In this document: piece after piece, positions 1-64,000 of the stretch
How positions within the stretch are numbered: the stretch's first letter is position 1
How the letters are laid out: each line of letters opens with the position of its first letter
Source of the DNA: Actinomycetota bacterium
GTDB lineage: Bacteria; Actinomycetota; Actinomycetes; S36-B12; CAIYMF01
Assembly: GCA_020161245.1 (NCBI GenBank)
Contig: JAIUOK010000007.1
Coordinates: 1 to 64,000, forward strand
Direction of reading: 5' to 3'
Length of the DNA stretch: 64,000 nt
Notes under the pieces: model-generated
Seen by the model: only the letters and a program-made list of their open reading frames with translations
Told to the model about the DNA's origin: nothing
Database searches by the model: none
Made by a program: the position numbers and the translations under genes

Positions 1-1827
1 GGCGATGTACTCGACGATCGCCTCGACGGTCTCCTCGGTGTAGCCGAGCTTGCGCAGCGCCCGCGGGATTGTCTGGTTGACGATCTGCATCGAGCCGCCG
101 CCCACGAGCTTCTTGAACTTCACCAGCGAGAAGTCCGGCTCGATGCCCGTGGTGTCGCAGTCCATCATGAAGCCGATGGTTCCGGTGGGCGCGAGCACGG
201 AGGCCTGCGCGTTGCGCCAGCCGTTCTTCTCGCCGATCTTGATGCCCTCCTGCCACGCCTTCTGCGCGAGCTTGGCGACGTCGCCGTCGAGGCTCGAGAC
301 GGTGCGCAGGTTGTCGGTGGCCGCGGCGTGCTTGCGCATGACGCGCTGGTGGGCCTCGGCGTTGCGGGCGTAGCCCTCGTAGGCGCCGACGACGCCGGCG
401 ATCTCGGCGGAGCGCTTGTACGCCGTGCCCGTCATGAGCGACGTGATCGCGCCGGCGAGCGCGCGGCCGCCGTCGCTGTCGTAGGGCAGGCCGGTCGCCA
501 TGAGCAGCGCGCCGAGGTTGGCGTAGCCGATGCCGAGCTGGCGGTACTTGCGGGTGGTGTCGCCGATCGGCTCGGTCGGGAAGTCCGCGAAGCAGATCGA
601 GATGTCCATCGCGGTGATGATCAGCTCGCACGCCTTGGCGAACGTGGCGGCGTCGAAGGTGTCGTCGTCCTTGAGGAACTTCAGCAGGTTGAGCGACGCG
701 AGGTTGCACGAGCTGTTGTCGAGGCTCATGTACTCCGAGCACGGGTTGGACGCGGTGATGCGGCCGGTCTCGGGGTTGGTGTGCCAGTCGTTGATCGTGT
801 CGTCGTACTGGATGCCCGGGTCGGCGCACTCCCACGCGGCTTGGCAGATCTTCTTGAACAGCTCGCGGGCGTCGACGGTCTCGATCACCTCGTGCGTGGC
901 ACGGGCGCGCAGGCCGAACTCGGTGCCCTCCTCGACCGCGCGCATGAACTCGTCGCTGACGCGGACGGAGTTGTTGGCGTTCTGGTACTGGACCGAGGTG
1001 ATGTCCTTGCCGCCGAGGTCCATGTCGAAGCCGGCGTCGCGGAGCACGCGGATCTTGCGCTCCTCGCTGGCCTTGGTCTCGATGAACTCCTCGATGTCGG
1101 GGTGGTCGACGTCGAGCACGACCATCTTCGCCGCGCGGCGCGTGGCGCCGCCCGACTTGATGGTGCCCGCGGACGCGTCGGCGCCGCGCATGAACGAGAC
1201 CGGGCCGCTCGCGGTGCCGCCGGAGGACAGCAGCTCCTTGCTCGAGCGGATGCGCGAGAGGTTGAGGCCGGCGCCGGAGCCGCCCTTGAAGATCAGGCCC
1301 TCCTCGCGGTACCAGTTCAGGATCGAGTCCATCGTGTCGTCGACCGAGAGGATGAAGCAGGCGCTGACCTGCTGCGGCGACGGCGTGCCGACGTTGAACC
1401 AGACCGGGCTGTTGAACGAGAACACCTGGTGCAGCAGCATCCACGTGAGCTCGTGCTCGAACGTGGTGGCGTCCTCCTCGGTGAGGAAGTAGCCGTAGTC
1501 GCGGCCGGCCTTGGTGTAGGTGAGCACCACGCGGTCGATGAGCTGGCGCAGGCTGCGCTCGCGGACGTCGGTGCCGACCGCGCCGCGGAAGTACTTGGTG
1601 GTGACGATCGTGGAGGCGTTGACCGACCAGAAGTCGGGGAACTCGACGCCGCGCTGCTCGAAGACGGTCTCGCCGGTCTTCCAGTTGGTCTGGACGACGT
1701 CGCGGTGCTCCCAGGTCACCTCGTCGTAGGGGTGTACGCCCGGCGTGGTGTAGATGCGCTCGATCGTCAGGCCGGCCACGCGGGGCTGGCCCTTCTTCGA
1801 CGCCTTCGAGCTCGTCGTCTCCGTCAT
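1..1827 (-). CDS. nrdJ: Class II (B12-dependent) ribonucleotide reductase, C-terminus cut by window edge
   Basis: Adenosylcobalamin-dependent reductase that converts ribonucleotides to deoxyribonucleotides in the cytosol without oxygen. It starts with MTETTSSK, behind a GGAGG ribosome site. 609 codons are visible; the family is usually well over 900 residues, so roughly the last third lies outside. Visible landmarks are SACFIL with a cysteine near residue 157, the glycine-rich GGSGAGLNLSRIRSS stretch, and SNPCSEY followed by SSCNLASLNL with cysteines near residues 363 and 374. These match the redox pair and the thiyl-radical cysteine of class II enzymes. The gene lies 207 bp downstream of nrdR on the same strand and is probably co-transcribed with it from the promoter carrying NrdR boxes. 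No cobalamin-riboswitch-like sequence was recognised in the 207 bp gap. Confidence 0.96.
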   Translation of the reverse strand, partial: MTETTSSKASKKGQPRVAGLTIERIYTTPGVHPYDEVTWEHRDVVQTNWKTGETVFEQRGVEFPDFWSVNASTIVTTKYFRGAVGTDVRERSLRQLIDRVVLTYTKAGRDYGYFLTEEDATTFEHELTWMLLHQVFSFNSPVWFNVGTPSPQQVSACFILSVDDTMDSILNWYREEGLIFKGGSGAGLNLSRIRSSKELLSSGGTASGPVSFMRGADASAGTIKSGGATRRAAKMVVLDVDHPDIEEFIETKASEERKIRVLRDAGFDMDLGGKDITSVQYQNANNSVRVSDEFMRAVEEGTEFGLRARATHEVIETVDARELFKKICQAAWECADPGIQYDDTINDWHTNPETGRITASNPCSEYMSLDNSSCNLASLNLLKFLKDDDTFDAATFAKACELIITAMDISICFADFPTEPIGDTTRKYRQLGIGYANLGALLMATGLPYDSDGGRALAGAITSLMTGTAYKRSAEIAGVVGAYEGYARNAEAHQRVMRKHAAATDNLRTVSSLDGDVAKLAQKAWQEGIKIGEKNGWRNAQASVLAPTGTIGFMMDCDTTGIEPDFSLVKFKKLVGGGSMQIVNQTIPRALRKLGYTEETVEAIVEYIA

Positions 1828-2034
1828 TCCTGTGTCCTCCGATGGCCGGCTCTGTCGCCCCCGACGGGTTGCAGAGTCCTGCTTGGTCTTCAACGTCTGG
1901 TGCCGTGCCGGTAGTCCGGATCGGCGGGGTCTCGCGGCCGCTTTGCGGGCGGTGGTGGTGCTGTGCGGGTGGTGCTGGTCGTGCGCGTGCCGGCAGGGGA
2001 AGACGCCGTGGTTCTGGCTGGGGTGTGCCCCGGA

Positions 2035-2547
2035 TCAGGGCGAGGTAGTGCTGAGACCGGGCTCCTGCTTCGCGGCAGGGGCACGGAGATCTGTGGGCAG
2101 CTCGCGCTCGGCGCGCAGCAGGGCGATCTCGGCCTCGAAGTCCTCGAGGCCCTCGAAGGCCCGGTACACGCTGGCGAACCGCAGGTAGGCGATCTCGTCG
2201 AGGTCGCGCAGCGGCCCCAGGATCGCCAGGCCGACGTCGTGGCTGGCGATCTCGGCGCACCCGCTCGCGCGGACCGCCTCCTCGACCGCCTGGGCCAGCA
2301 GCGCCAGGTCGTCCTCGCTCACCGGCCGGCCCTGGCAGGCCTTGCGGACGCCGCTGGCGACCTTGGCCCGGCTGAACGGCTCGGTGACGCCGTTGCGCTT
2401 GACCACGGTGAGCGTGACCGTCTCCGCGGTGGTGAAGCGCTTGCCGCACTCGGGGCACTGACGGCGCCGGCGGATGCTCGTGCCGTCCTCGGACGCCCGG
2501 GAGTCGACGACGCGGGAGTCGGTGTGGCGGCAGAACGGGCAGTGCAT
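2035..2547 (-). CDS. nrdR: Transcriptional repressor NrdR
   Basis: Zinc- and nucleotide-binding repressor of ribonucleotide reductase genes, 170 aa. The N-terminal zinc ribbon has cysteine pairs CPFC (residues 3-6) and CPEC (31-34), followed by the basic stretch SIRRRRQ. An ATP-cone domain runs from about residue 48 ([11 protein letters not shown]) to about 140. The open frame extends upstream, but the ATG at 2547 is clearly the start: it opens with the family's MHCPFC and is preceded by GGGAGAGGAGG. nrdJ follows directly, as in many actinobacteria. Two NrdR-type boxes upstream suggest that the operon represses itself. Confidence 0.97.
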
Positions 2548-2675
2548 GTCTGGCGCCTCCTCTCCCGTGCTCGTCGGGCCCGGATCCGTGTCCGGTTTGC
2601 CCTGGTTCGGCGCTGTTCGCCCGTCCCCCTGTGGACGGCGATGGGGATCCCCTGGGGAGAACCTGTTAGCCGCGG

Positions 2676-2722
2676 ACCACAATCTGTGGATGACTTACAG
2701 CGATGTAACTACTAGATGTGGT
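2676..2722 (-). promoter_or_regulatory. Tandem NrdR boxes upstream of nrdR-nrdJ
   Basis: Two imperfect 16-bp palindromes: ACCACAATCTGTGGAT at 2676-2691, and AACTACTAGATGTGGT at 2707-2722 (reverse complement ACCACATCTAGTAGTT). Their starts are 31 bp apart, three helical turns, which is the known spacing of NrdR box pairs. They resemble the actinobacterial NrdR consensus with a CTAG-like centre. They lie 129-175 bp upstream of the nrdR start codon, so the promoter probably overlaps them. Confidence 0.82.
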
Positions 2723-2963
2723 GGAACCGTAGACCCCGCCTCCGACAGGCGCAAGGCCCTGATTCGGGCTCGGCGTGTCGTGATCTTGGAGCTCTGACCG
2801 GTGGTCGCGACACGCCGGATTTCCGTAGGGATTACGGCCGTGAGGATCCGTACGACCGGCTTCCGGACGGGCCCGCTGTCGGCGTGTCGCGGGCCCGATT
2901 CAGAGCATTCCAGAGGGGTCCGACACCCCAGATCGTCCACAGGCCGCGGCTGCGCACCCCTAC
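2723..2963. other. Intergenic region with an unassigned inverted repeat
   Basis: No convincing gene. It holds an inverted repeat at 2771-2817 with perfect 10-bp arms (CGGCGTGTCG and CGACACGCCG) around a 27-bp centre, and a short hairpin at 2918-2932 (GGGGT/ACCCC). The CGGCGTGTCG half recurs near 2879. These could be a regulator site or a structured leader. I cannot assign them. Confidence 0.4.
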
Positions 2964-3041
2964 ATGTGGGGCGTCGGCGAGCAACGACCCGCCCGTCGCT
3001 GGCACCGTGCCGCCATGGGGGACGGGGACTGGGGATCCGAG

Positions 3042-4076
3042 ATGTGGCACCGGGCGGCGGCCGGCCCGACCGACTGCCGCACCGATCCGCGCGGATGGCC
3101 GATGGACGTCGCGGTGGTCTGGGACGGCGGCGGCCGAGGGTTCGACTGGTACGACGGGACGGCCGACACGCTCGTGCCGCGCGTGCCGCGCACGGGCACC
3201 TTCGCCGCGTGGCTCCGCGAGATCGGGGTGGTCGGCGTCTTCGAGGGCGGGCGCTGGCGCAACGCCGTCGAGCTGGACGTGCTCGCCCGCCTGCGTGCGA
3301 ACGCCCCTGGCAGGTGGCCGCCGGCAGCGGTGGACCTGCTCGAGCGTTGGACCGAGCGACGGCTGCCCACCTGGGACGAGCTCGTGGCCGCCGTCCACCC
3401 GGGCATGACGTGGGACGAGATCAGCACCTGGCTCTCGATCGGCGCGACGTCCGACGAGCTCGCACACGGCGGCACGGTGTTCGACGTGCCGGACGGCTGG
3501 TTCGAACGCATCGACCCGAGATGGGGCTGCCTGCTGGACGGGCGGCGCCTGCTCCTGCATGGCCTGAGCAAGGAACAGGCCCTCGACTACCCCGCCCTGG
3601 CGCGGCAGCGGCTCGCCTCGTCTGTCACCCCTGCTTACATCCACGAGCTGCAGGGCGACGAGCGGCTGCTGCTGGAGCTGGACGAGCATCTGTGGATCTG
3701 TGCCTCCGCCATCGGGCAGGCCCACGACCTCCTCGAGGTATGGCGCCGACGCCTCGTCGACAAGGACGCCAGCACGCCGATCCCAGCGCTCGACGAGTGG
3801 CCAAGCGGCGGGTTCATCGATGCGGAGGACCCCTTCCGCTACCGGCGCGAGGCGGGCCATCCCGCAGGCTTCACGGAGTCTCAGCGGCAGGAGGTACGTG
3901 CCGTGCAGTCCGAGCTCACGGCGCTCACCCATCGCGTCGTCGACGCCATCGAGGTCGTCATCGAGTCGCAGCGCCCGCCTGAGCGCGAGGAGCTCCTCTC
4001 GATCCACGACGCGATCGCCCAAGCTCGCGCCGTCCACGACAGGGGCGTGTGGATCTGCAGTCTCGTTGCCGAGTAG
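3042..4076 (+). CDS. Hypothetical protein, 344 aa
   Basis: Not recognised. It is a soluble-looking protein with no signal peptide or membrane segment. It is rich in Trp and acidic residues and has alternating helix-like segments, for example around SKEQALDYPALARQRL and a C-terminal charged helix EVRAVQSELTALTHRVVDAIEVVIES. Codon use fits the window, and the antisense open frame looks like a shadow. Start sites are uncertain: 3042 has GGGGATCCGAG upstream, 3015 is possible, and 3102 (MDVAVVWDGG) gives a compact N-terminus. It stands alone between the nrdR promoter and a convergent secreted-protein gene. No function can be proposed. Confidence 0.65.
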   Translation: MWHRAAAGPTDCRTDPRGWPMDVAVVWDGGGRGFDWYDGTADTLVPRVPRTGTFAAWLREIGVVGVFEGGRWRNAVELDVLARLRANAPGRWPPAAVDLLERWTERRLPTWDELVAAVHPGMTWDEISTWLSIGATSDELAHGGTVFDVPDGWFERIDPRWGCLLDGRRLLLHGLSKEQALDYPALARQRLASSVTPAYIHELQGDERLLLELDEHLWICASAIGQAHDLLEVWRRRLVDKDASTPIPALDEWPSGGFIDAEDPFRYRREAGHPAGFTESQRQEVRAVQSELTALTHRVVDAIEVVIESQRPPEREELLSIHDAIAQARAVHDRGVWICSLVAE

Positions 4077-4128
4077 TGCTGCAGTCGCGTGCGGCCGTCG
4101 CCGCCGCCTGGACGCCGCGGTGCCGACA

Positions 4129-5013
4129 TCACATGAGGGCGAAGGAGAAGTCGCCGTCGGCCGGGGCGTCGGTGGCGCTGTCGCGCAGCGAGACGACGAA
4201 CCCGATGTACTGGGTGACGCCGGGCTCGCCGATCCCCGAGCCGCACAGCTGCGGCTCGAGGATCACGTTCGCCACCCGGCTCGACGACGTCACCATCGGC
4301 ACGAGCACCGTGACGCCGTCCGTGGGACGGCCCGCGTAGGTCCAGCCGTCGGCGCTGTAGGTGGCCTCGGGGTCGACCACGACGCAGTACTCCCCCGTCG
4401 AGAAGCGCTGCGCCACGATCGAGCCGCCGGTGCACGTCCAGGCCGCGGACACGGGGCTGCTGCTGAGCGACGACGACGCCGACCCGGTGCGGATGATCGC
4501 CCGCGCGGCCACCGACCCGCCGACTGCGGGATCGCCCGGGATGAGCGGGCAGCCGTGGACGTACTCCGACGCCGGCACTCCCCCGAGCTTGCTGGAGTCG
4601 GCGGCCGTCCCGGTCGTGCGCAGGTAGCTCGATGCGGGCTGCCCGCCGAGCTTGGTGGCGTTGGCCGCGGTGCCCGCGACCGGCAGGAAGTCGGTGGCGC
4701 GCTTGCCCTGCAGGTACGACGCGTTGAGGTTGGGCACCTGCGTCGTCGACGACACCTTCAGCGGCGCCCGGCCCTTCGGCACGGTGATCGAGATGCCGGT
4801 GGCCGACGCCGACGTGCTCTTGTTCGTCACCTGCAGCTGCGCGCCGGCGGTGGTACCGGTGAGCGTCGACGTGCCGCCCACCGTGTTGGTGCGGCCGAGG
4901 TTGAAGATCGCGCCGACGCCGGTGCCGGCGTACGCGGCCTGGGCCCCGAGCGCGACGGCGGTGGCGACAGCGCCGGCAGCGGCACCCAGGGCGAACGTGC
5001 GACGGCGGGACAT
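4129..5013 (-). CDS. Secreted protein with KLGG-type repeats
   Basis: Exported protein of 294 aa. The start at 5013 (MSRRRTF) has a GAGGGAG ribosome site and leads into a signal peptide: an Arg-rich n-region, a hydrophobic stretch LGAAAGAVATAVALGAQA, and an AYA-like cleavage site near residue 28. The middle has three degenerate repeats of about 20 residues (YLQGKRATDFL, KLGGQPASSYL, KLGGVPASEYV). This type occurs in actinobacterial and phage-tail-like secreted proteins. Four cysteines in the C-terminal half could form disulfides outside the cell. It converges on the 344-aa gene. Function is unknown; a surface or collagen-like structural role is only a guess. Confidence 0.8.
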   Translation of the reverse strand: MSRRRTFALGAAAGAVATAVALGAQAAYAGTGVGAIFNLGRTNTVGGTSTLTGTTAGAQLQVTNKSTSASATGISITVPKGRAPLKVSSTTQVPNLNASYLQGKRATDFLPVAGTAANATKLGGQPASSYLRTTGTAADSSKLGGVPASEYVHGCPLIPGDPAVGGSVAARAIIRTGSASSSLSSSPVSAAWTCTGGSIVAQRFSTGEYCVVVDPEATYSADGWTYAGRPTDGVTVLVPMVTSSSRVANVILEPQLCGSGIGEPGVTQYIGFVVSLRDSATDAPADGDFSFALM

Positions 5014-5112
5014 GCGGCGGCTCCCTCTCGAGGCGTCAACGGCATCGGGAGTCTGCCGAAGTTGCACGCGTCGGTGCCTGCCCTATGGCCGCGTGTCGCC
5101 CAGGTCGCCCAG

Positions 5113-5367
5113 TCAGCTCGATGCCGCGGGGCGGCGCAGACGGCGCACGCCCTTGAGGATCGCCTGGTCGATCGCGACGCCGACGCCGGCGTTGGCTGCC
5201 CCGAGCAGGGCGCCGCCGACAGCCAGGCCGAGCGGCGTCGTGCCCTCCGCGGCGTCGAAGATGCCGGCCTGCCAGAGCATGAGCGGCCAGACGACCGCGG
5301 CCGCGATGAGCGCGGTGCGCCACCACCAGCCGAGCACCAGACCGAACAGGATCATCGTCGGGATCAT
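5113..5367 (-). CDS. Small membrane protein, 84 aa
   Basis: Starts at MIPTMIL, where GAGGGGAG lies upstream; a longer frame exists but lacks such a site. There are two or three hydrophobic segments: MILFGLVLGWWW, ALIAAAVVWPLMLW, and a Gly/Ala-rich LGLAVGGALLGAANAGVGVAI. A basic tail KGVRRLRRP is likely cytoplasmic. Not recognised. Its neighbours, a secreted protein and a lipoprotein, are also envelope proteins, but no operon is evident. Confidence 0.7.
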   Translation of the reverse strand: MIPTMILFGLVLGWWWRTALIAAAVVWPLMLWQAGIFDAAEGTTPLGLAVGGALLGAANAGVGVAIDQAILKGVRRLRRPAASS

Positions 5368-5505
5368 CAGCGGCTCCCCTCGTTGATGATCACAGTCCTC
5401 CGCCAGCGGCAGGTGCACAAGCCCCCGCCGCGAACAACGGTCACGCCGGCACGATGCCGCTCAGCACAAGGTGGAAGCCGTTCAGGTCCCTGGTGAAGGA
5501 GCCCG

Positions 5506-6537
5506 TCAGCTGCCAGCCGCTCCGGCCAGGAGTGCCTGAACTTTCGCGGGCGCTGTGCCTTGGAAGCTGCCGGCGTCGATGCGTCCGCAGCCGTCGAGCT
5601 CGACCAGGAAGGCGCGGCCGCCGTCGGTGGGCGAGAGCAGCGCGTAGCGCGATGCCTCCTCGTTGCAGGTGGTGACCGGGCCCGTCGCCCTAAGCGCCGA
5701 GCGGACGGCGTCGCTCGCCGATGTGTCCAGAGTGCCGCCCTCGACGAACGCGAGGAGCATGTCCTCGCCCGAGCCCTGCAGCGGTCGCATCACGCAGACC
5801 CGCAGCGTCCCCGACCCCAGCTCCCGGAAGGCGGAGAGGTCGACCTTGTCCGGCCTCGATCCGATGCCGCCCTGCCAACGCCCTCCGCAGCCGACCTCGG
5901 CGCCGCGGATGTCGAGCAGGATCGTGGCGTCCGAGGGCTGGTGCTCTGTCGGGTAGTCGAGCTCGGCATCGGCCGCGCGGCCGCCGAGGTCATGCAGCGC
6001 CGCGAGGACCGGGCGCAAGGGGCCGTTGCACGTGCCCTGCGGGAAGCGGGGCGCGAGCAGCCGCCCCTCCGCGTCGACGAGGTAGAACTCCTGGTACACC
6101 GGGAGACTCAGGGTGCAGGCGCTCTCCTCGGGCGGCTCGTCCGGCAGGCGCAGGGCCGAGACCAGTGCGTCGAATCCGGAGTCGTAGCGGCGCTCGTGGA
6201 CGCCATAGGCCTGGGAGCCTGAGGCGAACTCGCGCATGAGCTGGTCGCACAGCACCACCCGCACCGGTTGGAAGTCGCCGATGCGCTCCCCGTTCAGCCA
6301 GGGGATGAGCCGCGGCGTGGCCTGCACGGCCGATCTCCCCTTCAAGCAGAGGCCCGTTCCGTCGGCGGCCCACGACTCTGTCGGCTCGGGCAGCGCACCG
6401 CCGTCGGCCTGGTGGACGGGTGCCGCCGAACTGCTCGCGGTCGATGGCACCTGCGCCACCGTGGTGCCGCACGCGGCAAGGGCCAGCGCCGACAGCACCA
6501 GGACGACCGGGCGCGCGGACGTACGGATCGACAGCAT
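5506..6537 (-). CDS. Lipoprotein, hypothetical, 343 aa
   Basis: Starts with MLSIRTSARPVVLVLSALALAACG, shown here in part; LALAAC is a lipobox giving an acylated Cys near residue 23. A Ser/Ala-rich linker follows, then a roughly 300-residue extracytoplasmic domain with several cysteines (LCLKG, VVLCDQ, SACTL, GTCNG, EVGCGG, RVCVM, TTCNEE, DGCGR), suggesting disulfides. No known domain was recognised. An open frame continues far upstream through the ClC gene, but that part is a shadow. The lipobox fixes the start. Confidence 0.82.
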   Translation of the reverse strand: MLSIRTSARPVVLVLSALALAACGTTVAQVPSTASSSAAPVHQADGGALPEPTESWAADGTGLCLKGRSAVQATPRLIPWLNGERIGDFQPVRVVLCDQLMREFASGSQAYGVHERRYDSGFDALVSALRLPDEPPEESACTLSLPVYQEFYLVDAEGRLLAPRFPQGTCNGPLRPVLAALHDLGGRAADAELDYPTEHQPSDATILLDIRGAEVGCGGRWQGGIGSRPDKVDLSAFRELGSGTLRVCVMRPLQGSGEDMLLAFVEGGTLDTSASDAVRSALRATGPVTTCNEEASRYALLSPTDGGRAFLVELDGCGRIDAGSFQGTAPAKVQALLAGAAGS

Positions 6538-6671
6538 GCGACCTCCCCCGTGGCCGGCGTCCGTGCTGTGCGGCCGCCGACGGCCTGGGCAGCCACGACG
6601 GCTGCCACCGCCGTCCATGGTGGCGCAGCGGCGACCGGATGTCGCGGCACCCGGCGTGCCGACGTGTCGCG

Positions 6672-8039
6672 TCAGGCGTTGCCGGCGCGGCGCTGCTCGC
6701 GGATCTTCACGGGGCGGATCGACGACTTCTGGTCGAGGCTCACCGCCGTCACGAGGCCGATCACGGCCGCGATGAGGACGATCGGGATCTGGCTCAGCGC
6801 CTGGGTGCCGAGCAGCACCGTCACGAGGACGATCGACGTGATCGGCAGGCGCAGCACGGCCGACGTCGCCGCCACCATGCCGACCGCGATCGCGGCGGTG
6901 GAGCCGAAGCCGGGCAGGTTGCCGGCGAGGATGCCGATGGCCGCGCCGATGAACAGCGCGGGGAACGTCGGGCCGCCGCGGAACGCGCCGATCGACACGG
7001 CGTAGGCGATGCCCTTGAACAGGATGAGCAGCAGCAGCGTGCCGGTCACCCACTCCTGCGGGTTGCCCACGAGCAGGGGCAGCGCGGTCTCGCCGGAGAA
7101 CAGGACGTCGGTGATCGGGCGGTCGGTGATCAGCGAGTACGCCGCCGCGCACAGGCCGACGATGAGGCCGACGACGACGGTGACGAGCACCGTGCGATCC
7201 TTGGCCTTCTCCGCCACCGTGAGCCCGACGCGCCGGGTCGCCTGCGCGAACAGCGCGCACACCAGCGAGAGCGGGATCGTCCAGAGCAGATCGGCGACGT
7301 CGAGGCTGCCCGCGGGGAGCCCGGGGATGCCGAGCGACGGCGCCTGGAAGCCAGTCCAGTCGCCGAGGCCGGTGAAGACCAGTGCGCCGACGCCGGCCGC
7401 CATCACCGCGGGCAGCAGGACGACGAGCACCTGCTGGCCCGCGAACCCGACCACCTCGAGCATGAGGACGACGGCGACGACGGGGTTGCCGAAGATCGTC
7501 GCGATCGCCGCGGCGGAGCCTGCGACCGAGAGCAGCGCGACAGCCTGCTGGTTGTCCGACAGCTTGGTCTGGCGCAGCGCGAACACCACCGCGCCCGCGC
7601 CGATCGCGACGAGCGGGGCCTCCGGGCCGACGACGGCGCCTAGCGTCAGCGACGCGATCGCGGCGAGAACGATGCCGGGCATCTCGGGGACCGTCGGCAT
7701 GCCGCCGCCCAGTCCGTGCGCCGGGATGTGGCCGCCGACGCCGGGCAGCTTCTTGATCGCCAGGCCGACGAGCAGGCCCGCGAGGGCGAGCACGATGACG
7801 CCGTACCACCAGGCCGGCTCGCTCATGCCGAGGGCGTCCGGGACCGACGTCCACACGACGTGCTCGAGCCAGTGCACGAGCGCCAGGAACCCGTAGGCCA
7901 CCAACGCGACCGGGATGCCGATGATCGCGGCCACGACCAGCAGCCCGCGGTAGCCGCGGCTGGTCAGCACCGCGACCAGCTCGGCGCCGGTGTCCTTCTC
8001 GGCGTCGGCCTGGTTGGCCTGCGCGGCGGCGTCGCTCAT
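6672..8039 (-). CDS. ClC-family chloride channel/transporter
   Basis: Polytopic inner-membrane protein of 455 aa. It begins MSDAAAQANQ, and many hydrophobic helices follow. ClC selectivity-filter regions are recognisable but altered. GGHIPAHGLGG stands where GSGIPxxxG is usual, GPEAPLVAIG replaces GREGP, and GAFRGGPTFPALFIGAAIG matches GxFxP. No cytoplasmic CBS domains follow the membrane part. The protein moves chloride or another anion; whether it is a channel or a proton antiporter cannot be read with confidence. It lies 134 bp upstream of the lipoprotein gene on the same strand. Confidence 0.9.
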   Translation of the reverse strand: MSDAAAQANQADAEKDTGAELVAVLTSRGYRGLLVVAAIIGIPVALVAYGFLALVHWLEHVVWTSVPDALGMSEPAWWYGVIVLALAGLLVGLAIKKLPGVGGHIPAHGLGGGMPTVPEMPGIVLAAIASLTLGAVVGPEAPLVAIGAGAVVFALRQTKLSDNQQAVALLSVAGSAAAIATIFGNPVVAVVLMLEVVGFAGQQVLVVLLPAVMAAGVGALVFTGLGDWTGFQAPSLGIPGLPAGSLDVADLLWTIPLSLVCALFAQATRRVGLTVAEKAKDRTVLVTVVVGLIVGLCAAAYSLITDRPITDVLFSGETALPLLVGNPQEWVTGTLLLLILFKGIAYAVSIGAFRGGPTFPALFIGAAIGILAGNLPGFGSTAAIAVGMVAATSAVLRLPITSIVLVTVLLGTQALSQIPIVLIAAVIGLVTAVSLDQKSSIRPVKIREQRRAGNA

Positions 8040-8107
8040 CGCCGTACCCCTCTCGTCCGGGGCCACCCTGCCAGAGCGGGCCTTCTCGCACCTCGCGGCA
8101 CCCGCTG

Positions 8108-8165
8108 CTCAGACTGATCAGGTTTGCGTTTACGGGGTCCTATTCGCGAAGTCGATCAGTCTGAG
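8108..8165 (-). terminator. Long hairpin downstream of the DUF1905 gene
   Basis: Perfect 12-bp arms CTCAGACTGATC (8108-8119) and GATCAGTCTGAG (8154-8165), with weaker pairing further in (TTTGCG/CGCGAA). It lies 15 bp after the DUF1905 stop and 69 bp before the ClC start. It has no T-run. It may terminate DUF1905 transcription or be another of the palindromic elements found in this window. Confidence 0.5.
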
Positions 8166-8180
8166 CGAGTGGCTGGTGCG

Positions 8181-8468
8181 TCAGACGTCGATGTGCAGGT
8201 GGATGCTGACGGTGTCGCCGAGCTCGAGGGACTCCTTGCGGCGCACCATGTCCTTGAGCGGGACGACGTAGCCGCCGTCCTTGGGCCACAGCGACGTCGT
8301 CCAGCGGGTGCCGCCGATCGTGCACGCGACCGGGATCATCCCCCAGCCGTAGGTGACGATCTTCGACGCCGACTCGATGGCGGCCGACTCGTCGTCGGGC
8401 ACGGTGAGGAAGTGGTACGGCGCCGGCCCGCGCCACTCCCAGATCTCGCCGGTGAACTCCAGCTCCAC
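8181..8468 (-). CDS. DUF1905 domain protein
   Basis: A 95-aa protein that is entirely a DUF1905 domain. The pattern FTGEIWEWRGPAPYHFLTVP, then GWGMIPVACTIGGTRWTTSLWPKDGGYVVPLKD, and the end RKESLELGDTVSIHLHID are typical of this family of small beta-barrel-like proteins of unknown biochemical role. The YdeI/OmpD-associated domain that sometimes follows is absent. It is a single gene, divergent from the membrane-anchored protein at 8578. Confidence 0.9.
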   Translation of the reverse strand: MELEFTGEIWEWRGPAPYHFLTVPDDESAAIESASKIVTYGWGMIPVACTIGGTRWTTSLWPKDGGYVVPLKDMVRRKESLELGDTVSIHLHIDV

Positions 8469-8577
8469 GCGTGCACGCTAGCCGCGGGCACCGACCCTCC
8501 GGACGATCTTGGTCGTCCGAGCGGACGATCGTGGCCCGGCCTGGACGTGGCTACCGTCGGAGCAAGGGGGTGCATCG

Positions 8578-9093
8578 ATGGCAGACGCCTCGCCGGACGC
8601 CGCGCCGCTCGACGAGCCGCTCGACGAGCCGCGAATCCCGCGAGCGCGCCGCTGGGGCCAGAACACGGCGCGGGCGCTCGGCGCAGTCTTCGCGGCGTGT
8701 GTCGTCGTGCTAGTGGCCTGGTCCTTCAAGCCGACGCTGCTCGACTTCGGTCGGCCGGAGGGGTTCCGCTCCTTCGACGTCACAGGGGTCGTATCGGTTC
8801 GCGCCGGTGACTCCTATGGCGTGTACGCAGTTGCGCACAGCAAGGTCGGCCCGAGCAACGCGACGGTGGTCAACGACGCGGACAGTGGCTGGTGGCTATC
8901 TGTTCCCGGCGGGACGTACTTCGAGGGCGGCGGCGAATGCCTCGCGCAACTACGTCTGGACGGACGGCCGTACCTCCTCTTCACGACCCCGACAGACCCT
9001 GTCGGCACTCGGCTCACGGTGCAGGGCCACGACTTCACGGTGCGATCCATCGTGGACCCGAACCGGACCAACCCTCCGTCGTTGGGCTGCTGA
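8578..9093 (+). CDS. Membrane-anchored hypothetical protein, 171 aa
   Basis: Starts at MADASPD, with GGGGG a few bases upstream. An acidic, Pro-rich N-terminus of about 30 residues and a basic patch RARRWGQ precede one transmembrane helix (ALGAVFAACVVVLVAWSF, about residues 33-50). An extracytoplasmic domain of about 110 residues follows, with two cysteines. Codon use is somewhat less GC-biased than in the core genes nearby, which may indicate recent acquisition. Not recognised. Confidence 0.7.
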   Translation: MADASPDAAPLDEPLDEPRIPRARRWGQNTARALGAVFAACVVVLVAWSFKPTLLDFGRPEGFRSFDVTGVVSVRAGDSYGVYAVAHSKVGPSNATVVNDADSGWWLSVPGGTYFEGGGECLAQLRLDGRPYLLFTTPTDPVGTRLTVQGHDFTVRSIVDPNRTNPPSLGC

Positions 9094-9268
9094 GACGGCT
9101 TGCGCACCGGAGAGGCTGCTGCCGAACTGGGTCGCGGTGCCCGTCGCCGGAACTGGCTCCCCCGAGCCGGTCGACTGCTGCTGATCCCGTTCGGGGACGC
9201 CGGGCAGGACTCTGCCCCGCAGCTGTGGCGGCAGACCTGCGGGGCAGAAGCTGTGGATGGCTGAATCC

Positions 9269-9316
9269 GTGAAGGGTGGAACTGTCCGGCTCTATTGGTC
9301 GAGGGGACCCTTCATC
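9269..9316 (+). repeat. TCTAT-core palindromic element, copy 1
   Basis: 48 bp between two convergent genes. The ends GTGAAGGGT and ACCCTTCATC pair. The interior CTGTCCGGCTCTATTGGTC recurs nearly unchanged at 23061-23109 (opposite strand) and 23169-23219, while the outer stems differ between copies. It may act as a two-way terminator, or be a REP-like element. Confidence 0.7.
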
Positions 9317-9347
9317 TAGAACTCCGCGGGCCGGTGCGCTGCTCGGG

Positions 9348-9542
9348 CTAGGCGGAGCGGAGGCCGGCGTCGTAGCGGTGGTCGTGCTGGAGCTCGAGGA
9401 GCTCGTCGGCGGCGTCGTCGACGAGCTCGAGGGAGAACGAGCCGTCGGGCCACTCGTGCAGGTCGAAGGTCTTGTTCGCGTGCTGGGGCAGCACGAACGC
9501 GACGACGCCGAGCTCGTCGGTGGTGATCCGTCGTGCCGTCAC
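9348..9542 (-). CDS. Small hypothetical protein, 64 aa, third gene of the LysM operon
   Basis: Overlaps the upstream 90-aa gene by ATGA, so translation is probably coupled. The sequence MTARRITTDELGVVAFVLPQ, then NKTFDLHEWPDGSFSLELVDD, resembles its neighbour's TTDADGWARIRLRDFPNATFELEE (TTD, about 13 residues, then N-x-TF-[DE]-L-x-E). The two may be diverged duplicates. Not recognised. Its place behind a probable SOS-induced gene suggests induction by DNA damage. Confidence 0.65.
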   Translation of the reverse strand: MTARRITTDELGVVAFVLPQHANKTFDLHEWPDGSFSLELVDDAADELLELQHDHRYDAGLRSA

Positions 9543-9811
9543 GACGCCCTCCCCTGGGTGCGCTGGGACTCGCGGAACGCCTCGGCGATCTCACGGAGGC
9601 TGGCCTCGAAGCGGCCGTCGGAGGCGGACGGCGTGTTCACGACGCCGTTCTCGTCGGGGAACAGCAGCGTCAGCGAGTACGTGACGAGCCGCTCGTCGGG
9701 CTCGAGCTCCTCGTCGTCGTAGCGCTCCTGCTCCTCGAGCTCGAACGTCGCGTTCGGGAAGTCGCGGAGGCGGATACGGGCCCAGCCGTCGGCGTCGGTG
9801 GTGACGATCAT
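9539..9811 (-). CDS. Small hypothetical protein, 90 aa, second gene of the LysM operon
   Basis: Starts at MIVTTDADGW, overlapping the LysM gene's stop by ATGA. The N-terminal half RIRLRDFPNATFELEEQERYDDEELEPDERLV is very acidic after a short beta-like segment, and the C-terminus EASLREIAEAFRESQRTQ is a likely amphipathic helix. There is no membrane segment. It shares a short pattern with the following 64-aa gene. I considered an AbrB-like fold but saw no convincing motif. Function unknown. Confidence 0.68.
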   Translation of the reverse strand: MIVTTDADGWARIRLRDFPNATFELEEQERYDDEELEPDERLVTYSLTLLFPDENGVVNTPSASDGRFEASLREIAEAFRESQRTQGRAS

Positions 9812-10221
9812 CGGGCCGGGGCGGGGACGACGAGGGTCTGGCCGGGGACGACCGACTTCGAGTCGAGGTTGTTCAGCGTCGCGATGCGCTCGATCGTCGC
9901 GCGGACGTCGTCGCCGGGGGCTGCGCCCTTGGCGATGCTCCACAGCGTGTCGCCCGGCTGGACGATGACCTGCACGGTGGCGGGCACGGCGGCGTCGGAG
10001 CCGGCGCCGGCGGGCGTGCGGCCCAGCAGGCTGACGGCCAGGACGACGAGGAGCGCGAGCACCACGACGCCGGTGCGCACGAGACGGCGGCCGCGGCGGG
10101 TGAGCCGCACCGGCGCCGGGGCAGGTGCCGAAGCGTGCTGGACGCGCGCGGCCGGAGCCACCGTCCGACGGGTCGCCGGGCGGGCCGCGCGGGCCGGGGC
10201 GGGGATCGTGATCGCTGCCAT
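9808..10221 (-). CDS. LysM protein divergent from lexA, probable SOS-induced division inhibitor
   Basis: A 137-aa membrane-anchored protein: a basic Ala/Pro-rich N-terminus, one transmembrane helix (about residues 49-67, TGVVVLALLVVLAVSLLG), and an extracytoplasmic LysM domain (about 83-133, with VQPGDTLWSIAKG and LNNLDSKSVVPGQTLVVP). LysM binds peptidoglycan. The layout and position next to lexA match Bacillus YneA, Corynebacterium DivS and mycobacterial Rv2719c, which are SOS-induced and slow cell division. That role is inferred here. The SOS box at 10293 lies 72 bp upstream. Two small genes overlap its end. Confidence 0.88.
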   Translation of the reverse strand: MAAITIPAPARAARPATRRTVAPAARVQHASAPAPAPVRLTRRGRRLVRTGVVVLALLVVLAVSLLGRTPAGAGSDAAVPATVQVIVQPGDTLWSIAKGAAPGDDVRATIERIATLNNLDSKSVVPGQTLVVPAPAR

Positions 10222-10292
10222 GACTGCCTCCGTCTGTCCTGCTGTCGTACCGCCGGGCCGCGGGGAATCGGGTCCGGTGGTGCGGCGGGCGT

Positions 10293-10308
10293 TCGAACGG
10301 GTGTTCGG
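10293..10308. promoter_or_regulatory. SOS (LexA) box 1, between the LysM gene and lexA
   Basis: TCGAACGGGTGTTCGG differs at one base from the actinobacterial consensus TCGAAC-N4-GTTCGA. It lies 72 bp upstream of the LysM gene and is well placed to control it. LexA autoregulation would use this or box 2. Confidence 0.85.
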
Positions 10309-10370
10309 AACGTCTGTATGAATTTCTACACGGCCCGACGCGCCGTGTCGAGCATTTCCGTACAGATGTT

Positions 10371-10386
10371 TGAAACGCGTGTTCGA
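10371..10386. promoter_or_regulatory. SOS (LexA) box 2, upstream of lexA
   Basis: TGAAACGCGTGTTCGA has a perfect right half and two changes in the left half of the LexA consensus. It starts 78 bp from box 1. The rest of the 423-bp divergent region (10222-10644) shows no gene, and lexA's translation start is a further 258 bp downstream. Confidence 0.7.
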
Positions 10387-10644
10387 ACTCGGTACCGTCC
10401 TACCCGGACGCCGACGCGGCGCTCCGGGAGCCGCAGCGGACGGCGGTGGCCTCCGGCCCCTCCCCCGAGGGGGCCGGGATCCGACGCCCGCTGCGACACC
10501 CCGGAGTCTTCCCAGGGGGTCCGACAACGGCCCCGTCCGCGGGCCTGCGAGGCACGGCGTACGACCGGCACCACCCGCACGTGAGCAGCAGCGCGACCCG
10601 CACCTCCGGCTCGGGAGAGCGGCAGACGATCGAAGGGCAACGGC

Positions 10645-11400
10645 ATGAGCACCACCGGCAAGAGCGGCTCGCCCAAGCGCAAGGCCGGGCGGCCGAAGGT
10701 CGTCGAGATCCCCGTGCCCGAGGGCCTGCCCGAGGCCGACGGCCTCACCGTCCGGCAGCGCATCGTGCTCGACATGATCCGCACGTCGATCGAGTCGCGC
10801 GGCTACCCGCCGTCGATGCGCGAGATCGGCGACGCCGTCGGGCTCACGTCGCCGTCGTCGGTGGCCCACCAGCTCGCCGCGCTGGAGAAGAAGGGCTACA
10901 TCCGCCGCGACCCGCGCCTGCCGCGCGCGATGGAGGTCGTCGACCCGCACGCCTCGGGCGCCGCGCTCTCCCACGCCGACCCCGACTCCGACATCGACGA
11001 GACCGGCGCCGGCGACTCGCGCCCGGCCGCGCAGTACGTCCCCGTCCTGGGCCGTATCGCCGCCGGTGGCCCGATCCTCGCCGAGCAGGCGGTCGAGGAG
11101 ATCTTCCCGCTGCCGAAGTCGCTCGTCGGCGACGGCGAGCTGTTCCTGCTCAAGGTCTCCGGCGACTCGATGATCGAGGCCGCGATCTGCGACGGCGACT
11201 GGGTCGTCGTCCGCTCGCAGCACACCGCTGAGAACGGCGAGATCGTCGCAGCGATGCTCGACGACGAGGCCACGGTCAAGACGTTCCAGAAGCGCAACGG
11301 GCACGTGAAACTGCTGCCGGCCAACCCGCAGTACTCCCCCATCGACGGCGACCACGCCCGCATCGTCGGCAAGGTCGTCGCCGTCCTCCGCCGCCTCTGA
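10645..11400 (+). CDS. lexA: LexA repressor
   Basis: SOS master repressor, 251 aa. A Lys-rich N-terminal extension of about 30 residues precedes the winged-helix DNA-binding domain (about 32-100, with [21 protein letters not shown]). The self-cleavage domain follows: Ala140-Gly141 in GRIAAGGP, Ser175 in VSGDSMIE and Lys212 in ATVKTF form the cleavage site and Ser-Lys dyad. RecA filaments trigger cleavage. The gene is divergent from the LysM operon, with two SOS boxes between them, and is followed by a strong terminator. Confidence 0.98.
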
Positions 11401-11421
11401 GATCTCAAGCCCCGCAAGCGA

Positions 11422-11458
11422 AAGCGCCCCTCCCCGCGACGAGCGGGCAGGGGCGCTT
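11422..11458 (+). terminator. Terminator after lexA
   Basis: Hairpin with arms AAGCGCCCCT and AGGGGCGCTT and further CCCGC/GCGGG pairing, 22 bp after the lexA stop and between convergent genes. It could serve both strands. A T-rich tail is short or missing, as is common in actinobacteria. Confidence 0.82.
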
Positions 11459-11475
11459 CGCCCTTCGTGCCAGAA

Positions 11476-12549
11476 CTACGTGACTGTCTCGTCGAGAGGG
11501 TCCGATGAGCTAGCGGAACCGGCCGGCACAGCCCTCAGGACCGCCGCGACGTTGGCAGCGAGTCTCGTCACCACCTCGTCATGCTCGACGCCGAGTGGCG
11601 TCTCGAGGGCGACCAGCACTCTGCTTCCCGCATCGACGACTTTCGGAACGGCCTCTCCTTCAAGTCGGCTCAGCGCTTGCCTCACCTCGGGGGCCGGCTT
11701 GGGGAACGACAACCAGAACGGAGTCGGATAGTCGTTCGCCCACCGGTAACTCGAGAAGAGCATGAGGAAGGTGGCCCCGTGCCATGACTGAAGTCTGCGA
11801 CCCACCCAGTCCTTCGAGGAGGAGTCCGAACCTGGCACCGTCACAAGCCCGTCGCTCTTGAGCCGGTCAGCGACCGCGAACGCCGTCGAGACGAGGCGCA
11901 GGTGGCGACGAGCATGGACCGCATCCACGTCGTCGGACGTCAACGGAAGCATCTCGAGCCGATCGTTGACAGTGCACAGGCCACGGAGCTGGCGTAGTGC
12001 TTCAGCGCCGTCGCTGTCCTCCAACCGCCCAGCAGCTTCCTCGAGGCCATCCAGCAAACGACCCCAGCTGAGCACAGCCACGTTGCCGGCATCGGCCTCG
12101 ATGACCGCAAGACCGTTGTGCCGAGCGACTCCCGAACCGAGCATCGCCGCCAGCCTCGCGGCAAGCGGCTCGACACGCGTCTCGGGAGCCACGAACAACA
12201 GAAGCCGCCGGTCCCGCTCTCCGTCGAACTCACGCGCCTGTCGTTCCAGATAGCCGTGGGGCTGGTTCGGTGTGAGAAGCGCCCAGAACTTCGCCTCGAG
12301 GATCAGGCGGCTGCGGTCCTGGGCGTCGAGCGCGACGAGGTCCGGCCGGGACTGGTCCTCAGCAGCAGTGACCTGGCCTCTCCACCGGCAGCCCCGCAGG
12401 CTGACGCCGGTGGGTTGAAGGACACGCTCCAAGGCGGCGCTGTACCCGTCTCGTCGCAACACGTAAAGCAACGCTTCGGACGCCACGTTCTCCCACTGAG
12501 ACGGCGCGAACTTCGACACAACATGCGCTAGCAAGCCACGCTCTGCCAT
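11476..12549 (-). CDS. PD-(D/E)XK nuclease-like protein, possible defence gene
   Basis: A 357-aa soluble protein. The start at 12549 (MAERGLLAHVV) is preceded by GAGGGGGAG. Near the N-terminus is WENVASEALLYVLRR (Glu20 and Glu25); then RPDLVALDAQDRSRLILEAKFWA gives Asp70, Glu85 and Lys87, the D...ExK metal site of the PD-(D/E)XK nuclease fold. Related proteins with an ENxATEAL-like opening often sit in defence islands. The remaining 260 residues show no domain I know. Third codon positions are less GC-rich than in lexA and other core genes, suggesting acquisition. It stands alone between the lexA terminator and the XRE cassette. Nuclease activity is inferred. Confidence 0.75.
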   Translation of the reverse strand: MAERGLLAHVVSKFAPSQWENVASEALLYVLRRDGYSAALERVLQPTGVSLRGCRWRGQVTAAEDQSRPDLVALDAQDRSRLILEAKFWALLTPNQPHGYLERQAREFDGERDRRLLLFVAPETRVEPLAARLAAMLGSGVARHNGLAVIEADAGNVAVLSWGRLLDGLEEAAGRLEDSDGAEALRQLRGLCTVNDRLEMLPLTSDDVDAVHARRHLRLVSTAFAVADRLKSDGLVTVPGSDSSSKDWVGRRLQSWHGATFLMLFSSYRWANDYPTPFWLSFPKPAPEVRQALSRLEGEAVPKVVDAGSRVLVALETPLGVEHDEVVTRLAANVAAVLRAVPAGSASSSDPLDETVT

Positions 12550-12713
12550 GGCTCCCCCTCTCGTTCGTGAGCTCAACGCTACGCAGCGACCTCGACAGAT
12601 GCAGGCGAAAGGCGATGCGCCATCGGTGCCCTGCCTGTTCGGGTTGCCTGTCGGTTCGACAGGTGGAATGAGGCGGCGCCAAGAACATCCCCCGGAGGCC
12701 CGCGCTTGACAGA

Positions 12714-12758
12714 TGTTAAGAATCTTTGACATGGTCTGCGTGTCAAGAATTCTTGACA
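12714..12758. promoter_or_regulatory. Paired palindromic operators upstream of the membrane protein/XRE cassette
   Basis: Two 18-bp sites start 27 bp apart: TGTTAAGAATCTTTGACA (12714-12731) and the perfect palindrome TGTCAAGAATTCTTGACA (12741-12758). A TTGACA at 12706-12711 may be the -35 element. This AT-rich patch stands out in GC-rich DNA. The likely binder is the XRE regulator encoded two genes on, which would make the cassette self-regulating. Confidence 0.8.
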
Positions 12759-12783
12759 TCGGATCGAGTCGACGGAGCGCGTG

Positions 12784-13203
12784 ATGACACTGCAGGAGCG
12801 GCGGTCGTGGACCTTCCTGGTCGTCGTCGTGGTGGCGTACGCGGGCTACGTGATCTGGGTTGTGCGCGCTGCCGACGGCGGTCCGATCGCCGACGTCGCG
12901 TACCAGAAGCCGCTGCTCATCTCGATGGGCGCGTCGATGCTGGCCGCAATCGTCATCGAGATCCTGCTCGCGATCATCAAGCCGGTCTCGACCCGCAAAG
13001 ACATGCGCGACGAGGAGATCGGGCGCCTCGGCGACTACACCGGCTACTCGTTCGTGGTGATCGGCGGCATCGCGGCGCTGCTGATGTCGATGGCCGAGTG
13101 GGACTGGTTCTGGATCTCCAACACGATCTACCTCGGCTTCGTGATCTCCGCGGTCATCGGGTCGCTCACCAAGGCCGCGCTCTACGTCAAGGGCATGCCC
13201 TGA
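12784..13203 (+). CDS. Four-helix membrane protein, first gene of XRE cassette
   Basis: A 139-aa inner-membrane protein; the ATG at 12784 has GGAG upstream. Four hydrophobic segments lie at about 9-27, 44-63, 85-102 and 110-130. Motifs [23 protein letters not shown] and [10 protein letters not shown] are shared with the protein at 14483 (GGALADVEY, DERERVISWRASAYGGY, AEVDWFWIAN), so the two are paralogues. The family looks like the DUF2178-type membrane proteins that pair with small XRE regulators. The stop overlaps the XRE start (TGATG). Function unknown. Confidence 0.85.
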
Positions 13204-13415
13204 TGGTCAAGCCCACCAAGCTCACGAACTCCATCAAGGACCTGCGCACCCTGCACGGCCTCACCCAGGCCGACCTCGCCGACGCCGTCGGCGTCACCCG
13301 TCAGACCGTGATCGCCATCGAGCAGGGCAAGTACTCGCCGTCGCTCGAGATGGCGTTCCAGATCTCCCGCGTCCTGGGCTCGCGCCTCGAGGACGTCTTC
13401 CACTACCCCGACTGA
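13203..13415 (+). CDS. Small XRE-family transcriptional regulator
   Basis: A 70-aa protein made almost entirely of a Cro/C1-type helix-turn-helix: [45 protein letters not shown] and [14 protein letters not shown]. This is the YozG-like group usually translated with a small membrane protein, as here (one-base overlap). It probably binds the two operators at 12714-12758 and represses its own cassette. What signal it and its membrane partner respond to is unknown. Confidence 0.92.
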
Positions 13416-13484
13416 GCACCCCCATAGACCACCAGCGGATGCGCGTCGCGCGGATCCGTCTGATCCACACACCCTGGAGACACC

Positions 13485-14459
13485 ATGAAGGCCATCACGC
13501 AGCAGGAGTACGGCGACGCCGGCGTCCTGCGGCTCACCGACATCGACGCCCCCGCCGCGCCCGGCAAGGGCGAGGTGCTCGTCGACGTCCGCGCCGTCGG
13601 CGTCGGGCCCGAGACCATCCACATCGTCGCGGGCGACCCGCTCATGGTGCGCCTGGGCACCGGCATCCGGCGTCCGCGCAAGAAGGTGCCGGGTCGCGAT
13701 GTGGCCGGCGTCGTCGTCGCCGTGGGCCCCGAGGTCGAGGGCTTCGCCGTCGGCGACGAGGTGCTCGGCACGTCGATCAGCGGCTCGTTCGCCGAGCAGG
13801 CGCTGTGCCTCGCGAAGCGCCTGGCGCACAAACCTTCCGACGTCTCGTGGGTCGACGCCGCGGCGCTGCCGATCTCGGGCGGCACCGCGCTCGACGCCGT
13901 CGAGGCGGGCCGCATCAGCGAGGGCACGCGGGTGCTCGTGATCGGGGCCGGCGGCGGCGTCGGCGCGTACGCCGTGCAGCTCGCGGCGCTGCGCGGCGCC
14001 ACCGTGACCGGTGTCTGCAGCGCGGGCAAGGCCGACCTCGTGCGCTCGCTCGGCGCCACCGACGTCATCGACTACCGCGCCGACGAGGTCGACCGCGACG
14101 GGGCGGTGTACGACGTCGTGCTCGACTGCGCCGGCAACCGGCCGCTGTCGGTGCTCAAGCGCGCGGTCGCCGAGGGCGGCTCGCTCATCGTCGTCGGCGG
14201 CGACGCCGGCAAGGGCGCGCTGCTCGGCGGCTTCCAGCGCGGCATGCTCTCCCCCGTCTACGGCCTGTTCGCCCGCCGCCGGATGGTGGGTCTGATGTCG
14301 ACGGAGAAGTCGTCGTCCTACGCCGAGCTCTCCCGCCTGGTCGCCGAGGGCTCGCTGCGCGTGGTGCTCGACCGCACCTACCCGCTCGCCGACGCCGCCG
14401 AGGCCGTGCGCCACGTGGCCGGCGGCCACAACGCCGGCAAGACCGTCGTCACCATCTGA
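13485..14459 (+). CDS. Zinc-free MDR-family NAD(P)-dependent oxidoreductase
   Basis: A 324-aa medium-chain dehydrogenase/reductase of the quinone-reductase-like group. The N-terminal GroES-like domain has KAITQQEYGDAGVLRL and GRDVAGVVVAVGPEVEGFAVGDEV. The Rossmann domain begins at about residue 145 with VLVIGAGGGVGAYAVQLA. Classical zinc-ligand cysteines are absent, so it probably reduces quinones or enones with NADPH. It lies 69 bp behind the XRE gene, and a paralogue of the cassette's membrane protein follows 23 bp later, so all four genes may form one unit. Substrate unknown. Confidence 0.87.
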   Translation: MKAITQQEYGDAGVLRLTDIDAPAAPGKGEVLVDVRAVGVGPETIHIVAGDPLMVRLGTGIRRPRKKVPGRDVAGVVVAVGPEVEGFAVGDEVLGTSISGSFAEQALCLAKRLAHKPSDVSWVDAAALPISGGTALDAVEAGRISEGTRVLVIGAGGGVGAYAVQLAALRGATVTGVCSAGKADLVRSLGATDVIDYRADEVDRDGAVYDVVLDCAGNRPLSVLKRAVAEGGSLIVVGGDAGKGALLGGFQRGMLSPVYGLFARRRMVGLMSTEKSSSYAELSRLVAEGSLRVVLDRTYPLADAAEAVRHVAGGHNAGKTVVTI

Positions 14460-14482
14460 TCCGGGTCGAAGGAGGAGGGGCC

Positions 14483-14902
14483 ATGTCGTTCCGGGAGAAG
14501 AGCGCGGTCGTCACCATCGGCGCGCTGCTGCTGGCGAGCGCCGTGTATGTCGTCTCGCTCGTGACCGCTGCAGGCGGGGGCGCGCTTGCGGACGTCGAGT
14601 ACCGCCCGATGGTGATCGGGTTCGTGATCGTGCTGGCGCTGCTGTCAGTCGGCGGGCAGATCGCCGTCGCGCTCGTGCGTCCGCGCGAGGCGCAGGCGCC
14701 GGCCGACGAGCGCGAGCGCGTCATCAGCTGGCGCGCGTCGGCGTACGGCGGCTACGTGCTCGGTGTGCTGGCGTTCGTGGTGCTGTGCCTGGCGCTCGCC
14801 GAGGTCGACTGGTTCTGGATCGCCAACGCGACGCTGGGGCTGTGGGTCGCCGCCGAGCTGGTCTCGTCGGCGTCAGTTCTGGCACTGGCGCGAAGGGGCT
14901 GA
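14483..14902 (+). CDS. Four-helix membrane protein, paralogue of the 12784 gene
   Basis: A 139-aa membrane protein with an excellent ribosome site, GGAGGAGGGG, just before the ATG. Four hydrophobic segments flank an acidic-basic loop (REAQAPADERERVISW). It aligns along its length with the product of 12784-13203, including the signature AE-x-DWFWI-x-N. No second XRE gene accompanies it. It probably arose by duplication within the cassette, with the dehydrogenase now between the two copies. Confidence 0.82.
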   Translation: MSFREKSAVVTIGALLLASAVYVVSLVTAAGGGALADVEYRPMVIGFVIVLALLSVGGQIAVALVRPREAQAPADERERVISWRASAYGGYVLGVLAFVVLCLALAEVDWFWIANATLGLWVAAELVSSASVLALARRG

Positions 14903-15082
14903 CTAGCAGTCGACGGCCTCGGCGCAGGTCTCCTTCGCCGAGGCCTCGTGGGAGGTCAGGCGCATGCCGACGAAGACGGCCAGCACGACCACGACGATGA
15001 CGACGGCGGCAGCAAGCCACCCCCGCCCGGCGAGCACCCTTCCCACGCGCGCCACCCAACCAGGCGCGGCCCGGCCGATCAT
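14903..15082 (-). CDS. Small single-pass membrane protein, 59 aa
   Basis: A short frame from an ATG at 15082 to a TAG. A basic N-terminus (MIGRAAPGWVARVGRVLAGR) leads into a strong hydrophobic helix (WLAAAVVIVVVVLAVFVGM), then a short tail with two cysteines (KETCAEAVDC at the end). The stop directly abuts the stop of the convergent membrane-protein gene. No ribosome site is obvious. The hydrophobic core and the Cys pair support a real gene, but it is small. Function unknown. Confidence 0.5.
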   Translation of the reverse strand: MIGRAAPGWVARVGRVLAGRGWLAAAVVIVVVVLAVFVGMRLTSHEASAKETCAEAVDC

Positions 15083-15180
15083 CGGACGTTCGGACCATAA
15101 CGACCGGACGTTGGGTCACCCGGATCGCCCACGGCGGAGACTCTCCGTGTGCACGGGGCTGCGCAGGGCTCGCCGCCTCG

Positions 15181-15212
15181 AGCGCCCTGACCCGCTCGCG
15201 GGCCAGGGCGCT
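15181..15212 (-). terminator. Terminator of the HNH gene
   Basis: Arms AGCGCCCTG (from 15181) and CAGGGCGCT (to 15212) with inner CCCG/CGGG pairing. It overlaps the last bases of the HNH reading frame's stop, so the hairpin forms right at the gene end. Confidence 0.7.
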
Positions 15213-15666
15213 AGGCGATGAGCTCCCAGAACGACGGCACGTGCGGCGCTCGGCGCAGCCGCATGCCGGCCTGCTCCGGGGTGCGGTCGGCCTTGCGCGC
15301 GTTGCAGCCCTCGGGGCCGCCGCAGGCCGCGACCGTGTTGGTCCACGTCGTCCGGCCGCCCTGGGACCGCGGCACGACGTGGTCGACGGTGAGGACGACG
15401 TCGCGGCGGTCGCAGTAGACGCAGCGGCGTCCGTCGCGGCGGAAGAGGGCGTCACGGGTCCATGCAGGGATCGCTCGGGAGCGCCAGCGCATCTGCACGT
15501 AGCGCACGAGGCGCAGGACGCGCGGGACCGGGAACGGACCCATCTGCCGGCCTGGGTCGGCCTCCTCGACCACCGCGACCTCGCGCACGAGCATGCGGAT
15601 CGCGTGGCGGACGGAGACGCGGTGGAGCGGCTCGTACCCGGCGTTGAGGACGAGGACGGTGGACAC
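15211..15666 (-). CDS. HNH endonuclease family protein
   Basis: A 151-aa protein starting at a GTG (VSTVLVLNAGYEPLHRV) behind GAGGGGAGGGG. The N-terminal half is the usual arginine-rich helical part. The HNH core is CVYCDRRDVVLTVDHVVPRSQGG, an Asn in WTNTVAAC, and CNARKADRTPEQAG, with two zinc-binding CxxC-type pairs. This is a widespread actinobacterial family, normally a chromosomal singleton. It probably nicks or cuts DNA or is a repair-related nuclease. No restriction partner is nearby. Confidence 0.92.
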   Translation of the reverse strand: MSTVLVLNAGYEPLHRVSVRHAIRMLVREVAVVEEADPGRQMGPFPVPRVLRLVRYVQMRWRSRAIPAWTRDALFRRDGRRCVYCDRRDVVLTVDHVVPRSQGGRTTWTNTVAACGGPEGCNARKADRTPEQAGMRLRRAPHVPSFWELIA

Positions 15667-16030
15667 GACCCCTCCCCTCTGCTCGGGCGGGGCCGGCGGT
15701 CTGGCTGGCCCCGGTCGTTCCATGGTGCGCCATCGCACGCGGTTCGTGCCGCAGCGTTATGGCCCCGACGCCGACGTGGCGCCGGGAAGTGGTGCGAATC
15801 GGGCATTTCCGCCCGGTGGTGGCTGTGCTGTGGTCGGCGTCCGGCTGCGCTCGACGTCGCGTGGTCCGCGGCCGGCTGGCTGCTGTGCTGGCGTCCGGGC
15901 TGCTGGGCCGTCCGCTGTCGGGCGTGGGTCGGGCTCGGACGGCGTCCGGAGCTGATCCGCCCCGGACGCCGTCGTCCCCCGCGGCGCCGCGCCGTCCGCC
16001 CTGCCCGACGTCCGGCGCGGCGCCGTCCCG
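15667..16030. other. Gene-free gap with two inverted repeats
   Basis: No supported gene. Two hairpins follow the small Cys protein gene on the minus strand. One is at 15938-15973 (GACGGCGTCCGG/CCGGACGCCGTC, perfect 12-bp arms). The other is at 15983-16024 (GGCGCCGCGCC/GGCGCGGCGCC, perfect 11-bp arms). Together they may be a tandem terminator. The part next to the HNH gene presumably holds its promoter. Confidence 0.6.
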
Positions 16031-16228
16031 CTACTGCGCGATGACCGACGCGACGGTGCTCTGCGACCCGCAGCCGGGGCAGAACACGATGTCGCGCACG
16101 GCGATCCCGTGCTCGCGGACGAGGTGGCCGCAGCGCAACCGGGCTGCGACGAGCGGCAGATCGGTGAGGCGCACCCTCCGGGTGGGCGCGGCGCTGCCCT
16201 GCCGGTGCGTGCGGGTCGTGCTGGTCAT
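16031..16228 (-). CDS. Small zinc-ribbon-like protein, 65 aa
   Basis: The start at 16228 has AAAGGAG upstream; a longer frame runs through the 63-bp palindrome and is rejected. A basic N-terminus (MTSTTRTHRQGSAAPTRRVRL) precedes LRCGHLVREHGIAVRDIVFCPGCGSQSTVASV. The single CGH and the later CPGCG could bind one zinc ion. Not recognised beyond that. The 63-bp repeat lies 42 bp upstream of its start. Confidence 0.7.
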   Translation of the reverse strand: MTSTTRTHRQGSAAPTRRVRLTDLPLVAARLRCGHLVREHGIAVRDIVFCPGCGSQSTVASVIAQ

Positions 16229-16269
16229 CTCCACGTCTCCTTTCCGGGTTCGGGTGCTGGCTGTGTTCC

Positions 16270-16332
16270 GCGTGTAACAGTTCGACGTGGGGCAACGACG
16301 GTCGGTTTGGCCCACGTCGGGCTGTTACACGC
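16270..16332. repeat. 63-bp palindromic element, CGTGTAAC type, copy A1
   Basis: Ends CGTGTAACAG and CTGTTACACGCG form a long imperfect hairpin together with inner CGACGTGGG/CCCACGTCG. The same right arm (TGGCCCACNTCGGGCTGTTACACGCG, in pieces) occurs at 30207-30270 and 54027-54090. This copy is 63 bp; the other six superfamily members are 64 bp. It sits between two small minus-strand genes. Confidence 0.85.
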
Positions 16333-16396
16333 GGACCTCATGAGGAAGGCCGCCCGCCCGGGGTTCCGGGGAGCGGCCTCGAGGTGCGAGCGGGTG

Positions 16397-16540
16397 TCAG
16401 TACCTCGAGGGCTGCTCCTGGCCGTCGTTCTTCGACAGCGCGGGGACGCCGGCGAACCCGAGCGCGACGATGCGCACGATCTCGCCGGAGGCGGGCATGC
16501 CCGGACCACGGCCGTGACGGCGGGTCTCGTAGGCGTTCAT
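16397..16540 (-). CDS. Tiny hypothetical protein, 47 aa
   Basis: From an ATG at 16540 with AAGGAA eight bases upstream. It begins MNAYETRRHGRGPGMPASGE, continues IVRIVALGFAGVPALSKNDG, and ends QEQPSRY. A basic N-terminal part, a short hydrophobic middle and a polar tail give no known family. It could be a small regulator or a precursor peptide. No modification enzymes are nearby, so the latter is not supported. Confidence 0.45.
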   Translation of the reverse strand: MNAYETRRHGRGPGMPASGEIVRIVALGFAGVPALSKNDGQEQPSRY

Positions 16541-16836
16541 CGGTGTTCCTTCATCGGGGCGCGACGGTGGTGCCGTCCGGGCCGGACGACGTCCATCGCG
16601 CTGCGTGTACGACGAGGATGCCGACCCGCAACCCCCTCTGTCACCCGGGTTTCGGGCCGTCGGCGTCGCGCGACCCGGTCTTGAGGCAGGTGTCCCGTGA
16701 CGAGCGCCTCGCTCAGGACGCGCTCACGGTCGCGCGTCTTCGCCCGGCGCCGGAGCACACTCGAACCAACGGACGCCGCCCTCGACAACCGAAGCTCGGG
16801 GCCGGCGTCCGACCCAACTCCGCGCGTGGTGGAACC
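16541..16836. other. Gene-free gap with one hairpin
   Basis: No supported gene on either strand, although long GC-driven open frames exist. A perfect 9-bp inverted repeat CGGACGCCG/CGGCGTCCG spans 16770-16811. The 54-bp element C1 follows immediately. Confidence 0.45.
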
Positions 16837-16890
16837 CCGCTTTGGATGGGTGTGGCGCCGGTACAGCGACGCGTCACACATCCAGATCGA
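16837..16890. repeat. 54-bp palindromic element, copy C1
   Basis: Left arm CCGCTTTGGATGGGTG, right arm CACACATCCAGATCGA. Copies C2 (17803-17856) and C3 (20923-20976) are also exactly 54 bp. The inner CGGTANAGCGACGCGTCAC is shared with C3. The first 16 bases match the reverse complement of the right end of C2, so C1 and C2 appear inverted to each other around one gene. Confidence 0.82.
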
Positions 16891-17002
16891 GCACTCAGAC
16901 GTCGAGCGCTGAACATCCACAGCTCCACGAGGACACGCCGCGTCCACAGCCATGGAACACCGAGACCTCTGCCGGGTCGCATGCGCATCCAAGCGTGCTG
17001 GC

Positions 17003-17794
17003 ATGAACACACGAGCGCAGCGCGATCTCCGGGACATCCCCTCTCGCCCCTATTCACCCACGGAGCCGAGGGCCACGCTTCTCGGCTATCCCCTGAGCAC
17101 TGCCCTGGCCGAAGACCTAGCGAATCTCGACTCTCTGGAAGCGCCACGACAGATCGTCGCTGGTGTCGAGCATGCTGCGCGCCTGGTGGGGCAGTGGACG
17201 CGGCTCATCTTCCCTGCCGATGATTCGCACGAAGAGGCGCTCGACAGGTACGCCGGCGAAGTCAGACTCTGGTCACCCGCGCTCAGGACCGCTATCGCTA
17301 GCGGTGCAGAAGCGTTGAGCATCTGGTCGCACGACGTGCCCGCCCAACGCATCAGGCGCTATCTCGATCTCGAGTTCGAGCAGCTGGCGACGGTCCGCCG
17401 CGCGAGTGTCCGCGGTGAGCATCAGTTCGATGCTGCGGCGCGGCTGCGTGCCATCCGTGACACAGCCAGGAGGCACTCGGTCAAGCTGAAGGGCGGCTAC
17501 CCCCTCGCCTCCGTGTTGGACGCTGCCACGGTTGCGAGCGGCTCGCCGCTTCCGCTTCGGGCCGTATACGAGCTGCTGGCAGTCACGCCATTCCCGACCG
17601 TGGACGCCACGGAGGCCCTGGCTGTGATGTACATGCGCACCCTTGGCGAATCCGACGATGACCTACCGCCGTTCCTGCAAGGCCTTCTGAGGAGGCAGAC
17701 GGCCCTGCTAGGTGCGCTCGCCACCTCCGCTACCGTCGTCTCGGCGGCACTCTCCCTGGGCGCCCCGGAATGCCAGCACGCATCAGTCGCGTGA
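17003..17794 (+). CDS. Hypothetical protein, 263 aa, bracketed by 54-bp repeats
   Basis: Likely start MNTRAQRDLRD at 17003; an upstream in-frame ATG at 16952 is less likely. It is mostly helical and soluble, with segments such as LAEDLANLDSLEAPRQIVAG and YLDLEFEQLATVRRASVRGE. A more hydrophobic C-terminus (LGALATSATVVSAALSLGAP) might insert in a membrane. Codon third positions are clearly less GC-rich than in dinG next door. Palindrome C1 lies 112 bp upstream and C2 8 bp downstream, as if gene and repeats arrived as a unit. Not recognised. Confidence 0.65.
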   Translation: MNTRAQRDLRDIPSRPYSPTEPRATLLGYPLSTALAEDLANLDSLEAPRQIVAGVEHAARLVGQWTRLIFPADDSHEEALDRYAGEVRLWSPALRTAIASGAEALSIWSHDVPAQRIRRYLDLEFEQLATVRRASVRGEHQFDAAARLRAIRDTARRHSVKLKGGYPLASVLDAATVASGSPLPLRAVYELLAVTPFPTVDATEALAVMYMRTLGESDDDLPPFLQGLLRRQTALLGALATSATVVSAALSLGAPECQHASVA

Positions 17795-17802
17795 ACCACA
17801 AT

Positions 17803-17856
17803 CCGCTGTGGATGGGTCAGCGACGGCCATGGGCGTCGCTCACCCATCCAAAGCGG
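17803..17856. repeat. 54-bp palindromic element, copy C2
   Basis: Best-paired copy: CCGCTGTGGATGGGTCAGCG pairs with CGCTCACCCATCCAAAGCGG, with only two mismatches and a small loop around GGCCATGG. It sits between the convergent 263-aa gene and dinG, 7 bp from the dinG stop, and could terminate both. Confidence 0.85.
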
Positions 17857-17863
17857 CCAAACG

Positions 17864-19930
17864 TCAGACCTTCTTCGAGGCCAGGTCGTCGAGGCGGGTG
17901 AGGGACTGTCGGACGAGGGCGCCGTCGGTGGTGAACCAGAACGGCGGCAGCGAGCGCCGCAGGAAGTCGCCGTAGCGGGCGGTCGCGAGACGCGGGTCGA
18001 GGACGGCGACGACGCCGCGGTCGGACGACGAGCGGATCAGGCGTCCGACGCCCTGGGCCAGCAGCAGCGCGGCGCGCGGCACCGAGACCGCGGTGAAGCC
18101 GTTGCCGCCGTGCTCCTCGGCCCACTTCGACCGCGCCGCGATGAGCGGGTCGTCCGGGCGCGGGAACGGGATCCGGTCGATGACGACGAGGTGGCAGGCC
18201 TCGCCGGGCACGTCGACTCCCTGCCACAGCGACAGCGTGCCGAGCAGGATCGAGCGCTCGTCGGACGCGAACCGCGAGACGAGGTCGGCCACCGAGTCGC
18301 CGCGCTTCTGCACGAGCACGGGCACGTCGGTCGGGATGATCTTGCGGTCGAGCAGCTTGTCGGGCAGCGAGTCGGCGAGGTACTCCTCGGCCCGCTCGAC
18401 GCCGCGCCACGACGAGAACAGCGCGAGCGTGCGTCCGCCTGCGGCGGCGATGAGGTCGGCGAGCTCCTCCATCGCGGCGAGGTCGGTGCCCTCGCGCCCG
18501 GGCGGCGGCACCTTCGACGCGACGTAGAGGATCCCCTGGCGGGCATGGTCGAACGGCGAGCCGACGTCCATCCCCTGCCACGCTCCCTCGGCCGACGCCG
18601 CGCCGTCGAGCGGCAGGCCGAACGACCGGGCGACGGGCTCGAACGACCCGCCGAGCTGCAGCGTGGCGGAGGTGACGACCACGCGGGACTGGTCGAACAG
18701 CTGGGTGCGCAGCAGGCCGGCGACCGACAGCGGCGCGAGCTTGAGCACGGGCGCGCGCTTGTCGGCGACGTCGATCCAGGCGACGTCCTCCTCGTCGATC
18801 TCGAGCAGCGCACCGGCGACGTCGTGGATCTCGGTGAGCAGGCCGCGCGCTCGCGACGCCTGGGCCGCGCGCTCCGGATCGTCCTTGGCGCCGTTGATCT
18901 CCGATGTCAGCTTCGTGACCGCGGCGTGCGTCGTGTCGCGCAGCGACGCGAGCGCGAGGAGGAGCGAGCCCTCGACCTTCTCGATCCGCAGCGGCCCGCG
19001 CTGGCCGTCGGCGCGGGCGGCGAGCTCGATCTCGAACGCCTCGGTGCTGGCCTCGAGCCGCTCGACGATCCCCTCGTCGAGCAGCCGGCGCGAGCGCTGC
19101 ACCGCGCGCTCGACCAGCGGCGCCGACAGCTCCGACGACACCGCGGCGGTCGCGCGGTCGACGAGCTCGTGGCCCTCGTCGATGACGACGGCGTCGTGCT
19201 CGGGCAGCACCGGCACCTGGTCGAGGGTGTGGATCGCGAGCATCGCGTGGTTGGTGATGACCACCTGCGACTCCGACGCCTTCGCGCGGGCGGCCTCGGC
19301 GAAGCACTCCTCGCCGTAGGGGCACTTCGCGGCGCCGACGCACTCGCGGCCGTTGACCGAGACCGACCGCCAGACCCGGCCGTCGACCGGGAACGGCAGG
19401 TCGTCGCGGTCGCCGGTGTCGGTGTCGTCGGCCCACTCGCGCAGCTTCTTGGCCTGCCGGCCGAGCACCGTGGTGGGCGCGGCGAACAGGGCGTCGTCGT
19501 CGGAGTCCTCGCGGTCGGCGGCGCCGCGGTGCAGGCGGTCGAGGCAGACGTAGTTGTGGCGGCCCTTGAGGACGGCGTACGTCGGACGCCGGCCGAGCAC
19601 CGGCTCGAGCGAGTCGGCCAGCCGCGGCAGGTCGCGGGAGACGAGCTGGTGCTGGAGGGCGAGCGTGGCGGTGGCGACGACGACGCGCTGCTCGGGCGAG
19701 CGCGCGTGCAGCACCGCGGGCACGAGGTAGGCCAGCGACTTGCCGGTGCCGGTGCCGGCCTGGACCAGCAGATGGCCCGATCCGCCGAGCGCCGACGCGA
19801 CGGCCTCGGCCATCGCCAGCTGGCCGGGGCGGTCCTCCCCCTCGCCGCCGAGACCGCCGACGGCTGTGCGCAGGGCCTCGGCCACCGACAGCTCGGGGCC
19901 GGCGGCTCGGGTGCGCTTGCCGGAGGTCAC
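17864..19930 (-). CDS. dinG: DinG/XPD-type iron-sulfur ATP-dependent DNA helicase
   Basis: A 688-aa superfamily 2 helicase that unwinds 5'-to-3', probably in repair or removal of unusual DNA structures. The GTG start (VTSGKRTRAAG) is chosen because upstream sequence is low-complexity and the helicase begins soon after. Walker A QAGTGTGKS lies near residues 56-64. Four cysteines at about 127, 195, 200 and 206 (NYVC, ECVG, AKCPYGEEC) bind the 4Fe-4S cluster. The DEAH-type box is DEGH near 252, and motif VI is QGVGRLIRSSSDRG. No SOS box was seen upstream. Confidence 0.93.
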   Translation of the reverse strand: MTSGKRTRAAGPELSVAEALRTAVGGLGGEGEDRPGQLAMAEAVASALGGSGHLLVQAGTGTGKSLAYLVPAVLHARSPEQRVVVATATLALQHQLVSRDLPRLADSLEPVLGRRPTYAVLKGRHNYVCLDRLHRGAADREDSDDDALFAAPTTVLGRQAKKLREWADDTDTGDRDDLPFPVDGRVWRSVSVNGRECVGAAKCPYGEECFAEAARAKASESQVVITNHAMLAIHTLDQVPVLPEHDAVVIDEGHELVDRATAAVSSELSAPLVERAVQRSRRLLDEGIVERLEASTEAFEIELAARADGQRGPLRIEKVEGSLLLALASLRDTTHAAVTKLTSEINGAKDDPERAAQASRARGLLTEIHDVAGALLEIDEEDVAWIDVADKRAPVLKLAPLSVAGLLRTQLFDQSRVVVTSATLQLGGSFEPVARSFGLPLDGAASAEGAWQGMDVGSPFDHARQGILYVASKVPPPGREGTDLAAMEELADLIAAAGGRTLALFSSWRGVERAEEYLADSLPDKLLDRKIIPTDVPVLVQKRGDSVADLVSRFASDERSILLGTLSLWQGVDVPGEACHLVVIDRIPFPRPDDPLIAARSKWAEEHGGNGFTAVSVPRAALLLAQGVGRLIRSSSDRGVVAVLDPRLATARYGDFLRRSLPPFWFTTDGALVRQSLTRLDDLASKKV

Positions 19931-20019
19931 CCCCCGATCCAACCAGCCCCGGCCGCGGGCCCGTGGCGCGGCTGTGCACGGCGTCGTCGTCCGCCCGGGG
20001 CTGCGGCGGGGCTCGCCGG

Positions 20020-20160
20020 GGTCCGGCCCCTCAGCGGCAGGGGCCGGACCGGCCGATCGGCAGGGCGGGCCGGCCCCCGGGCGGCCCGCCCCGCCGAGCT
20101 CCAGGGCCCGGACGCAGCGGAGGCGACGGGAGCCCGGGCGGTGGGCACCCCGTCGCCTCC
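20020..20160. other. Three perfect hairpins in a row in a 546-bp gene-free gap
   Basis: The gap 19931-20476 between divergent dinG and DUF805 genes has no supported gene. It holds three adjacent perfect inverted repeats: 20020-20050 (GGTCCGGCCCCT/AGGGGCCGGACC, 12 bp), 20064-20090 (GGCGGGCCG/CGGCCCGCC, 9 bp) and 20119-20160 (GGAGGCGACGGG/CCCGTCGCCTCC, 12 bp). A weaker GTCACCG/CGGTGAC hairpin is near 20346-20370. They lie upstream of both genes, which is odd for terminators. An unannotated RNA or a structured leader is possible. Confidence 0.55.
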
Positions 20161-20476
20161 GTTGCCGCCCCAGCCGCGGGTGCGGGAGGAGCGGAGCTTC
20201 GCGACACGGTCCCGGGGCGGGAGGGCACCGATGGAAAGAGGAGGCGCCCCCATTGCGACCCCGACCCCCCGTCCCGGGACCGGATGGGCCCACCCTGGCC
20301 GGACCAAGATCGTCGGGGCATCTGTCAGATGACGTATTACCGGCCGGTCACCGCGGCTGGAAACGGTGACATGACGCCGTCGCCGCAGGTCCGACATCCC
20401 CCACCTCGGCGTCGGCCCTCGCTAGCCTCCGGCGCAGGAGGCCCGACGCGGGCCGCATCCGGAGGGGAACACGGCC

Positions 20477-20860
20477 ATGGGTTTCGGCCAGGCAGTCAGC
20501 ACCGTCTTCAGCAAGTACGCCACCTTCAGCGGCCGCGCGCGCCGCAGCGAGTACTGGTGGTGGGTCGTGTTCACGATCCTCGTGACGACCATCGCGTTCA
20601 TCCTCGACGCCGTGCTCAAGATCAACACCATCGAGGGCTCGGGCGGCGTCAAGTTCGGCTGGATCTACCTCGTCGTCTCGCTCGTGCTCATCATCCCGAG
20701 CATCGCGGTGACGATCCGCCGCCTGCACGACGCCGGCCACTCCGGCTGGTGGTGGCTGCTGGTCTTCGTCTGCGGCATCGGCGGGATCATCATCCTGATC
20801 TTCACGCTCATGGACTCCAAGCCCGACAACCAGTGGGGCCCCAACCCCAAGGGCGCCTAG
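20477..20860 (+). CDS. DUF805 membrane protein
   Basis: A 127-aa inner-membrane protein with the DUF805 pattern: FSKYATFSGRARRSEYWWWVVF, three or four hydrophobic segments, RRLHDAGHSGWWWLL and a short tail SKPDNQWGPNPKG. The start has GGAGGGG upstream (CGGAGGGGAACACGGCCATG). The family is widespread and its biochemical role unknown. The gene stands alone and is followed by a strong terminator. Confidence 0.94.
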   Translation: MGFGQAVSTVFSKYATFSGRARRSEYWWWVVFTILVTTIAFILDAVLKINTIEGSGGVKFGWIYLVVSLVLIIPSIAVTIRRLHDAGHSGWWWLLVFVCGIGGIIILIFTLMDSKPDNQWGPNPKGA

Positions 20861-20874
20861 CCCTCTCGCTCGTC

Positions 20875-20909
20875 GCAGCGCCGCGGACCGTCACGGTCCG
20901 CGGCGCTGC
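20875..20909 (+). terminator. Terminator after the DUF805 gene
   Basis: Near-perfect 16-17-bp hairpin, GCAGCGCCGCGGACCGT pairing with ACGGTCCGCGGCGCTGC across a tiny loop, 15 bp after the stop codon. The 54-bp element C3 follows 13 bp later. Confidence 0.88.
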
Positions 20910-20922
20910 TGCGTGCGGGGGG

Positions 20923-20976
20923 CCGCTCCGGATGGGTGAGACGTCGGTAGAGCGACGCGTCACCCAGCCAGAGCGG
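20923..20976. repeat. 54-bp palindromic element, copy C3, containing a stop codon
   Basis: CCGCTCCGGATGGGTGAGAC pairs with CGTCACCCAGCCAGAGCGG. It overlaps the 3' end of the convergent phosphohydrolase gene: the stop codon at 20960-20962 and the last few residues (GPALAG) are encoded by the element's right arm. Confidence 0.82.
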
Positions 20977-21721
20977 GCCCGTCCCAGGTGACGGTGGCGC
21001 GGACCGGGGCGTGGTCGCTGGGGAGGTCGGACGTCGGCAGCCACAGCGGAGTGCCGACGTCGGGCAGACCGGTCGGCCGCGCGGCCAGGGTGCAGCCGCG
21101 CGCGCAGACGACGTCGAGCTCGCGCGTCCTGCCGTTCGTGGCGGCGGTGGCGCCGACCCGCGACGCCTCGAAGCCGCCCCACGCGAGGGCCTGGCCCGTG
21201 CGGCGGTCCCACGAGCTGTTGATGTCGCCGAGGACGACGACCGGCCCGACGACGTCCTCGAGCGAGCCCACCAGCTCAGCCGCCTGCGCCGCGCCGCGCA
21301 GCCGCCGCTGCGGCCACTCCGGGTCGAGATGGACCGAGACCACGAGGCAGCCGGCCACCTGCGCCGTGGCCCAGGTGCGGCGCCCGTCCGACGTCGTGGC
21401 GGCCTCGGCGTCGAGGAGGAGGTGGCGGCGGCTGGCCAGCACCGCGCCGTCGACGCTGCTCGGCCGCTTCGCCCAGACTGCGCTGCAGCCCGCGACGCCG
21501 GTCAGCCACTCCGCGAGCCCGGCGTCGACCTCCTGCAGGGCCACGACGTCGCACTCGTCGAGCAGCCGGTCGAGCAGCGACTCCACGCGCGGCATGCGGT
21601 ACCTCGGGTCGAGGTCCGTGCGGGCGACGCCGTCGTAGCGGGACGGCAGGGCATACGCCGGCGCCAGGACGTTCCACGTCGCGACCTCGAGCTGCACCGC
21701 CGCCGACCTCCTCGGCCCCAT
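20960..21721 (-). CDS. Endonuclease/exonuclease/phosphatase-family protein
   Basis: A 253-aa protein of the EEP (DNase I/exonuclease III-like) superfamily. Motifs in order are LEVATWNVLAP (metal-binding Asn), DVVALQEVDAGL (Glu), VSVHLDPEWPQRR (catalytic His), VVVLGDINSSWDRR (Asp and Asn) and the final SDHAPVRATV (Asp-His pair). These give hydrolysis of phosphodiesters or phosphomonoesters; the substrate is unknown. The start is MGPRRSAAVQL or the GTG nine codons later. No signal peptide is seen. Its C-terminus is encoded inside palindrome C3. Confidence 0.88.
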   Translation of the reverse strand: MGPRRSAAVQLEVATWNVLAPAYALPSRYDGVARTDLDPRYRMPRVESLLDRLLDECDVVALQEVDAGLAEWLTGVAGCSAVWAKRPSSVDGAVLASRRHLLLDAEAATTSDGRRTWATAQVAGCLVVSVHLDPEWPQRRLRGAAQAAELVGSLEDVVGPVVVLGDINSSWDRRTGQALAWGGFEASRVGATAATNGRTRELDVVCARGCTLAARPTGLPDVGTPLWLPTSDLPSDHAPVRATVTWDGPALAG

Positions 21722-21805
21722 CCTCGCGCAGCCGTTGGCCTGTAACCGTGACGTTCGACGCTGGCCTGGCGCGGGGCCGGTGTCGGGGCCGCTTAGCCTG
21801 GCCGC

Positions 21806-23059
21806 ATGCACCGCACCAGGCGGCTCGCGTCAGCGGCCGCGGGGGGCGCGGCGCTGGTCCTGCTCCTGGCCGCGTGCTCGTCGTCGACGCCCGCGACCGT
21901 CTCGCCGTCGGCGAGCACGGCGGCGACCGCGCCGTCGTCGTCCGCTCCGACGTCGCAGCCCTCCCCCAGCGAGCCGGCCGACTCGGCCACGCCCGACCCG
22001 TCGTCGTCGGCGCCGTCGAGCGGCCCGTCGCCGTCCGACGAGCCGTCGTCGGGCCCCACCACGAAGCCGGCCGACACGTCGGGCGACGTGACGATGGTGT
22101 TCACCGGCGAGGTGCTCATGCACAAGTCGCTGATCGACCAGGCGCTGCAGAACGGCAGCGGGCGCAACTACGACTTCAGGCCGATGTTCGATGAGATCAA
22201 GGGCCTCATCTCGTCGGCCGACCTCGCCGTCTGCCACCTCGAGCTGCCGGTGATCCCGAAGGGCGAGGGCATGGAGCCGCGGTACGCGACTCCCCCGCAG
22301 GTGATCGACGCGCTGAAGTACGCCGGGTTCGACCGCTGCTCCACGGCGTCCAACCACGCCCTCGACCGCGGCGCGAAGGGCAACGACGCGACCATCGCGG
22401 CGTTCAAGCGCAACGGGATGACCGAGGCGGGGACGTCCGGCGGGCCCGGCGGCCTCGAGCCCACGGTGATGGACGTCGGCGGCATCAAGGTGACCCACCT
22501 GTCCTACACCGAGGTGGGCGGCAAGCCGATCCCGGCGGGCCAGCCGTGGCGGATGGCGATGGCGAGCAAGCCGCGCATCCTCGCCGACGTGAAGAGGGCC
22601 CGCGAGCTGGGCGCGGAATACGTGATCGTGTCGATCCACGACGCCGACGAGCTCGCCTACACGCCGACGCGGAACCAGAGCGACTGGGACACCTGGCTGG
22701 TGGAGAAGGCCGGCGTCGACCTCGTCGTCGGCACCGGGAGCCACGTGCCGGAGAAGGAGGACGCCGACAAGTCGGCCTTCGTCCTCTACGGCCTCGGCAA
22801 CCTCATCAACTGGCGCCTCAACGCCCGCGACAGCGTCATCGCGAAGGTGTCGCTTTACCGCGACGGATCGGGGAAAGTGCTCGCCCGCGCGCCCGAGCTG
22901 ATCCCGACGTTCACCGTGGAGAAGCTCGGCTACCAGGTGCTCGACGCCCGCGGCTTCCGAACGGCCCGCTTCGACCCCGACGTCCGCCAGTACCTGCGCG
23001 ACTCCCTCGACCGCGTCAAGCCCTACGTCGGCCCCTTCGTCCCACCCCTCAGCCGGTGA
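21806..23059 (+). CDS. CapA-family lipoprotein (poly-gamma-glutamate/capsule synthesis-like)
   Basis: A 417-aa lipoprotein. The signal ALVLLLAACSSS has its lipobox Cys near residue 24, then a Ser/Pro linker of about 60 residues. The CapA metallophosphatase-like domain runs from VTMVFTGEVLMHKSL through SADLAVCHLELPVIP, STASNHALDRG and VVGTGSHVPEK to FVLYGLGNLINW. In the usual VSxHWGxEY position the sequence is VSIHDADELAYTP, a clear variation. It probably acts on the outer face of the membrane on an anionic polymer. It is divergent from the EEP gene by 84 bp. Confidence 0.88.
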   Translation: MHRTRRLASAAAGGAALVLLLAACSSSTPATVSPSASTAATAPSSSAPTSQPSPSEPADSATPDPSSSAPSSGPSPSDEPSSGPTTKPADTSGDVTMVFTGEVLMHKSLIDQALQNGSGRNYDFRPMFDEIKGLISSADLAVCHLELPVIPKGEGMEPRYATPPQVIDALKYAGFDRCSTASNHALDRGAKGNDATIAAFKRNGMTEAGTSGGPGGLEPTVMDVGGIKVTHLSYTEVGGKPIPAGQPWRMAMASKPRILADVKRARELGAEYVIVSIHDADELAYTPTRNQSDWDTWLVEKAGVDLVVGTGSHVPEKEDADKSAFVLYGLGNLINWRLNARDSVIAKVSLYRDGSGKVLARAPELIPTFTVEKLGYQVLDARGFRTARFDPDVRQYLRDSLDRVKPYVGPFVPPLSR

Positions 23060-23060
23060 T

Positions 23061-23109
23061 GATGAGGGGCCCCCAGGACCAATAGAACCGGACAGATCAG
23101 CCACTCACC
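23061..23109 (-). repeat. TCTAT-core palindromic element, copy 2 (minus orientation)
   Basis: Read on the minus strand it has CTGTCCGGTTCTATTGGTCC followed by TGGGGGCCCCTCATC. It begins 2 bp after the CapA stop. A second copy in the other orientation lies 60 bp further on, so the convergent gap holds an inverted pair. Confidence 0.75.
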
Positions 23110-23168
23110 CCGTTCGCCGTCCACAGCCGCGCCTCATCCGTGCAGTCTCAGGCTGGGGACAACGGACC

Positions 23169-23219
23169 GGATGAGGGGTAGAAGTGTCTGGCTCTATTGG
23201 TCATGGGGACCCCTCATCC
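23169..23219 (+). repeat. TCTAT-core palindromic element, copy 3
   Basis: 51 bp with a perfect 10-bp outer stem GGATGAGGGG/CCCCTCATCC around GTCTGGCTCTATTGGTC. It ends 8 bp from the hflX stop. With copy 2 it probably ends transcription from both convergent genes. Confidence 0.8.
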
Positions 23220-23226
23220 GGAAACG

Positions 23227-24624
23227 TCAGAGGGTGGCGGCTTCGAGCTCCTGGGCGAGGGAGGCGGGGACGCGGGCGACGAGGCGGGTGCCGGTCTCGG
23301 TGTGGTCGATCTTCTCGACCTCGCCGTCCTTGTGGGCGCGGGCCACGAGGTCGCCGCGGTCGTAGGGCACGAGGACGTCGACCTCGACGGCGGCGCGCGG
23401 GAGGTCGTGCTCGACGAGCGCGAGCAGCTCGGGGATGCCCTCGCCGGTGCGCGCCGAGACGACGATGGCGTGCGGCTCGCGGCGCAGGATGCGGGCCACG
23501 GTCTCGGGCTCGGCGGCGTCGGCCTTGTTGAGCACGATGATCTCGGGCACGTGGTGCGCGCCGATCTCCTGCAGCACCTCGCGGACGGCGTTGATCTGGT
23601 CCTCGGGCTGGTCGTCGCTGCCGTCGACGACGTGCAGGATCAGGTCCGACTCCGAGACCTCCTCCAGCGTCGAGCGGAACGCCTCGACGAGCTGGTGGGG
23701 CAGGTGGCGGACGAACCCGACGGTGTCGGCGACGGTGAACTCGCGGCCGGTCGGCGTCGTCGCGCGGCGCACGGTGGGGTCGAGGGTCGCGAACAGCGCG
23801 TCCTCCACCAGGACACCGGCGCCGGTGATCCGGTTGAGCAGCGACGACTTGCCGGCGTTGGTGTAGCCGGCGATCGCGACCGACGGGACGCCGTGGCGGC
23901 GGCGATCGCGGCGCTGGGTGTCGCGCGCGGTCTTCATCTCCTTGATCTCGCGTCGGAGCTTGGCCATCTGCGAGTTGATGCGGCGGCGGTCGGTCTCGAT
24001 CTTGGTCTCGCCGGGGCCGCGGGTGCCGACGCCGCCGGTCTGGCCGCCCGCGCGTCCGCCCGCCTGGCGCGAGAGCGACTCGCCCCAGCCGCGCAGGCGC
24101 GGGAGCAGGTACTGCATCTGCGCGAGCGAGACCTGCGCCTTGCCCTCTCGGCTGCGCGCGTGCTGGGCGAAGATGTCGAGGATCAGCCAGGTGCGGTCGA
24201 CGACCTTGACCTTGACGACGTCCTCGAGCTGGCGCAGCTGGCCGGGCGTGAGCTCGCCGTCGCAGATGACGGTGTCGGCGCCGGTCTCGACGACGACGGC
24301 GCGGAGCTCGGCAGCCTTGCCCGAGCCGATGTAGGTGGCGGGGTCGGGACGGTCGCGGCGCTGGATGAGGCCGTCGACCACCACCGAGCCCGCGGTCTCG
24401 GCCAGGCGCGCGAGCTCCTCCAGGGAGCGCTCGGCGTCGCGCAGCGTGCCCTCGGTCCAGACACCGACGAGCACCACCTGCTCGAGGCGGATCTGCCGGT
24501 ACTCGACCTCGGTGATGTCGGTCAGCTCGGTCGAGAGCCCGGACACGCGGCGCAGCGCGGCGCGGTCGGAGAGGTCGAGCGACCCCGTGGTGGGGTCGTC
24601 GTCCTCGAGGAAGTCGTCGTTCAT
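23227..24624 (-). CDS. hflX: GTPase HflX
   Basis: A 465-aa ribosome-associated GTPase, known to split or rescue stalled ribosomes. The start MNDDFLEDDD at 24624 is chosen over a much longer frame through the neighbouring lipoprotein gene. The N-terminal HflX domain includes TYIGSGKAAEL, and a glycine-rich linker is GGQTGGVGTRGPGETKIETDRRR. The G domain has GYTNAGKSS near residue 260, then DTVGFVRHLP and NKAD. It lies in the conserved actinobacterial dapF-hflX neighbourhood, separated from dapF here by several accessory genes. Confidence 0.97.
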   Translation of the reverse strand: MNDDFLEDDDPTTGSLDLSDRAALRRVSGLSTELTDITEVEYRQIRLEQVVLVGVWTEGTLRDAERSLEELARLAETAGSVVVDGLIQRRDRPDPATYIGSGKAAELRAVVVETGADTVICDGELTPGQLRQLEDVVKVKVVDRTWLILDIFAQHARSREGKAQVSLAQMQYLLPRLRGWGESLSRQAGGRAGGQTGGVGTRGPGETKIETDRRRINSQMAKLRREIKEMKTARDTQRRDRRRHGVPSVAIAGYTNAGKSSLLNRITGAGVLVEDALFATLDPTVRRATTPTGREFTVADTVGFVRHLPHQLVEAFRSTLEEVSESDLILHVVDGSDDQPEDQINAVREVLQEIGAHHVPEIIVLNKADAAEPETVARILRREPHAIVVSARTGEGIPELLALVEHDLPRAAVEVDVLVPYDRGDLVARAHKDGEVEKIDHTETGTRLVARVPASLAQELEAATL

Positions 24625-24706
24625 ATGCCTCCCAGGGTCGCACGCCCACCCGCCCCGTGCCCAACGGGTTCGCGCCCAGCAGAGCCCCTCTGCCCCGCCA
24701 GCGCCA

Positions 24707-24770
24707 CGAGTAACGGGCCTCGCCGTCGGTTCCTGGCGCCCGAGACCGAGGACAGCGCCCGTTGCACGCG
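24707..24770. repeat. 64-bp palindromic element, CGAGTAAC type, copy B1
   Basis: Ends CGAGTAACGGGC and GCCCGTTGCACGCG. The centre CGTCGGTTCCTGGCGCCCGAGACCG matches the centre of B2 with few changes. It lies between hflX and the lipoprotein gene's stop, 4 bp downstream of that stop, on the same transcript direction. Confidence 0.78.
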
Positions 24771-24773
24771 GGA

Positions 24774-25436
24774 TCAGCAGTAGGGCGCGTCCTGGTGGCC
24801 GAGCATGCCGGAGTAGGTGTCCTGCCAGCGGGCGCCGTCGGTGGACGCCGTCGTGGCCAGCGTCGGAACGGTCCACACCGCCGCGACGCCGCCCGTCGGC
24901 GAGCCGTCGCCGTCCGACAGGTAGGCCTGCAGGCCGACGTCGACCTGCTCCTCGGTCGTGCCCGCCCAGCACCACGACGCCCGTGTCGCCGTCGGCATCC
25001 CGGCGGCGTCGGTGGCCGGCACCTCGCCGGGCTGGGCGCCCTCGTACTGCAGCACGATCGCGCTGACCGCGCCGGTGCCGGGCCACCCGTCGCACTGGAT
25101 GTCGAAGGACATGCCGCGCGTGAGGTCGACCGGCACGGTGAGCGTGGCGGCACCGCCCTCGAGCCCGATCCGCTTCTCCCACAGCGAGTCGAGCGTGGTG
25201 TTGTAGGCGCCGATCGAGCCGTCCTCGCAGTCGACGCCGGTGGCCAGCGCGAACCGGATGGTGGTGCGAGCCGGAGGCATCACGGTAGAGCGCGACGGGC
25301 TCGCTGAGGGCGACGCCGACGTCGGCACTGGCGAGTCCGGCGCGGTCGTCGACGCGGCCGGCTGGCCGCTGCTGCCGCAGCCCGCCACCACGGCCGCTGC
25401 CGCAGCCAGGGCGAGGATCGCGCGCATCCGCCTCAT
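24774..25436 (-). CDS. Lipoprotein, hypothetical, 220 aa
   Basis: Signal MRRMRAILALAAAAAVVAGC; the lipobox VAGC gives an acylated Cys at residue 20. A Ser/Pro/Thr linker follows to about residue 55, then a compact exported domain with five further cysteines (VDCEDGS, IQCDGW, SWCWAG, final PYC). Not recognised. It is flanked on both sides by 64-bp palindromes B1 (4 bp after the stop) and B2 (31 bp before the start). Confidence 0.82.
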   Translation of the reverse strand: MRRMRAILALAAAAAVVAGCGSSGQPAASTTAPDSPVPTSASPSASPSRSTVMPPARTTIRFALATGVDCEDGSIGAYNTTLDSLWEKRIGLEGGAATLTVPVDLTRGMSFDIQCDGWPGTGAVSAIVLQYEGAQPGEVPATDAAGMPTATRASWCWAGTTEEQVDVGLQAYLSDGDGSPTGGVAAVWTVPTLATTASTDGARWQDTYSGMLGHQDAPYC

Positions 25437-25466
25437 CCCCCCAGTCTGCGCCGCCGGGCCGGTCCA

Positions 25467-25530
25467 CGAGTAACTGGCGTTGTCGTCGGTTCCGAGCGTC
25501 CGAAACCGATGACAACGCCAGTTACTCGCG
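25467..25530. repeat. 64-bp palindromic element, CGAGTAAC type, copy B2, containing a stop codon
   Basis: Nearly perfect hairpin: CGAGTAACTGGCGTTGTCGT pairs with GATGACAACGCCAGTTACTCG, and GGTT/AACC continues the stem. The TAA stop of the upstream membrane-protein gene (25522-25524) lies in its right arm. Confidence 0.9.
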
Positions 25531-26736
25531 CGGACCGGGAGGCCCGGTGGGGACGGCGGCGCGGCCGATGCCGGAGCTGATCTCGTGCACGAGCGACTCG
25601 ATCGGGCCCCTGGGCGCGATGCGGAACCACAGCATCGGCGCGATGAGGAAGAACGCCACGTGGCTGAGGTAGTAGACGACCGAGTCGAACTCGCCGATCG
25701 GCAGCGCGAGCAGGACGACGTGGCAGGTGTAGAGCGTGAGGGTCATGGCGCCCGCGGCGGCAACCGGCGCGGTGATCGTGTGCATCGCGCTGCTGCGCAC
25801 GAGCAGCAGGCACAGGCCGAGCACGCAGAGCGCGGAGCCCGTGGTGCCCACCAGGTCGAACGGCGTGCCGCTGTGGGGAGCGGCGATGAGCAGCCAGGAG
25901 GCGTTGCCCGTCGGCGTGGTGCCTGCGACGTACTGGATCTGCTGGAGGTCCATCGCGCCGATCCCGCGCAGCTCGAGCAGGTCGGGCACGATCCGGTCGG
26001 CGCCGCCCGCGACGAGCAGCAACGTCGACGCCGTCCACGCCCCGACTGCCAGCACCGCGCCCACCACGGCGAGCCGCACCGCGTTGGCCCTCGACCGCAG
26101 GTCGCACCTGCCGACCGCGAGGCCGGCGAGGATGTAGGTCAGCCAGGTAAAGGCCGGGTAGTAGCCGGTGAACAGGAGGGCGTGCAGCGCCGTGAACGGG
26201 TCGGTGAGCAGCATCTCGACGTCCACCTGGCCGAGCGGCGGATCGGGCAGCCGGCCGCGGACGACGTGGCTCACGAGCGGCGACACCACGGCCCACACGG
26301 CGGCCAGCACGAACAGCGTCCGCGCCGACAGGCGCAGGAACGGGATCGCGAGCAGGAAGTACACCCCGTAGTACGCCAGGATCACCGCGACCGGGGTGTC
26401 GGTCATCGCCAGCAGCAGGCCGATCAGCGCGATGACGCAGGCGCGGACGGCGATCGTCACCCGCGCCCGGCGCATCGCCAGACCCTCGCGGGGAGCCGTG
26501 CCGCCGGTGACGATCGCGAGGCTCACCCCCGCCAGCAGCGCGAACAGCGACGACGCGCGGCCGCTGAACAGCCAGCCGACGGCCGTCATCTCGGTGGGGT
26601 CGGAATGGGTCGACAGCATGTGCGTCGAGGCCATCGTGATGAGCGCGATGCCGCGGGCGACGTCGATGCCGACGATGCGGTCGGCGCGCGGACGGCGTCC
26701 GCGCGTGCCCACCGCCTCCCGGGCCAGCCCGCTCAT
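25522..26736 (-). CDS. Multi-pass membrane protein, DUF418/acyltransferase-like
   Basis: A 404-aa protein with about ten hydrophobic helices. The opening RIVGIDVARGIALITMASTHML and the loop GRASSLFALLAGVSLAIV are the signature of the heparan-alpha-glucosaminide N-acetyltransferase-like/DUF418 family of inner-membrane proteins, thought to acylate extracytoplasmic sugars. The start at 26736 precedes MSGLAREAVG. The last residues and stop codon are encoded by palindrome B2. Substrate unknown. Neighbours are a lipoprotein and a TPR-like protein with no evident link. Confidence 0.82.
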   Translation of the reverse strand: MSGLAREAVGTRGRRPRADRIVGIDVARGIALITMASTHMLSTHSDPTEMTAVGWLFSGRASSLFALLAGVSLAIVTGGTAPREGLAMRRARVTIAVRACVIALIGLLLAMTDTPVAVILAYYGVYFLLAIPFLRLSARTLFVLAAVWAVVSPLVSHVVRGRLPDPPLGQVDVEMLLTDPFTALHALLFTGYYPAFTWLTYILAGLAVGRCDLRSRANAVRLAVVGAVLAVGAWTASTLLLVAGGADRIVPDLLELRGIGAMDLQQIQYVAGTTPTGNASWLLIAAPHSGTPFDLVGTTGSALCVLGLCLLLVRSSAMHTITAPVAAAGAMTLTLYTCHVVLLALPIGEFDSVVYYLSHVAFFLIAPMLWFRIAPRGPIESLVHEISSGIGRAAVPTGPPGPRE

Positions 26737-26763
26737 GCGGACGAGGCTATGTCGTCGCGGCTG

Positions 26764-27198
26764 CTACGACGCGTCGAGCCGCGCCGCGAGGCCGTCGAGG
26801 CCGCCGCGGATCATCGCGCCGTAGCCGTCGTCGTCGAGCAGTCCGACGGCGGCGCGTCCGAGGTCGAGCTGCTCGCGCGCGGCGTCGAGGTCGCCCCGGC
26901 GCGCGTAGCCGTCGCCGAGGTTGAGATGCAGGCTCGGCGCCAGTGCGGCCGCCGACGGGATGCCGATCGGCGCCAAGTCGTCGGGCGCGAGGTTCGGGAA
27001 CTCGGCGAGAGCCCGCTCGTCCCAAGCGATCTCGGCGTCGAGCGACTCCTGCACGTCGGCGAGGTAGTGCGCGAGGACGCACCGCTGCGCGGGGTCGTCC
27101 GCGCCACGGAACGCGTCGTCCATCAGTGTGCGGCCGCGATCGCGGTCGCCCTGCAGGGTGGTCTGGACCGCCTCGAGGACCTGCTCCCATGTCGTCAT
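26764..27198 (-). CDS. TPR-like hypothetical protein, 144 aa
   Basis: Short, acidic, all-helical protein. The pattern AHYLADVQESLDAEIAWDERALAEF and SLHLNLGDGYARRGDLDAAREQLDLGRAAV resembles two or three tetratricopeptide repeats, so it probably binds another protein. It lies 27 bp upstream of the DUF418-like gene and 34 bp from the stop of the next gene, all on the same strand, and may be co-transcribed with them. Confidence 0.72.
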   Translation of the reverse strand: MTTWEQVLEAVQTTLQGDRDRGRTLMDDAFRGADDPAQRCVLAHYLADVQESLDAEIAWDERALAEFPNLAPDDLAPIGIPSAAALAPSLHLNLGDGYARRGDLDAAREQLDLGRAAVGLLDDDGYGAMIRGGLDGLAARLDAS

Positions 27199-27232
27199 GC
27201 GCCGACCCTAGGAGCGGCGTGCGACAGCGGGC

Positions 27233-28003
27233 TCAGGCGGCCTCGGGCCCGAAGGCGGCGCGGGCGGCGTCCTGCAGCAGCGCGAGCAGCTCGATGCGCT
27301 CGTCGTGGCCGAGGACGTCGAGCACCGGCGTCATGAGCCGGTCGGTGAGCGACTCGGCCTCGGACCGCGAGAGCTGGTGTCCGCTGGCGTCCTCGAACGG
27401 CTCCTCCCACCCGTAGAACGCCGCGTTGCCGGAGCCGCCGGCACCCGCGAGCACCGCCTGCAGCGGGGTCAGCCCGGAGGCGACCACGGCCACGAGGTGG
27501 AGGCCGCCGCGCAGCTCGCGCAGCACATGCAGCAGCTGGCTGAGGCGGCCGGCGTCGTCGCCCGGCAGATCGACCGCGCGCCAGCCGGCGTAGAGCGGCA
27601 GGCCGGCGACGTCGGTGCCGTCGACCACCCACTGCACGAGCTCCGCGAGGCGCGGCACGTCGAAGGGGGCGTCGGCGTAGCGGGCGCGGCCCCAGCCGCG
27701 GCAGGCCTCGGCGTAGCCGGCGCGCGCGACGTCGACCGGCACGCGCAGGCCGCCCTCCCACGCCTCGCGGACGACGTCGGCCGGCCAGAACCCGAAGGCC
27801 GCGGTGACGACGTCGGCGTCGACGTCGCCGAGCACAGAGCCGCGCCCGCGCACGTAGCCCTCGCGCCCGCGCAGGCCGAGCTCCTTGGCGAAGGCCTTGG
27901 CCTGGCTGGAGATCATGAATCCGCCCCCGAGCCCGGAGACCAGCGGTGCGACGGCCGCTGCGTACGCCGGGCCGTCGTCGACGTCGAGCTCGTCGGTGGT
28001 CAT
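27233..28003 (-). CDS. SCO6745/SalK-like family protein
   Basis: A 256-aa cytosolic protein whose ATG overlaps the dapF stop (ATGA), so it is translationally coupled to dapF. The pattern YVRGRGSVLGDVDADVVTAAFGFWP, then AWEGG and GRARYADA, and the C-terminus LTDRLMTPVLDVLGHDERIELLALLQDAARAAFG match the actinobacterial SCO6745 family, which has a helix-turn-helix-like C-terminus. The biochemical role is unknown. Its coupling to lysine biosynthesis may be chance. Confidence 0.78.
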   Translation of the reverse strand: MTTDELDVDDGPAYAAAVAPLVSGLGGGFMISSQAKAFAKELGLRGREGYVRGRGSVLGDVDADVVTAAFGFWPADVVREAWEGGLRVPVDVARAGYAEACRGWGRARYADAPFDVPRLAELVQWVVDGTDVAGLPLYAGWRAVDLPGDDAGRLSQLLHVLRELRGGLHLVAVVASGLTPLQAVLAGAGGSGNAAFYGWEEPFEDASGHQLSRSEAESLTDRLMTPVLDVLGHDERIELLALLQDAARAAFGPEAA

Positions 28004-28884
28004 GCGGCCCCTCCGAGGGTGATGCGCGCGACGATCTCTGCGGGTCCGCGCAGCTCGATGCGGCCGTCGTCGCGACGGCTGACGACGACGGTGCCGCCGG
28101 GGACGTCGACGACGTACGACGTGTGCGTCGGTGCGCCGTCGCGCGCGGCGGCGGCGACCATGACGGCGCACGCGCCCGTTCCGCAGCTGAGGGTCTCCCC
28201 CACGCCGCGCTCGTGCACCCGCATGCGGACGTGGCGCTCGGCGACGTCGACGACGAACTCGACGTTGACGCCGTCCGGGAACACCGCGGGCGGTGCGACG
28301 TCCGGTGCCGTCGTGAGGTCGAGCGCCTCGAGCTCGGCGGCGTCCTCGAGGAACACGACGCAGTGCGGGTTGGGCACGAGGACGCCGGAGCCGTGCCAGC
28401 TGCGCCCGCCGACCGCGACGACGGGCATCGCGCGGGCGCGCGGGGTCGTGGCCTCGCCCATGTCGATGGTGACGTCGCCGTCGTCCTCGATGCGCACCCC
28501 GCAGACGCCGCCGCGCGTGGCGATCGCGAACTCGGGGCCGGTCTCGAGGCCGGCGTCGACGAGGTAGCGGGCGAAGACGCGCGCGCCGTTGCCGCACATC
28601 TCGGCGATGCTGCCGTCGCCGTTGCGGTAGTCCATGAACCACGGCGCGCGGTCGGCCTGGTCGGCGACCTCGGGGCTCGACGCGGTGGGCACGACGCGCA
28701 GGATGCCGTCGCCGCCGATGCCGAAGCGACGGTCGGCGAGCGCCGCGACCTGGGCGGGCGCGAGATCGTGGGCTGCGTCGACGTCCGGGACGAGCACGAA
28801 GTCGTTGCCGGTGCCGTGGCCCTTGAGCACCTCGAGGCCGGCCAGCGAGGCCAGGGCGTCGCTGAGCTCGCGGGGCGTCGTCAC
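28000..28884 (-). CDS. dapF: Diaminopimelate epimerase
   Basis: A 294-aa enzyme converting LL- to meso-diaminopimelate for lysine and peptidoglycan. Two catalytic cysteines are in MCGNGARVFARYL and SCGTGACAVM, and substrate-binding KGHGTGNDFVLV lies near the N-terminus. The two symmetrical halves are complete. The N-terminal 15 residues before GLEVLKGHG may be slightly over-extended. The next gene overlaps its stop. dapA is also in this window, 34 kb away. Confidence 0.97.
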   Translation of the reverse strand: MTTPRELSDALASLAGLEVLKGHGTGNDFVLVPDVDAAHDLAPAQVAALADRRFGIGGDGILRVVPTASSPEVADQADRAPWFMDYRNGDGSIAEMCGNGARVFARYLVDAGLETGPEFAIATRGGVCGVRIEDDGDVTIDMGEATTPRARAMPVVAVGGRSWHGSGVLVPNPHCVVFLEDAAELEALDLTTAPDVAPPAVFPDGVNVEFVVDVAERHVRMRVHERGVGETLSCGTGACAVMVAAAARDGAPTHTSYVVDVPGGTVVVSRRDDGRIELRGPAEIVARITLGGAA

Positions 28885-28923
28885 GGGTCGGAGCCTACGC
28901 GAGCCGCGCTCCGCTCCCCTATC

Positions 28924-28987
28924 CGAGTAGCCGCCGACGTGGTCGCTTACGAGGGTCCGGAAACGACTACGTGGGCGGTTACTCGCG
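28924..28987. repeat. 64-bp palindromic element, CGAGTAAC type, copy B3
   Basis: CGAGTAGCCGCCGACGTGGT pairs with ACTACGTGGGCGGTTACTCG. The stem sequence is different from B1 and B2 but still paired, and the centre GAGGGTCCGGAAACG resembles B2's GAGCGTCCGAAACCG. It lies between dapF and the glycosyltransferase gene, 6 bp after the latter's stop. Confidence 0.85.
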
Positions 28988-28992
28988 GACGG

Positions 28993-30144
28993 TCAGGGGC
29001 GGGCGGTGGCGCGGGCCGCCCGGGCGTAGAGCTCCTCGGCGGTCTGCAGCACGTGCGGCCACGACTGGTCGGGCTCGGTGGTGCGGTTGTGCTCGGCGAT
29101 GCGGGTGCGCAGCTCGGCGTCCGACCCGATGCGGGCCAGGTTCTCGACCATGTGCGCGTCGTCGCGGGCGAGCAGGCCCTCCACCTCGTGGTGGACGAAG
29201 GAGCGGATGCCGGTGGACTCGTACGCGAGCACGGGCAGGCCCGCGGTGCGCGCCTCGAGCGCCGCGATGCCGAACGACTCGAGCTGCGCGGGGGCCACGA
29301 ACGCGTCGGACGCCGCGAGCGTGGCGCGCACCTGGTCGGGCGAGAGGCGGCCCGGCAGGTCGACGACGAAGCGCCCGGTGGTGAGCCCCTGCTTCTCGAC
29401 GTAGCGCTGCACCTGGCCCAGCAGCGGCCCGTTGCCGACGATGGTGAGGCGCATCCGGTGCCCCTGCGGCAGCCGCTGCGATGCGGCGCGCGCCATCCGC
29501 ACGAGCGGCATCGTGCGCTTGCGCGGGGCGAGGCGCATGACGGCGACGAGGCGCGTCTCGAGCGGGTCGCCGGCGACGGGGCTGACGCGCCACTGCTCGA
29601 CGTCGATCCCGTTGGGCAGCAGCGAGACCGGCGTGCCGGGGCCCACGACCTCGCGCATCGGGTCGGCTGCGGCGTCGGACACCGCGCTCAGCTCGACGCC
29701 CCAGCGCGCCCACTTGGTGAGGCTCTCCGAGAGCTTCGCGACGGGCGTGAAGACCCCGCCCCACACGCCGTGGATCGTGACGACGGTGGGCAGCGCGAGC
29801 CTCCGCGCGACGTACGCGCCGGGGTAGGCGAACGGTGAGACGACGCCGCCGTGCACGTGGACGGCGTCGGCGGCCCCGGCCTCGCCGCCGAACTGCAGCT
29901 TCTCGCGCAGGACCTTGGTGACCTGCGGGTGCACGGGCAGATCGGCGGGGAGCTTGAACGTCGTGCGGTGGACGGTGACGCCGTCGAGGGTCTCGGTGCC
30001 GTTGCGGATGCGCTCGCCAGGCGTCGCGGTAATGACGTGGACGTCGTGGCCCGCCTGCGCCTGGCGCACTGCGAGCGCGCGGACCTGGGTCTCGATCCCG
30101 CCCAGACGCGGCGGGTAGCAGTCGGAGACATGGACGATCCGCAC
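28993..30144 (-). CDS. Glycosyltransferase family 4 protein
   Basis: A 383-aa GT-B glycosyltransferase. The N-terminal domain has MRIVHVSDCYPPRLGGIETQ and HVHGGVVSPFAYPGAYVARR; the C-terminal donor-binding domain has LLPNGIDVEQW, VMRLAPRKR and the E-x7-E-like APAQLESFGIAALEARTAGLPV. It probably adds sugar from a nucleotide-sugar to a lipid or glycan at the cytosolic face of the membrane. The PIG-L deacetylase on the other side of a divergent promoter could act in the same pathway (inferred). Confidence 0.92.
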   Translation of the reverse strand: MRIVHVSDCYPPRLGGIETQVRALAVRQAQAGHDVHVITATPGERIRNGTETLDGVTVHRTTFKLPADLPVHPQVTKVLREKLQFGGEAGAADAVHVHGGVVSPFAYPGAYVARRLALPTVVTIHGVWGGVFTPVAKLSESLTKWARWGVELSAVSDAAADPMREVVGPGTPVSLLPNGIDVEQWRVSPVAGDPLETRLVAVMRLAPRKRTMPLVRMARAASQRLPQGHRMRLTIVGNGPLLGQVQRYVEKQGLTTGRFVVDLPGRLSPDQVRATLAASDAFVAPAQLESFGIAALEARTAGLPVLAYESTGIRSFVHHEVEGLLARDDAHMVENLARIGSDAELRTRIAEHNRTTEPDQSWPHVLQTAEELYARAARATARP

Positions 30145-30206
30145 GCCACGACCCTACGCGACCCCTCGCCTCCTCCCGCCCACTCGCCTCCGCCGGGCGG
30201 CGTCCG

Positions 30207-30270
30207 CGTGTAACAGCCCCACGTGGGCCAATCCGCGACCGGTCTGGCCCACTTCGGGCTGTTACACGCG
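30207..30270. repeat. 64-bp palindromic element, CGTGTAAC type, copy A2
   Basis: Ends CGTGTAACAGCCC and GGGCTGTTACACGCG, inner CACGTGGGCCA/TGGCCCACTT. It is the only superfamily copy in a divergent gap, between the glycosyltransferase and PIG-L starts, so it cannot be a simple terminator there; it ends 28 bp before the PIG-L start codon. Confidence 0.88.
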
Positions 30271-30298
30271 TCCTCCCCCTGGCTGGCAGGATCGGGAC

Positions 30299-31078
30299 GT
30301 GGCTGCTGTGAAGACGCTGGTGTTCCTGCACGCGCATCCCGACGACGAGGCGCTGCTGACGTCGGGCACCATGGCGCGGGCGTCGGCCGAGGGGCAGCGC
30401 GTGGTGCTCGTGGTGGCCACCGACGGCGCGGCCGGCCTGGCGTCGTCGTCGATGTCGGTCGACCTCGCGGCCCGGCGTGCGGAGGAGCTCGACGAGTCGG
30501 CGCGCGTGCTCGGCGTCCACCGTCTTGTGCGGCTCGGGTACGCCGACTCCGGCCTGCACGGCGACGAGGAGCAGCAGCCCGGCGGGCCCCTGCCGCTGTG
30601 CCGGGCGCCGCTCGAGGAGGCGGCGTCGCGCGTGGCGGAGATCCTGGTCGAGGAGGACGCCGACGTCCTCGTCTCGTACGACCGCAACGGCGGCTACGGG
30701 CATCCGGACCACGTGCGGGTGCACGAGATCGGCGTCCGGGCGGCGGAGCTGGCCTACACGCCGCGGGTCTACGAGGCCACGATCCCGCGCGACCTGCTCG
30801 TGCGCGCGATCAAGGCGGCGGGCAAGGTCTACCGGTTCCCGCCGGAGTTCGACCCGACGTCGTTCGAGCGCGCGTACTCGGCGTCGTCCGACATCACCCA
30901 CCGGGTCGACGTGCGCCGCTACATCGACGCCAAGCGCGCCTCGATGGCTGCGCACGCCTCGCAGGCCACGGCCGATGACGGCGACCGCACGCTGGCCGCG
31001 TTCCTGCGGATGCCGAAGCCGCTGTTCCGCAAGGTCTTCGGCACCGAGTGGTACCGCCAGTCCCGCCCCCGGATCTGA
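30299..31078 (+). CDS. PIG-L family deacetylase
   Basis: A 259-aa zinc-dependent deacetylase of the LmbE/PIG-L/MshB fold. Metal ligands lie in HAHPDDEALL near residues 11-20 and GYGHPDHVRVHEIG near residue 140. The family removes acetyl groups from N-acetylglucosamine-containing compounds, including mycothiol and mycothiol S-conjugates in actinobacteria. Which substrate applies cannot be read here. The start is a GTG at 30299, only 28 bp from palindrome A2, so the promoter must lie in or beyond that element. Confidence 0.9.
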   Translation: MAAVKTLVFLHAHPDDEALLTSGTMARASAEGQRVVLVVATDGAAGLASSSMSVDLAARRAEELDESARVLGVHRLVRLGYADSGLHGDEEQQPGGPLPLCRAPLEEAASRVAEILVEEDADVLVSYDRNGGYGHPDHVRVHEIGVRAAELAYTPRVYEATIPRDLLVRAIKAAGKVYRFPPEFDPTSFERAYSASSDITHRVDVRRYIDAKRASMAAHASQATADDGDRTLAAFLRMPKPLFRKVFGTEWYRQSRPRI

Positions 31079-31127
31079 CCCCCCCCTCGTCCCCTCCCGT
31101 GGCCTCGTTGTCCACAGGCGGCACGCC

Positions 31128-31177
31128 GGATGAGGGGCGCTTTCCTTGCTTCTATCGCAAGCAGGGGCACCTTCACC
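31128..31177 (+). repeat. TCTAT-core palindromic element, copy 4 (diverged)
   Basis: Left end GGATGAGGGG is identical to copy 3. The core is CTTGCTTCTATCGCAAG, here a perfect stem around TTCTAT, and the right end GGGGCACCTTCACC is degenerate. It lies between the convergent PIG-L and miaA genes. Confidence 0.6.
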
Positions 31178-31200
31178 TGTAACGCGAAGCGACCCACTGA

Positions 31201-32148
31201 TCAGGCGACGGGATCTGTGGCACCTGCTGTGCGGTGGATGGCCGTGAGGGCGCGGGCTGTGAGGTCGTCGGCGTCGTAGGCGAGCCAGATCACGCGGTCG
31301 TCGCGGCGAAACCAGGTGTCCTGGCGGCGTGCGAAGCGGCGGGTGGCGCGCTGGGTCTCCTCGAGCGCCTGCTCCTCGCTCCACTCGCCGTCGAGGAACC
31401 GCAGCACCTGGGCGTAGCCGAGGGCGCGCGACGCCGTGCGGCCCTCGCGGAGACCGGCGTCCGCCAGCCGGGCCACCTCGTCGACGAGGCCGGCGTCCCA
31501 CATCCGCACGACGCGCAGGTCGATCCGCGCGTCGAGCTCGGGCCGCGGGACGTCGAGCCCGAGCTGCACCGACGGGTACACGTCGCGCACCGACGGCAGG
31601 GTGGCGGTGAACGGCTGCCCGGTGATCTCGACGACCTCGAGGGCCCGCACGACCCGGCGCCCGTTCGAGGGCAGGATCGCGGCGGCGGCCGCCGGGTCGA
31701 CGGCCGCGAGGCGCCGGTGCATCTCCCCCGGGCCGACATCGACGAGCTCGGCCTCCAGCCGCGCCCGCACGTCCGGATCGGTGCCTGGGAACGCCAGATC
31801 ATCAAGCAGCGCACGGACATACAGCCCCGACCCGCCGACGGCGACGGGCACGATGTCGCGCGCACGCAGCCGGTCGACGACGTCGCGCGCCATCCGCTGG
31901 TACTCCGCCACGGAGGCCGTCTCGGTGACGTCCCAGACGTCGAGCAGATGGTGCTCGACGCCGCGGCGCTCCTCGACCGCGAGCTTCGCGGTGCCGACAT
32001 CCATCCCCCGGTAGAGCTGCATCGAGTCGGCGTTGACGACCTCGCCGCCGAGCGCGAGGGCCAGGGCAACGCCGAGGTCGGACTTGCCGGCGGCGGTCGG
32101 GCCGACGACGGCGACGACGGGGTTGCCGGTTCCGGGGGTCACGGGCAC
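31201..32148 (-). CDS. miaA: tRNA dimethylallyltransferase MiaA
   Basis: A 315-aa enzyme that adds a dimethylallyl group to A37 of tRNAs reading U-starting codons. The P-loop VVGPTAAGKSDLG is near the N-terminus, followed by ADSMQLYRGMDVGTAK and the tRNA-binding DTWFRRD near the end. The GTG start (VPVTPGTGNP) has AAGGA upstream; the next GTG two codons on is possible. miaB, whose product further modifies the same base, is 1.4 kb away on the same strand, with two accessory genes between them. Confidence 0.96.
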   Translation of the reverse strand: MPVTPGTGNPVVAVVGPTAAGKSDLGVALALALGGEVVNADSMQLYRGMDVGTAKLAVEERRGVEHHLLDVWDVTETASVAEYQRMARDVVDRLRARDIVPVAVGGSGLYVRALLDDLAFPGTDPDVRARLEAELVDVGPGEMHRRLAAVDPAAAAAILPSNGRRVVRALEVVEITGQPFTATLPSVRDVYPSVQLGLDVPRPELDARIDLRVVRMWDAGLVDEVARLADAGLREGRTASRALGYAQVLRFLDGEWSEEQALEETQRATRRFARRQDTWFRRDDRVIWLAYDADDLTARALTAIHRTAGATDPVA

Positions 32149-32256
32149 GATCCTTCCGTACCGTCGGACGTGCCCGAGGGACCTCCCGCGGGCGGCGGTG
32201 CGGACGAGCCGCGACAGGGGCGGGCCGCGGGGCCCGCACGACGGCAGGAGCAGCCC

Positions 32257-32700
32257 ATGGGCATCTTCGACAACCTCAGGAACCTGTTCAGCGGGGCGAG
32301 CGAGCAGGCCAAGGGCGTCGCCGACACGGCGAAGGCCGCCGCCGGGCCCGCCACCGACCAGGCCAAGGCTGCCGCCGGCCAGGCCGCCGCCACCGCCAGC
32401 GCGCTCGCCGACCAGGCCAAGGCTGCAGCAGGCCCCGCCGCAGAGCAGGCCAAGGCCGCTGCGGGCCAGGCCGCGGTGAAGGCAGGCGAGCTCGCCGAGC
32501 AGGCCAAGGGCGCCGCCTCCGGCCTCGCCGAGCAGCACGGCGACAAGGTCACCGGAGCTGTGTCCGCCGCGCACGAGTTCGTCAGCGACAAGACCGGCGG
32601 CAAGCTCGACCCCGTCACCGGCAAGGTCACCGACCTCACCGAGAAGGCCGTCGACGCGCTGAAGTCGACGCCGCCCACCCCGCCGTCGGACGCCGTCTGA
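32257..32700 (+). CDS. Ala-rich repeat protein with MT0933-like antitoxin C-terminus
   Basis: A 147-aa protein. MGIFDNLRNLF opens an amphipathic helix; residues about 18-90 are repeats of about 11 residues such as DQAKAAAGQAA, EQAKAAAGQAA and EQAKGAASGLA, as in LEA-like proteins. The C-terminal part (HGDKVTGAVSAAHEFVSDKT, then GGKLDPVTGKVTDLTEKAVD) resembles the MT0933-type antitoxin domain (Pfam PF14013). No toxin gene is adjacent, so a stress-protective or structural role is as likely. It is divergent from miaA by 108 bp and ends in a terminator. Confidence 0.8.
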   Translation: MGIFDNLRNLFSGASEQAKGVADTAKAAAGPATDQAKAAAGQAAATASALADQAKAAAGPAAEQAKAAAGQAAVKAGELAEQAKGAASGLAEQHGDKVTGAVSAAHEFVSDKTGGKLDPVTGKVTDLTEKAVDALKSTPPTPPSDAV

Positions 32701-32720
32701 CCCACCAGCCTCCTCAGGGA

Positions 32721-32762
32721 CGTCGAGGCCGCAGCGTCGCGCAGGACGCTGCGGCCTCGACG
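32721..32762 (+). terminator. Terminator between convergent genes
   Basis: CGTCGAGGCCGCAGCGTC pairs perfectly with GACGCTGCGGCCTCGACG over an 18-bp stem with a 6-base loop, 20 bp after the Ala-rich gene's stop. It probably also serves the convergent 177-aa gene. Confidence 0.88.
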
Positions 32763-32820
32763 TGTCCCGGGGCGGCCTCGGGCCATGAGCGCGACCCGCC
32801 TCTCCACCGTCGAGAGGCGG

Positions 32821-33354
32821 TCAGGGGATCAGGGCCCGGCGGCCCTCGTGCGCGCTCGCCCCCGACACGGCGTCGACGACGACCCGCTCGCCCACCGTGT
32901 CGGGCAGCTCCACGGTCGCCGTGAGCGCGACCGCCTGGTCGGTGCATCCCTGCGTCCGCAGGCCGTCGAGGTCCGGCAGCCACGACGTACGGGGGTGCAC
33001 CAGGACGACGACGGTCTCGGCACCGGCCCGCACGTCGCCGGTCATCGGCGGCTCGAGGCAGACGCCGCCCCAGTACCCGACGGTCATCGTCGTGCCGTCG
33101 ACGGCGTACCAGTCGATACTGCGCGCCCCCATCGTCAGGAACGGGGACTGCGCCAACGACGCCGGCACGACGTCGGGCTCCCCCGCGGACGCCGCCGCCA
33201 GCGCGGCGGGGTCGTCCTCCCAGGCCTGCGCCACCTCGGTGAGCCGCTGATCGGCCTGGTGGGCATCGGTGAGGTGGACGTACACCTGGTAGCCGAACCA
33301 GCCCACGACCACGGCCGCGACCAGGCCCGCCACGACCGCGAGCGCCTTGCGCAT
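32821..33354 (-). CDS. Membrane-anchored hypothetical protein, 177 aa
   Basis: The start at 33354 (MRKALAVVAG) has GAGGGG upstream; the longer frame is rejected. One N-terminal helix (ALAVVAGLVAAVVVGWFGYQVYV) is followed by an extracytoplasmic domain with two cysteines (GGVCLEP, TQGCTD), probably a disulfide. The domain has alternating short strands (TTMTVGYWGG, ETVVVLVHPRTSW). Not recognised. It sits between miaA and miaB but has its own promoter region. Confidence 0.75.
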   Translation of the reverse strand: MRKALAVVAGLVAAVVVGWFGYQVYVHLTDAHQADQRLTEVAQAWEDDPAALAAASAGEPDVVPASLAQSPFLTMGARSIDWYAVDGTTMTVGYWGGVCLEPPMTGDVRAGAETVVVLVHPRTSWLPDLDGLRTQGCTDQAVALTATVELPDTVGERVVVDAVSGASAHEGRRALIP

Positions 33355-33543
33355 CGGACCCCTCCCTGCGCCGCTGGCCGGTCTCGCGGGCGGGAGGCGC
33401 CCCTCCCGCCCGCGGACCGTGCTCATGAGACGGCGGTCACAGCCCGTTCGGTTCCACCCGGTCTCAGCCCCGGCTCAGCCCACCCATAACGGGGACACAG
33501 GCAGGCGGGCGCGCCGAGGCCGGCGACGAGCGCCGAGGGTGTG

Positions 33544-34998
33544 TCAGGCAGGGAGGGTGGGGAGGCCCAGCAGCACGGGGCCGGCCCCGGACGACGACGG
33601 GCCGGTGCCGCACGACTCGTCGGACTGGCGCTGCTCCCACGCGTCGCCGGAGCGGGTGCGGCGCAGATCCGCGGCGGGGATGTCGCTCACGAGGTGGTGC
33701 GGTGCGGCGTAGGTGATCTCCGCGGTCACCAGGTCGCCGGGCCTGGGCACCTCGTCGCCGGGGGCGAAGTGGACGAGCCGGTTGTCGGGCGCACGGCCGG
33801 ACAGGCGCGCGGTGGCGCCGTCCTTGCGTCCCTCCCCCTCGGCGACCATGAGCTCGACCGAGCGCCCGACCAGCTTCTTGTTCTCGTCCCAGGCGATCTC
33901 GTCGACGAGCGCGGCCAGCTCGGCGTAGCGCTCCTTCACGACCTCGGGCGCGACCTGGTCGGACATCGTGGCCGCGGGCGTGCCGGGGCGCGGCGAGTAC
34001 TGGAACGTGAACGCCGACGCGAAGCGCGCCTGGCGGACGACGTCGAGGGTGGCGCGGTGGTCGTCGTCGGTCTCGCCGGGGAAGCCGACGATGATGTCGG
34101 TGGTGATCGCGGCGTCGGGCATCGCGGCGCGGACCCGCTCGATGATGCCGAGGTAGCGCTCGCTGCGGTAGGAGCGGCGCATCGCCCTGAGCAGCCGGTC
34201 CGAGCCCGACTGCAGCGGCATGTGCAGCTGCGGCATGACGTTGGGCGTCTCGGCCATCGCGGCGATGACGTCGTCGGTGAAGTCGGCCGGGTGCGGCGAG
34301 GTGAACCGCACGCGCTCGAGGCCCTCGATGCCGCCGCAGGCGCGCAGCAGCTTGGCGAACGCCGCGCGGTCGCCGAACTCGACGCCGTACGCGTTGACGT
34401 TCTGGCCGAGCAGCGTGACCTCGCTGACGCCCTCGGCGACCAGCGCCTCGATCTCGGCGAGGATGTCGCCGGGCCGGCGGTCCTTCTCCTTGCCGCGCAG
34501 GCTCGGCACGATGCAGAACGTGCAGGTGTTGTTGCACCCCACGGAGATCGAGACCCACGCCGCGTACGCCGACTCGCGCCGGGTCGGCAGCGTGGACGGG
34601 AACACCTCGAGCGACTCGAGGATCTCGACCTGAGCCTCCTGCTGCACGCGGGCGCGCTCGAGGAGCACCGGCAGCGACCCGATGTTGTGGGTGCCGAAGA
34701 CGACGTCGACCCAGGGCGCCCGGCGCACGACCTCGCCGCGGTCCTTCTGGGCCATGCAGCCGCCGACGGCGATCTGCATGCCGGGGTGCGCGTCCTTCAC
34801 GGGCTTGAGGTGTCCGAGGTTGCCGTAGAGGCGGTTGTCGGCGTTCTCGCGCACCGCGCAGGTGTTGAACACGACGACGTCGGCCTGCTCGCCCTCGGCC
34901 GCCCTGGCGTAGCCGGCGTCCTCGAGCAGCCCCGAGAGGCGCTCGGAGTCGTGGACGTTCATCTGGCACCCGTAGGTGCGGACCTCGTACGTGCGCAT
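33544..34998 (-). CDS. miaB: tRNA-2-methylthio-N6-dimethylallyladenosine synthase MiaB
   Basis: A 484-aa radical-SAM methylthiotransferase. The start at [14 protein letters not shown] puts the first cluster Cys near residue 11. The second and third ligands are in FNTCAVREN and VGGCMAQKD. The radical-SAM motif is [18 protein letters not shown] domain follows near 370-440. The last ~35 residues ([20 protein letters not shown] onward) are an extra low-complexity tail. It thiolates and methylates A37 after MiaA. Confidence 0.97.
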
Positions 34999-35048
34999 GG
35001 TGGATCCAGGGTACGGCGCTGGCACGGCCCCGCCGAACGGCGCCGTGG

Positions 35049-35903
35049 TCAGGCGCTGGCGTGCTTGCCCGGGGCCGGGGCGCCCTCGGGGGCGGCGTCG
35101 GCGACGGCCTCGGGCAGGGCGCCCTCGGCGTCGTCGCCGGGCTCGGACTCGGCAGGGCGTCTGCGGGTCATCGCGGAGTACGGGACGGGCGCGGGGCCCG
35201 AGGAGACGACCGGCTGGGCCCGCTCCTTGCGCGGCACCACGAACAGCGCCGAGGCGAGCGCCGCGACCGCCGTCGCCATCGCGAAGCCGGCCAGCACGTC
35301 GGAGGGCCAGTGCAGGCCGAGGACGATGCGCGACAGGCCGATCGAGATGCCGAGCACCGCGAACGGGAGCACGAGCCAGGCCTTGGCGGTCTCGCTGCGC
35401 AGCAGGGACGCCAGGGCTACGCCGACCGCGAGGTACACCGCGATGCCGCCGGTAGCGTGCCCGGACGGGAACGAGTACGGGTCACCGGGCGGCGGCTCCG
35501 CCAGGGGCACGGCCCACTCGGGCCGGGGCCGCTCGACGAGCTCCTTGAGCCGGTCGGTGAGGAAGGGCGCGAGCGAGGCGATGAGGGCGAGGTTGAGGGC
35601 GATCCACGGCTTCTTGGCCAGCAGCAGCACCAGCACGACGACCACGGTGACCGCGGTCGACACCCCGAGGCCGCCGACGACGGCGAGGACGTCGGAGACC
35701 TGCACGGCCCACGGCGTCTCGAGCGCCCACCGGTGCACCGGCGCCTCGAGGGCGCGGTCGACCTCGGTGAGCCGCTCGCGCTGGTAGAGCACCAGCCAGG
35801 TGAGGACGCCGAGCAGGACGGCGGCGGCGGCCGAGCCGGCGTAGGCGCCGCCGCGGTGCACGAGCCGGGCGTCCGGCGAGGACGCTGGGCGCTGGGTCGC
35901 CAT
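35049..35903 (-). CDS. PAP2-family phosphatase, membrane-bound
   Basis: A 284-aa protein with six hydrophobic helices and the three phosphatase motifs: [17 protein letters not shown] and [14 protein letters not shown]. These act on lipid phosphates such as undecaprenyl pyrophosphate or phosphatidate on the outer membrane face. A C-terminal tail of about 60 residues, rich in Pro, Ala and Glu, is not part of the family. It lies 50 bp upstream of miaB on the same strand, possibly in the same transcript. Confidence 0.9.
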
Positions 35904-35990
35904 GGGCGCAGGCTAGGCGGACGGGGGGCTCTCGCGCGGACGCCGCACTGTCGCGGATGTGTCCCAGGTTCGGGCGTCCCCGGACAGCGC

Positions 35991-36024
35991 CCGGGGCGGG
36001 CCCTCCGCAGAGGGCCCGCCCCGG
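35991..36024 (-). terminator. Terminator hairpin after the MMPL gene (outer of two)
   Basis: CCGGGGCGGGCCCTC pairs perfectly with GAGGGCCCGCCCCGG over 15 bp with a 4-base loop. It follows another hairpin downstream of the MMPL gene. Confidence 0.85.
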
Positions 36025-36025
36025 G

Positions 36026-36066
36026 GCGGATGCCGCACCGATCCCCCGTTCCGGTGCGGCATCCGC
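36026..36066 (-). terminator. Terminator hairpin after the MMPL gene (inner of two)
   Basis: GCGGATGCCGCACCG pairs perfectly with CGGTGCGGCATCCGC over 15 bp with an 11-base loop, 68 bp after the MMPL stop. The two strong hairpins in tandem separate the MMPL gene from PAP2 and miaB. Confidence 0.85.
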
Positions 36067-36134
36067 CGCACTCCCCCGGGATTGATCCGTGCTGTGCTGC
36101 CGATCCTACGTCGTGGACCGGTTCAGGACAGGGC

Positions 36135-38702
36135 CTATCGGGTGCCCACCGGCTCCGGCTCCCCGATCGCGTCGGGCTCGTCGTCGGTGATCTCGTCGGC
36201 GCCGCCCTCGACGTCGAAGTGGGGAAGGATCTTGTCCAGCCACTTCGGCAGCCACCAGTTCGCGTTGCCCAGCAGCGACATGAACGCCGGGACGAACACG
36301 AGCCGGATCAGGAACGCGTCGACGAGGACGGCCGAGGCCAGCGCCACGCCGAACAGCTTGATCGTGTTGTTGGGCGTCGGGATGAACGCCGCGAACACGC
36401 TGAACATGATGAGCGCGGCCATGAGCACCACACGGCCCGAGCCGGCCAGGCCGCGGCGCACCGCGGTGGCGTTGTCGTGCGTGCGGGCCCACTCCTCCTG
36501 CATCCGGCTGACGAGGAACACGTGGTAGTCCATCGACAGGCCGAACAGGATCGCGAAGACCATGACCGGCAGGAACGGGAAGATCGGCCCCGTGCCGCTG
36601 ACTCCGAGCAGGCCGTTGAGCCAGCCCCACTGGAAGACCGCGACGGTGATGCCGGTGGACGCCGCGAACGACAGCAGCGACGTCACGACGGCGGTCAGCG
36701 AGACCACGGGCGCCCGGAACAGGATCATCAGCATGAGGAACCCGAGGCCGACCACGACGGACAGGAACAGCGGCATCGCGTCGGTGAGGACGGTGCTGAA
36801 GTCCGCCACGATCGCGGTGGCGCCGCCGACGTAGCCCGCGAGGCCCGGGATCTGGGCCTCGACCGCGGGGATGGTCTCCTCGCGCAGGCGGTCGAGCAGC
36901 GCGTCGGTCTCCTCGCTCTGCGGACCGGTGGTCGGGGTCACCTGGATCGCGGTGATCGACTGGTCCTGCAGCTGCTGGCCGAGCAGCGGCAGCATCGCCG
37001 AGCTCGGGGTCACCGAGGCGACGCCCTCGGTCTTCTCCAGCGCCGCGACGAGCGCTCCGAGCGACTGCAGGTCGCCGTCCTTGGGCAGCTGCGCTGCGAC
37101 GAGGAACGGGCCGTTGGACCCGGGGCCAAAGCCCTCGGACTGCAGGTCGTAGGCCGTGCGGGCGATCGAGCCCTCCGGCTTTCCGGAGTCGTCCGGGAAG
37201 CCCAGGCGCAGCGAGAGCGCCGGGACGGCGAGCAGGAGCACCAGGCCCAGCGACACCAGCGCAGGGATGATCGGGCGCTTCTGCAGCAGGCGGGCGTAGT
37301 GGGCCCAGCGGCCGCCCTCCGGGTGCCACGGCTCGCCGTCGTGACGGGCGTGGCGGGTGATCCGGTAGAACAGCGGCGACAGCAGCGCCACCAGCGCGAC
37401 GACGCCGACGACGACGCCGGCCCCGACCACCTTCTGCGTGGTCTCCGCGTCGGCGTTGCTGAGAACGCCGGCCGAGAGCACCGCCATCACGGCGAGGAGC
37501 ACGACGGCCGTGACCACGCGCGGGCGGCCCGGGGTGCGCAGGCCGCGGCTGACGAGCAGCGACACCGGCTCGACAGCGCGGTGGCCCAGCAGCGAGAGCA
37601 GCGCGGGCAGCAGCCACACCGCCGAGAGCATGACGAGCAGGACGGTGCCGGACGCCGCGAAGGCGAGGCCGGTGAAGAAGCCGATGCCCATGAACAGCAG
37701 GCCGAGCAGGCCGATGATCACGGTGCTGGCGGCGAAGACCACGGCGCGGCCGGAGGTGTTGACCGCCTCCATGGCGGCCTGCTTCGGCTCGTGGCCGGCC
37801 AGGATCGCCTGGCGGTAGCGGTTGATGACGAACAGCGAGTAGTCGATGCCGACGCCGAGACCGATCATCGCGGCCAGGGTGGGCGCGAAGGTCGCGACGT
37901 CGTAGAAGTTCGCGATGTAGAGCAGCAGGCTCGCGCCGAGGCCGACGCCGAAGCCCGCGGTCAGCAGCGGGAGGCCGGCGGCGAGGAACGACCCGAACGC
38001 GATGAGCAGGATCACCAGCGCGACGAGCATGCCGAACGCCTCGGAGCTCGGGGGCTCCTGGCCGGCGAACTCGAGCACCTGGCCGCTGGCGCCGACGGTG
38101 AGACCGTCGGTGGCGTCGGCCTTCTTGACGGCGTCGATGACGCCCTTGGCGGTCTCGGTGGAGACCTCGTCGCCGGTCTCGCCGCCGTCGAAGGTGATGG
38201 TGGCCTTGGCCACCGTGCCGTCGGCGGAGACCGGGGAGAGCGCCTGCTGCGCGGCCTGCAGCGCGGCCTTGAAGGCCTCCTGCTGCTCGGCCGGCACCTG
38301 GGTGAGGTCGGGCGCGGCCTGGGCCGGCGGGCACGCGGTGCCGAGGCCGGCACCGGTCTGGTCGAACGGGTTGGTCACGCACGCGACGCCGTCGAGCTTC
38401 GAGATCTCGGTCAGCAGCGGCACGATCGTGGCGGCCGTCTCGGGCGACACGGCGGTGGCGCCCTGCGCGTCGGGCGACCAGACCACCGTGGCGGTGATCG
38501 CGGTCGCACCGGAGTTCTGGCTGTCGGGAAGCTGCTCGAGCAGCTTCTGGGCCTGCAGCGACTCGGTGTCGGGCAGCTCGAAGGAGTCCTTGAGCTCGCC
38601 GCCGAGTCGGCCGCCGAGGCCGAAGATCACGACCGCCAGCACCGCGAAGGCGGCCAGCGCCCATCCCGGCCGACGGACTGCCCAGCGCGACAGTGCACCC
38701 AT
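36135..38702 (-). CDS. MMPL/RND-family membrane transporter
   Basis: An 855-aa inner-membrane protein of two similar halves, each one helix plus a large extracytoplasmic loop plus five helices. The first half has IGLGVGIDYSLFVINRYR and the second LFGLSMDYHVFLVSRMQEEW; these Asp-Tyr pairs in the fourth helix are the proton-relay signature of MMPL proteins. It exports lipids or drugs. The gene is divergent from a MarR regulator with an inverted repeat in between, so efflux is probably induced by a ligand. Confidence 0.95.
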   Translation of the reverse strand: MGALSRWAVRRPGWALAAFAVLAVVIFGLGGRLGGELKDSFELPDTESLQAQKLLEQLPDSQNSGATAITATVVWSPDAQGATAVSPETAATIVPLLTEISKLDGVACVTNPFDQTGAGLGTACPPAQAAPDLTQVPAEQQEAFKAALQAAQQALSPVSADGTVAKATITFDGGETGDEVSTETAKGVIDAVKKADATDGLTVGASGQVLEFAGQEPPSSEAFGMLVALVILLIAFGSFLAAGLPLLTAGFGVGLGASLLLYIANFYDVATFAPTLAAMIGLGVGIDYSLFVINRYRQAILAGHEPKQAAMEAVNTSGRAVVFAASTVIIGLLGLLFMGIGFFTGLAFAASGTVLLVMLSAVWLLPALLSLLGHRAVEPVSLLVSRGLRTPGRPRVVTAVVLLAVMAVLSAGVLSNADAETTQKVVGAGVVVGVVALVALLSPLFYRITRHARHDGEPWHPEGGRWAHYARLLQKRPIIPALVSLGLVLLLAVPALSLRLGFPDDSGKPEGSIARTAYDLQSEGFGPGSNGPFLVAAQLPKDGDLQSLGALVAALEKTEGVASVTPSSAMLPLLGQQLQDQSITAIQVTPTTGPQSEETDALLDRLREETIPAVEAQIPGLAGYVGGATAIVADFSTVLTDAMPLFLSVVVGLGFLMLMILFRAPVVSLTAVVTSLLSFAASTGITVAVFQWGWLNGLLGVSGTGPIFPFLPVMVFAILFGLSMDYHVFLVSRMQEEWARTHDNATAVRRGLAGSGRVVLMAALIMFSVFAAFIPTPNNTIKLFGVALASAVLVDAFLIRLVFVPAFMSLLGNANWWLPKWLDKILPHFDVEGGADEITDDEPDAIGEPEPVGTR

Positions 38703-38805
38703 GTCGAGGCTTCTCCTCTTTCGTTCGTCTCGCCGCGACGGGCGGGCCGTCGTCGACCGCGTTCCGGACGTGTGTGTCGGGCACGCATTCGATACGGTAG
38801 ATTAC

Positions 38806-38840
38806 ATGTGCTGGACAGGCAAATCAGATGCCCAGCACAT
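38806..38840. promoter_or_regulatory. Inverted repeat between the MMPL and MarR genes, probable MarR operator
   Basis: Perfect 9-bp arms ATGTGCTGG (38806-38814) and CCAGCACAT (38832-38840), with further imperfect pairing outward (TTAC/ATAC). It lies about 105 bp upstream of the MMPL start and 77 bp upstream of the MarR start, in an AT-richer patch typical of promoters. Confidence 0.75.
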
Positions 38841-38916
38841 ACATTCCTGGTTCGAGTGACAGCTCGTCGCTCCCCGGGCCCCCAGGGCCCTGCAGCACGG
38901 ACGGAGGCAGGCAGGC

Positions 38917-39597
38917 ATGGCGGCGACGCACGTCGAGCGCGAGGACGGCACCGGCACCCCGGCGGCCGGCACCGTTGCCCCGCCCCCGCTGCCCGTCCCC
39001 GTGCCCGAGCTGTCGGCGGACTCCCCCGGCGCGCACCTGCCCGACGACCTCGTCGACGGCCTCGACCGCACCATCCGCCGGCTGCGCCGCTCGATGATTA
39101 AGCCGCCGGCGATGCTCGTGCCGGTGCCCTCGCTCGGCCGCCAGGTCGACATCGCCAAGATCTTCGCCTGCGACGCCGTCGAGGAGCTGTCGTCGTCCGG
39201 CGGCTCGGTGACGGTCAAGGACGTCGCCTCCAGCCTCGATCTCGAGCACTCGACGGTCAGCCGCCTGCTCAGCGAGGCGGAGTCCGAGGGCTTCCTCACC
39301 CGCGGCACCGACCCCGACGACCGCCGACGCACCACCGTCGAGCTCACCGATATCGGCCACGCGGTGGTCAGCGACGCGACCGCGATGACGCGGTTCTTCA
39401 CCCGCCTGCTGCTCGCCGACTGGGACCGCGACGACCTCGACCAGCTCACCCGGCTGCTCGGCAAGCTCGCCGACACCGTGAGCAGCCGGATGGACCTGCT
39501 GCCCGACCTCGCTGCCCGCGAGTTCGCCCGGACCCACCCCGAGATCGCGGAGTCGGTCGGCCAGATGCTGCGCGACGCGCACCGCCCGCGCCGCTGA
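38917..39597 (+). CDS. MarR-family transcriptional regulator
   Basis: A 226-aa protein. A Pro-rich N-terminal extension of about 45 residues precedes the winged-helix domain: VTVKDVASSLDLEHSTVSRLLSEAESEGFLTRGTDPDDRRRTTVELTDIG (shown in family form), roughly residues 90-145. Long C-terminal helices for dimerisation follow. GGAGG upstream supports the start, although a later start is possible. It probably represses the divergent MMPL exporter through the inverted repeat at 38806. Confidence 0.88.
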   Translation: MAATHVEREDGTGTPAAGTVAPPPLPVPVPELSADSPGAHLPDDLVDGLDRTIRRLRRSMIKPPAMLVPVPSLGRQVDIAKIFACDAVEELSSSGGSVTVKDVASSLDLEHSTVSRLLSEAESEGFLTRGTDPDDRRRTTVELTDIGHAVVSDATAMTRFFTRLLLADWDRDDLDQLTRLLGKLADTVSSRMDLLPDLAAREFARTHPEIAESVGQMLRDAHRPRR

Positions 39598-39606
39598 CCT
39601 GCCCGG

Positions 39607-40218
39607 CTACTCCCCTACCCGGGCGGCGTCGGACAGATCGGCGTCCATCGCCTCGAGGAAGGCGCGCTCGAGGTCGTCGAGCTCGCGCTCGGCGCTGATC
39701 GCCTCGCGCACCACCCGCATCGCCAGCCCGCCCGGGTAGCCCTTGCGCACGAGCATCCCGACCAGGCGCCGGGTACGGGCGTCGACATCGAGCCGGCGCG
39801 TGCCCGCCATCCGCTTGGCCACCAGCGCGCGCGCCGTGGCGAGCTCCTCGTCGGGGTCGAGCGCCTCGAGCGCCTCGGACACCGTGGCGTCGTCGACACC
39901 CCGGCTGCGCAGCTCCTGCGCGAGCGCCCGCCCGGTGCGGCCGGTGGCGGCATGACGGGTGCGGACGTAGTTCTCGCTGAACGCGGCGTCGTCGACGAGC
40001 TGCACGTCGGCGAGCCGGTCGAGCACGGCCTGCGCGACGTCGTCGGCGATGCCGCGGCGGCGCAGGACGGTGGCGAGCTGGCCGCGGCTCTTGGGCGACG
40101 CCGTGAGCTGCTGCAGGCAGATCGTGCGAGCGACGTCGTAGGGGTCGGCCTCGGGAACGTCGTCGGCCGACGACCCCGGGGTGGGGCCGTCGGCCGACGG
40201 ACGCGTGCTGCGGACCAT
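39607..40218 (-). CDS. recX: Regulatory protein RecX
   Basis: A 203-aa inhibitor of RecA filaments. An acidic N-terminal extension of about 25 residues is followed by helical RecX repeats: CLQQLTASPKSRGQLATVLRRRG, DDAAFSENYVRTRHAATGRTGRALAQELRSRGV and MLVRKGYPGGLAMRVVREAI. It lies 3 bp downstream of recA and is co-transcribed with it from the SOS-controlled promoter. Confidence 0.95.
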   Translation of the reverse strand: MVRSTRPSADGPTPGSSADDVPEADPYDVARTICLQQLTASPKSRGQLATVLRRRGIADDVAQAVLDRLADVQLVDDAAFSENYVRTRHAATGRTGRALAQELRSRGVDDATVSEALEALDPDEELATARALVAKRMAGTRRLDVDARTRRLVGMLVRKGYPGGLAMRVVREAISAERELDDLERAFLEAMDADLSDAARVGE

Positions 40219-40221
40219 CGC

Positions 40222-41307
<1,086 letters not shown>

Positions 41308-41463
41308 GGGGACCTGCCTTCGTGTGCTGCGGATGACGACCTCGGCGACGCTACGGACCCGGTCCGACAGCGGCCCCGCACCGTCTCCGGAGGACCTGGG
41401 GACGACCCGCCGACGGCGGCGCCCTGGGGACCGGAGGCCCGAGCGGGACGTCGTCAGACTAGA

Positions 41464-41479
41464 TCGAACACCCGTTCGA
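41464..41479 (-). promoter_or_regulatory. SOS box, perfect, upstream of recA
   Basis: TCGAACACCCGTTCGA is an exact match to TCGAAC-N4-GTTCGA, 157 bp upstream of the recA start. It should bind LexA from this window strongly. Confidence 0.93.
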
Positions 41480-41503
41480 TCCTAGGGCGACACGCCGACA
41501 CGT

Positions 41504-41519
41504 TCGAACAGCTGTTCTA
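41504..41519 (-). promoter_or_regulatory. Second SOS box, overlapping the DUF3046 stop codon
   Basis: TCGAACAGCTGTTCTA has one mismatch to the LexA consensus and starts 40 bp from the perfect box. Its last three bases are the DUF3046 stop codon. Two boxes suggest cooperative or graded LexA control of recA. Confidence 0.85.
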
Positions 41520-41711
41520 GCGCTCCTTGGCGGGGAGCTCGAGGTCGGCGTGGACGGCGCGCCAGATGTCGACGGTGTCGATGCCGGCGTCGATGGCCTG
41601 CACCACCGTGCGCCCGCCGAGGTCGGCGAGCACGTGGTCGGTGGCCCAGGAGCGCGCGTAGGCCGGCCCGAGGACCTCCTCGAGCCGCCGCCAGAACTCC
41701 GTGAGCCGCAC
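41517..41711 (-). CDS. DUF3046 protein
   Basis: A 64-aa protein starting at a GTG: VRLTEFWRRLEEVLGPAYAR, then SWATDHVLADLGGRTVVQAI, and an end like DIWRAVHADLELPAKER. This is the family found just upstream of recA in most actinobacteria. Function is unknown, but the fixed position suggests a link to recombination or simply a shared promoter region. The long frame extending upstream on this strand is a shadow. Confidence 0.92.
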   Translation of the reverse strand: MRLTEFWRRLEEVLGPAYARSWATDHVLADLGGRTVVQAIDAGIDTVDIWRAVHADLELPAKER

Positions 41712-41829
41712 GCGCCACCTCCGAGCGCACAGCCTCCCCCACGCCACGGACGCGCGCGACAGCGCCCTGGACGGGTCGAACGAGCGGCCCGCCTCCCGGC
41801 CGGGCGGCGACGTTCCCCGAGGAACGGAT

Positions 41830-41873
41830 TTGGCAAGGCTGGCCTTCGGGCGTACTTTACTTGCATGGTGCAA
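41830..41873 (+). promoter_or_regulatory. Leaderless promoter and operator of the MarR-MFS operon
   Basis: TTGGCA (41830-41835), a 17-bp spacer and TACTTT (41853-41858) form a good sigma-70-type promoter. The ATG starts 6 bp after the -10 element, so the mRNA is probably leaderless; no ribosome site is present. TTGCATGGTGCAA (41861-41873) is an inverted repeat around the start codon and probably the MarR operator. Confidence 0.78.
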
Positions 41874-42329
41874 GCAACCAAGGACGCCGCAGCGGCGCCA
41901 GCCGGGCCCGAGGGCGGGGAGGACCAGCTCTTCCGCGCCCTCGTCGTGCTCATCCAGCGGCTGCGCCGGATGAAGGGCGCCGACCACGACGGCCACGCCG
42001 GCCGCGTGGGCCTGCTCTCCCACATCGACAGCCTCGCGCCGGTGCGGATGAGCGAGCTGGCGTCCAAGGCCTGCCTCGACCAGTCGACCGTGAGCCGGCA
42101 CCTGCGCCAGCTCGAGGACGACGCCCTGGTCACCCGCACCCCCGATCCCGACGACGGCCGGGCCACCCTGCTCGAGCTCTCGCCCGAGGGCCGCGAGGTC
42201 CTCGACCGCCACATCCGCGCCCGCTCCGCGCTCATCTCCTCGGCCACGCAGTCGTGGTCGGAGGAGGACCGCGCCGCCCTCACCCGACTTCTCTCGCGTC
42301 TCGCCGACGACCTGGAGCCCCTCTCGTGA
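41865..42329 (+). CDS. MarR-family transcriptional regulator, efflux-linked
   Basis: A 154-aa protein, MVQATKDAAAAPAG onward. The winged helix is at about residues 45-105: GLLSHIDSLAPVRMSELASK, ACLDQSTVSRHLRQLEDDAL, VTRTPDPDDGRATLLELSPEG. The stop overlaps the GTG of the drug-efflux gene (GTGA), so both are made together. It probably represses the operon until an exported compound binds. Confidence 0.93.
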   Translation: MVQATKDAAAAPAGPEGGEDQLFRALVVLIQRLRRMKGADHDGHAGRVGLLSHIDSLAPVRMSELASKACLDQSTVSRHLRQLEDDALVTRTPDPDDGRATLLELSPEGREVLDRHIRARSALISSATQSWSEEDRAALTRLLSRLADDLEPLS

Positions 42330-43894
42330 ACGCACGCACCGCCCACCTCGACCCGGTGGCCGACAGCCGCAAGCACCTGCGCTGGATCCTCGGCGCCCTC
42401 ATGCTCACGATGCTGCTGGCCGCCCTCGACCAGACCATCGTGTCGACGGCCCTGCCGACCATCACCTCCGACCTCGGCGGGCTCAACGAGCTCTCCTGGG
42501 TCGTGACGGCCTACCTGCTCGCCTCCACCGCGTCGACGCCGATCTGGGGCAAGATCTCCGACCTCTACGGCCGCAAGCTCATGCTGCAGCTGTCCGTCGT
42601 CGTGTTCGTCGGCGCCTCGATGCTGGCCGGCCTGTCGCAGAACATGGGCCAGCTCATCGGCACGCGCGCCCTCCAGGGCATCGGCGGCGGCGGCATCATG
42701 GTGCTGGTCATGGCGGTCATCGCCGACCTGATCCCCCCGCGCGACCGCGGCCGCTACGCCGGCCTGTTCGGCGCCGTGTTCGGCCTCTCCTCGGTGATCG
42801 GCCCGCTGCTCGGCGGCTTCTTCACCGAGCAGCTGTCGTGGCGCTGGATCTTCTTCATCAACGTGCCGCTGGGCATCGCCGCGTTCGCCGCGCTCGCCAT
42901 GTTCCTGCACCTGCCGGTGCTGCACGAGAAGAAGCCGATCGACTGGCTGGGCTCGGCTCTGCTCGTCGCCGGCGTCACGATGCTGCTGCTCGTCACCGTG
43001 TGGGGCGGCCAGGAGTACGACTGGCTGAGCCCGACGATCATCGGCCTCGCCGTCGGCGGCGTGGCCGTGCTGGCCCTCTTCGTCTGGCACGAGCTGCGCA
43101 TCGACGAGCCGATCGTGCCGATGACCCTGTTCTCCAACAAGGTCTTCCGCGTCAGCTCGATGGTCGGCTTCATCGTCGGCTTCGCGATGTTCGGGTCGAT
43201 CGTCTACCTGAGCATCTACTTCCAGGTGGTCCGCGGCGCGACGCCGACGCAGGCCGGCCTCATGCTGCTGCCGCTCATGGTCGGCATCCTGCTGACGTCG
43301 ATCCTGTCCGGGCAGCTCATCGCCCGCATGGGCCGCTACAAGATCTTCCCGATCATCGGCACCGGCCTCGCCGCCGTCGGCATCTTCATGATGAGCAGGC
43401 TCGGCGTCGACGCTCCGTTCTGGTACGCCGCGCTCGCGATGTTCATCCTCGGCGCGGGCCTCGGCAACGTGATGCAGGTGCTCGTCCTCGCGGTGCAGAA
43501 CACGGTGGCCCCGCAGCAGATGGGGGCGGCGACCTCGGGCTCGACCTTCTTCCGCTCCATCGGCGGCTCGTTCGGCACGGCGTTCTTCGGCGCCGTGTGG
43601 ACCGCGCGGCTCGCGGCGGAGCTCTCCGACGCGTTCCCCGGCGGCACCGGCCAGCTCGGCGATGCGACGTCGTCGATCACCTCGATCGAGTCGCTGCCCC
43701 CGGCGATCCAGTCGGTGGTGCTCGAGGCGTTCGCCCGCGCGCTCGACACGACGTTCCTCGTCGCCGTGCCGTTCATGGTGGTGGCGTTCCTGCTGGCCTG
43801 GCTGCTCCCCGAGGTGCGGCTCAAGACCCACCGCGACGTCGCGGAGGAGCTCGCCGACGACGCCGCCGTGCCGCTCCCGATGGCGCTCGACTGA
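42326..43894 (+). CDS. MFS drug:proton antiporter, DHA2 (EmrB/QacA) type
   Basis: A 522-aa protein with 14 hydrophobic helices. It has the DHA2 signature MLLAALDQTIVSTALPTI in helix 1, motif A-like GKISDLYGRKLM, and GAVFGLSSVIGPLLGGFF (motif C) in helix 5. The GTG start overlaps the regulator's stop. It exports drugs or toxic metabolites using the proton gradient. A strong terminator follows. Confidence 0.95.
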   Translation: MNARTAHLDPVADSRKHLRWILGALMLTMLLAALDQTIVSTALPTITSDLGGLNELSWVVTAYLLASTASTPIWGKISDLYGRKLMLQLSVVVFVGASMLAGLSQNMGQLIGTRALQGIGGGGIMVLVMAVIADLIPPRDRGRYAGLFGAVFGLSSVIGPLLGGFFTEQLSWRWIFFINVPLGIAAFAALAMFLHLPVLHEKKPIDWLGSALLVAGVTMLLLVTVWGGQEYDWLSPTIIGLAVGGVAVLALFVWHELRIDEPIVPMTLFSNKVFRVSSMVGFIVGFAMFGSIVYLSIYFQVVRGATPTQAGLMLLPLMVGILLTSILSGQLIARMGRYKIFPIIGTGLAAVGIFMMSRLGVDAPFWYAALAMFILGAGLGNVMQVLVLAVQNTVAPQQMGAATSGSTFFRSIGGSFGTAFFGAVWTARLAAELSDAFPGGTGQLGDATSSITSIESLPPAIQSVVLEAFARALDTTFLVAVPFMVVAFLLAWLLPEVRLKTHRDVAEELADDAAVPLPMALD

Positions 43895-43913
43895 CACGTC
43901 GACCGCACGCACG

Positions 43914-43949
43914 ACGAGGCCCCGCACCGGATCCGGTGCGGGGCCTCGT
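43914..43949. terminator. Bidirectional terminator between convergent genes
   Basis: Perfect 18-bp palindrome without spacer: ACGAGGCCCCGCACCGGA followed by TCCGGTGCGGGGCCTCGT. It lies 19 bp after the MFS stop and 7 bp before the LppM-like gene's stop, and should work in both directions. Confidence 0.92.
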
Positions 43950-43956
43950 CACGTCG

Positions 43957-45051
43957 TCAGGCCGGCGGCGCGGGCGGGGCCGGCGGACGGTCGTCGGGCA
44001 GCCCGTCGAGCGGCGGCACGTCCGAGACCGGATCGGCCGGAGGCTCGGTCGGGACGACCTGCGTCGGCACGCCGTCGGGCAGCACCACGGTGTCCTGCGG
44101 CTGCCCGGCGAGGTCGGGGCGGCCCATCTCGGCCGCGGCCGGAGCCCCTTGGCCGCCGAGCAGGAACGGGTCCTCGGCGCGGGGGGCGTCGATCGGGCTG
44201 ACCGCGCCCTTCTTCGCCCCGCGGCGCAGCAGGAAGACGCCGAGCGCGGCGAGCGCCAGAAGGGCGAGCGCGGCGATCGCCCACGGCAGCACGGGCGAGG
44301 TGGACGACGCGGGCGCCGAGCCCTCCCCCACCGAGCCGGGCTGGCCGGTCGCCGATCCGTCGCCGTCGCCGTCCCCGTCGCCGGACCCCGAGCCGGACAG
44401 GCCCTCGCCGTCGGTGGCGTAGGCCTTGGCGGTGAGCTGCAGGTTGTCGCCCGGCTTGGGCGTCCACACCACGGTGGCGCCGTCGACCTCGCCGTTGCTC
44501 TCGACGACGGCGCCGGGGAAGGTCACCGCCACGCGCACCTCGAAGGAGTCGATGATCTGCTGCGTGATCGCGTCGGGCGATTCGGTCGGCCCGCCGCCGG
44601 CGGCGTCGCTCAGGTCGAGGGTGCCGGTGAGGACGAAGAACTCGCCCTCGCGCACGATCTTCAGCTCGTCGCCGGTCTCGCCGGTGCCGTCCGAGCCGAA
44701 CGACTCGAGCGGGGCGCCGGTGAAGGACACCTTCTGCCCGTACTTGCCGCCCTCGTCGTAGACCTCGGTCGTGACGTCGCCGGCGCCCGGGATCACGGCG
44801 TCCGCGCCGTCGCTGTTCTGGTCGAAGACGTCCTTGGGGTCCTGCCCCAGGGCCTCGATGACCTTCTTGTCGAAGGCGAAGATGATCGCGCCGTCGACGG
44901 TGTCGTCGCTCTGGACCGTGAGGTCCATGTCGAGCTTGATGCAGCCGGACAGCGTCACCATGACGGCGGCCGCGCAGGCGGCCAGCGCTGCGGTGCGGCG
45001 GAGGCGGCGCGGGCGCCCGGGGGTCGGGACGGCGGAGCGGGTCGTCAGCAT
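43957..45051 (-). CDS. LppM-like lipoprotein with C-terminal membrane anchor
   Basis: A 364-aa protein. The signal ends VMVTLSGC, an acylated Cys near residue 37. The LppM/DUF3153 domain (about 38-210) has LDMDLTVQSDDTVDGAIIFAFDK and VAVTFPGAVVESNGEVDGATVVWTPKPGD. A Gly/Asp-Ser repeat linker, one transmembrane helix (LPWAIAALALLALAALGVFLL) and a Pro-rich cytoplasmic tail follow. Mycobacterial LppM is involved in lipoglycan traffic at the envelope; the same role here is inferred. Confidence 0.88.
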   Translation of the reverse strand: MLTTRSAVPTPGRPRRLRRTAALAACAAAVMVTLSGCIKLDMDLTVQSDDTVDGAIIFAFDKKVIEALGQDPKDVFDQNSDGADAVIPGAGDVTTEVYDEGGKYGQKVSFTGAPLESFGSDGTGETGDELKIVREGEFFVLTGTLDLSDAAGGGPTESPDAITQQIIDSFEVRVAVTFPGAVVESNGEVDGATVVWTPKPGDNLQLTAKAYATDGEGLSGSGSGDGDGDGDGSATGQPGSVGEGSAPASSTSPVLPWAIAALALLALAALGVFLLRRGAKKGAVSPIDAPRAEDPFLLGGQGAPAAAEMGRPDLAGQPQDTVVLPDGVPTQVVPTEPPADPVSDVPPLDGLPDDRPPAPPAPPA

Positions 45052-45198
45052 GCGGCCATCCTGGCCCACCGCCCTGTCCCGGCGGCGCACCCGGGCGGCA
45101 CGTGACCGGATCGGGACGTCCCCTGCGTGCGGACCCCCTCGGACGCCGTCGCCGCGGACGGAGGAGCGGCTGTCGGGGGCCCGGTGTTGGATGGCCAG

Positions 45199-48100
45199 GT
45201 GAGCGCGCGCCGTCGGGAGCCGGTACCCCGGCCCGACGACGTCCTGGGCCGGTTCTCCCCGGCCACCCAGGAGTGGTTCGCCTCGGCGTTCGAGGCCGCC
45301 ACCCCCGCGCAGCTCGGCGCCTGGGACGCCGTGTCGTCCGGGCAGAACGCGCTTGTCGTCGCGCCCACCGGCTCGGGCAAGACGCTGGCGGCGTTCCTGT
45401 GGGCCCTCGACGGCCTCGCCCGCGAGCCGCTGCCCGAGGATCCGAAGGAGCGGTGCCGGGTCCTCTACGTGTCGCCGCTGAAGGCGCTCGCGGTGGACGT
45501 CGAGCGCAACCTCCGCAGCCCGCTCGCCGGGATCCGCCGCGAGTCGGTGCGGCTCGGGCTGCCCGAGCCCGACGTCGCGGTCGGCGTCCGGTCCGGCGAC
45601 ACCCCGGCCGACGAGCGGCGGCGGTTCCTGACCAAGCCGCCCGACGTCCTCATCACGACGCCGGAGTCGCTGTTCCTCGTGCTCACGTCGCAGGCGCGCG
45701 AGTCGCTGCGCGGGGTGCGCACGGTGATCGTCGACGAGGTGCACGCGGTCGCTGGCAGCAAGCGCGGCGCGCACCTCGCCATCTCGCTCGAGCGGCTCGA
45801 CGCCCTGCTCGAGCAGCCCGCGCAGCGCATCGGCCTGTCGGCCACGGTGCGCCCGGTCGAGGAGGTCGCCTCGTTCCTCGGCGGCTCGCGGCCGGTCACG
45901 GTGGTGCAGCCGCCGGCGAGCAAGACCGTCGAGCTCGAGGTCGTGGTGCCGGTCGACGACATGGCCGAGCTCGGGGCGTCCACGGGCGAGGTCGACGGCT
46001 CCGCCGCGGGCGAGGAGCGGCGCACGTCGATCTGGCCGCATCTCGAGGAGCGCGTCGTCGACCTCGTCGCCGAGCACCGGTCGACCATCGTGTTCGCCAA
46101 CTCCCGCCGTCTCGCCGAGCGGCTCACCGCACGGCTCAACGAGATCTGGGCCGAGCGCACCCTCGACGCGTCGTTCGAGACCGGCGGAGCACCCGCTGCC
46201 GCGATGGGTCAGGCCGGATCCACCGGAGGGGCGCCGGCCGTGCTCGCCCGGGCCCACCACGGCTCGGTGAGCAAGGAGCAGCGCTCGCTCATCGAGGAGG
46301 ACCTCAAGGCGGGCCGGCTGCCCGCCGTCGTGGCCACGAGCTCGCTCGAGCTCGGCGTCGACATGGGCGCAGTCGACCTCGTCGTGCAGGTCGAGTCGCC
46401 GCCGTCGGTCGCGAGCGGCCTGCAGCGCGTCGGACGCGCGGGCCACCAGGTCGGCGCGGTGAGCAAGGGCGTGGTGCTGCCGAAGTACCGCGGCGACCTC
46501 GTGCAGACCGCGGTGGTCGCCGAGCGGATGCGCCAGGGGCTCATCGAGGAGATGCGCATGCCGCGCAACCCGCTCGACGTGCTCGCCCAGCAGATCGTGG
46601 CGATGTGCTCCACCGACGAATGGCACGTCGACGACGTCCTCGCGCTGGTGCGCCGGGCCGCGCCGTTCGCCACGCTGCCGCAGTCGGCCTACGACGCCGT
46701 GCTCGACATGCTCGCCGGCCGCTACCCCAGCGACGAGTTCGCCGAGCTGCGCCCGCGCCTGGTGTGGGACCGCACCACCGGCACCCTCACCGGCCGCCCC
46801 GGCGCGCAGCGCCTCGCGGTGACCAGCGGCGGCACGATCCCCGACCGCGGGCTGTTCGGCGTCTTCCTGGTAGGAGAGAAGGCCTCCCGCGTCGGCGAGC
46901 TCGACGAGGAGATGGTCTACGAGTCGCGCGTGGGCGACGTGTTCTCCCTCGGTGCGTCCTCCTGGCGCATCGAGGACATCACCCACGACCGCGTCCTCGT
47001 GTCGCCCGCCCCGGGCGTGCCCGGCCGGCTGCCGTTCTGGCACGGCGACGCGCTCGGCCGGCCCTACGAGCTCGGCCGTGCGATGGGCGGGTTCCTCCGC
47101 GAGGTGTCGGCGCTGCCGCGGCCGAAGGCCGAGGCGCGGCTCGTCGAGAGCGGCCTCGACGCCAACGCCGTGACCAACCTGCTCGCCTACCTCGACGAGC
47201 AGCGCAGCGCCACCCACCACGTGCCCGACGACCGCACACTGGTGGTCGAGCGCGTGCGCGACGAGCTCGGCGACTGGCGCGTCGTCGTCCATTCGCCGTT
47301 CGGCGCGCAGGTGCACGCGCCCTGGGCGCTCGCGATCGGTGCGCGCATGCGCGAGCGGTTCGGCGTCGACGCGCAGGTGATGCACGCCGACGACGGCATC
47401 GTGCTGCGCCTGCCCGACGTCGAGGACGACGACGTCGTGCGCGGCGTGCTCGAGGCGTCGCTGCTCGGCCCCGACGAGGTCGAGGCGCTCGTCACCGCCG
47501 AGGCGGGCGGGTCGGCGCTGTTCGCCTCGCGGTTCCGCGAGTCGGCCGCCCGCGCGCTGCTGCTGCCGCGGCGCAACCCCGGCAAGCGCTCGCCGCTGTG
47601 GCAGCAGCGGCAGCGCTCCGCGCAGCTGCTGTCGGTCGCGTCGCAGTACGGCTCGTTCCCGATCGTGCTCGAGACGATGCGCGAGGTGCTGCAGGACGTC
47701 TACGACGTCCCCGGCCTCGTGTCCCTCATGCGGTCGGTGCAGTCGCGCGAGGTGCGCGTCGTCGAGGTGGAGACCCAGACCCCCTCGCCGTTCGCGCGGT
47801 CGCTGCTGTTCGGCTACGTCGCGCAGTACCTCTACGAGGGCGACTCGCCGCTGGCCGAGCGCCGCGCCGCCGCGCTCACCCTCGACACCGCGCTGCTCTC
47901 GGAGCTGCTCGGGCAGGCCGAGCTGCGCGACCTGCTCGACCCGGCCGCGCTCGAGCAGGTCGAGGCCGAGCTGCAGCGCCTCACGCCGGAGCGCCGGGCC
48001 AAGGACCGCGAGGGCGTGGCCGATCTGCTGCGGATGCTGGGCCCGCTCACCCGCGAGGGGCTCGCCGAGCGCGGCGCCGAGATGGCGTGGATCGACGAGC

Positions 48101-49806
48101 TGCTCGCAGCCCGGCGCGCGATCGAGGTGCGGATGGGCGGCGTTGCCGCCGTGGCCGCCGTCGAGGACGCCGCCCGGCTGCGCGACGCCCTGGGCACCGC
48201 ACTGCCCGTGGGCCTGCCTGACGCGTTCCTCGAGCCGGCGGGCGACCCCGTCGGCGACCTCGTCTCGCGCTGGGCCCGCACGCACGGCCCGTTCCACGCC
48301 GCCGACGTCGCGCGCGCGTTCGGGCTCGGCGTCGCCGTCGTCACCGCCGCGCTGCAGCGGCTGGCGGCCGCGGGCCGCGTGGTCAGCGGCGAGTTCCGTC
48401 CGGGCGGCTCCGGCACCGAGTGGTGCGACGCCGAGGTGCTGCGCCTCGTGCGGCGCCGGTCCGTGGCGGCGCTGCGCCGCGAGGCCGAGCCCGTGCCGCC
48501 GGAGACGCTCGGGGTGTTCCTGCCGTCGTGGCAGAACGTCGGCGGGCGGCTGCGCGGCCCGGACGGCGTGCTGCGGGTGGTCGAGCAGCTCGCGGGCGTC
48601 GTGGTGCCGGCGTCGGCATGGGAGTCGCTCGTGCTTCCGTCGCGGGTGGAGGGCTACTCCCCCGCCATGCTCGACGAGCTCATGGCCTCGGGCGAAGTCG
48701 TGTGGTCGGGCGCGGGGTCGCTGCCGGGCGGCGACGGCTGGGTGGCGCTCGCGCCGGCCGACAGCGCCGACCTCGTGCTGCCCGACGTCCTCGAGCTCGA
48801 GGAGACCGCACTGCACACCGCCGTGCTCGACACGCTCTCGGGCGGCGGGGGCTGGTTCTTCCGCGCGCTCTCCGATCGCGTCGGCCCAGCGGTGAACCCG
48901 GGCGGCGGCGGGGTCGACGACGACGCCCTGGTCGAGGCGCTGTGGGATCTCGTGTGGACCGGTCAGGTCGCCGGCGACACGTTCGCGCCGCTGCGCTCGC
49001 GGCTGTCGGGCTCGTCGCGCAAGCCGCGGACGGCTGCGGCGCCGCCGCGGTCCGTGCCGCGCGGCCGCTACGCCCGGCCCCCGCGGTCCTCGCGCGCCGC
49101 GATGCCCACCCGGGGCGGGCCGCCCTCGGTGAGCGGCCGCTGGTCGCTGCTGCCGCCGCGGTCTGCCGACGCCACGCTGCGCGCCGCGGCGCTCGCGGAG
49201 GGCCTGCTCGACCGCCACGGCGTCGTCACGCGCGGGGCCGTCGCGGCCGAGCGCGTCACCGGCGGGTTCGCCGGGGTCTACCGCGTCCTGTCGGCGTTCG
49301 AGGACGCCGGGCGCTGCCGGCGCGGCTACGTCGTCGAGGGCCTGGGCGCGGCGCAGTTCGCGCTGCCGGGCGCGGTCGACCGGGTGCGCGCTGCCGCGCC
49401 CGACCGCCGCGACCCGTCGGCGCCGAGGCGGGCCGTCGTCCTCGCCGCCACCGACCCGGCCAACCCGTACGGCGCGGCGCTGGGCTGGCCCGCGCGTCCC
49501 GAGGACTCCGCGAGCGGGCACAAGCCGGGCCGCAAGGCCGGCGCGCTCGTGGTGCTCGTCGACGGCGCGCTCGCGCTCTACGTCGAGCGCGGCGGCCGCA
49601 CCCTGCTCTCGTGGGGCGACGACGCCGACGTGCTCGCGGCCGCGTCGTCGGCACTGGCGTCGTCGGTGAAGGACGGCACCCTCGGCCGGCTCACCGTGCA
49701 GACCGCCGACGGCACCTCGGTGCTCGCGCCCGACTCGGCGCTCGGCCGGGCCCTGGAGCACGCCGGCTTCATCGCCACCCCTCAGGGCCTGCGCCTCCGG
49801 GCGTGA
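45199..49806 (+). CDS. lhr: Lhr-type large ATP-dependent DNA helicase
   Basis: A 1,535-aa protein if the GTG at 45199 (VSARRREPV) is used; a GTG at 45127 would add 24 residues. Superfamily 2 motifs: [20 protein letters not shown] (Walker A near 50), [14 protein letters not shown] (DEVH box), [14 protein letters not shown], and [20 protein letters not shown] and [10 protein letters not shown] in the second RecA domain. A winged helix, the Lhr core and a long C-terminal domain follow. In mycobacteria it belongs to the mitomycin-C damage response and is next to nei; here nei is 1.5 kb away, after VapBC. Confidence 0.96.
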
Positions 49807-49828
49807 CACGGGCTGTCTACACCTCGAT

Positions 49829-49848
49829 GGTGTATCCCAGGTGTATCC
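49829..49848 (+). promoter_or_regulatory. Direct-repeat operator and promoter of vapBC
   Basis: GGTGTATCC occurs at 49829-49837 and 49840-49848, 11 bp apart, and ACACC at 49820 pairs with the first copy. The TATCCT formed at 49844-49849 can be a -10 element, leaving 6 bases to the ATG, so the message may be leaderless. Such repeats are typical antitoxin-binding sites. Confidence 0.65.
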
Positions 49849-49855
49849 TCGGCGT

Positions 49856-50068
49856 ATGAGCCGCACGAACATCGAGCTCGACGACGAGCTGGTGGCCGCC
49901 GCCATGTCGCGGTTCGGCCTCACCACGAAGCGCTCGGTGGTCGAGCTCGCGCTGCGCCGGCTGCTCGCCTCCCCCGTCGACGCCGCGTTCGTGCGTTCCC
50001 TCGAGGGCATCGGATGGGACGGCGACCTCGACGAGATGCGCGCTGGGGACGCGCCGCGCGCCTGGTGA
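49856..50068 (+). CDS. vapB: VapB-type antitoxin
   Basis: A 70-aa protein. [38 protein letters not shown] is the ribbon-helix-helix type DNA-binding part of the VapB group often annotated DUF2191. The acidic C-terminus ([21 protein letters not shown]) should wrap around the toxin, with a final Trp as in many VapB proteins. The stop overlaps the GTG of the toxin gene. Confidence 0.92.
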
Positions 50069-50478
50069 CGCCGCTCCTGCTGGTCGACTCCTCGGTCTGG
50101 ATCGACCATCTGCGCGGCGTTTCGCCCTCCGCCTCGCAGCGGCTGGCCGCTGAGCTCGGCGACGGCCTGAGCACCGGCGTCCGGATGTGCGAGCCGGTGG
50201 CGATGGAGCTCATCGCCGGTGCCTCACCCGCGCAGCTCGGTCCCATCGTGGCGCTCGTCGACGGGCTGCAGGGTCTTGCGGTCGATCCTCACCTGGACTT
50301 CCGGACCGCTGCCGAGCTCAGCCGGTCGGCGCGAGCCGCAGGGCAGACCGTCCGGTCCATCGTCGACTGCCTGATCGCTGCTGTGGCGCTGCGGCACGAC
50401 GCGGTGGTGGTGCATCGCGACCGCGACTTCGACGTCCTCGCCGAGGTGAGCCCCCTGCGCACGCAGCGCTGGGATTGA
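50065..50478 (+). CDS. vapC: VapC-type PIN-domain RNase toxin
   Basis: A 137-aa protein starting at a GTG that overlaps vapB by four bases. PIN-domain acidic residues are Asp8 ([13 protein letters not shown]), Glu48 (AMELIAG), Asp101 (SIVDCLIAA) and Asp119/Asp121 ([10 protein letters not shown]), so the magnesium site is intact. It cleaves RNA, often a specific tRNA or rRNA; the target cannot be predicted. The pair lies between lhr and nei, genes that are neighbours in other actinobacteria, and so looks inserted. Confidence 0.93.
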
Positions 50479-50500
50479 GGCGCCCCGCGCCTGCAGGCCG

Positions 50501-50564
50501 CACGTAACACCCGCAACGGCACAAGAACACGGCGGTTTCTGTGCAGCTGCTGGTGTGACACGCG
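50501..50564. repeat. 64-bp palindromic element, copy D
   Basis: CACGTAACACCCGCAACGGC and GCAGCTGCTGGTGTGACACGCG pair with a few mismatches; GCACAAGAA/TTTCTGTGC extends the stem. The length is again 64 bp and the ends match CGNGTAAC...GTTACNCGCG with one change each, while the stem is new. It lies between the convergent vapC and oxidoreductase genes. Confidence 0.8.
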
Positions 50565-50569
50565 GCTCC

Positions 50570-51226
50570 TCAGCCGGCGCGCACGACCGCGACGTTGAAC
50601 GACGGCGTGCCGAAGGAGCCCATGAGGGAGAGCCACAGCGGCAGGTAGAGCTCGAGGCCGCGGGCGGCCGCGATGCCGCCGGCGTCGACGACCTCGTCGG
50701 CCTCCCAGCCGAAGCCGACGAGCACGTCGCGCGCCACCGCCTTGGCGTCGGCGTCGTCGCCGGCGACGAACACCGAGTGCGGACCGGACAGCTGCCGCGG
50801 GTGCACCATCACGTCGGCGTTCATCGTGTTGAGCGTCTTGACCACGCGGGCCTCCGGGAACGCCGACTGGATCTGCTCGCCGAGGCTGCGGCCGTCGGGC
50901 TGCACGACCTTGGGCGGGAACCCCTCGGAGAAGTCGAGCGGGTTGGAGATGTCGAGCAGCACCTTGCCGGCGAGGTTCTCCTCGCCGGCCGCCGCGAGCG
51001 CCTCGAGCGACACCAGGCCTCCGGTGGCGTTGACGACGACCTCGCCCCAGGCGGCGGCGTCGGCGAAGGTGCCCTCGCTCGCGCCCTCGCCGGCCTCGGC
51101 CACGAACGCCAGCGCCTTCTCGCCGCCCGCGCTGCGCGAGCCCATCCGCACCTCGTGGCCGGTCTCGACCAGCCGGCGGCCGAGCGACTGCCCCACCATG
51201 CCTGTGCCCAGCACCGCGATCCGCAT
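50570..51226 (-). CDS. F420-dependent NADP oxidoreductase-like protein
   Basis: A 218-aa Rossmann-fold protein: MRIAVLGTGMVGQSLGRRLVETGHEVRMGSR is the nucleotide-binding loop, DISNPLDFSEGFPP and VVKTLNTMNADVMVHP follow, and GDDADAKAVARDVL lies near the end. This is the NADPH-dependent F420 reductase/NAD-binding family (YrrT/Fno-like), common in actinobacteria. It may use NADP(H) with F420 or act on another substrate; that cannot be decided from sequence. It is divergent from nei by 95 bp. Confidence 0.87.
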   Translation of the reverse strand: MRIAVLGTGMVGQSLGRRLVETGHEVRMGSRSAGGEKALAFVAEAGEGASEGTFADAAAWGEVVVNATGGLVSLEALAAAGEENLAGKVLLDISNPLDFSEGFPPKVVQPDGRSLGEQIQSAFPEARVVKTLNTMNADVMVHPRQLSGPHSVFVAGDDADAKAVARDVLVGFGWEADEVVDAGGIAAARGLELYLPLWLSLMGSFGTPSFNVAVVRAG

Positions 51227-51321
51227 CGGTCCTCCTCGTGCCGTTGTGTCCGATGGTGGACCAACCCTGGTCGCAGCGCCGGTGTTCCCGGGAGAGGATC
51301 GACGCGACGGAGGGAGGCGAC

Positions 51322-52191
51322 GTGCCCGAGGGCGACACCGTGTGGCTTGCGTGCAAGCGGCTCGACGCCGCGCTGTCCGGCGACGTGCTGACCCGCAGCG
51401 ACTTCCGCGTGCCGCAGCTCGCGACCGCCGACCTCGTCGGACGCCGGATGCTGTCGACGACGCCGCGCGGCAAGCACATCCTCATGCGCGTCGAGGGCGG
51501 CCTGACGCTGCACTCGCACCTGCGCATGGACGGCTCGTGGCACCTGCACCGCCCCGGCGTCCGCTGGACGGGCGGGCCCGAGCACCAGATCCGCGTCATT
51601 CTCTGCACCGAGGGCTGGGACGCCGTCGGCTACCGGCTGCACGACCTCGCGCTCGTCGAGACCGACCGCGAGGACGAGCTCGTGGGGCACCTCGGCCCCG
51701 ATGTGCTCGACCCCTCCGGCTTCGACGCCGACGAGGCGGTCCGTCGCATCACGGAGTACCCCGACCGCGCCATCGGCGAGGCGCTGCTCGACCAGCGCAA
51801 CCTCGCCGGCGTGGGCAACCTCTACAAGGCCGAGACCCTGTTCATCGAGCGGCTCTCGCCGTGGCTGCTCGTGGACGACGTGCCCGACCTCCCGTCGGTC
51901 GTCGCGACGGCCGCACGGCTCATCGACCGCAACAAGGACCACTGGTCGCAGAGCACCACCGGCGACCCCGGGCGCGAGCGCCAGCACTACGTCTTCGAGC
52001 GCGGCGGCAAGCCGTGCCGCCGGTGCGGCAGCCCGATCGCCACGGCGATGCAGGGCACTCCGCCCTACGCCCGGATCACCTACTGGTGCCTGCAGTGCCA
52101 GCCCGGACCGCACCCCGAGCCGCTGCCGCAGAAGCGCCCGCGCGCCGGCGGCGGCGCCTACGACCGACGGGTGCGGCGATCGGGCGCCTAG
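51322..52191 (+). CDS. nei: Fpg/Nei-family DNA glycosylase (endonuclease VIII-like)
   Basis: A 289-aa repair enzyme that removes oxidised bases. The GTG start after GGGAGG gives VPEGDTVWLACKRLDAAL; once Met is removed, Pro2-Glu3 are the catalytic pair. The helix-two-turn-helix contains LLDQRNLAGVGNLYKAETLF, and a zinc finger has CRRCG and CLQCQ near residues 231 and 255. The start PEGDTV rather than PELPEV marks the Nei branch. It converges with tetR, overlapping its end by four bases. The association with lhr recalls mycobacteria. Confidence 0.94.
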   Translation: MPEGDTVWLACKRLDAALSGDVLTRSDFRVPQLATADLVGRRMLSTTPRGKHILMRVEGGLTLHSHLRMDGSWHLHRPGVRWTGGPEHQIRVILCTEGWDAVGYRLHDLALVETDREDELVGHLGPDVLDPSGFDADEAVRRITEYPDRAIGEALLDQRNLAGVGNLYKAETLFIERLSPWLLVDDVPDLPSVVATAARLIDRNKDHWSQSTTGDPGRERQHYVFERGGKPCRRCGSPIATAMQGTPPYARITYWCLQCQPGPHPEPLPQKRPRAGGGAYDRRVRRSGA

Positions 52192-52808
52192 GACGCCGGC
52201 GGGGCGAAGGACGTGGTGCGGACGGCGGCGGGCAGGCCGGCGGCGACGATGCGCGCCTGGGCCGAGCGCGAGGCCTGCGAGCCCGGCACGAGGGCGTGGC
52301 CGGCGAGCCAGCGGAGCACGAGGTCGACGTCGTCGGGCCCGCTGCGGCGGTCGGCGGCGTCGAGCACCGAGGCGGTCTCCGCGCGGACGGCGTCCCAGAG
52401 ATCGCCGGCTGCGGGCACCGAGACGCCGAGCAGCGCGCCCGGCTCGGACGTGCGCATCCCGACGAGCACGGGGTGGCTGGCGACCGCGTCGGCGGCGCGG
52501 GTGAGGGCGACGACGAGGTCGTCGGCCGCGAGGTCGCGCACGTCGGCGGCGAGCTCGGCGACGTCGTCGCGGACGAGGCCGGCGACGAGGTCGTCCTTGG
52601 TGCGGAAGTGGTTGTAGAGCGTGGCCTTGGCCAGGCCGCCGCGGACGGCGACATCGCTCATTGTGGCCTTGCGCAGGCCGTGCTCGGCCAGCACACGGCG
52701 GGCGCCGTCGAGCGCGGCGGCACGGGTGCGGCCCATCGCGTTGCCGGCGCGGGAGCGCGGCGAGCGGCCCTGAGCAGCAGCGGGCGCTGCGTCGGGGGCG
52801 TCGGGCAC
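52188..52808 (-). CDS. TetR-family transcriptional regulator
   Basis: A 206-aa protein. A disordered, Ala-rich N-terminus of about 25 residues precedes the helix-turn-helix: RRVLAEHGLRKATMSDVAVRG, GLAKATLYNHFRTKDDLVAGLV, residues about 37-80. The ligand domain is all-helical and of unknown specificity. Its 3' end overlaps nei on the other strand by four bases. It lies 11 bp downstream of clgR and may be co-transcribed with it; no target gene is evident. Confidence 0.9.
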   Translation of the reverse strand: MPDAPDAAPAAAQGRSPRSRAGNAMGRTRAAALDGARRVLAEHGLRKATMSDVAVRGGLAKATLYNHFRTKDDLVAGLVRDDVAELAADVRDLAADDLVVALTRAADAVASHPVLVGMRTSEPGALLGVSVPAAGDLWDAVRAETASVLDAADRRSGPDDVDLVLRWLAGHALVPGSQASRSAQARIVAAGLPAAVRTTSFAPPAS

Positions 52809-52819
52809 GGGCGGGAGGG

Positions 52820-53113
52820 TCAGGCGGCGGCGACGACGTCGCTGCCGGCGACGGGGAGCTCGGTGACGGGGGCGACGCCCTCGAGCACCGCGACCTCGTC
52901 GCTGACCGAGCGGAGCACGGTGGCGAGCGGGACGTCGAGGGCGCTGCAGATCGAGGCGAGCAGCTCGCTGCTGGCCTCCTTCTGGCCGCGCTCGACCTCG
53001 GACAGGTAGCCGAGCGAGACGCGGGCGGCCGACGAGACCTCACGGAGGGTGCGGCCCTGGTCCTGACGACGGCGGCGCAGCTCGTCGCCGATCACGCGGC
53101 GCAGGACGATCAT
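52820..53113 (-). CDS. clgR: XRE-family regulator, ClgR-like
   Basis: A 97-aa helix-turn-helix protein: [63 protein letters not shown] (residues about 5-65), then a short acidic tail ending in small residues, as in ClgR, where the C-terminus is a protease signal. GGAGG precedes the start. Its place with cinA, pgsA, rimO and ftsK is the conserved clgR locus. ClgR activates clp protease genes and repair-linked genes. Confidence 0.9.
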
Positions 53114-53295
53114 CGGCGCACCTCCTCTCGCGGGCGGGCTGACCACGGTGCGTGCCGCCGGGGCGGCGCTGTGACGGGCACCACGGTACCTGGCGTCACC
53201 CTCCGACGCACCGAGGGCACCCGGACGGCCTACGTCGGCGCGTCGCGCAGGGGTGACGGCGGGGGCGGCTGGGAGCACGGGGACCTTCTTCCTGG

Positions 53296-53311
53296 GAAGC
53301 GGCATCGCTTC
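53296..53311. promoter_or_regulatory. Palindrome upstream of clgR
   Basis: GAAGCGGCATCGCTTC, with perfect GAAGCG/CGCTTC arms, 183 bp upstream of the clgR start. It could be a regulator site in the promoter region. It does not match the CGC-first order I recall for ClgR sites, so self-regulation is not shown. Confidence 0.4.
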
Positions 53312-53335
53312 TCTAACGACCTGATCCTGCGCCGT

Positions 53336-53362
53336 GATTCCCGGCGTCCGCCACCGGGAATC
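53336..53362 (-). terminator. Hairpin downstream of the GNAT gene
   Basis: GATTCCCGG pairs perfectly with CCGGGAATC across a 9-base loop, 46 bp after the GNAT stop. It is a likely terminator separating that gene from clgR. Confidence 0.65.
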
Positions 53363-53407
53363 CAGGGGCCCGCTCCCGGACGGCCGGTCAGGCCTCCGGG
53401 CGGCCCG

Positions 53408-53989
53408 TCAGCCGGTGCCCAGGGCGTGCTCGTACTCGGCCAGCGACGGGTCGCGCAGCCCCACGGCGTCGTGGGCCCAGAACACCTCGGCGTAGACGAT
53501 CGTGCCGGTCATCCACGCCTCCCGGGCCGGTAGCGCCACCGCCTGGGAGGCCGGGGTCGGGATGCGCAGCGAGGGACGGCGCAGTCCGAGCTCGACGCCG
53601 GGCACGAACCCGTGGCGCCGGTAGTAGCCGGGATCCCCCTCGAGCACCACGTAGGGGACGCCAGCAGCGGCGGCCGCGTCCAGCGCGGCCCGCACGAGCG
53701 CACCGCCCAGCCCGATGCGCTGATGGTCGGGATGGACGCCCAGCGGGGCGAGGACGTAGATGTCGACGAGCCGCTCGCGGGCATCCACCCAGCCGTGCGA
53801 GAGCTGCACGTGGCCTGCCACCGCACCGTCCACCTCGGCGACGACGCCGAGGCATTCGAGCGGAGCCACCCGCTCCCGCAGCCGGGCGGGGAGGTCGGCA
53901 ACCACCGGCTCGTCCGGGAAGGCGGCCAGGTGCACGGCGCGGACGGCGTCGGCGTCGTGGGGCGTCTCGGGTCGGATCACGGCGTCCAT
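53408..53989 (-). CDS. GNAT-family N-acetyltransferase
   Basis: A 193-aa protein with the GNAT fold: IRPETPHDADAVRAVHLAAF at the start, VAGHVQLSHGWV, then acetyl-CoA-binding LGVHPDHQRIGLGGALVRAAL near residues 80-100, and YVVLEGDPGYYRRHGFVPG. The layout with VLEGDPxYYxRxGF is the YhbS-like group. The substrate is unknown. It is an accessory gene inserted between clgR and cinA. Confidence 0.92.
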   Translation of the reverse strand: MDAVIRPETPHDADAVRAVHLAAFPDEPVVADLPARLRERVAPLECLGVVAEVDGAVAGHVQLSHGWVDARERLVDIYVLAPLGVHPDHQRIGLGGALVRAALDAAAAAGVPYVVLEGDPGYYRRHGFVPGVELGLRRPSLRIPTPASQAVALPAREAWMTGTIVYAEVFWAHDAVGLRDPSLAEYEHALGTG

Positions 53990-54026
53990 GCCGCGACGCT
54001 ACGACGCCGAGCCTGCGCCCCGCCCG

Positions 54027-54090
54027 CGTGTAACAGCCCGAACTGGGCCAGACCGCGCTCGGACTGCCCCACGTCGGGCTGTTACACGCG
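54027..54090. repeat. 64-bp palindromic element, CGTGTAAC type, copy A3
   Basis: Ends CGTGTAACAGCCCG and CGGGCTGTTACACGCG; inner ACTGGGCCA pairs imperfectly with TGCCCCACG. It lies between cinA's stop and the GNAT start, both minus strand, so it could end the cinA transcript. Confidence 0.87.
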
Positions 54091-54104
54091 GACCGTCCGA
54101 CGGG

Positions 54105-54614
54105 TTAGGTGCCGTCGACGTGGTCGCGCAGGAGGGTGAGGGCCTCGAGGACGGCTGCGCGGCGGATGCCGTCGCGGCCCAGCGCCGGGTCGAGCTCGAG
54201 CTGCTGGGTCCACGACGGGCCGTCCGGCCCGGGACCGACCACGGAGACGTAGACCTCGCCGACCGGGTGGCCGTCCTGCGGGTCGGGGCCGGCGACACCG
54301 GTGGTCGACAGGCCGTAGTCGGCGTTCAGCACGTCGGCCACGCCCACGGCCATGCCGTCGGCGACGTCCGGGTCGACGGGCGACTGCCGTGCGATCAGCG
54401 CGGCGTCGACGCCGAGGACGTCGGACTTGATCTCGGTCGCGTAGGCGACGACGCCGCCGCGCAGCACCTCCGACACCTTCGGGATGCCGACGAGCGTCGA
54501 GCACACCATGCCGCCGGTGAGCGACTCGGCGACCGCGACGGTGCGGCCCTTCGAGCGCAGCAGCGCGACGGCCTCGGCAGCGGCGGCGAGCAGCTCCTGG
54601 TCGTCGGCGCTCAC
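54105..54614 (-). CDS. cinA: CinA C-terminal domain protein (nicotinamide-nucleotide amidase)
   Basis: A 169-aa stand-alone CinA amidase domain: KGRTVAVAESLTGGMVCSTL, VPKVSEVLRGG-like IPKVSEVLRGGVVAYATEIK and STTGVAGPDPQDGHPVGEVYVS. It deamidates NMN to recycle NAD. The N-terminal MoaB-like domain of full CinA is missing, as is usual in actinobacteria. The GTG start overlaps pgsA by GTGA, the third of three coupled genes rimO-pgsA-cinA. Confidence 0.95.
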   Translation of the reverse strand: MSADDQELLAAAAEAVALLRSKGRTVAVAESLTGGMVCSTLVGIPKVSEVLRGGVVAYATEIKSDVLGVDAALIARQSPVDPDVADGMAVGVADVLNADYGLSTTGVAGPDPQDGHPVGEVYVSVVGPGPDGPSWTQQLELDPALGRDGIRRAAVLEALTLLRDHVDGT

Positions 54615-55231
54615 GCGCGGACCTCGGGCTCCGCAGCCCTGGCGGCCGCGCGCAGGCGCCGGGCCCGCAGCCAGTAGTCGACGCCGGTCGCCACGGTGAG
54701 CACCACAGCGATGATCATGAGCGCGATCCGCACCGGGATCAGCCACTCGGGCAGCGGCAGCAGGTAGGCGGTGATCGCAAGGACCTGCGCGACGGTCTTG
54801 GCCTTGCCGCCCCGGCTGGCCGGGATGACGCCGTGCCGGATCACCGAGAAGCGCAGCAGCGTCACGGCGATCTCGCGGACGAGGATCACGAGGGTGATCC
54901 ACCACGGCAGCTCGCCCAGGTAGGACAGCCCCACCAGCGCCGTTCCCGTGAGCGCTTTGTCGGCGATGGGGTCGGCCACCTTGCCGAAGCTGGTGACGAG
55001 GTTCATCCGCCGGGCCAGCTCGCCGTCGACGAGGTCGGTGATGCTGGCGATGAGGAACACGACCGCGGCCCAGAACCGCCACGTCGCGTCGTCGCCTCCC
55101 TCCGCCAGCAGCATCCACGCGAACACCGGCACCAGCAGCAGCCGCAGCAGCGTGAGCGCGTTGGGGAGGTTGACCGCCGACGGCGACTGGACCGGGTCCG
55201 CGACGTGGTCGGGGGGCGGCGGCTTGATCAC
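54611..55231 (-). CDS. pgsA: CDP-diacylglycerol-glycerol-3-phosphate 3-phosphatidyltransferase-type enzyme
   Basis: A 206-aa inner-membrane enzyme of the CDP-alcohol phosphatidyltransferase family. The motif D-x2-DG-x2-AR-x8-G-x3-D-x3-D is complete in [20 protein letters not shown] followed by ADPIADK, near residues 70-95. About six hydrophobic helices. The GTG start ([10 protein letters not shown]) overlaps rimO's stop by four bases; [11 protein letters not shown]-type sequence begins soon after at [16 protein letters not shown]. It makes phosphatidylglycerol-phosphate. Confidence 0.94.
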
Positions 55232-56703
55232 CGGCGGTCCACGCGCACCGCTCGCGCGACGAGGTCGACGCCGTCCGACGCCACGACCACGGCGTCGACG
55301 AGGTCGCCCACCTGCAGGTCGGCGAGCGCGACGTCGCCGTCCTCGAGGAAGGTGAGCCCGTCGACCTCCGGGGCCTGGTGGGCGCTGCGACCCTCGACCG
55401 CGCCGTCGCCGACGGCCTCGACGAGCACCTGCACCTGCTCGCCGATGCGGTCCTCGGCGCGCTGCGAGGTGAGCTCCTCCACGAGGGCGGTGATCCGCTC
55501 GACGCGGGACCGGACCACGTCGTCGTCGACCTTGCCGTCGTAGGTGGCCGCCTCGGTTCCGTCCTCGTCGGAGTAGCCGAACACGCCGACGGCGTCGAGG
55601 CGGGCTGCGACGAGGAACCGCTCGAGCTCCTCGACGTCCTCCTCGGTCTCGCCGGGGAACCCGACGATCACGTTGCTGCGGGCGCCGGCCGCGGGCACGA
55701 GCGCGCGCGCCGACGCGAGCAGCTCGAGGAAGGACTCGGTGCCGCCGAAGCGGCGCATCCGGCGCAGCACCGTGGGCGACGCGTGCTGGAACGACAGGTC
55801 GAAGTAGGGCACGACGCCGGGCGTGGACGCGATCGCCTGCAGCAGCGTCGGGCGGGTCTCGGCCGGCTGCAGGTACGACACCCGCACCCAGTCGATGCCG
55901 TCGATCGCGGCGAGCTCGGGCAGGAGGGTCTCGAGCAGCCGCAGGTCGCCGAGGTCCTTGCCGTACGACGTCGAGTTCTCGCTCACCAGCACCAGCTCGC
56001 GCACGCCCTGCGACGCCAGCCAGCGCGCCTCGTCGATCACGTCGGACGGGCGGCGCGACACGAACGACCCGCGGAACGACGGGATGGCGCAGAACGCGCA
56101 GCGGCGGTCGCAGCCGGACGCGAGCTTCAGGGGCGACGAGGGCCCGTCGCCGAGCCGGCGGCGCACCACGCGCGGCCCGCTCGCGGGCGCGACGCCCTCG
56201 GGGAGGTCGGGCTCCTCGACCTGGGCGTGGCCCGGGAGCGACACGGACGCCGCCGTCCGCTCCACCGGCGTGACCGGCAGCAGCAGCCGGCGGTCGCGCG
56301 GGGCATGGGGCACGTGCGGCTCGCCCTGCACGATGCGGCGCAGGCGCTCGCCGATGTCGGCGTAGTCGTCGAATCCGAGCACGGCGTCGGCCTCGGGCAG
56401 CGACTCGGCGAGCTGGTCGCCGTAGCGCTCGGCGAGGCACCCCACGGCGACGACGGCCTGCGGCCGCGCGGTGCCCTTGAGGTCGGCCGCCTCGAGCAGC
56501 GTGTCGACGGAGTCCTTCTTGGCCTGCTCGACGAACCCGCAGGTGTTGACCACGACAGCGTCGGCCTCGGCGGCGTCGTCGACGAGCAGCCATCCGTCGG
56601 CCTCGAGCCGTCCGGCGAGCTCCTCGGAGTCGACCTCGTTGCGCGCGCAGCCGAGGGTGACGAGGGCGACGCGGCGCACCTGGTCGGAGGACGGCGTCGT
56701 CAT
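55228..56703 (-). CDS. rimO: Ribosomal protein S12 methylthiotransferase RimO
   Basis: A 491-aa radical-SAM methylthiotransferase acting on an Asp of ribosomal protein S12. First cluster ligands: [27 protein letters not shown] and [10 protein letters not shown]. Radical-SAM motif: [26 protein letters not shown] domain at the C-terminus. A poorly conserved insert of about 40 residues ([20 protein letters not shown]) precedes the radical domain. The start is [11 protein letters not shown]. First gene of the coupled rimO-pgsA-cinA set. Confidence 0.97.
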
Positions 56704-56754
56704 GCCCCAGAGCCTACGGGTTGCGCAGAGCACCCCGGGCGCGCGACCTGCGGG

Positions 56755-57648
56755 TCAGCCCGCCTGGCCGGTCGGGTCGCCGGGGACGAACTCGAGCTTG
56801 ACCACCTGGCCGCGGCTGCCGGGGGCGCCGAGGTCCTGGCCGTTGACGTCGAGGGTGACCGCACCGGCGTCGCCGATGATGAGGTTGATCTGGTCGTCGT
56901 CCGTGAACGTCTTGGTGTCGCCCTTGGTCAGCGTGCCCTCGAAGAGGGTCTGCTTGTCCTTGCCGCCGGTGATGCGCACCCAGGCGGCCTTGCCGGTGAC
57001 GTCGAGGACGACCTTGACGCCGTCGGCCTCCGCCACGGCGTCGGTGGGGCTCGAGGTGGGCTGGGGCTCCTGGGTCTGCGACGTCGTGGGTGTCGGCTCG
57101 ATGGTCGGAGTCGACGACGCCGACGCCGTGGGCTGGCCGCCGGCGACGGGCGTGGTGCCGCTGCGGTTGCTCAGGTAGGAGATCAGGCCGACGCCGACGA
57201 TGACGGCGAGCGCGAGCGCCATCACGGCGGTCCAGTTCGTTCCGCCGCGGCGGCCCTCGACGTCGGCGCCCAGCGGCGCGGCCAGCGCCCCGAGGCTGAC
57301 GCCGCCCACGGAGTCCTTGGCGGGACCGCTCGAGCGGATCGGCACGGGGCCGCGCGAGGCGGCTGCAGGCTCGCCGGCCTCGTCGGCGGCGGGCGCCGCG
57401 ACCGTGCGGCCGCGGTCGGCGTCGAACTGCGCCACGACGACGGCCGGGTCGAGCCCGATCGCGGTGGCGATGCTCTTGAGGTGGCCGCGCGCATAGACGT
57501 CGCCGCCGCAGAGGCGGAAGTCGTCCTGCTCGATGGCGCGGATGACGGTGGCCCGCACGCGGGTGGACTGCGCAACCTGGTCGACGGTGAGGCCGGCCTC
57601 CTGGCGGGCGCGTGCGACCAGGGCGCCGACGGTCAGGTCCCCGTCCAT
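56755..57648 (-). CDS. RodZ-like helix-turn-helix membrane protein
   Basis: A 297-aa protein. The N-terminal XRE-like helix-turn-helix (about 5-70: LVARARQEAGLTVDQVAQST, RVRATVIRAIEQDDFRLCGGD, VYARGHLKSIA) is followed by an Ala-rich linker, one transmembrane helix (TAVMALALAVIVGVGLISYL), a Ser/Thr/Pro stretch and an extracytoplasmic DUF4115 domain (VKVVLDVTGKAAWVRITGG). This layout equals RodZ, the MreB partner in cell shape. It is the standard gene between ftsK and rimO in actinobacteria. Confidence 0.92.
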   Translation of the reverse strand: MDGDLTVGALVARARQEAGLTVDQVAQSTRVRATVIRAIEQDDFRLCGGDVYARGHLKSIATAIGLDPAVVVAQFDADRGRTVAAPAADEAGEPAAASRGPVPIRSSGPAKDSVGGVSLGALAAPLGADVEGRRGGTNWTAVMALALAVIVGVGLISYLSNRSGTTPVAGGQPTASASSTPTIEPTPTTSQTQEPQPTSSPTDAVAEADGVKVVLDVTGKAAWVRITGGKDKQTLFEGTLTKGDTKTFTDDDQINLIIGDAGAVTLDVNGQDLGAPGSRGQVVKLEFVPGDPTGQAG

Positions 57649-57762
57649 GTCGCCCCTCCTCGCACCCGTGCCAGGGCCCCTCGCCCAGCAGTCCGCACCA
57701 TGCTAGGGGCCTTCACCGGGTCGGGGGAAACCCGTGGGACGGCGACCGGGTGAGCGGACGCA

Positions 57763-57792
57763 TCGGGCCCGCCGCTGCTGCGGCGGGCCCGA
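57763..57792 (-). terminator. Terminator after ftsK
   Basis: TCGGGCCCGCCGC pairs perfectly with GCGGCGGGCCCGA across a TGCT loop, 42 bp after the ftsK stop. The RodZ-like gene then has its own promoter in the next 115 bp. Confidence 0.88.
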
Positions 57793-57833
57793 AACACGTA
57801 CGAAACCTGGTGAGGAGGGTCACTCCCCCGCGC

Positions 57834-60452
57834 TCACTCGCCGAGTGTGTCGAGCACCTCGTCGAGCTCGTCGGCGGGGATGAGCACGTCGCGCGCCTTG
57901 CTGCCCTCGCTCGGCCCCACGATGCCGCGCGACTCCATGAGGTCCATGAGGCGCCCGGCCTTGGCGAAGCCGACGCGCAGCTTGCGCTGGAGCATCGACG
58001 TCGAGCCGAACTGCGACGTGACCACGAGCTCCACGGCCGCGCGCAGCAGCTCGAGGTCGTCGCCGATGTCGTCGTCGATCTCCTTCTTCGACGCGGCGAC
58101 CTGGCCGACGTCCTCGCGGTAGGCCGGGGTCATCTGCTGCTTGCAGTGGTTGACCACCGCGCGGATCTCGTTCTCGGTGACCCATGAGCCCTGCAGACAG
58201 ATGGGCTTGCTCGCACCCATCGGCAGGAACAGGGCGTCGCCCTGGCCGACGAGCTTCTCGGCGCCGGGCTGGTCGAGGATGACCCGGCTGTCGGCGAGGC
58301 TCGACGTCGCGAACGCGAGCCGGCTCGGCACGTTGGCCTTGATGAGGCCCGTGACGACGTCGACGCTCGGGCGCTGCGTCGCGAGCACGAGGTGGATGCC
58401 GGCGGCGCGGGCGAGCTGCGTGATGCGGACGATGGAGTCCTCGACGTCGCGCGGGGCGACCATCATGAGGTCGGCGAGCTCGTCGACGATCACCAGCAGG
58501 TACGGATAGGGCGTGATGACGCGCTCGCTGCCCGGCAGCGGCTTGACCTGCCCCGCGCGGACGGCCTTGTTGAAGTCGTCGATGTGGCGGAAGCCGAACT
58601 GCGCGAGGTCGTCGTAGCGCATGTCCATCTCTTTGACGACCCACTGCAGCGCCTCGGCCGCCTTCTTCGGGCTGGTGATGATCGGCGTGATGAGGTGCGG
58701 AACGCCCTCGTACGCCGTCAGCTCCACCCGCTTGGGGTCGACCAGGATCATCCGCACCTCGTCCGGCGTCGAGCGCATGAGCACGCTGGTGATGAGCGTG
58801 TTCATGCAGCCGGACTTGCCGGCGCCGGTCGCGCCGGCGACGAGGATGTGGGGCATCTTCGCGAGGTTGGCGCAGACGAAGCCGCCCTCGACGTCCTTCC
58901 CGAGGCCCACGACCATCGGGTGGTGGTCGCCCGTGGCGGTCTTGCTGCGCAGGACGTCGCCGAGGCTGACCAGCTCGCGGTCGGTGTTGGGGATCTCGAT
59001 GCCGATCGCGGACTTGCCGGGGATCGGCGACAGGATGCGGACATCCGCCGACGCCACGGCGTAGGCGATGTTCTTCGACAGCGCCGTGACCCGCTCGACC
59101 TTGACGGCCGGGCCGAGCTCGACCTCGTAGCGCGTGACTGTCGGGCCGCGCGTGTAGCCGGTGACGGTGGCGTCGATGCCGAACTGGTCGAGCACCTCCG
59201 ACAGGCTCGACACGACGGCGTCGCTGGCCTTCGACGTCGGCTTGTGCACGGCGCCGGGCTTGAGCGCCTCGACGGGCGGCAGGTGGTAGGTGACGTCGCC
59301 GGAGAGCGGGAGCTGCTCGATCGCCTTGGGCTTCTCGGGCAGGGGCTCGGCGACCACGGGCGCGACCTTGCGGACCTCGCCCGAGGTGAGGTCGACGACG
59401 ACGGTGGAGACGTCGTCGGGCTCGTGCTCGAACTCGGCGACGAGGTGGTGCTCCTCCGGGGCCTCGAGGACGTCGAGGACGTCCTTGGACTTGCGGCCGC
59501 GCTTCTTCTTCGGCTCGTCGGCCACCAGCGGCGTCTCGAAGGCGATGTCGCCCGCGAGCACTCCGAGACCGGCGTCGTCGGCCTTGGGGTGGCGCTTGCG
59601 CTTGGCCGGAGCGGCCTCGGCGTCGGCGGCGTCGGCCGCAGGGTCGTCGGCCGCGCGGCCGGCGAGGCGGTCGCGGATCGACCGGATGCGCGCGGGGATG
59701 GCGGCCACCGGGGTGGCGGTGACGACGAGCAGCCCGAAGAACGCGACGAGGAGCAGCAGCAGCGCAGCGACCGCGGGGTGGGTGGCGGCGACGACGGGGG
59801 CCGAGGCGAGCCAGCCGATCCAGCCGCCCGCGGACGACATCGCGGCACCGCCGTCGGCGGGCACCGGGGTGCCCTTGGCGACGTGGACCAGGCCGCACGC
59901 CGCCAGCACGAGAGCGCCCCAGCCGATGGTGACGCGGCCGGTCGCCGCCGACTCCTCGGGCTTGCGCAGCACGCGCCACGCCAGGCCGAGCAGGAGGGCC
60001 GGCAGGATCCAGTCGAGGGCGCCGAACGCGCCCGTGACGAGGCCGCCGACGAACGAGCCGAGGCCGCTGGTGACGTCCCACCACACCGAGAAGGCGACGA
60101 GGATGGCCAGCCCCACGAGCGCGAGGCCGAGGCCGTCGCGGCGGTGCGCGGGGTCGAGCTCGCGGGCGCCGCGGCCGAGGTGGCGCACCGCGCCGCCGAG
60201 CGCGTGCCCGATCGCGAGCCAGGTGGCGCGCAGCGCGCGGCCCAGCATCGTGAAGAACAGCCCGATCACCGAGGGGCGCGAGGCCGCCTTGGCCGTGCGG
60301 GCGGGACGCGCCGAGGTCGACCGGCTCGACGCCGTGCTGCGGGGCTTGGAGCCCGTGCTGCGCGACGACGCGGCCTTGCTCGGGCGGCTCGTGGGGGAAG
60401 ACCCGGCCCGCGCGCCCTGGGGACGCGACGGCGCCGGCGTACGGGTCGCCAT
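57834..60452 (-). CDS. ftsK: DNA translocase FtsK
   Basis: An 872-aa chromosome translocase at the division septum. A basic, Ser-rich N-terminus; four hydrophobic helices between about 60 and 240; a charged linker; then the motor with Walker A VAGATGAGKSGCMNT near residue 540, ILVDPKRVEL (Walker B region) and LIVIDELADLMMVAPRD. The C-terminal gamma winged helix binds KOPS-like sites (GFAKAGRLMDLMESRGIVGPSEGSK). Length is typical. Confidence 0.97.
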   Translation of the reverse strand: MATRTPAPSRPQGARAGSSPTSRPSKAASSRSTGSKPRSTASSRSTSARPARTAKAASRPSVIGLFFTMLGRALRATWLAIGHALGGAVRHLGRGARELDPAHRRDGLGLALVGLAILVAFSVWWDVTSGLGSFVGGLVTGAFGALDWILPALLLGLAWRVLRKPEESAATGRVTIGWGALVLAACGLVHVAKGTPVPADGGAAMSSAGGWIGWLASAPVVAATHPAVAALLLLLVAFFGLLVVTATPVAAIPARIRSIRDRLAGRAADDPAADAADAEAAPAKRKRHPKADDAGLGVLAGDIAFETPLVADEPKKKRGRKSKDVLDVLEAPEEHHLVAEFEHEPDDVSTVVVDLTSGEVRKVAPVVAEPLPEKPKAIEQLPLSGDVTYHLPPVEALKPGAVHKPTSKASDAVVSSLSEVLDQFGIDATVTGYTRGPTVTRYEVELGPAVKVERVTALSKNIAYAVASADVRILSPIPGKSAIGIEIPNTDRELVSLGDVLRSKTATGDHHPMVVGLGKDVEGGFVCANLAKMPHILVAGATGAGKSGCMNTLITSVLMRSTPDEVRMILVDPKRVELTAYEGVPHLITPIITSPKKAAEALQWVVKEMDMRYDDLAQFGFRHIDDFNKAVRAGQVKPLPGSERVITPYPYLLVIVDELADLMMVAPRDVEDSIVRITQLARAAGIHLVLATQRPSVDVVTGLIKANVPSRLAFATSSLADSRVILDQPGAEKLVGQGDALFLPMGASKPICLQGSWVTENEIRAVVNHCKQQMTPAYREDVGQVAASKKEIDDDIGDDLELLRAAVELVVTSQFGSTSMLQRKLRVGFAKAGRLMDLMESRGIVGPSEGSKARDVLIPADELDEVLDTLGE

Positions 60453-60614
60453 GCGGCGAGGCTAGCCGCTCCCGCCCCAGCAGTCCCGCGCGCCACACCG
60501 TCAACCTCAGCCTCAGGGTTGACCACGGCTCCCACCGGTCACGCAGGTCCCGGCCCGCCCGCCGCCGTCCCAGGGCGCGGTGGCGGCCCCGCGCGGGGCG
60601 AGGAGGATGTCGGG

Positions 60615-61154
60615 ATGCGCAGCGCGATGGACCGGGCCGAGGCGGCCCGGCTGCTCGGGGTCGACCCCGCGTGCTCGCCGCGCCAGGCCGACAAGGCCTT
60701 CAAGGCGCTCGTGCGCGAGCGCCACCCCGACCGCTACCCGCCGGGCTCGGAGGCCTGGGAGGACGCGTCGGCGCTCATGCCGCTGCTCACCGAGGCCCGT
60801 CGGGTGCTGGGGTCGCCGTCCGCTCCCCCACCGCCGGAACGGCCTGCACCGCCCACCGGCGTACGCGTGGCCGGGGTCCGCGAGGAGGGCGACGCCTGGG
60901 CCTGGCGCGACGAGGCGCCGCCGGTGCCCGAGGGACGGTTCCTCACCCCGCGGCAGGTCGACCGCCGCACCCGCGCCTGGGGCTACGGCTGGGGTGGCTT
61001 CCTGCTCGTGTCGGCGCTGGTCTCGTTCCTGGTCGGGGCGAGCCAGCCGGTCAACGACGCGCTGCCGTTCTGGTCGCCGGCGCTCGCGATCACCGGCGCC
61101 ATCGCTGTCGTGCTCGGCTGGCGCGCCGACCGCCGCCTGCGCACCGCCGGCTGA
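60615..61154 (+). CDS. J-domain membrane protein
   Basis: A 179-aa protein. Residues 1-60 form a DnaJ-like domain (AARLLGVDPACSPRQADKAF, KALVRERHPDRYPPGSEAWE) with the HPD tripeptide that stimulates Hsp70 ATPase. A Pro-rich linker follows, then two transmembrane helices (YGWGGFLLVSALVSFLVGA and SPALAITGAIAVVLGW). GGAGGATGTCGGG precedes the ATG. It might recruit DnaK to the membrane. It is inserted between ftsK and rnj. Confidence 0.85.
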   Translation: MRSAMDRAEAARLLGVDPACSPRQADKAFKALVRERHPDRYPPGSEAWEDASALMPLLTEARRVLGSPSAPPPPERPAPPTGVRVAGVREEGDAWAWRDEAPPVPEGRFLTPRQVDRRTRAWGYGWGGFLLVSALVSFLVGASQPVNDALPFWSPALAITGAIAVVLGWRADRRLRTAG

Positions 61155-61165
61155 GCGAGGACGGA

Positions 61166-62857
61166 TCAGGCTTCGACGACGACCGGGACGATCATCGGGC
61201 GGCGGCGGTGCTGGTCGTTGACCCAGCGGCCGAGGGTGCGGCGCACGATCTGCTGCAGCGCGTACTCGTCGGTAGTGCCGTCGCGCAGGGCGTCCTCGAT
61301 GGCCTGCCGGATGCGCGGCACGACGTCGTCGAAGGCCGAGTCGTCCTCGATGAAGCCGCGCGCGTGGATCTCGGGCCCGGCCGTGACCTTGCCCTCGACC
61401 GAGTCGACGACGACGAAGCAGGTGACGAAGCCCTCGGACCCCAGCACGCGGCGGTCCTTGAGCGAGGACTCGGTGAGGTCGCCGACGCTGGCGCCGTCGA
61501 CGTAGACGTAGCCGCAGGGCACCGCGCCGGTGACGTAGGCCCGGCCGTCGACGAGGTCGACGACGCCGCCGTCGAGGGTGAGCACGATGTTCTCGGCGGG
61601 CACGCCGGCCTTGTGCGCGAGCTCGGCGTTGGCCTTGAGGTGGCGAGGCTCGCCGTGCACCGGCATCACGTTGCGCGGCTTGACGATGTTGTAGACGTAG
61701 AGCAGCTCGCCGGCGGCGGCGTGGCCCGACACGTGCACCTTGGCGTTGCCCTTATGCACGACCTTGGCCCCGAGGCGCGTGAGCCCGTTGATCACCCGGC
61801 CGACGGCGTTCTCGTTGCCGGGGATGAGCGACGACGCGAGCACCACGGTGTCGCCGGGGCCGATCTTGATGCGGTGGTCGTTGTTGGCGATGCGCGACAG
61901 CGCCGCCATCGGCTCGCCCTGGGAGCCCGTGCAGACGAGCACGACCTCATCGTCGGGCAGGTCGTCGAGCTGGTCGGCCGACACGAGGATGTCGCCCGGC
62001 ACGGCGAGGTAGCCGAGGTCGCGCGCGACGCCCATGTTGCGGACCATCGAGCGGCCGAAGAAGGCCACACGCCGTCCGTGCTTGGCCGCGACGTCGATCA
62101 CCTGCTGGATGCGGTGCACGTGCGAGGCGAACGACGCGACCACGATGCGGCCGGTGGCGTTCTGGAACACCTGCTGCAGCGCCGGCTCGATGTCGCGCTC
62201 GTGGGCGACGAAGCCGGGCACCTCGGCGTTGGTGGAGTCGACGAGGAACAGGTCGACGCCGCGCTCGCCGAGGCGGGCGAAGGCGCGCAGGTCGGTGAGC
62301 CGACCGTCGAGGGGCAGCTGGTCCATCTTGAAGTCGCCGGTGTGCAGCACGGTGCCGGCGGGCGTCGCGATGAAGATCGCGAGCGCGTCGGGGATGGAGT
62401 GGTTGACCGCGACGAACTCGAGCTCGAACGGCCCCGCCTGCGCGGTGTCGCCCTCCTTCACCTCGACCGTGGTCGCGGTGATGCGGTGCTCGCGCAGCTT
62501 GGCCTCGAGCAGCGCGAGGGTGAGCCGAGAGCCGTAGACCGGGATGTCGGTGCGCTCGCGCAGGAGGTAGGGCACCGCGCCGATGTGGTCCTCGTGCGCG
62601 TGCGTCAGCACGATCGCCTCGACGGCGTCGAGCCGGTCACGGATGACGTCGAAGTCCGGGAGGATCAGGTCGACGCCGGGCTGGGAGTCCTCGGGGAACA
62701 GCACGCCGCAGTCGACGATGAGCAGCCGGCCGGCGTGCTCGAACGTCGTCATGTTGCGGCCGATGTCGCCGAGGCCGCCGAGCGGGATGACGCGCAGGCC
62801 GTCGGACAGCAGCGCCGGCGGCTCGCCGAGGTGCGGGTGCGGGTGCGACGGGGTCAT
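61166..62857 (-). CDS. rnj: Ribonuclease J
   Basis: A 563-aa metallo-beta-lactamase RNase with endonuclease and 5'-exonuclease activity in RNA decay and rRNA maturation. The zinc motif is LTHAHEDHIGAVPYLL near residues 79-92, HTGDFKMD follows, and the beta-CASP domain and C-terminal part (VHVSGHAAAGELLYVYN, MPVHGEPRHL) are complete. The ATG overlaps the dapA stop by four bases; this dapA-rnj pair is conserved in actinobacteria. Confidence 0.97.
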   Translation of the reverse strand: MTPSHPHPHLGEPPALLSDGLRVIPLGGLGDIGRNMTTFEHAGRLLIVDCGVLFPEDSQPGVDLILPDFDVIRDRLDAVEAIVLTHAHEDHIGAVPYLLRERTDIPVYGSRLTLALLEAKLREHRITATTVEVKEGDTAQAGPFELEFVAVNHSIPDALAIFIATPAGTVLHTGDFKMDQLPLDGRLTDLRAFARLGERGVDLFLVDSTNAEVPGFVAHERDIEPALQQVFQNATGRIVVASFASHVHRIQQVIDVAAKHGRRVAFFGRSMVRNMGVARDLGYLAVPGDILVSADQLDDLPDDEVVLVCTGSQGEPMAALSRIANNDHRIKIGPGDTVVLASSLIPGNENAVGRVINGLTRLGAKVVHKGNAKVHVSGHAAAGELLYVYNIVKPRNVMPVHGEPRHLKANAELAHKAGVPAENIVLTLDGGVVDLVDGRAYVTGAVPCGYVYVDGASVGDLTESSLKDRRVLGSEGFVTCFVVVDSVEGKVTAGPEIHARGFIEDDSAFDDVVPRIRQAIEDALRDGTTDEYALQQIVRRTLGRWVNDQHRRRPMIVPVVVEA

Positions 62858-63786
62858 GCCACCGACTCGAAGCCGGGGACGCCGCCGTCGGCCAGCTCGA
62901 TCTCGAGGCGCTCGAGCTCGGCACGGCTGATGCGGGTGAGCGGCAGGCGCACGGAGCCGCCGCCGGGGCGGCCCTGCACCTCGAGCGCGGCCTTGACCGC
63001 GATGACGCCCTGGGTGCGGGTCATGATCGCCTCGGTGACGGGAACGAGCTCGTCGTTCAGCTCGCGGGCGAGCGCGACGTCGCCCTTCTCGTAGGCCAGG
63101 ATCATCGCCTTGATGCGGTCGGCGACGAGATGGCCGGTGACGCTGACGGCGCCCACCGCCCCCACTGCGAGCAGCGGCAGGTTGAGGGCGTCGTCGCCGG
63201 AGTAGTAGACGAGCTCGCAGCGCGACATGACCTGCTGCGCGGCGAACAGGTCGCCCTTGGCGTCCTTGTTGGCCACGATCTGCGGGTGCTCGGCCAGACG
63301 CAGCAGCGTCTCGGTGGCGATGGGGACGCCGGATCGGCCCGGGATGTCGTAGAGCATCACGGGCAGGCCGGTGGCGTCGGCGACGTGGGTGAAGTGCGCG
63401 AGCAGCGAGGCCTGCGGCGGCTTGTTGTAGTAGGGCGTCACCACGAGCAGGCCGGCAGCGCCCGCCTTCTCGGCGGAGCGGGCGAGCTCGACGGTGTGGT
63501 GGGTGTCGTTGGTGCCGACGCCGGCGATCACGTGCGCGCGGTCGCCCACGGCCTCGATGACGGCCCGCAGGATGCGGTCCTTCTCGTCGTCGCTCGTGGT
63601 CGGCGACTCGCCCGTGGTGCCGTTGATGACGAGCCCGTCGTTGCCGAGGTCGTCGACGAGCTCGACGGCGAGACGGGCAGCGGCGTCGACGTCGAGGGCG
63701 CCGTCGCGGGTGAACGGCGTGACCATCGCCGTCAGCATGCGCCCGAACGGGCGCTGCGGCGTGGAGTCGGGAGCGGCCATGGCCAC
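62854..63786 (-). CDS. dapA: 4-hydroxy-tetrahydrodipicolinate synthase
   Basis: A 310-aa TIM-barrel enzyme of lysine and diaminopimelate synthesis that condenses pyruvate with aspartate semialdehyde. NGTTGESPTTSDDEK near residue 58 binds substrate, VTPYYNKPPQASLLAHF and MLYDIPGRSGVPI carry the catalytic tyrosines, and the Schiff-base Lys lies in IVANKDAKGDL near residue 176. The start is MAMAAPDSTP or the second Met. It supplies the pathway that dapF completes. Confidence 0.97.
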   Translation of the reverse strand: MAMAAPDSTPQRPFGRMLTAMVTPFTRDGALDVDAAARLAVELVDDLGNDGLVINGTTGESPTTSDDEKDRILRAVIEAVGDRAHVIAGVGTNDTHHTVELARSAEKAGAAGLLVVTPYYNKPPQASLLAHFTHVADATGLPVMLYDIPGRSGVPIATETLLRLAEHPQIVANKDAKGDLFAAQQVMSRCELVYYSGDDALNLPLLAVGAVGAVSVTGHLVADRIKAMILAYEKGDVALARELNDELVPVTEAIMTRTQGVIAVKAALEVQGRPGGGSVRLPLTRISRAELERLEIELADGGVPGFESVA

Positions 63787-63807
63787 GAGGCTATCGCTTC
63801 CTGAGGG

Positions 63808-64000
63808 TCAGGGAGCCACGCGCCCGTTCGCCTCGAAGGCCGCGTAGGTGAGCGGCATGAGGCGCGCGAACTCCTGCTCGTAGCGCTCGGCCACCATCTC
63901 GATCTCGCGCTGCGGGAAGGACGGGAAATGCGATCCTTCGCGCTTCGTGCGCAGCGACAGGAAGTTCATCAGCGCACGGGCGTTCATCGTGACGTAGGCG
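63808..64000 (-). CDS. thyX: Flavin-dependent thymidylate synthase, C-terminus only
   Basis: The last 63 or so residues, cut by the right window edge. AYVTMNARALMNFLSLRTKR, then EGSHFPSFPQREIEMVAERY, and the end FARLMPLTYAAFEANGRVAP match the end of ThyX, which makes dTMP from dUMP using FAD and folate. The thyX-dapA-rnj order is common in actinobacteria. The catalytic RHRxxS motif would be in the missing part. Confidence 0.92.
   Translation of the reverse strand, partial: AYVTMNARALMNFLSLRTKREGSHFPSFPQREIEMVAERYEQEFARLMPLTYAAFEANGRVAP

Follow-up and report, generated by a model that had tools for sequence, protein, structure and literature searches.

Descriptions of the SOS division inhibitors of Gram-positive bacteria present them as lone membrane proteins that stop the synthesis of the septal wall, and the antagonists DdcA, CtpA, and DdcP/YlbL of Bacillus are separately encoded. 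In the yneA-yneB-ynzC operon, the genes co-transcribed with yneA are not known to have a role in division control. The genes for YneA, ChiZ, and SosA lie beside lexA (PMC6851548, PMC3989709). FtsW is the route by which YneA blocks septal wall synthesis, and for ChiZ the same is suggested by AlphaFold 3 models of low confidence (PMC13396833). In Bacillus, yneA is co-transcribed with yneB and with the small-protein gene ynzC (PMC3896406, PMC6051672), and in B. pumilus H2O2 induces all three genes jointly (PMC3896406). A sequence-only reading of the locus described here had stated that it knew of no coupled partners of this kind; the Bacillus operon is one, and the statement was too strong (PMC3896406, PMC6051672).

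The locus lies in a 64,000-nt stretch of DNA, here called the window, where lexA (10645 to 11400, plus strand) was identified by Pfam matches to LexA_DNA_bind (1.3e-27) and Peptidase_S24 (4.7e-35). Divergent from lexA is a gene for a 137-aa LysM protein (9808 to 10221, minus strand; ATG at 10221, stop at 9810-9808), which has GGAGG ahead of its ATG. Two small genes follow on the same strand. The first encodes 90 aa (9539 to 9811, minus strand; ATG at 9811-9809, coding to 9542, stop at 9541-9539), and its start overlaps the LysM stop as ATGA. On inspection of the sequence, no Shine-Dalgarno motif was in sight at this ATG, which would fit ribosomes that re-initiate at the end of the LysM gene. 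The second encodes 64 aa (9348 to 9542, minus strand; GTG at 9542-9540, stop at 9350-9348), and a strong Shine-Dalgarno sequence, AGGGGAGGG, lies about 5 nt before its GTG, inside the 90-aa gene. The gene order given by the sequence-only reading, with the LysM gene divergent from lexA and the two small genes behind it (minus strand, 10221 to 9348), holds. That reading had both overlaps as ATGA, which is correct for the LysM and 90-aa genes and has to be amended to GTGA for the 90-aa and 64-aa genes.

By codon position, the GC content is 0.68/0.44/0.98 in the 90-aa gene and 0.77/0.38/0.97 in the 64-aa gene, similar to lexA (0.71/0.47/0.98) and unlike the intergenic DNA beyond (0.77/0.60/0.70). 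Thus, based on codon composition, both small open reading frames are real genes.

The LysM protein has a basic N terminus, one hydrophobic segment after RLTRRGRRLVRTG, as read from the sequence, and a LysM domain at residues 86 to 133 (Pfam LysM, 43 bits, 3.3e-11). It thus crosses the membrane once and carries its LysM domain on the outside, as YneA/ChiZ-type proteins do, and its gene shows the other mark of that type, a divergent position next to lexA with LexA boxes in between. Orthologues stand beside lexA in relatives as well. Against the NCBIfam YneA model the protein scored 46 bits, below the cut-off of 60, which places it as similar in type to YneA and not as a YneA equivalog. The LysM match, the one transmembrane segment, the similarity to the YneA model, and the neighboring lexA all bear out the earlier description of the product as YneA/ChiZ-like. 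The protein is a probable damage-induced cell-division inhibitor, which would make it one of a known kind of system.

We read the region upstream of lexA in 74 loci, 14 within the same family and 60 outside it, within the order and class. The LysM gene was beside lexA in 63 of these loci, which range from the genus to the class, and nrdR was the next gene in most of the LysM-bearing loci. Divergent lexA and LysM genes followed by nrdR are therefore an old actinomycete arrangement. Same-genus loci that could be read have nrdR within about 0.2 to 0.6 kb after the LysM gene or the small gene. In the window, nrdR (2092 to 2547, minus strand) is found about 6.8 kb further on. Several unrelated genes occupy positions 2600 to 9300 and separate nrdR from the LysM operon; between the 64-aa gene and nrdR are a chloride-channel-like gene (recognized by eye), a DUF1905 gene, and others.

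A LexA box, TCGAACGGGTGTTCGG, was found at 10293 to 10308 (plus strand), 72 nt upstream of the LysM start and with one mismatch to the pattern TCGAACnnnnGTTCGA, in line with the SOS box that had been claimed to precede the three-gene set. A second, weaker site resembling a LexA box, TGAAACGCGTGTTCGA, lies at 10371 to 10386 (plus strand) with two mismatches, and a box near that position recurs in several relatives. The window holds 10 matches to TCGAACnnnnGTTCGA at two or fewer mismatches, whereas 100 shuffles gave 2.9 on average and at most 8; genome-wide, there are 29 matches at one or fewer mismatches, against 9 for the reversed control pattern. Boxes with 0 to 2 mismatches are also present between lexA and the LysM gene in the genus and family loci scanned, apart from a single locus truncated at the end of its contig. 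Elsewhere in the window, two boxes 40 nt apart (41464 to 41479 and 41504 to 41519, with 0 and 1 mismatch) lie upstream of a minus-strand gene recognized by eye as recA-like from its translation. As architecture, then, the proposed SOS-type operon divergent from lexA is borne out by the overlaps and by the LexA boxes here and at recA. Taken by themselves, the boxes suggest that LexA binds at 10293 and 10371 and that the LysM operon is induced by DNA damage. Induction through PafBC instead of LexA, or no induction at all, seems improbable to us. Its precedent is the mycobacterial Rv2719c, which the title of Brooks et al. 2006, as cited in PMC13396833, reports as inducible without RecA. However, we found no PafBC/RecA_NDp-type promoter motif at two or fewer mismatches upstream of the LysM gene, in this genome or in most of the genus, and LexA boxes are present there instead.

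The two small proteins matched no known family in Pfam, NCBIfam, or PHROGs. Neither they nor their relatives matched Pfam DUF896, the YnzC family, and there was no match of note to PDB sequences. AlphaFold2 models were poor (pLDDT 63.6 and 61.0 for the two proteins). In each model, strands precede a helix at the C terminus, a likeness that is not independent, as the alignment used for the 90-aa protein included 64-aa proteins, and a fold search with these low-confidence models returned chance matches only. An AbrB-like reading of the small-protein motif was dropped because no profile matched. By eye, no transmembrane segment and no signal peptide are visible in either protein, suggesting that both are probably cytosolic.

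A shared motif, TTD..G...N.TF-[DE]-L..E, is present in both proteins, much as the sequence-only reading had written it (TTD...N-x-TF-[DE]-L-x-E) when it proposed that they are diverged duplicates. Profile comparisons support that proposal as probable. The 90-aa protein scored 11.2 bits against a profile of the 64-aa family, a score reached by none of 5,000 shuffles, though the single E value is weak (about 0.3). When the same profile was run against the 1,727 open reading frames of the 74 loci, the 90-aa protein and a protein of G011 came next after the four orthologues. In the reverse direction, a search with the 90-aa protein ranked the four 64-aa proteins 2nd, 4th, 5th, and 6th, and one with the G011 protein hit the 64-aa protein of G012 at an E value of 0.007. 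It is very probable, on these sequence comparisons, that the 90-aa protein is a diverged tandem copy of the 64-aa family, probably one that carries a central insertion and is extended at the C terminus. We detected no homologue of it in other genomes, including those of the genus, or in named genomes, plasmids, or phages. This absence, together with its far divergence from the 64-aa family, would fit a decaying or newborn copy without function, leaving the 64-aa protein alone to matter. We consider this unlikely, as the reading frame is intact, its composition is strongly that of a coding gene (GC2 0.44, GC3 0.98), and it overlaps both neighboring genes exactly.

The 64-aa protein has orthologues at the lexA-LysM locus in G007, G012, and G010, with identities of 73%, 70%, and 66%, and the LysM proteins of the same pairs are 53%, 51%, and 67% identical. 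The small protein is thus clearly better conserved than the LysM protein in two of the three pairs and equal to it in the third. G011 has a diverged 76-aa relative at this locus. In four of the five genomes, the start of the first small gene falls within -3 to +6 nt of the LysM stop; in G010 it is uncoupled, about 160 nt downstream of the LysM gene. This uncoupled gene and the displaced nrdR of the window point to a fluid neighborhood. Four other members of the genus (G006, G013, G014, and G015) have the LysM gene without a small gene, which suggests that the LysM protein presumably works without the small protein; G008 and G009, in which the locus is missing or cut, were left out of this count. 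Across the genus, the GC content of the lexA loci (L027 to L035) ranges from 0.59 to 0.74, and small genes were found only in members at 0.69 or above.

Beyond the genus, 166 genomes of the order gave nothing above chance-level scores for the 64-aa protein elsewhere, and class-level matches in 395 genomes, with E values of 0.002 to 0.007 per genome, were weak and were taken as chance. Among named genomes, the 64-aa gene was found on only two contigs (Actinomycetes bacterium isolate JPNG_maxbin.064 and Micrococcales bacterium isolate Ww176), which add no genomes beyond G012 and G010, already counted. The resolution of the LexA tree is too low to tell a single origin of the small gene in the genus from several, and the dN/dS of the 64-aa gene (NG86), about 0.5 to 0.8, is hard to read with third positions almost all G or C.

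The slot behind the SOS LysM gene carries different cargo in different lineages. In two other genera of the order (G032, L127; G099, L144), a gene of about 250 aa resembling SGNH hydrolases, with the motif VLVIGDS, follows the LysM gene directly, starting at -3 and +6 nt from its stop, respectively. In G193 (L145), a short tandem repeat, whose translation repeats SVIMQSRHPWTPP, lies just after the LysM stop.

Together, we read the locus as a YneA/ChiZ-type SOS operon for a cell-division checkpoint; in part of the genus it would have gained a gene for a small cytosolic protein, which was then duplicated in this species. We give this reading a probability of roughly 0.5. LexA bound at the 10293 and 10371 boxes would repress both lexA and the LysM operon. 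DNA damage would lead to LexA cleavage, and the LysM protein and the two small proteins would then be made together, the overlapping starts and stops keeping the small proteins in a near-fixed ratio to the LysM protein. In the membrane, the LysM protein would block septal wall synthesis. Both the co-induction of the three genes and the inhibition of division are predictions from the sequence. With the LysM domain outside and the small proteins in the cytosol, contact would be limited to the N terminus and membrane segment of the LysM protein or to cytosolic parts of the divisome; the small proteins would most likely act on this cytosolic side of the checkpoint, at the basic LysM N terminus or at a divisome part. 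Their target is the least certain part of the model.

One possibility for their role is that the 64-aa/90-aa family is a dedicated cytosolic partner, tuning the action or stability of the LysM inhibitor in a fixed ratio. We hold this tentatively. Regulators, chaperones, or antagonists of the LysM protein, the roles offered by the sequence-only reading, are conjectural. A role tied to the LysM protein is favored by how closely the small gene follows the LysM stop in four of five genomes and by the failure to find the family elsewhere. The same-genus members that lack a small gene and the other cargo found in the slot argue against one, as does the nearest precedent, yneA-yneB-ynzC, whose co-transcribed genes are not known to act in division control. 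The small proteins might instead be independent SOS effectors whose genes borrow the LexA-controlled promoter of the LysM gene while the proteins themselves are unconnected to its product. They could be, for instance, an accessory to repair or replication, or another division inhibitor, one that acts in the cytosol. This has perhaps one chance in three in its favor. It has a precedent in yneA-yneB-ynzC, which brings resolvase-like and DUF896 proteins together in one operon, and the unrelated SGNH-hydrolase-like genes close behind LysM in G032 and G099 likewise indicate a slot open to different cargo. However, every family member found in the order and class genomes searched sits beside lexA and LysM, so that what the sequence-only reading would have taken as a refutation did not turn up, and the tight start/stop spacing in four of the five genomes also speaks against independent effectors. 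We place the dedicated partner a little above independent effectors.

The novelty here lies in the small-protein family and in one genus having recruited it; the checkpoint locus itself is known. The locus offers a small test case for the recruitment of lineage-specific genes into the SOS regulon. If the small proteins are indeed partners of the LysM protein, they would form a built-in second component of the checkpoint, in contrast to the separately encoded DdcA, CtpA, and DdcP/YlbL of Bacillus. Such a cytosolic partner, made together with the inhibitor and no less conserved than it wherever the partner is present, would show that the checkpoint can have a second, adjustable part.

Among the known systems, DivS of Corynebacterium and SosA of Staphylococcus are likewise SOS-induced membrane division inhibitors encoded beside lexA. 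They differ in being without LysM, and a coupled partner of the 64-aa/90-aa family is not described for them in the literature examined. Mycobacterium shares the gene order of lexA, Rv2719c (ChiZ), and nrdR, and the type of LysM membrane protein. In Mycobacterium and in most of the actinomycete loci read, however, nrdR directly follows the LysM gene with no small genes between, and Rv2719c also stands apart by the RecA-independent induction given in the title cited above. The partners in the yneA-yneB-ynzC operon, a resolvase-like and a DUF896 protein, are unrelated in sequence to the small proteins described here, but the operon has the same elements: an SOS-controlled LysM division inhibitor encoded next to lexA, and a co-transcribed small-protein gene, ynzC (DUF896).
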